Shown here piece by piece: positions 1 to 11,769 of a stretch of 11,769 bases of DNA. Under the pieces are notes generated by a model. It was not told where the DNA came from. It saw only the letters and a list, made by a program, of their open reading frames with translations, and did no database searches. The stretch lies in contig RXOD01005976.1 of NCBI GenBank assembly GCA_005223375.1, positions 1-11,769 of the forward strand, given 5' to 3'. This DNA is from Amoebophrya sp. AT5.2 (Eukaryota > Sar > Dinophyceae > Syndiniales > Amoebophryaceae). Positions within the stretch are counted from its first letter, which is position 1. Each line of letters begins with the position of its first letter. The position numbers and the translations under genes were made by a program.

Positions 1-1
1 T

Positions 2-262
2 GAGGAACAGCCGCCATGGGCGCCGCAACCCCCACGCTACTACGTCGGCCTGCCAGACTCTAAAATCCGAACAGTAGAGCAGATTCGGTTCTGCGATGCC
101 GGTCCTCAGCGAGCTCAGCGAGGCGGTGCTGGAACAGCTCCGCCTCAGGTACAAGCAGGAGAGGTCGAAGCGGTACCAGCGCGAGAAGAAGAGGATCAGC
201 TCGATCCTCGCGGACCTGAGGGAGTTCGCAACGTCGCCCCCGGCGCAGGAGAAGATCGATGA
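2..262 (+). CDS. Possible C-terminus of the retrotransposon ORF1 (gag-like), partial
   Basis: A frame open from the window edge to a TGA at 260-262 reads EEQPPWAPQPPRYYVGLPDS over its first 20 codons and stays protein-like to about position 105. It then overlaps the RT frame, which begins at ATG 96. Beyond about 105 this frame looks like a shadow (Arg, Gly and Pro rich), so real coding may stop or shift there. DIRS elements usually have an ORF1 just upstream of, and often overlapping, the RT ORF. No zinc knuckle or other gag motif is visible in this short piece, so the identity rests on position alone. Confidence 0.3.
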   Translation, partial: EEQPPWAPQPPRYYVGLPDSKIRTVEQIRFCDAGPQRAQRGGAGTAPPQVQAGEVEAVPAREEEDQLDPRGPEGVRNVAPGAGEDR

Positions 263-2328
263 GTTCGAAAAGGTGAAGCCACAGCACATCAAGGACATCA
301 ACGCCTGGCACATCAACTACGACAAAGATTTCTCCACAGGCAGAGTGAGCGCGTGGATCTGGGGACAATTGGGGCAGTGGAGTAACTACCTCGACGAAGA
401 GCGCAGGGCAGTAGTCTTCGGTAAATACGGCATGATGCAGTGCGGCCTACCGACCCACGGGACAGTTCCGATCTACGGCTGCTGGCCCGGCGCGAAGAAG
501 CTGACCGAAGTAGAACAGGCGAGGTATAAGGAGGCACGAAGCGAGGACCGTAGCTACGGCCAGCTCATCAACGACCACATAAAATGGAGGAGCGGTCCCT
601 ACGCCAATGAAGATCCAGAAATCCAGGAGAGAAGCTTCACAGCGGTAAGCAAGACGATGGATGGTGCGCTAGGATACTGGATGCCAAAAGATAAGGTAGA
701 CAAGAAGAAATTCTTAACGCCATATTTTGGCATAGGACAAAAGAAACAGGGCGACGGGTCCTGGCTTAAAGTTCGCCCGATAGCGAACGAAAGGGACAGA
801 AGCCAAGCCGTTTCCCCGCTAAGCGAACACCTCCTACTGACCTCGATTCCGGAGATTATGGACTCAATTTATTATTGTACGAATCCAATCTACTCGGACA
901 CGCACTCGCAGTCTAAGAAGGACGTCATCGATTCGCTGACCAAAAATCGCGCGAAAAAAGTAGACGGCAAGTTGGCCTGGCATGATGTCAGTGCGCTGCC
1001 GAGACCGCACCCAGGCTTCACTGGCACGGCGTTTGTCCCGTGCCTAGGAAAAATAGATTTGTTTCAAGCATATCTACAACTAGGCGCGCAAGATCCGAGC
1101 GATAACCAGATACAGATCTGGAATCCTTTTGAAAAGCGGACGCAATACGGAATATCGAACGTACTCACGTTCGGTAACGTGCACTCAGTTTTTGGTTTTG
1201 TTGCATGCGTGTCCCAACCATTGAGCCACTTCATAAATACGATATTAGGTATCCCCTGCTTCGTATATATCGATGATATCGCGTTCTTAGGGGCCCCCGA
1301 GTGCATCTCGCTCTATGCAGATGCAGTTCGCGAGCTGTGCGCAATCTTGGGCTTGGCGATCGCGCCGCCCAAAACAGAAACGGCGCAGTATGGTGAGACC
1401 ATCGAGGTGTTGGGAATAAATTTCACCAGCTACGAGCACAAGTGTGTAGTAGAGCTACCGGCCAAGAAGAAAGCGATGATACAGGAGAAAGCAGAGAAGG
1501 TAGTAGCAATGCTAGCCAGCGAAGCAGCAGTAAAACTACACTTCAACGACATAAAACCAGAGCTAGAAAAGCTAAATGGCTTGTTTATCCACTCCTTGTT
1601 TAGCAGAAGGCATCGAAGAAACATACCAGCATCGCGAGTCATCTATGACCTCATAGCTTCGAAGCCGAAGGAGTTCCGCGACACAGTCTTCTCGAGCAAG
1701 AAGAGGCAGGCCCTAATCATGGTCATCAGAAAAGTAGTGAAGGTAACCCTTGAAGAGCCTCCGTACGAAATTAATTTGTTCGCGGCGACGAAAGGCCGCA
1801 GCCATCTGATGACCGATGCCAGTGCAGATGATAAAGAAGTAGGTCTAGGTGGCCTGTTTTGGGTAGGGAAAGAAAAGTGTGCAGGATATTCTATCTTCCT
1901 GCAGCATCATGAGCTCCCAGCCTCCCTCCATGCGAGGCCAAAACATCATGGCCTACGAACTCATCGCAATCCTGCTGGCATACCGACTCTTCCGGAGTCG
2001 CATGCTCCAGACCCACGTCATCGCTCACTGCGACAACGCAGGTGCCGTCTTCTCGTTAGTTAAAGGCCAATCGAAGAACGCGTACGCAACAGGTGCAACC
2101 TTTGCTATCAACGATTGGACCACGCAAGAAATACCAGAATCATACGTCTTCTACGCTTATATTAGCACGAACTGGAACGCGGCCGACGCGTGCACAAGAA
2201 AGGAATACGTAAAAGACCTGCGAAGATTAGTAGACCCGGACCTCAGCGTCCCGCGCGAGGTCATCCTCGCCGAGTTACAAATCATTGCGAACGATATCGA
2301 TACGGCAGTCAAGGACTTCAACTTGTAA
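96..2328 (+). CDS. Reverse transcriptase-RNase H of a DIRS-like element, frame change near 1885-1950
   Basis: This protein would copy the element RNA into cDNA and degrade the RNA strand. From ATG 96, residues 1-60 are basic and helical. RT motifs follow: KVRPIA (Arg 227), motif A KIDLFQAY (Asp 321), motif B TFGNVHSVFGF (about 358-368), motif C YIDD (391-394), GLAIAPPKTET, and motif E EVLGINF (437-443), then a basic thumb/connection. RNase H starts with MTDAS (Asp 574, codon 1815) and GLGGLFW. It then continues one frame further on: YEL (Glu codon 1957), CDN (Asp codon 2032) and NWNAADACTR (Asp codon 2185), giving all four acidic residues expected of the DIRS RNase H family. The second frame ends at TAA 2326-2328. 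An in-frame TAG at 75-77 supports the ATG at 96. The element is intact in motifs but not in frame. Confidence 0.88.
1885..1950 (+). other. Frame change inside the RNase H domain
   Basis: Frame-0 coding (GLGGLFW...AGYSIFL, RNase H strands 1-3) gives way to frame-1 coding (MRGQNIMAYEL, the helix with the second catalytic acid). The switch equals skipping one base (or losing two). Candidate spots are the C/T-rich runs around 1896-1900 and 1921-1931. A single-base indel is the simplest reading. Programmed +1 shifting cannot be excluded, but I see no convincing slippery site. Confidence 0.7.
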
Positions 2329-3790
2329 ATAATCCACCCGATGTTGATGTACCAACCCCACCAGAAGATGAAGATTTTGTATCTTGGGCTCCCAGTGCCT
2401 GTATGTGTCTCTGTGTACGATGTTTCTTTGGCTGATACAACAAAACAAAAACAGGAAGAAGCGCTGGCGCGCAAATACGGCCTGGCGACCAAAGTTGCTG
2501 TCGATTCACGCCTCAAGAAGCTGGGTTCCTCCAATAACTATTACAACGACCCAAAAAGGAAACTCGAAAACTGGGCGGACCCAAAAGAGAGAACAAAAAG
2601 GCGACGAGTAGCGCCAATAGTACCACAATGGCAGTCGAAGCTGTGGCCCCTGAGCGAAGCCACGGCCCTGCGAATCTGGAGTTCCGAGGACTGGCACATT
2701 CGGAACAATCCCGACGGCCTGGGCAGTCGCAACTCAAAATGGAGGGTGTGGATGATGTACTGCAAAACGCACAGGAAAGAGCTCTTCTGGGAGCCAGATA
2801 AGTACGAGCACCCGTCGCAGATCGAATGGCTCAAGAACAGCCACCCGAACGTGTCATGGGCAGACTTGTCGAAGTTCGCGGTAGCATCTTTCTGTTTTAA
2901 TATCATGTATCAGTTCGTTACCGATGACGATGAAAGAGGTAAGCACAAAAACACGGTTACAGATGTGGCTGATCGATTGTGAGTACCAGGCGCCACTGCA
3001 CTACATGAGCCTGGTCGGAGACAGGCTGCGCGAACTCAACCTGCTGGAAAAAGCCAACCCGCATGCACAAAATCTCATGACGAAGGCCTTCGAACGAGTG
3101 AAGAAACTTGTATTCGAGAACTCACCAGTCAAGGCAGTGCCGCCGAACCTCACGAAGGTCTCCACCCTCAGCCCGAGGCACAAGGCGACTTTCGCCTTTT
3201 GGCAGCAGACAGGCCTCCGCCCGGTCTCGCTTGTCGAAGTCAGAGCGGACATGGTGGAGATACAACCGCTATCGCAGTATGCGAAAACTAAGGTAACTGC
3301 ACCCATGAATCTTGTTTATATGATCATTTGTGTCAACTTCCAATTTGCATGTATGCTCTTGCGATCTGACTAGGTCCCCAAGATCAAAGTCGATGCGCTC
3401 CCGGGTGAGATCTTCTCCATCAAGGTCCCGCTGCCAGTCTACAAGAAAGAAATGCTGCCGATCACGAAAAGTGATGTCACGATCATCGCAATGGCACTCG
3501 GAACAACCGGCTACGGCCCGCGTAGAGCGCTCGCGATCTGGGCAAGGCTATACATGTGCGAGCTAGGTATTCACGACTCCAGCACCGATCCCACACAGAA
3601 GAACAGATATCTGAACTACAAGACCACCGTCGATGAGCACCTTGGTTGGGTCGCAGGATCCGATATGTGGACCGCCGAGTACTCGAAGGACGCGTGGCAG
3701 TGGCGCGACACCGCCTTCGCGATCCATCCGTTGACTGCAAACTGGTTCAAAACTGCAGGGGCGAACGCTAAACCCCCAAGTCTGAAGTAG
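2329..3790 (+). CDS. Tyrosine recombinase of the DIRS-like element, spliced, start unresolved
   Basis: This would integrate the circular cDNA by strand exchange through a phosphotyrosine. Coding follows the RNase H stop at once. A frame-0 acidic linker (DVDVPTPPEDEDF, about 2340-2378) leads to an intron near 2401-2461. Frame 1 (LARKYGLATKVAVDSRL...) follows to 2880, then an intron at 2881-2938, then frame 2 to the TAG at 3788-3790, with another intron at 3293-3373. Family motifs: box I TGLRPVSLVEVR (Arg codon 3218), box II YGPRR (Arg codon 3521, Tyr where the family usually has His), HLGW (His codon 3638, Trp codon 3647) and AEYSKD (likely nucleophile Tyr, codon 3680). The protein may be fused to RT by a -1 shift at about 2325 or made separately; ATG 2341 opens frame 1 but lacks the acidic linker. 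The family call is strong, the exon model moderate. Confidence 0.8.
2401..2461 (+). other. Probable intron in the recombinase ORF (ends uncertain)
   Basis: A GTATGT donor at 2401 is followed by a T-rich tract, a CTGAT at 2432-2436 and an ACAG at 2451-2454, a typical spliceosomal layout. Joining the frame-0 linker (PEDEDFVSW) to frame 1 (LARKYGLATK) without a stop needs the AG at 2461, or a donor at 2415 with the AG at 2454. The 2401-2454 pair joins frame 1 to frame 1 instead. An intron is likely; which pair is used is not resolved. Confidence 0.55.
2881..2938 (+). other. Intron, 58 nt, phase 0, in the recombinase ORF
   Basis: GTAGCA at 2881 to GAAAGAG ending at 2938. Removing it joins frame 1 (...WADLSKFA) to frame 2 (VSTKTRLQMWLIDCEYQ), both clearly coding, with no stop. 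The interval is T/A-rich compared with its flanks. Without splicing the recombinase frame is broken. Confidence 0.7.
3293..3373 (+). other. Intron, 81 nt, phase 0, between recombinase boxes I and II
   Basis: AAG|GTAACT at 3293 to CTGACTAG at 3371-3373. The in-frame TAG is the last codon of the interval, and its T-rich composition contrasts with both flanks. Removal joins QYAKTK to VPKIKVDALPG in the same frame and restores box I to box II continuity. AGGT occurs at both boundaries (3291-3294 and 3372-3375), a short direct repeat of the kind seen at recently gained introns. Confidence 0.78.
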
Positions 3791-3841
3791 ATTATCTGTA
3801 CGCCGTACCTCTTGCTGTTGTCTACCTCCGTTGGTTTCTTT

Positions 3842-3865
3842 CCCGGCGTCCCCACCAGGACCGGG
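3842..3865 (+). other. Stem-loop after the recombinase stop
   Basis: CCCGG(CG)TCC at 3842-3851 can pair with GGACCGGG at 3858-3865 across a 6-base loop, with a 2-base bulge. It lies 51 bases after the recombinase TAG. It could shape the 3' part of the element RNA; no function is shown. Confidence 0.35.
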
Positions 3866-3936
3866 GGCAGACAACTCCATTTACATCTGAACTTGAATAG
3901 AATGAACGTTCCATAGTAGATCACAAAAGGAAAACA

Positions 3937-4101
3937 ATGCTTGAAGCGATCGCCGCCGCCGTGATTACCGCACTATTCCTGTGCCCCCTTCTAGCAATAT
4001 GCTGGAGGGAACCACCGCTTGATCGCTATGAAGCTGCCTTCATCGTTGGCGGACTCATAATCGAAATCCTGACAATGCCGCGACAAATGGGCATGTACTA
4101 G
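3937..4101 (+). CDS. Small two-helix membrane protein ORF inside the element, 54 aa
   Basis: ATG 3937 (A at -3) to TAG 4099-4101. Residues 3-21 are hydrophobic (AIAAAVITALFLCPLLAIC). A short polar stretch WREPPLDRYE follows, then a second hydrophobic segment AAFIVGGLIIEILTM. The second and third codon positions look coding, with few repeats of the surrounding AT-rich sequence. It sits between the recombinase stop and B1, so it belongs to the element. It matches no DIRS protein I know; the usual extra ORF of the group is a methyltransferase, which this is not. It may be a chance ORF. Confidence 0.4.
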   Translation: MLEAIAAAVITALFLCPLLAICWREPPLDRYEAAFIVGGLIIEILTMPRQMGMY

Positions 4102-4284
4102 GGAACAAACTACGAATGAAAGTATGTGTACAATTTACCGCTGAATCCTGAGCCGAACGTTCGAACGGAAGCACGAACATTGCATGAACATGTTTACGTC
4201 CTCAAGCGACTGGGCAGATACACAACACTCAACATGCTACCGGGCAAGCCGTGACGCAAGTAGAGCGGAGGTTCGGACACGATT
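4102..4284. other. Non-coding 3' region of the element before B1
   Basis: No convincing ORF. It contains a perfect 10-base palindrome CGAACGTTCG at 4154-4163, followed by a second CGAA. Composition is similar to the downstream repeat region. Confidence 0.4.
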
Positions 4285-4527
4285 GGCGAGTGTATCTGTA
4301 TCGTCACTTGACGTACGGCTGTACTGTATAGCAGTCGGTTTTCTGTGTAGTGACTGGTATGAACGCTGGAAAAGCATCGGGCCATGTATGTATGACCTAG
4401 TATATGGTTGGTTCGTTGCTCGTGCGGTCGTATCGGTTCCCGCGACCAATTGGTCTCGGGCTCGCATCGGAATAAATGAATGTGACTCGATCAATGAGTC
4501 CGTATGTAGTTCGCGGCTGATATATTT
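4285..4527 (+). repeat. Split direct repeat B1, 243 bp
   Basis: Matches 4780-5022 at 242 of 243 bases; the only difference is G 4498 versus A 4993. The match starts at GGCGAG and ends at GATATATTT. In split-direct-repeat elements B1 lies inside the element next to A2, and the B1/A2 junction reproduces the junction of the circular intermediate. Confidence 0.93.
4439..4460. repeat. 22-nt near-perfect palindrome in B1
   Basis: Centred between 4449 and 4450 with perfect core GACCAATTGGTC; 10 of 11 base pairs match, the mismatch being 4443/4456. It is repeated exactly in B2 at 4934-4955. It could bind a dimer, for example the element's recombinase, or a transcription factor; this is inference. 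Confidence 0.6.
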
Positions 4528-4779
4528 TTTAGGGATAAATATTGCAGCCAAGAACAAAATACGGATCAATTCCCCTCGTCACCGATGCGTTCGTTGTACT
4601 TGAGTAAGGGCTAAGTCTCTCGGTAGTAGTAAGGACGTACCTTATTACTTTTTTTACCCCGCCCACTCCACCCTGTACGTATATCTTCAAGTATGCAGTA
4701 TGTACCCGTACTTGTACTCCACCTGTGAGCCTGAGCTTTCGCAGAGCTGACATTGTAGCCCAGTACGGCCAAACAAGTA
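4528..4779 (+). repeat. Presumed A2 segment of the split direct repeat, 252 bp
   Basis: The unique sequence between the two B copies. By the split-repeat model it should be a copy of A1, the left end of the element, which is not in the window. It is non-coding, with a T-run at 4650-4656 and several GTAC words (4634, 4674, 4701, 4711, 4763). A2 identity is inference from position. Confidence 0.6.
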
Positions 4780-5022
4780 GGCGAGTGTATCTGTATCGTC
4801 ACTTGACGTACGGCTGTACTGTATAGCAGTCGGTTTTCTGTGTAGTGACTGGTATGAACGCTGGAAAAGCATCGGGCCATGTATGTATGACCTAGTATAT
4901 GGTTGGTTCGTTGCTCGTGCGGTCGTATCGGTTCCCGCGACCAATTGGTCTCGGGCTCGCATCGGAATAAATGAATGTGACTCGATCAATGAATCCGTAT
5001 GTAGTTCGCGGCTGATATATTT
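4780..5022 (+). repeat. Split direct repeat B2, right end of the element
   Basis: Second copy of the 243-bp repeat. The match ends at 5022, after which the sequence turns at once into the RAP gene reading frame, so 5022 marks the element/host boundary. Confidence 0.9.
4934..4955. repeat. 22-nt near-perfect palindrome in B2
   Basis: Same palindrome as at 4439-4460, shifted by the 495-base repeat offset, with no base changed. Confidence 0.6.
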
Positions 5023-5026
5023 ATAG

Positions 5027-6605
5027 GAACAGCCTCGACCGGCAAAAATATCTAAAAATCTTCAGCGCCAAGGCGAGGGACGAACTGAAGGGCGGCGAGC
5101 ACGACGGAGGAAGCGAGTTGGCGGTTCTCTCGTCTGCCGGCCTCCTCCAGTCCGCGGACGATTGCCAGCTGGTGGCGGACGTTTTCCGCGAGCAGATCTG
5201 TGGACGGCCGCTCTTCGGCGACTCGAGTCAAAGAAGTGGCAGCAGTAATACAAATACTTCTATCCTGTCGAGGCTGAAGGCCATGTGCGACATTGCGCAC
5301 GTGTTCGCGCAGCACGACGCGGCCTCCCATGCGGTTTTCGGCGCGATCATCCGGCAACTGGAGGAGTTCGCAAGGAGGTCGTGCGCGTCGAGAGGTACTT
5401 CTCATTCCGCGGAGGTTTCATCAACACCGGGGCTGGTCGACGACCTTTCAAAGCTGTTCTACGCGACCACGAAGCTCGGCTACTTCTCCTCGCCACGGCC
5501 CGAATCCGACGGACCCGAGCCCCACCCGCAACTTCCCGAGGACGCGCGAGTACTGCTTTTGACGCTCTTCAGGCAGCAATTTGTTCGGGACAACGCTGTC
5601 GCGGACGCGGATAGCAAAGGCTGCGCAGGCTATCTGGCTGCTGGATCGAACGAGGTGGTTTCCGTAGCGAGTCTCCTCCGGATGTACGTCGCCGCGGCCG
5701 TGCATGGAGCTTTAGCGGGTGGGTTAGACAACCCCAAGCCCAGCAACTCGGTCGCTCTCGCCTGGCAGCTGATGGGGGACTGCGAGGCCGCGATGGGGGG
5801 AAGCGAAAAGCGAGGGATTGCCACCAAGAACGCAGTGTACACGCGCAGCATCGCTTTTGCGCGGGCTTTGAGGATGGCATTTGAAGCAGGACGAGGGGAA
5901 CGAGAAGGACCCGTAGAAGAAGCAATCGGCTCGTCCTCGGCGGACGACGAAGTAGAGGACGACCCGATGCGGCACTTGACGGCGCACGAACGGCCTGTGT
6001 ACCGTGCGCTGAAAAAACTCGCGGCGGACCTGAATCAACGTGCCGCGGCCGCGAATGCGAGTAGCAAGGGCGCAGAAACAAGTGCCTCCTGTAGCGGGTC
6101 CGAACAGTTATACCGATGTTTCGAATTTGACATGGAGGAAAATTATAAAGTCGGAGTTCGTGGTGCGGATGGTCATGCTGGAAGTGCTGTAAAGCGGCCG
6201 CGATGTTGGCGCGTGAAGCAGTTTAAGCTGTACGACGGTGCTTTTTCCGTTCGACTCGCGCTTGAAGTGCGCCACCCCGCCGGGGCACCAGAGACGCAAG
6301 GGCAAGCAAGAGCGCCGTTCACCTGTGTTATAATAGACGCCCTTGGTCCGCGAGACGTGCTTCACGCGGTCGCGTCCAATACGGTTAAGAGGGACAATAA
6401 CACATCGGAGCCGCAGAAGGTGGGTACAGATGTTGTAAAGCCGTTTTCGCGCGCGCGGCAAAACGCGCTGCGGACACTTGGATACGAGCTGGTGGAAATC
6501 AACACCTCTTCCGAAACCACGCCCTGGATCCATGCGCGGAACGACCGAGAGCGCGTAGAACTTATGAAACGTCTCGTTGATCGCATGCGAATAAAAGCGA
6601 AATAA
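5027..6605 (+). CDS. RAP-domain protein, 5' end missing (organelle RNA factor)
   Basis: The frame is open from 5016, three codons inside B2, to TAA 6603-6605. Protein-like sequence starts at about 5028 (NSLDRQKYLKIFSAKARDEL). There is no in-frame ATG before 5283, so the true start lies upstream. A helical region follows (LSRLKAMCDIAHVFAQHDAA; LSKLFYATTKLGYF; VASLLRMYVAAAVHGAL), like the helical repeats before RAP domains. The C-terminus is a RAP domain: CVIIDALGPRDVLHAV (6324-6371) corresponds to the family's 'I-x-D-GP-x-H' strand and RQNALRTLGYELVEI (6456-6500) to its 'L-x-x-x-GY-x-V-x-I'. RAP proteins process or stabilise mitochondrial or plastid RNA. The usual Gly-Pro-His is here LGP-RDV. 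The gene either continues upstream of the element through splicing or is truncated by it. Confidence 0.7.
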
Positions 6606-6606
6606 A
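6601..6606 (+). promoter_or_regulatory. AATAAA overlapping the RAP stop codon
   Basis: AATAAA spans the TAA stop of the RAP gene. It matches the animal-type poly(A) signal, but alveolates often lack this signal and the position is unusual, so it may be chance. Confidence 0.2.
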
Positions 6607-6864
6607 GTACATGAAATCAGAGTCAGACACCGTGCAAGAACGCATGGCGTCCCCATATTAACCGAGAGGAGGAAATGGATATGTGTTCGCGCGCGACCTA
6701 TACCCTATTCGTCGGCCGGAAACAGGCATTAGGCTGACAGGCATCTCAATCGAGCCGATATCTGATGAACAACCGATAAAGAGAATTGCTGGTCTTCTAC
6801 TACCTTTGGTCGGAAGTGCGACGCTTGATAGCAGCTAAGAAGAGTTGATAGCTAAGACGAAGAG
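6606..6864. other. Intergenic spacer between the RAP gene and the 6865 gene
   Basis: No ORF of note. Just before the next ATG there is an imperfect tandem duplication: TTGATAGCAGCTAAGAAGAG at 6823-6842, then TTGATAGCTAAGACGAAGAG at 6845-6864. A pyrimidine tract CTTCTACTACC at 6794-6804 could precede a splice or trans-splice acceptor. Confidence 0.4.
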
Positions 6865-7349
6865 ATGGCCGAACCCGAACGCAGCAAGGACGACTCTCCG
6901 AAAGCAGAAGCGGCCCCGTCCTCGACAAGTCCGGCGGAAGTAGTAGGTGTGGAGGACGAGGACAGGAGGGACAGTTTTGCCGCGGCCAAACAACTGCTGA
7001 AAGAAAGTGCAACCGAGACGGATCATGACGGCGAGGTGCTCCGGTCCCGACTGGAATCTATGGGGTACAAGTCGGCGGCGGACAGTTCGCCCCGCGCGCC
7101 GCCGCATGAATCGCCGTCCTCCGATCAGCTCAACATGCTCAAAGAAGGTAAAACTGTGAATTGCTCATGCTCCCGATGCCGATTCTTCACTTCGATTGGT
7201 TCAAACCCTGATTTTAAGATGATCGCAAATCAACTAAAACGAGGGTGCTGAAAAACACCAAGATGCTGAAATTCCGCGTGATCCTACCAATGAATCCTGA
7301 GAATGCGCTGCTCGCACTTTGTGAAATCGGTCGCGCTTACTCCGCGTAA
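6865..7349 (+). CDS. Small hypothetical protein, two exons, 137 aa when spliced
   Basis: ATG 6865 starts an acidic, Ser/Pro/Ala-rich N-terminus (MAEPERSKDDSPKAEAAPSS), then a charged helix (DRRDSFAAAKQLLKESATET) and LRSRLESMGYKSA. Exon 1 ends at 7147 (phase 1). Splicing 7148-7218 joins LNMLKE to DDRKSTKTRVLKNTKMLKFR and VILPMNPENALLALCEIGR, ending at TAA 7347-7349. Unspliced, the frame would run to TGA 7251 with a Cys-rich tail that looks less natural. I do not recognise the family; a short basic then amphipathic C-terminus is all that can be said. Confidence 0.5.
7148..7218 (+). other. Intron, 71 nt, phase 1
   Basis: AAG|GTAAAA donor, CCCTGATTTTAAG acceptor with CTGAT about 10 bases before the AG. 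Removal links two coding-like segments in one frame and its composition is more AT-rich than exon 1. Confidence 0.5.
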
Positions 7350-7483
7350 GAGGAGGAACTTGATAGCGAGAACGTTCAAATGAAGATACAACAAAGATCG
7401 CAAAGAATGTTCAAAAATACGTGGTATATTTATGGGTCTTCGATAGAAGAAAATACTTCAAAAACCGGCATAAAGCAAGGAAA

Positions 7484-7633
7484 TCATACCATCTTCATAA
7501 ATCCAGCACCCAGGATAATTCCGGTAAGTCCGAGTAGTACCATGCGGCGTTCTCTCTCTGTCTTAAACTTCTTTAACGATTCGAGAGCGCCCCAATGGTC
7601 TTTTCGAAAGTCCCGATATAGTGGAAAGGGCAT
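7484..7633 (-). CDS. 49-aa single-pass membrane protein on the minus strand
   Basis: Reading down from ATG 7633-7631 (AAA just before it) to TGA at 7486-7484. The N-terminus is charged (MPFPLYRDFRKDHWGALESL), a basic/acidic helix follows (KKFKTERERR), and a Gly-rich hydrophobic helix (MVLLGLTGIILGAGF) ends in MKMV. A soluble charged head plus one C-terminal membrane helix is the architecture of small accessory subunits of mitochondrial complexes and of tail-anchored proteins. I do not recognise a family. It lies 134 bases from, and convergent with, the 6865 gene. The overlapping plus-strand frame (7380-7670) looks like its shadow. Confidence 0.5.
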   Translation of the reverse strand: MPFPLYRDFRKDHWGALESLKKFKTERERRMVLLGLTGIILGAGFMKMV

Positions 7634-7768
7634 TTTCGATAAAACTAAAAGAAACCGATACCGAAAGTAAACCCAAACGCAAAGTGTAAAAGAAAACGTC
7701 TAGTACTGACGAAAACGAGCGAGATTGATTTCTTCTTTACCACGAAGGTAAGAAAGTCTCTAGTTTTC

Positions 7769-7944
7769 ACGCAGACCACCGCCGCGCATCAACTAAGGCT
7801 AGACCATTTCCATTTCTACTTTTTGTCGGAATTCAAATACCTAAATCAGCCTAGCAGTGATCCTAGTCGCGGGGTCTCATTTCGTTTTTCTTCTGCTTCT
7901 GCATCTTCATCTATTGAAGACTACGCGGACGCAGACCACCGCCG
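7769..7944 (+). repeat. 16-nt direct repeat, copies 160 bases apart
   Basis: ACGCAGACCACCGCCG occurs at 7769-7784 and 7929-7944. Similarity does not extend on either side. It is GC-rich in an AT-richer spacer, so a shared regulatory word is possible. Confidence 0.55.
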
Positions 7945-8223
7945 TACTCTTTCTTTATTCGACAGCCAGTGCAGCCAGTCTGTCTCTACTGACACAGTCC
8001 ATCGCGCGTCGAACGAGCGTGAAATAGCCGATACCCAGCAGCTGCAGCAGCAATTGTTTATTGACCATATACATTTTCAGCGCTAGTACTACAGCAAGCA
8101 GGAGTCGGAGCAAGCGAGCCAGCGCCGGCACAGCACCGCATTTTCTTGCGCCGCACGTAGTGACTCTGTACAATTCGTAGTCAAGAAGCTGTTATCGCAG
8201 CCTCAGACGTGCTTCTTCTCCGA

Positions 8224-8238
8224 GCGCGCGCGCGCGCG
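8224..8238. repeat. (GC)7 dinucleotide run
   Basis: Fifteen bases of strictly alternating G and C, about 180 bases upstream of ATG 8415. Alternating purine-pyrimidine of this kind can adopt Z-DNA; any role is inference. Confidence 0.7.
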
Positions 8239-8414
8239 TCCAAAATAACAGTTTCTCCTTCACATTTGATTCTTTACATCTCATCCCCGTCTTGGGGTAA
8301 ATTTGATTCGTTCGACCGCTTTCATCCTCAGCTACTTAATATTGATCGAGAAGTCGAAGTCCAGCAACAGCATTTTTGTACGAGTTAGTTTCTCCTCCGC
8401 TATCATAGAAGTTG

Positions 8415-11400
8415 ATGACGGGGCTCCACACGCTTAGCGCCACGCCGCCGTGCGCTGGTGAGGGCCCGACGTCAGCAGTACAACAGCCGCTGCAGGTTGG
8501 TGCAGCGCAACTGGTTGCGCCTCCCCGCCTCGGCAGTATGATAAACGGGCAAGGCCACGAATCCCATGGAAAACAGGAACAACTACTGACAGAAGACGGG
8601 TCGGAGGCAGTAGAGCAGGAACTCGAAGGTTTACAAGCACTAGTAGACTGCGTAGAAGTAGCGGGAGGGGGAGGTCGTGGCGGGCATGAGCTAGCACCTC
8701 CTTTAGCCGCCCTCAATAATGGCGAAGAGGCCGATACTATCGGTAGCCAAAAGCTGCAGCACGGGCACGTAAACGAAGTAGAAGATACGACGCTGTTGCT
8801 CCAGCTCGATGGTGCATCGCCTCCTTCCGTCAATGCCGACTTTGGCGCGTTCTTGAATGGGGCAGAAATCGACGAGACTGAGGTCGGTCCCCGCAGTTGC
8901 GGCGACCCTTCAGCAGAGCATCACCAACTGCACTCGAAAGTCGTGCCTCCAGTACTATCAGCACCAGTCCAGAACATCGAGGCCATTCAGACGACGACCC
9001 CCAAACACAGGAGGACGACAAGTGCAGTCGGGCTGGACGTTACCACCGTAGTAGGTCCTCCTGCTCCTGGTGGGGATTTCAGTTCGGCGGCTGGGCTGGG
9101 CCCTCAGCTCTCGAGCGGCGAAATCAAAGAGCTGCAACTCGCAGTGCTGCTCGACGACACAGCAGTCGAACTCGAAACTGCCAGCTCCATCGAGGTCGGA
9201 GAGCACGTAGATTATCTCCAACCTCCGACTACATCAGGTCAGCCACCGAAGGAGGACGACATCGAGCGCGATCTGTCGCCGGTGGGGAGCGTCCGCCACG
9301 TCTCAAAAGAGTCCCAGGTGGACCAGCAAAGCGCCGACCTCGCATCTTCCGGCTCCCCCCCAAGTTCTCCCTCGTCGCTAATCGCCCTCGTAGCCGCCGG
9401 AGGGGGGAAAGCTAAGACTCCGACGAGCGCCCCGACTCGGGGCGTCAACATCATGCAGGAACAAGTAGGTGGAGCGACAGGGACGAGCAGCAATACTGCG
9501 GTGGACGGGTCAATCGAGCTGCTGGAGGCTGAGGAGCTGGACGACCCCTACTTTGCGAACGTGCTCGGCCCCAACACGAAGCGGGAGGCGTGGAACGGGG
9601 AGCGACAGCAGCTGTTGGAAACGGGGCTCTCCGCGATGAAATGGAACCAGGTGCCGTCGAGCGGCGTCAGCTTCCGCGCGCCCAATGGCGCACAAGATGA
9701 ACACGTGGAGGAGGAGCTCGAAGAGCTCCCCCAGGGGGGAACATCACCAGCGGGTGCACTAAATGGAACAACCTCAGGAGGCACAACTAGCTCGCATGCG
9801 CACGACTCGGACTCGCTCCCCAAATCCGCTTCTGCCGAAGGAGGTGGGCCTGTGACGAAGTCGTCAGAGCCGAAGAGCGAGCACGAGCAGCTCACGTCTC
9901 TGAGCGCGTTGTTTGTTGCTCGCACCGCCGACTACGAGAGCGCGGCGGGTGTTGATAGTAACGAATGGAAGGACAAGGACAAGGATATTAAAAACTACGA
10001 CCCGGCGTCACCGTCGTCTTCCCCCGGGCCGCAGGTTGCCGTGGAGGATCTGGATCTGCCAGCGCCAGAAACTGCTGCTACCGCCACCCAAGAACTACAG
10101 CAGGAGCTGCTCGACCCCCTGACTCAGGACGAGGATCTCCGAGTCGAGGACCACCTGAAGCGAGACCGTCCCCCCCATGCCGACTCGCCCGCGCACGGTC
10201 CTCGCCCTCCCCGAACCCCGGAGGAGGAACCGGAACCCGCGACAGCTGATGTGGACGAGGAGGAGGATTTCCAGCCGGACGAGGTGCGCGCACAGCGGTC
10301 ACGCTCGGGGCCCTCGGGGCCGTCCGGCGACGAGGACCAGGAGACTCCGGGAGAGGACGACAGCTCAAGTTCGGCATCCTTGACGGACTCAAGTGCCGGG
10401 GACCATTCGAGCGAAGGCGACGACGCCGACGAGGTCATAAACGGAGGCGTGGCGCAGCCGCTGGATAGAGGTGCAGCTCCTATTAAACTTTCTGCTAATG
10501 TCGAATGCTTTCCGTTTCCGTTTTCTGCTATGCACTTAGCCTATCAGTATTTGCATGGCCATGAGTTTTAGTTGGGGTCTTTCTAGCCCGCCTGCAGTTC
10601 TGGATCGATTCGTTTTCTCGTCCCGATGCTGGATAGGTTGATGCGATTCGCAGCGGGTTCTCAATTTCATTTTCCTGCTGTCATGCTGAATGAGAGACCA
10701 AATCCTCCAAAAACTACTATCACAGAGCCGTCAGCGCTGTACAACTTGTACATGCGCGATCCCGTGTACAACCCAGACAATGCCCGGGCACTCGCAGCAA
10801 CGGTACTAAATCCAAGTTTTCGACGACGATCGGAATCGCTATCGCATGAGTTTGTAAAGTAGAAGTACTCGTCGAAGATATGATCGTAAAGAATGAAATC
10901 GAATGAAACGTACCGCAGAAGCAAGTGACGAACGGCGCCGCCCTTCGCGTGCGGTCCGAGGATGGTTACGACCCGCTCACGGGCCAGGACTTTTTGTTTC
11001 CGCTCGGCAAGAACTATCGGACCACGGAGTCCGAGCGGAAGCGGCTCCGCAAGGTAGAGGAGGAGCAGGGCGTCACGCTGGCAGCGTTGCAGGCGTTGGA
11101 GATGAGTCGCCCCGCGCACCAGATGCACACCGGGAGCTCCATGACGATGAAGACGATGGAAGAGCTGTTGAACTACGGCGTCCAGTACTGGCACTGGTTC
11201 ACGGAAAAGCACCAGGCCGCCAGCCCCAACTACAGTCCGCAGCGCGACCATGTTGGGGCGACCAGTGGGAAGGGGGGAAATAATTCCCTACCCGGCGGGG
11301 GAAATACAAATAACCGGGGCGAGGAAGGAGCTCCTCCCCAGACACCGGGACCCGGACATGTTGGGGGTGCAGCAGCAGCTTCGTCGATGGCTTCGAGACA

Positions 11401-11769
11401 CCCCGGGCCCGGAGGACATCCGGGCGGGTACAAAGGAGCGCGCAGCGAGCGGGAGGCGGCGGCGGCGCACCACCAGCAGGCGCTGATGTCCCTTGGTGGT
11501 GGTGCGGCGCAGCACCAGCTGGCGCACCAGTTGGCCATGACGTCGAAGGGCCTGAACTCCAAGGGTCAGGGGCCGCTGCCGGGGCAGAATAATTCTCACC
11601 TGCTGGCGGCCTATGCCGCGCAGCAGAACCAGCAGCACCAGCATCTACTCGCGGCGGAGCAGAAGGGGGGCAACCCGAACTACCACGCCCTCCTCGCCGC
11701 AAAGGGGGGAAAGAAGGGGGCCGCGGACGTGCGCGCGCTGCAGGCGCTGCAGCAGCAGAAAGGGGCGCG
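8415..11769 (+). CDS. Large disordered acidic / Gln-rich protein, three exons, open at right edge
   Basis: Model: exon 1 8415-10470, exon 2 10726-10802, exon 3 10919 to the window end, giving at least 994 residues. ATG 8415 is the first in frame. Residues 1-685 are low-complexity Ser/Gly/Pro with acidic runs (TPEEEPEPATADVDEEEDF) and look disordered, apart from an island at about 366-425 (IELLEAEELDDPYFANVLGP, then AMKWNQV). Exon 2 gives SALYNLYMRDPVYNPDNARA. Exon 3 opens KQVTNGAALRVRSEDGYDPL, then TGQDFLFPLGKNYRTTESER, an aromatic patch (NYGVQYWHWFTEKH), and a long Gly, Ala, His and Gln-rich tail (AYAAQQNQQHQHLLAAEQKG). No domain recognised. Such tails occur in RNA-binding and transcription cofactors, but that does not set a function. 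Confidence 0.65.
10471..10725 (+). other. Probable intron 1 of the large gene (acceptor uncertain)
   Basis: Donor GAG|GTGCAG at 10471 is followed by T-rich sequence with stops in frame (TAG 10569-10571 and others). The acceptor ATCACAG ending at 10725 restores frame 0 (PSALYNLYMRD). An alternative acceptor, TTCGCAG ending at 10653, also keeps the frame and would add 24 codons. The GC jump at 10726 favours the later one. Confidence 0.5.
10803..10918 (+). other. Probable intron 2 of the large gene (donor uncertain)
   Basis: Acceptor GTACCGCAG ending at 10918 opens a long frame-2 exon, which has an in-frame TGA just upstream at 10904-10906. Donor ACG|GTACTA at 10803 gives NARALAAT|KQVTNGAA. Donor TTT|GTAAAG at 10854 is also phase 0 and would add 17 codons (VLNPSFRRRSESLSHEF). 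The acceptor is firm, the donor is not. Confidence 0.6.

Follow-up and report, generated by a model that had tools for sequence, protein, structure and literature searches.

The window, that is, the whole stretch of 11,769 nucleotides of Amoebophrya sp. AT5.2 DNA that was analysed (contig C2180), has its left edge inside a retrotransposon, the parts of which all lie on the forward strand. The gene for reverse transcriptase and RNase H (pol) occupies positions 96-2328, with the start ATGCCGGTC at 96 and the stop codon at 2326-2328. Spliced protein-to-DNA alignment gave no intron in this gene and a single frame shift within RNase H (near 1917-1929); the copy is otherwise young, and the shift may be real decay or an assembly error. 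The pol product matched Pfam RVT_1 with 27.2 bits (E 3.8e-6), under the Pfam cut-off of 29.6. It is followed by a tyrosine recombinase gene (YR), which the spliced alignment resolved into the coding segments a (2455-2880, aligned from 2464), b (2963-3292) and c (3374-3790), preceded by a 3' splice site ACAG at 2451-2454 and separated by intron A (2881-2962, 82 nt, site Y160, GTAGCA..TTACAG) and intron B (3293-3373, 81 nt, site Y270, GTAACT..GACTAG), both in phase 0. Segment b contains the motif TGLR (3209) and segment c the motif GYGPRR (3509), which we take to be box I and box II of the recombinase, respectively; segment c also holds the candidate catalytic tyrosine (3680) and the stop codon (3788-3790). 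Repeat comparison placed the direct repeats B1 and B2 at 4285-4527 and 4780-5022, the latter forming the right end of the element, with segment A2 between them at 4528-4779. The B1/B2 identity of 242/243 given in an earlier, sequence-only reading of this DNA was reproduced.

The junction between B1 and A2 (4513-4550), inspected by eye, is an imperfect inverted repeat, GGCTGATATATTT ... AAATATTGCAGCC, around a short spacer; the corresponding junctions of the related contigs C451 and C45 are likewise imperfect inverted repeats and resemble a recombinase core site. To the right of the element there are open frames at 5016-6605, starting within the end of B2, and at 8409-10571 together with 10907 onward, which are possibly host genes; the frames 5016-6605 and 8409-10571 had no match in Pfam. 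A scan of the window against Rfam at gathering scores gave no match, and no relative of the element was found in the viral contigs searched.

The element is a retrotransposon with reverse transcriptase/RNase H and a tyrosine recombinase, and is Ngaro-like by its layout. Ngaro elements are described as carrying B1-A2-B2 repeats downstream of YR (PMC4157794), and complete repeats of this kind follow YR in the window and in C451, C45 and C13. The distance from the pol stop to the first aligned YR residue is 1-421 nt in the 42 elements compared below, so that space for a methyltransferase domain after pol is absent. Pfam found no methylase in the pol and YR pieces of the window, in the EukProt protein P0001 or in five upstream frames, a silence that is weak evidence on its own because Pfam misses YR too. 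Reverse transcriptase/RNase H thus precedes YR without a methyltransferase domain, as in Ngaro; a DIRS1-like or PAT assignment, which calls for such a domain in pol, was rejected, subject to the same limit of Pfam sensitivity. The same scans gave no match to the GIY-YIG family. The split direct repeats of Ngaro also include an A1 copy at the left end. A search upstream of B1, over 12.8 kb in C45, 13.4 kb in C13 and 11.6 kb in C451, did not find one; either the left ends of these elements are unusual or the elements are very long.

The fold of a modelled relative and the catalytic residues R, (H/Y)xxR and Y point to a tyrosine recombinase. A fold search with the model of this relative's YR (mean pLDDT 56, the C-terminal part being better) gave Cre, XerH and lambda Int as top matches, with a best E of 1.1e-3 and none at or below 1e-3. 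TGLR is present in all 6 rows covering that stretch, and (H/Y)GxRR and the tyrosine in 7/7 rows; box II of the window has Tyr where His is expected. Pfam did not detect YR, and a sequence search of the PDB gave chance matches to adhesin only.

Relatives were collected by a pol search of the 50.7 Mb genome, in which 67 of 100 candidates were scored and at least 77 matching pieces were found on at least 50 contigs. Of the 50 contigs listed, 42 were analysed, the window included; C169 (a partial match) and seven contigs matching at 24-32% identity were left out. Introns were mapped with an aligner written for the study, which fits a protein onto DNA and allows introns with GT, GC or GA donors at rising cost and with AG acceptors only, so that every acceptor is AG by construction; the YR queries were the recombinases of relatives without YR introns.

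The sequence-only reading had placed two introns and a likely third in the YR gene. The interval 3293-3373 was returned exactly, with the same length, phase 0 and splice ends, by all three relative proteins used as query, and it does separate box I from box II as proposed. For the interval given as 2881-2938 (58 nt) the donor stood and the acceptor had to be moved to 2962 (TTACAG|ATG): two of three queries yielded 2881-2962, the third fitting 2853-2943 instead, and an acceptor at 2938 was rejected because the 8 residues it would add have no counterpart in the intronless query. At the same place C675 has GT..CTACAG|ATGTGG and C451 has GC..ACACAG|GTATGG, both putting the acceptor directly before the Met or Val codon of (M/V)WL. 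In the interval near 2401-2461 an acceptor at 2454 agrees with CAG|GA at the matching place in C675 and C451, which have no ATG ahead of the YR frame, and the donor found no support; the GT..AG stretch 2401-2454 is 54 nt long, in frame and stop-free, the shortest curated intron measuring 73 nt. On this alignment evidence the window YR gene contains two spliceosomal introns, 2881-2962 and 3293-3373. If the RNA stays unspliced, the frame of segment a meets a stop at 2980 and that of segment b one at 3371, both short of box II and of the candidate catalytic tyrosine, which supports the conclusion that unspliced RNA of the window copy would be unable to encode the catalytic half of the recombinase. 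Intron A searched against the genome matched only itself; for this intron an introner origin, for which many near-identical genome copies would be looked for, is unsupported. Used as a DNA query against the genome, 1301 bases of the window brought up one relative at 66-77% and no near copy.

Across the 42 elements, 49 raw intron calls were reduced to 43. The calls dropped were pol intervals of C223, C478, C439 and C162, where none of at least 60 nt was agreed by two queries, one of 30 nt in C801, and Y270 of C675, the acceptor of which lacks AG. YR introns of at least 60 nt were found in 19/42 elements; the remaining 23, aligned to near the YR end, gave none with any query, so a chance origin of the calls is unlikely. 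At least one pol or YR intron is present in 32/42 elements (22 YR and 21 pol introns, a lower bound, since several carrier loci break off short of the YR end), and ten are intronless in the pol and YR stretches examined, so that introns are not needed for spread. The 43 introns have a median length of 97 nt (range 73-408), with 38 GT and 5 GC donors, and the preceding exon ends in G in 37 cases. GTACT occurs in 16/43 donors, and the general donor tendency, GTACTT, resembles that of host actin, GTACTACT; four introns in two host actin genes measure 179-426 nt and have the donors GTACTA or GTTTGA. By their splice ends the element introns appear to be of host type. All except four of the 43 break the frame or contain a stop; the exceptions are in-frame, stop-free pol introns in C2236 (99 nt), C1878 (117 nt), C324 (96 nt) and C1313 (117 nt), for which unspliced read-through is possible.

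Fourteen of the 42 elements have a shift or a stop within the aligned part of pol or YR, among them C45 (a YR shift) and C675, where the stop arises from fitting the Y270 site. By eye, Y270 of C675 has a normal donor and the acceptor GG in place of AG, and this copy is possibly dying. With the best query, pol is free of shifts and stops in 32/42 elements and has a frame shift in nine. By eye, the conserved MPxL start of pol in C347, C13, C45, C1823 and C2141 follows a hydrophobic, leader-like peptide that has an ATG of its own.

Seven EukProt protein records (P0001, P0002, P0003, P0007, P0008, P0009 and P0012) share long stretches with the elements of this genome. The junctions of P0009 at Y194 of C347 and of P0003 at P204 and Y149 of C2453 are exactly as mapped. 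In P0007 (C13) and P0006 (related to C347 and C1030) the residues that follow Y194 are attached to a different point upstream, and in P0002 (C1010) those that follow P204 are entered from another place. The EukProt gene models may be ab initio, and these last three records join elsewhere.

A further splice acceptor recurs at the start of YR. In a group of 17 rows within the larger clade, AG stands directly before the first conserved YR codon in 16, and in 16 an in-frame ATG is absent after the last upstream stop, C96 having one 12 codons upstream; the seventeenth row for the acceptor, C835, is misplaced by the rule and reads CTTCAG|GTA by eye. The other 14 rows of the clade have an in-frame Met codon at or near the YR start, lie 269-421 nt from the pol stop to the first aligned YR residue, and show AG in one case (16/17 versus 1/14, Fisher p 9e-7, the groups having been formed after looking). 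CAG|GA is seen by eye at the corresponding place in C675, C451, C135 and C1313, so that the acceptor is found in at least 20 of 23 rows lacking a start codon there. No universal donor for it was seen by eye near the 3' end of pol, and no single pol codon offers a phase-0 donor ([GA]|GT[AG]) in all 17 rows, the best being 13/17 versus 6/14 of the rows with their own ATG. Since YR here combines an acceptor with the lack of a start codon, the recombinase message of many lineages seems, from these sequence features, to be reached through splicing from an upstream exon. Trans-splicing of a spliced leader onto the YR start was considered and rejected by reasoning, as a leader without ATG supplies no start codon; a leader tail of at least 10 bases on the coding strand was absent from the scanned element stretches. 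What we take to be the dinoflagellate spliced-leader 21-mer occurs 18 times in the genome, its reversed control not at all, in keeping with a host that is probably a dinoflagellate-type alveolate. Among four of these 18 sites that were read, L074, L076 and L077 have no GT donor and look like relics of retrocopied mRNAs, and L075, where the leader is followed by GTACCG, looks like a leader gene.

The alignment of other genomic copies, which the sequence-only reading had proposed as a check, showed that relatives carry introns at the same sites. The relatives closest to the window, at 59-60% protein identity, have its two sites as well: Y160 is shared by C675 and C451, and Y270 by C451, C675 having the donor only and being scored as a carrier by eye. 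A tree of 42 pol proteins was computed with IQ-TREE, and intron sites were scored on it as changes and compared with 2000 label shuffles. Y160 and Y270 require one change each, as do Y172 (four rows), Y194 (four), Y149 (five), Y252 (two) and the pol site P114 (three); one change was matched in 0-2 of 2000 shuffles, and in 40 for the two-carrier Y252. No shared YR intron position extends beyond a single clade of this tree. The pol site P204, present in 13 of 20 rows of one clade, takes four changes (shuffled mean 11.3, matched in 0/2000 shuffles); the seven rows without it form three separate groups with branch supports of 100/99, 98/94 and 94/92, and in all seven the protein is unbroken across the site. 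Its history, as read from the tree, fits one gain and three precise losses, parallel gain being less likely; shared intron sites in general could partly be parallel gains.

B1/B2 repeats, compared wherever the sequence analysed extended far enough to include them, are near-identical in further intron carriers: 258/258 in C451, 225/225 in C45, 287/288 in C13 and 43/43 in the cut-off repeat of C1313. Elements intronless in pol and YR are equally young (C801, 99.6% over 251 columns; C253, 129/131, and C478, 81/82, both cut off). Some carriers are therefore recent; an intron does not mark an element as dead, and an element can do without one. Among 13 intron pairs, three were more alike than all 30 shuffles, with flanking exons 65-85% identical, so that introns appear to evolve fast between fixed ends. 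Shared sites and phases, restriction of positions to single clades and the youth of carriers together indicate that the introns travel with the elements, as the earlier reading had supposed in arguing against gain after insertion. Its premise that an element copied through RNA should lose introns is half right: at P204 an intron appears to have been lost precisely three times, which would be expected if spliced RNA is copied now and then.

Because introns have been kept at fixed places over a long history, the copied RNA was probably left unspliced. We consider it probable, on the sequence comparisons described, that introns are kept because unspliced RNA is copied and spliced RNA makes the recombinase. 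The RNA that is reverse transcribed would usually be unspliced; full-length recombinase, and reverse transcriptase too in most of the families that have pol introns, would come from spliced RNA only; and occasional copying of spliced RNA would remove an intron precisely. Most speculatively, the split between spliced and unspliced RNA might act as a control between genome and message, the switch imagined in the sequence-only reading. The main rival, which we regard as unlikely, is that reverse transcription uses antisense RNA as its template, where splice sites would go unrecognised. This has been proposed for Penelope-like elements, an unspliced sense template being left possible there (Arkhipova 2013, PMC3846280), and it would explain retention without any sorting of RNA; the three probable precise losses at P204, however, require that spliced sense RNA is copied sometimes. 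Spread mainly as DNA, for instance as circles moved by the recombinase, so that introns never meet splicing before copying, appears improbable: the elements do have a recombinase, those with an intron site in common are deeply diverged and the search with 1301 bases gave no near copy, but a pol without shift or stop in 32/42 elements implies use of the reverse transcriptase, near-identical B1/B2 repeats fit a cycle of replication, and cDNA is suggested by the precise losses.

Independent gain of introns by each copy at preferred sites, through intron-making transposons or reverse splicing, is hardly plausible. Intron-making transposons have been reported in dinoflagellates (PMC11453091, PMC7789003), exon ends are G in most cases and intron sequences differ between copies; against this stand the identical site and phase across whole clades, the lack of any other genome match to intron A, the three intron pairs that exceeded all shuffles and the fact that young copies already bear introns. 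That the copy is dead and the intervals reflect decay or misassembly, a reading to which the RNase H frame shift and the contig edge within the element might lend some colour, can practically be set aside: it is already contradicted by the relatives, in which intervals at these sites, flanked by open frames and ending like splice sites, occur on independent contigs. Copia-type reverse transcriptase in the same genome gave 25 matches (13 above the family cut-off), 24 of them without stops and with open frames of 700-3827 aa, so that host and assembly do not break every retroelement, introns outside those frames being possible. Copying of unspliced RNA with expression from spliced RNA is the preferred reading. 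Its stronger form, that an old YR lineage makes recombinase only from spliced RNA, by way of internal introns and the 3' splice site at the YR start, and copies unspliced RNA, is put forward tentatively, as a proposition about as easily doubted as believed. If true, an element's ability to integrate would hang on host splicing, and intron loss in the family would be driven by the proportion of spliced to unspliced templates. The family appears to hold an internal record of both retention and precise loss, and the question of which RNA is copied becomes directly testable here.

Copying through RNA is usually recognised by the loss of introns. In retroviruses and LTR elements such as Cer1, unspliced RNA serves as genome and spliced RNA as message, and BARE reportedly also has a spliced RNA. 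Splicing in retroviruses and LTR elements mainly reaches another gene, whereas in the present elements small introns lie within the coding sequence of the enzyme, and acceptors stand at the YR start as well. With Ngaro-type YR retrotransposons the window lineage shares reverse transcriptase/RNase H followed by the recombinase, B1-A2-B2 downstream of YR and no methyltransferase match in the scanned pieces; it differs from them in having YR and pol introns and may differ in its left end, the A1 copy not having been found in 11.6-13.4 kb upstream of B1 in three copies. The Symbiodinium DIRS elements with Dnmt3 are likewise dinoflagellate recombinase retrotransposons, with repeats arranged A - coding - B-A-B, but are described as carrying a cytosine methyltransferase in pol, the DNMT genes being annotated as intronless (PMC5890265). 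Within the literature searched, no report of introns inside YR retrotransposons was found among the matches listed, and the main texts of two surveys (PMC3266345, PMC3783388) contain no word beginning with intron. Penelope-like elements are described as keeping spliceosomal introns through transposition by RNA copying (PMC3846280), as proposed here, and have a GIY-YIG endonuclease in place of the tyrosine recombinase of the window lineage. The present elements thus appear to constitute a second intron-keeping class with a different integration enzyme, represented by many families in one genome and by dated copies.
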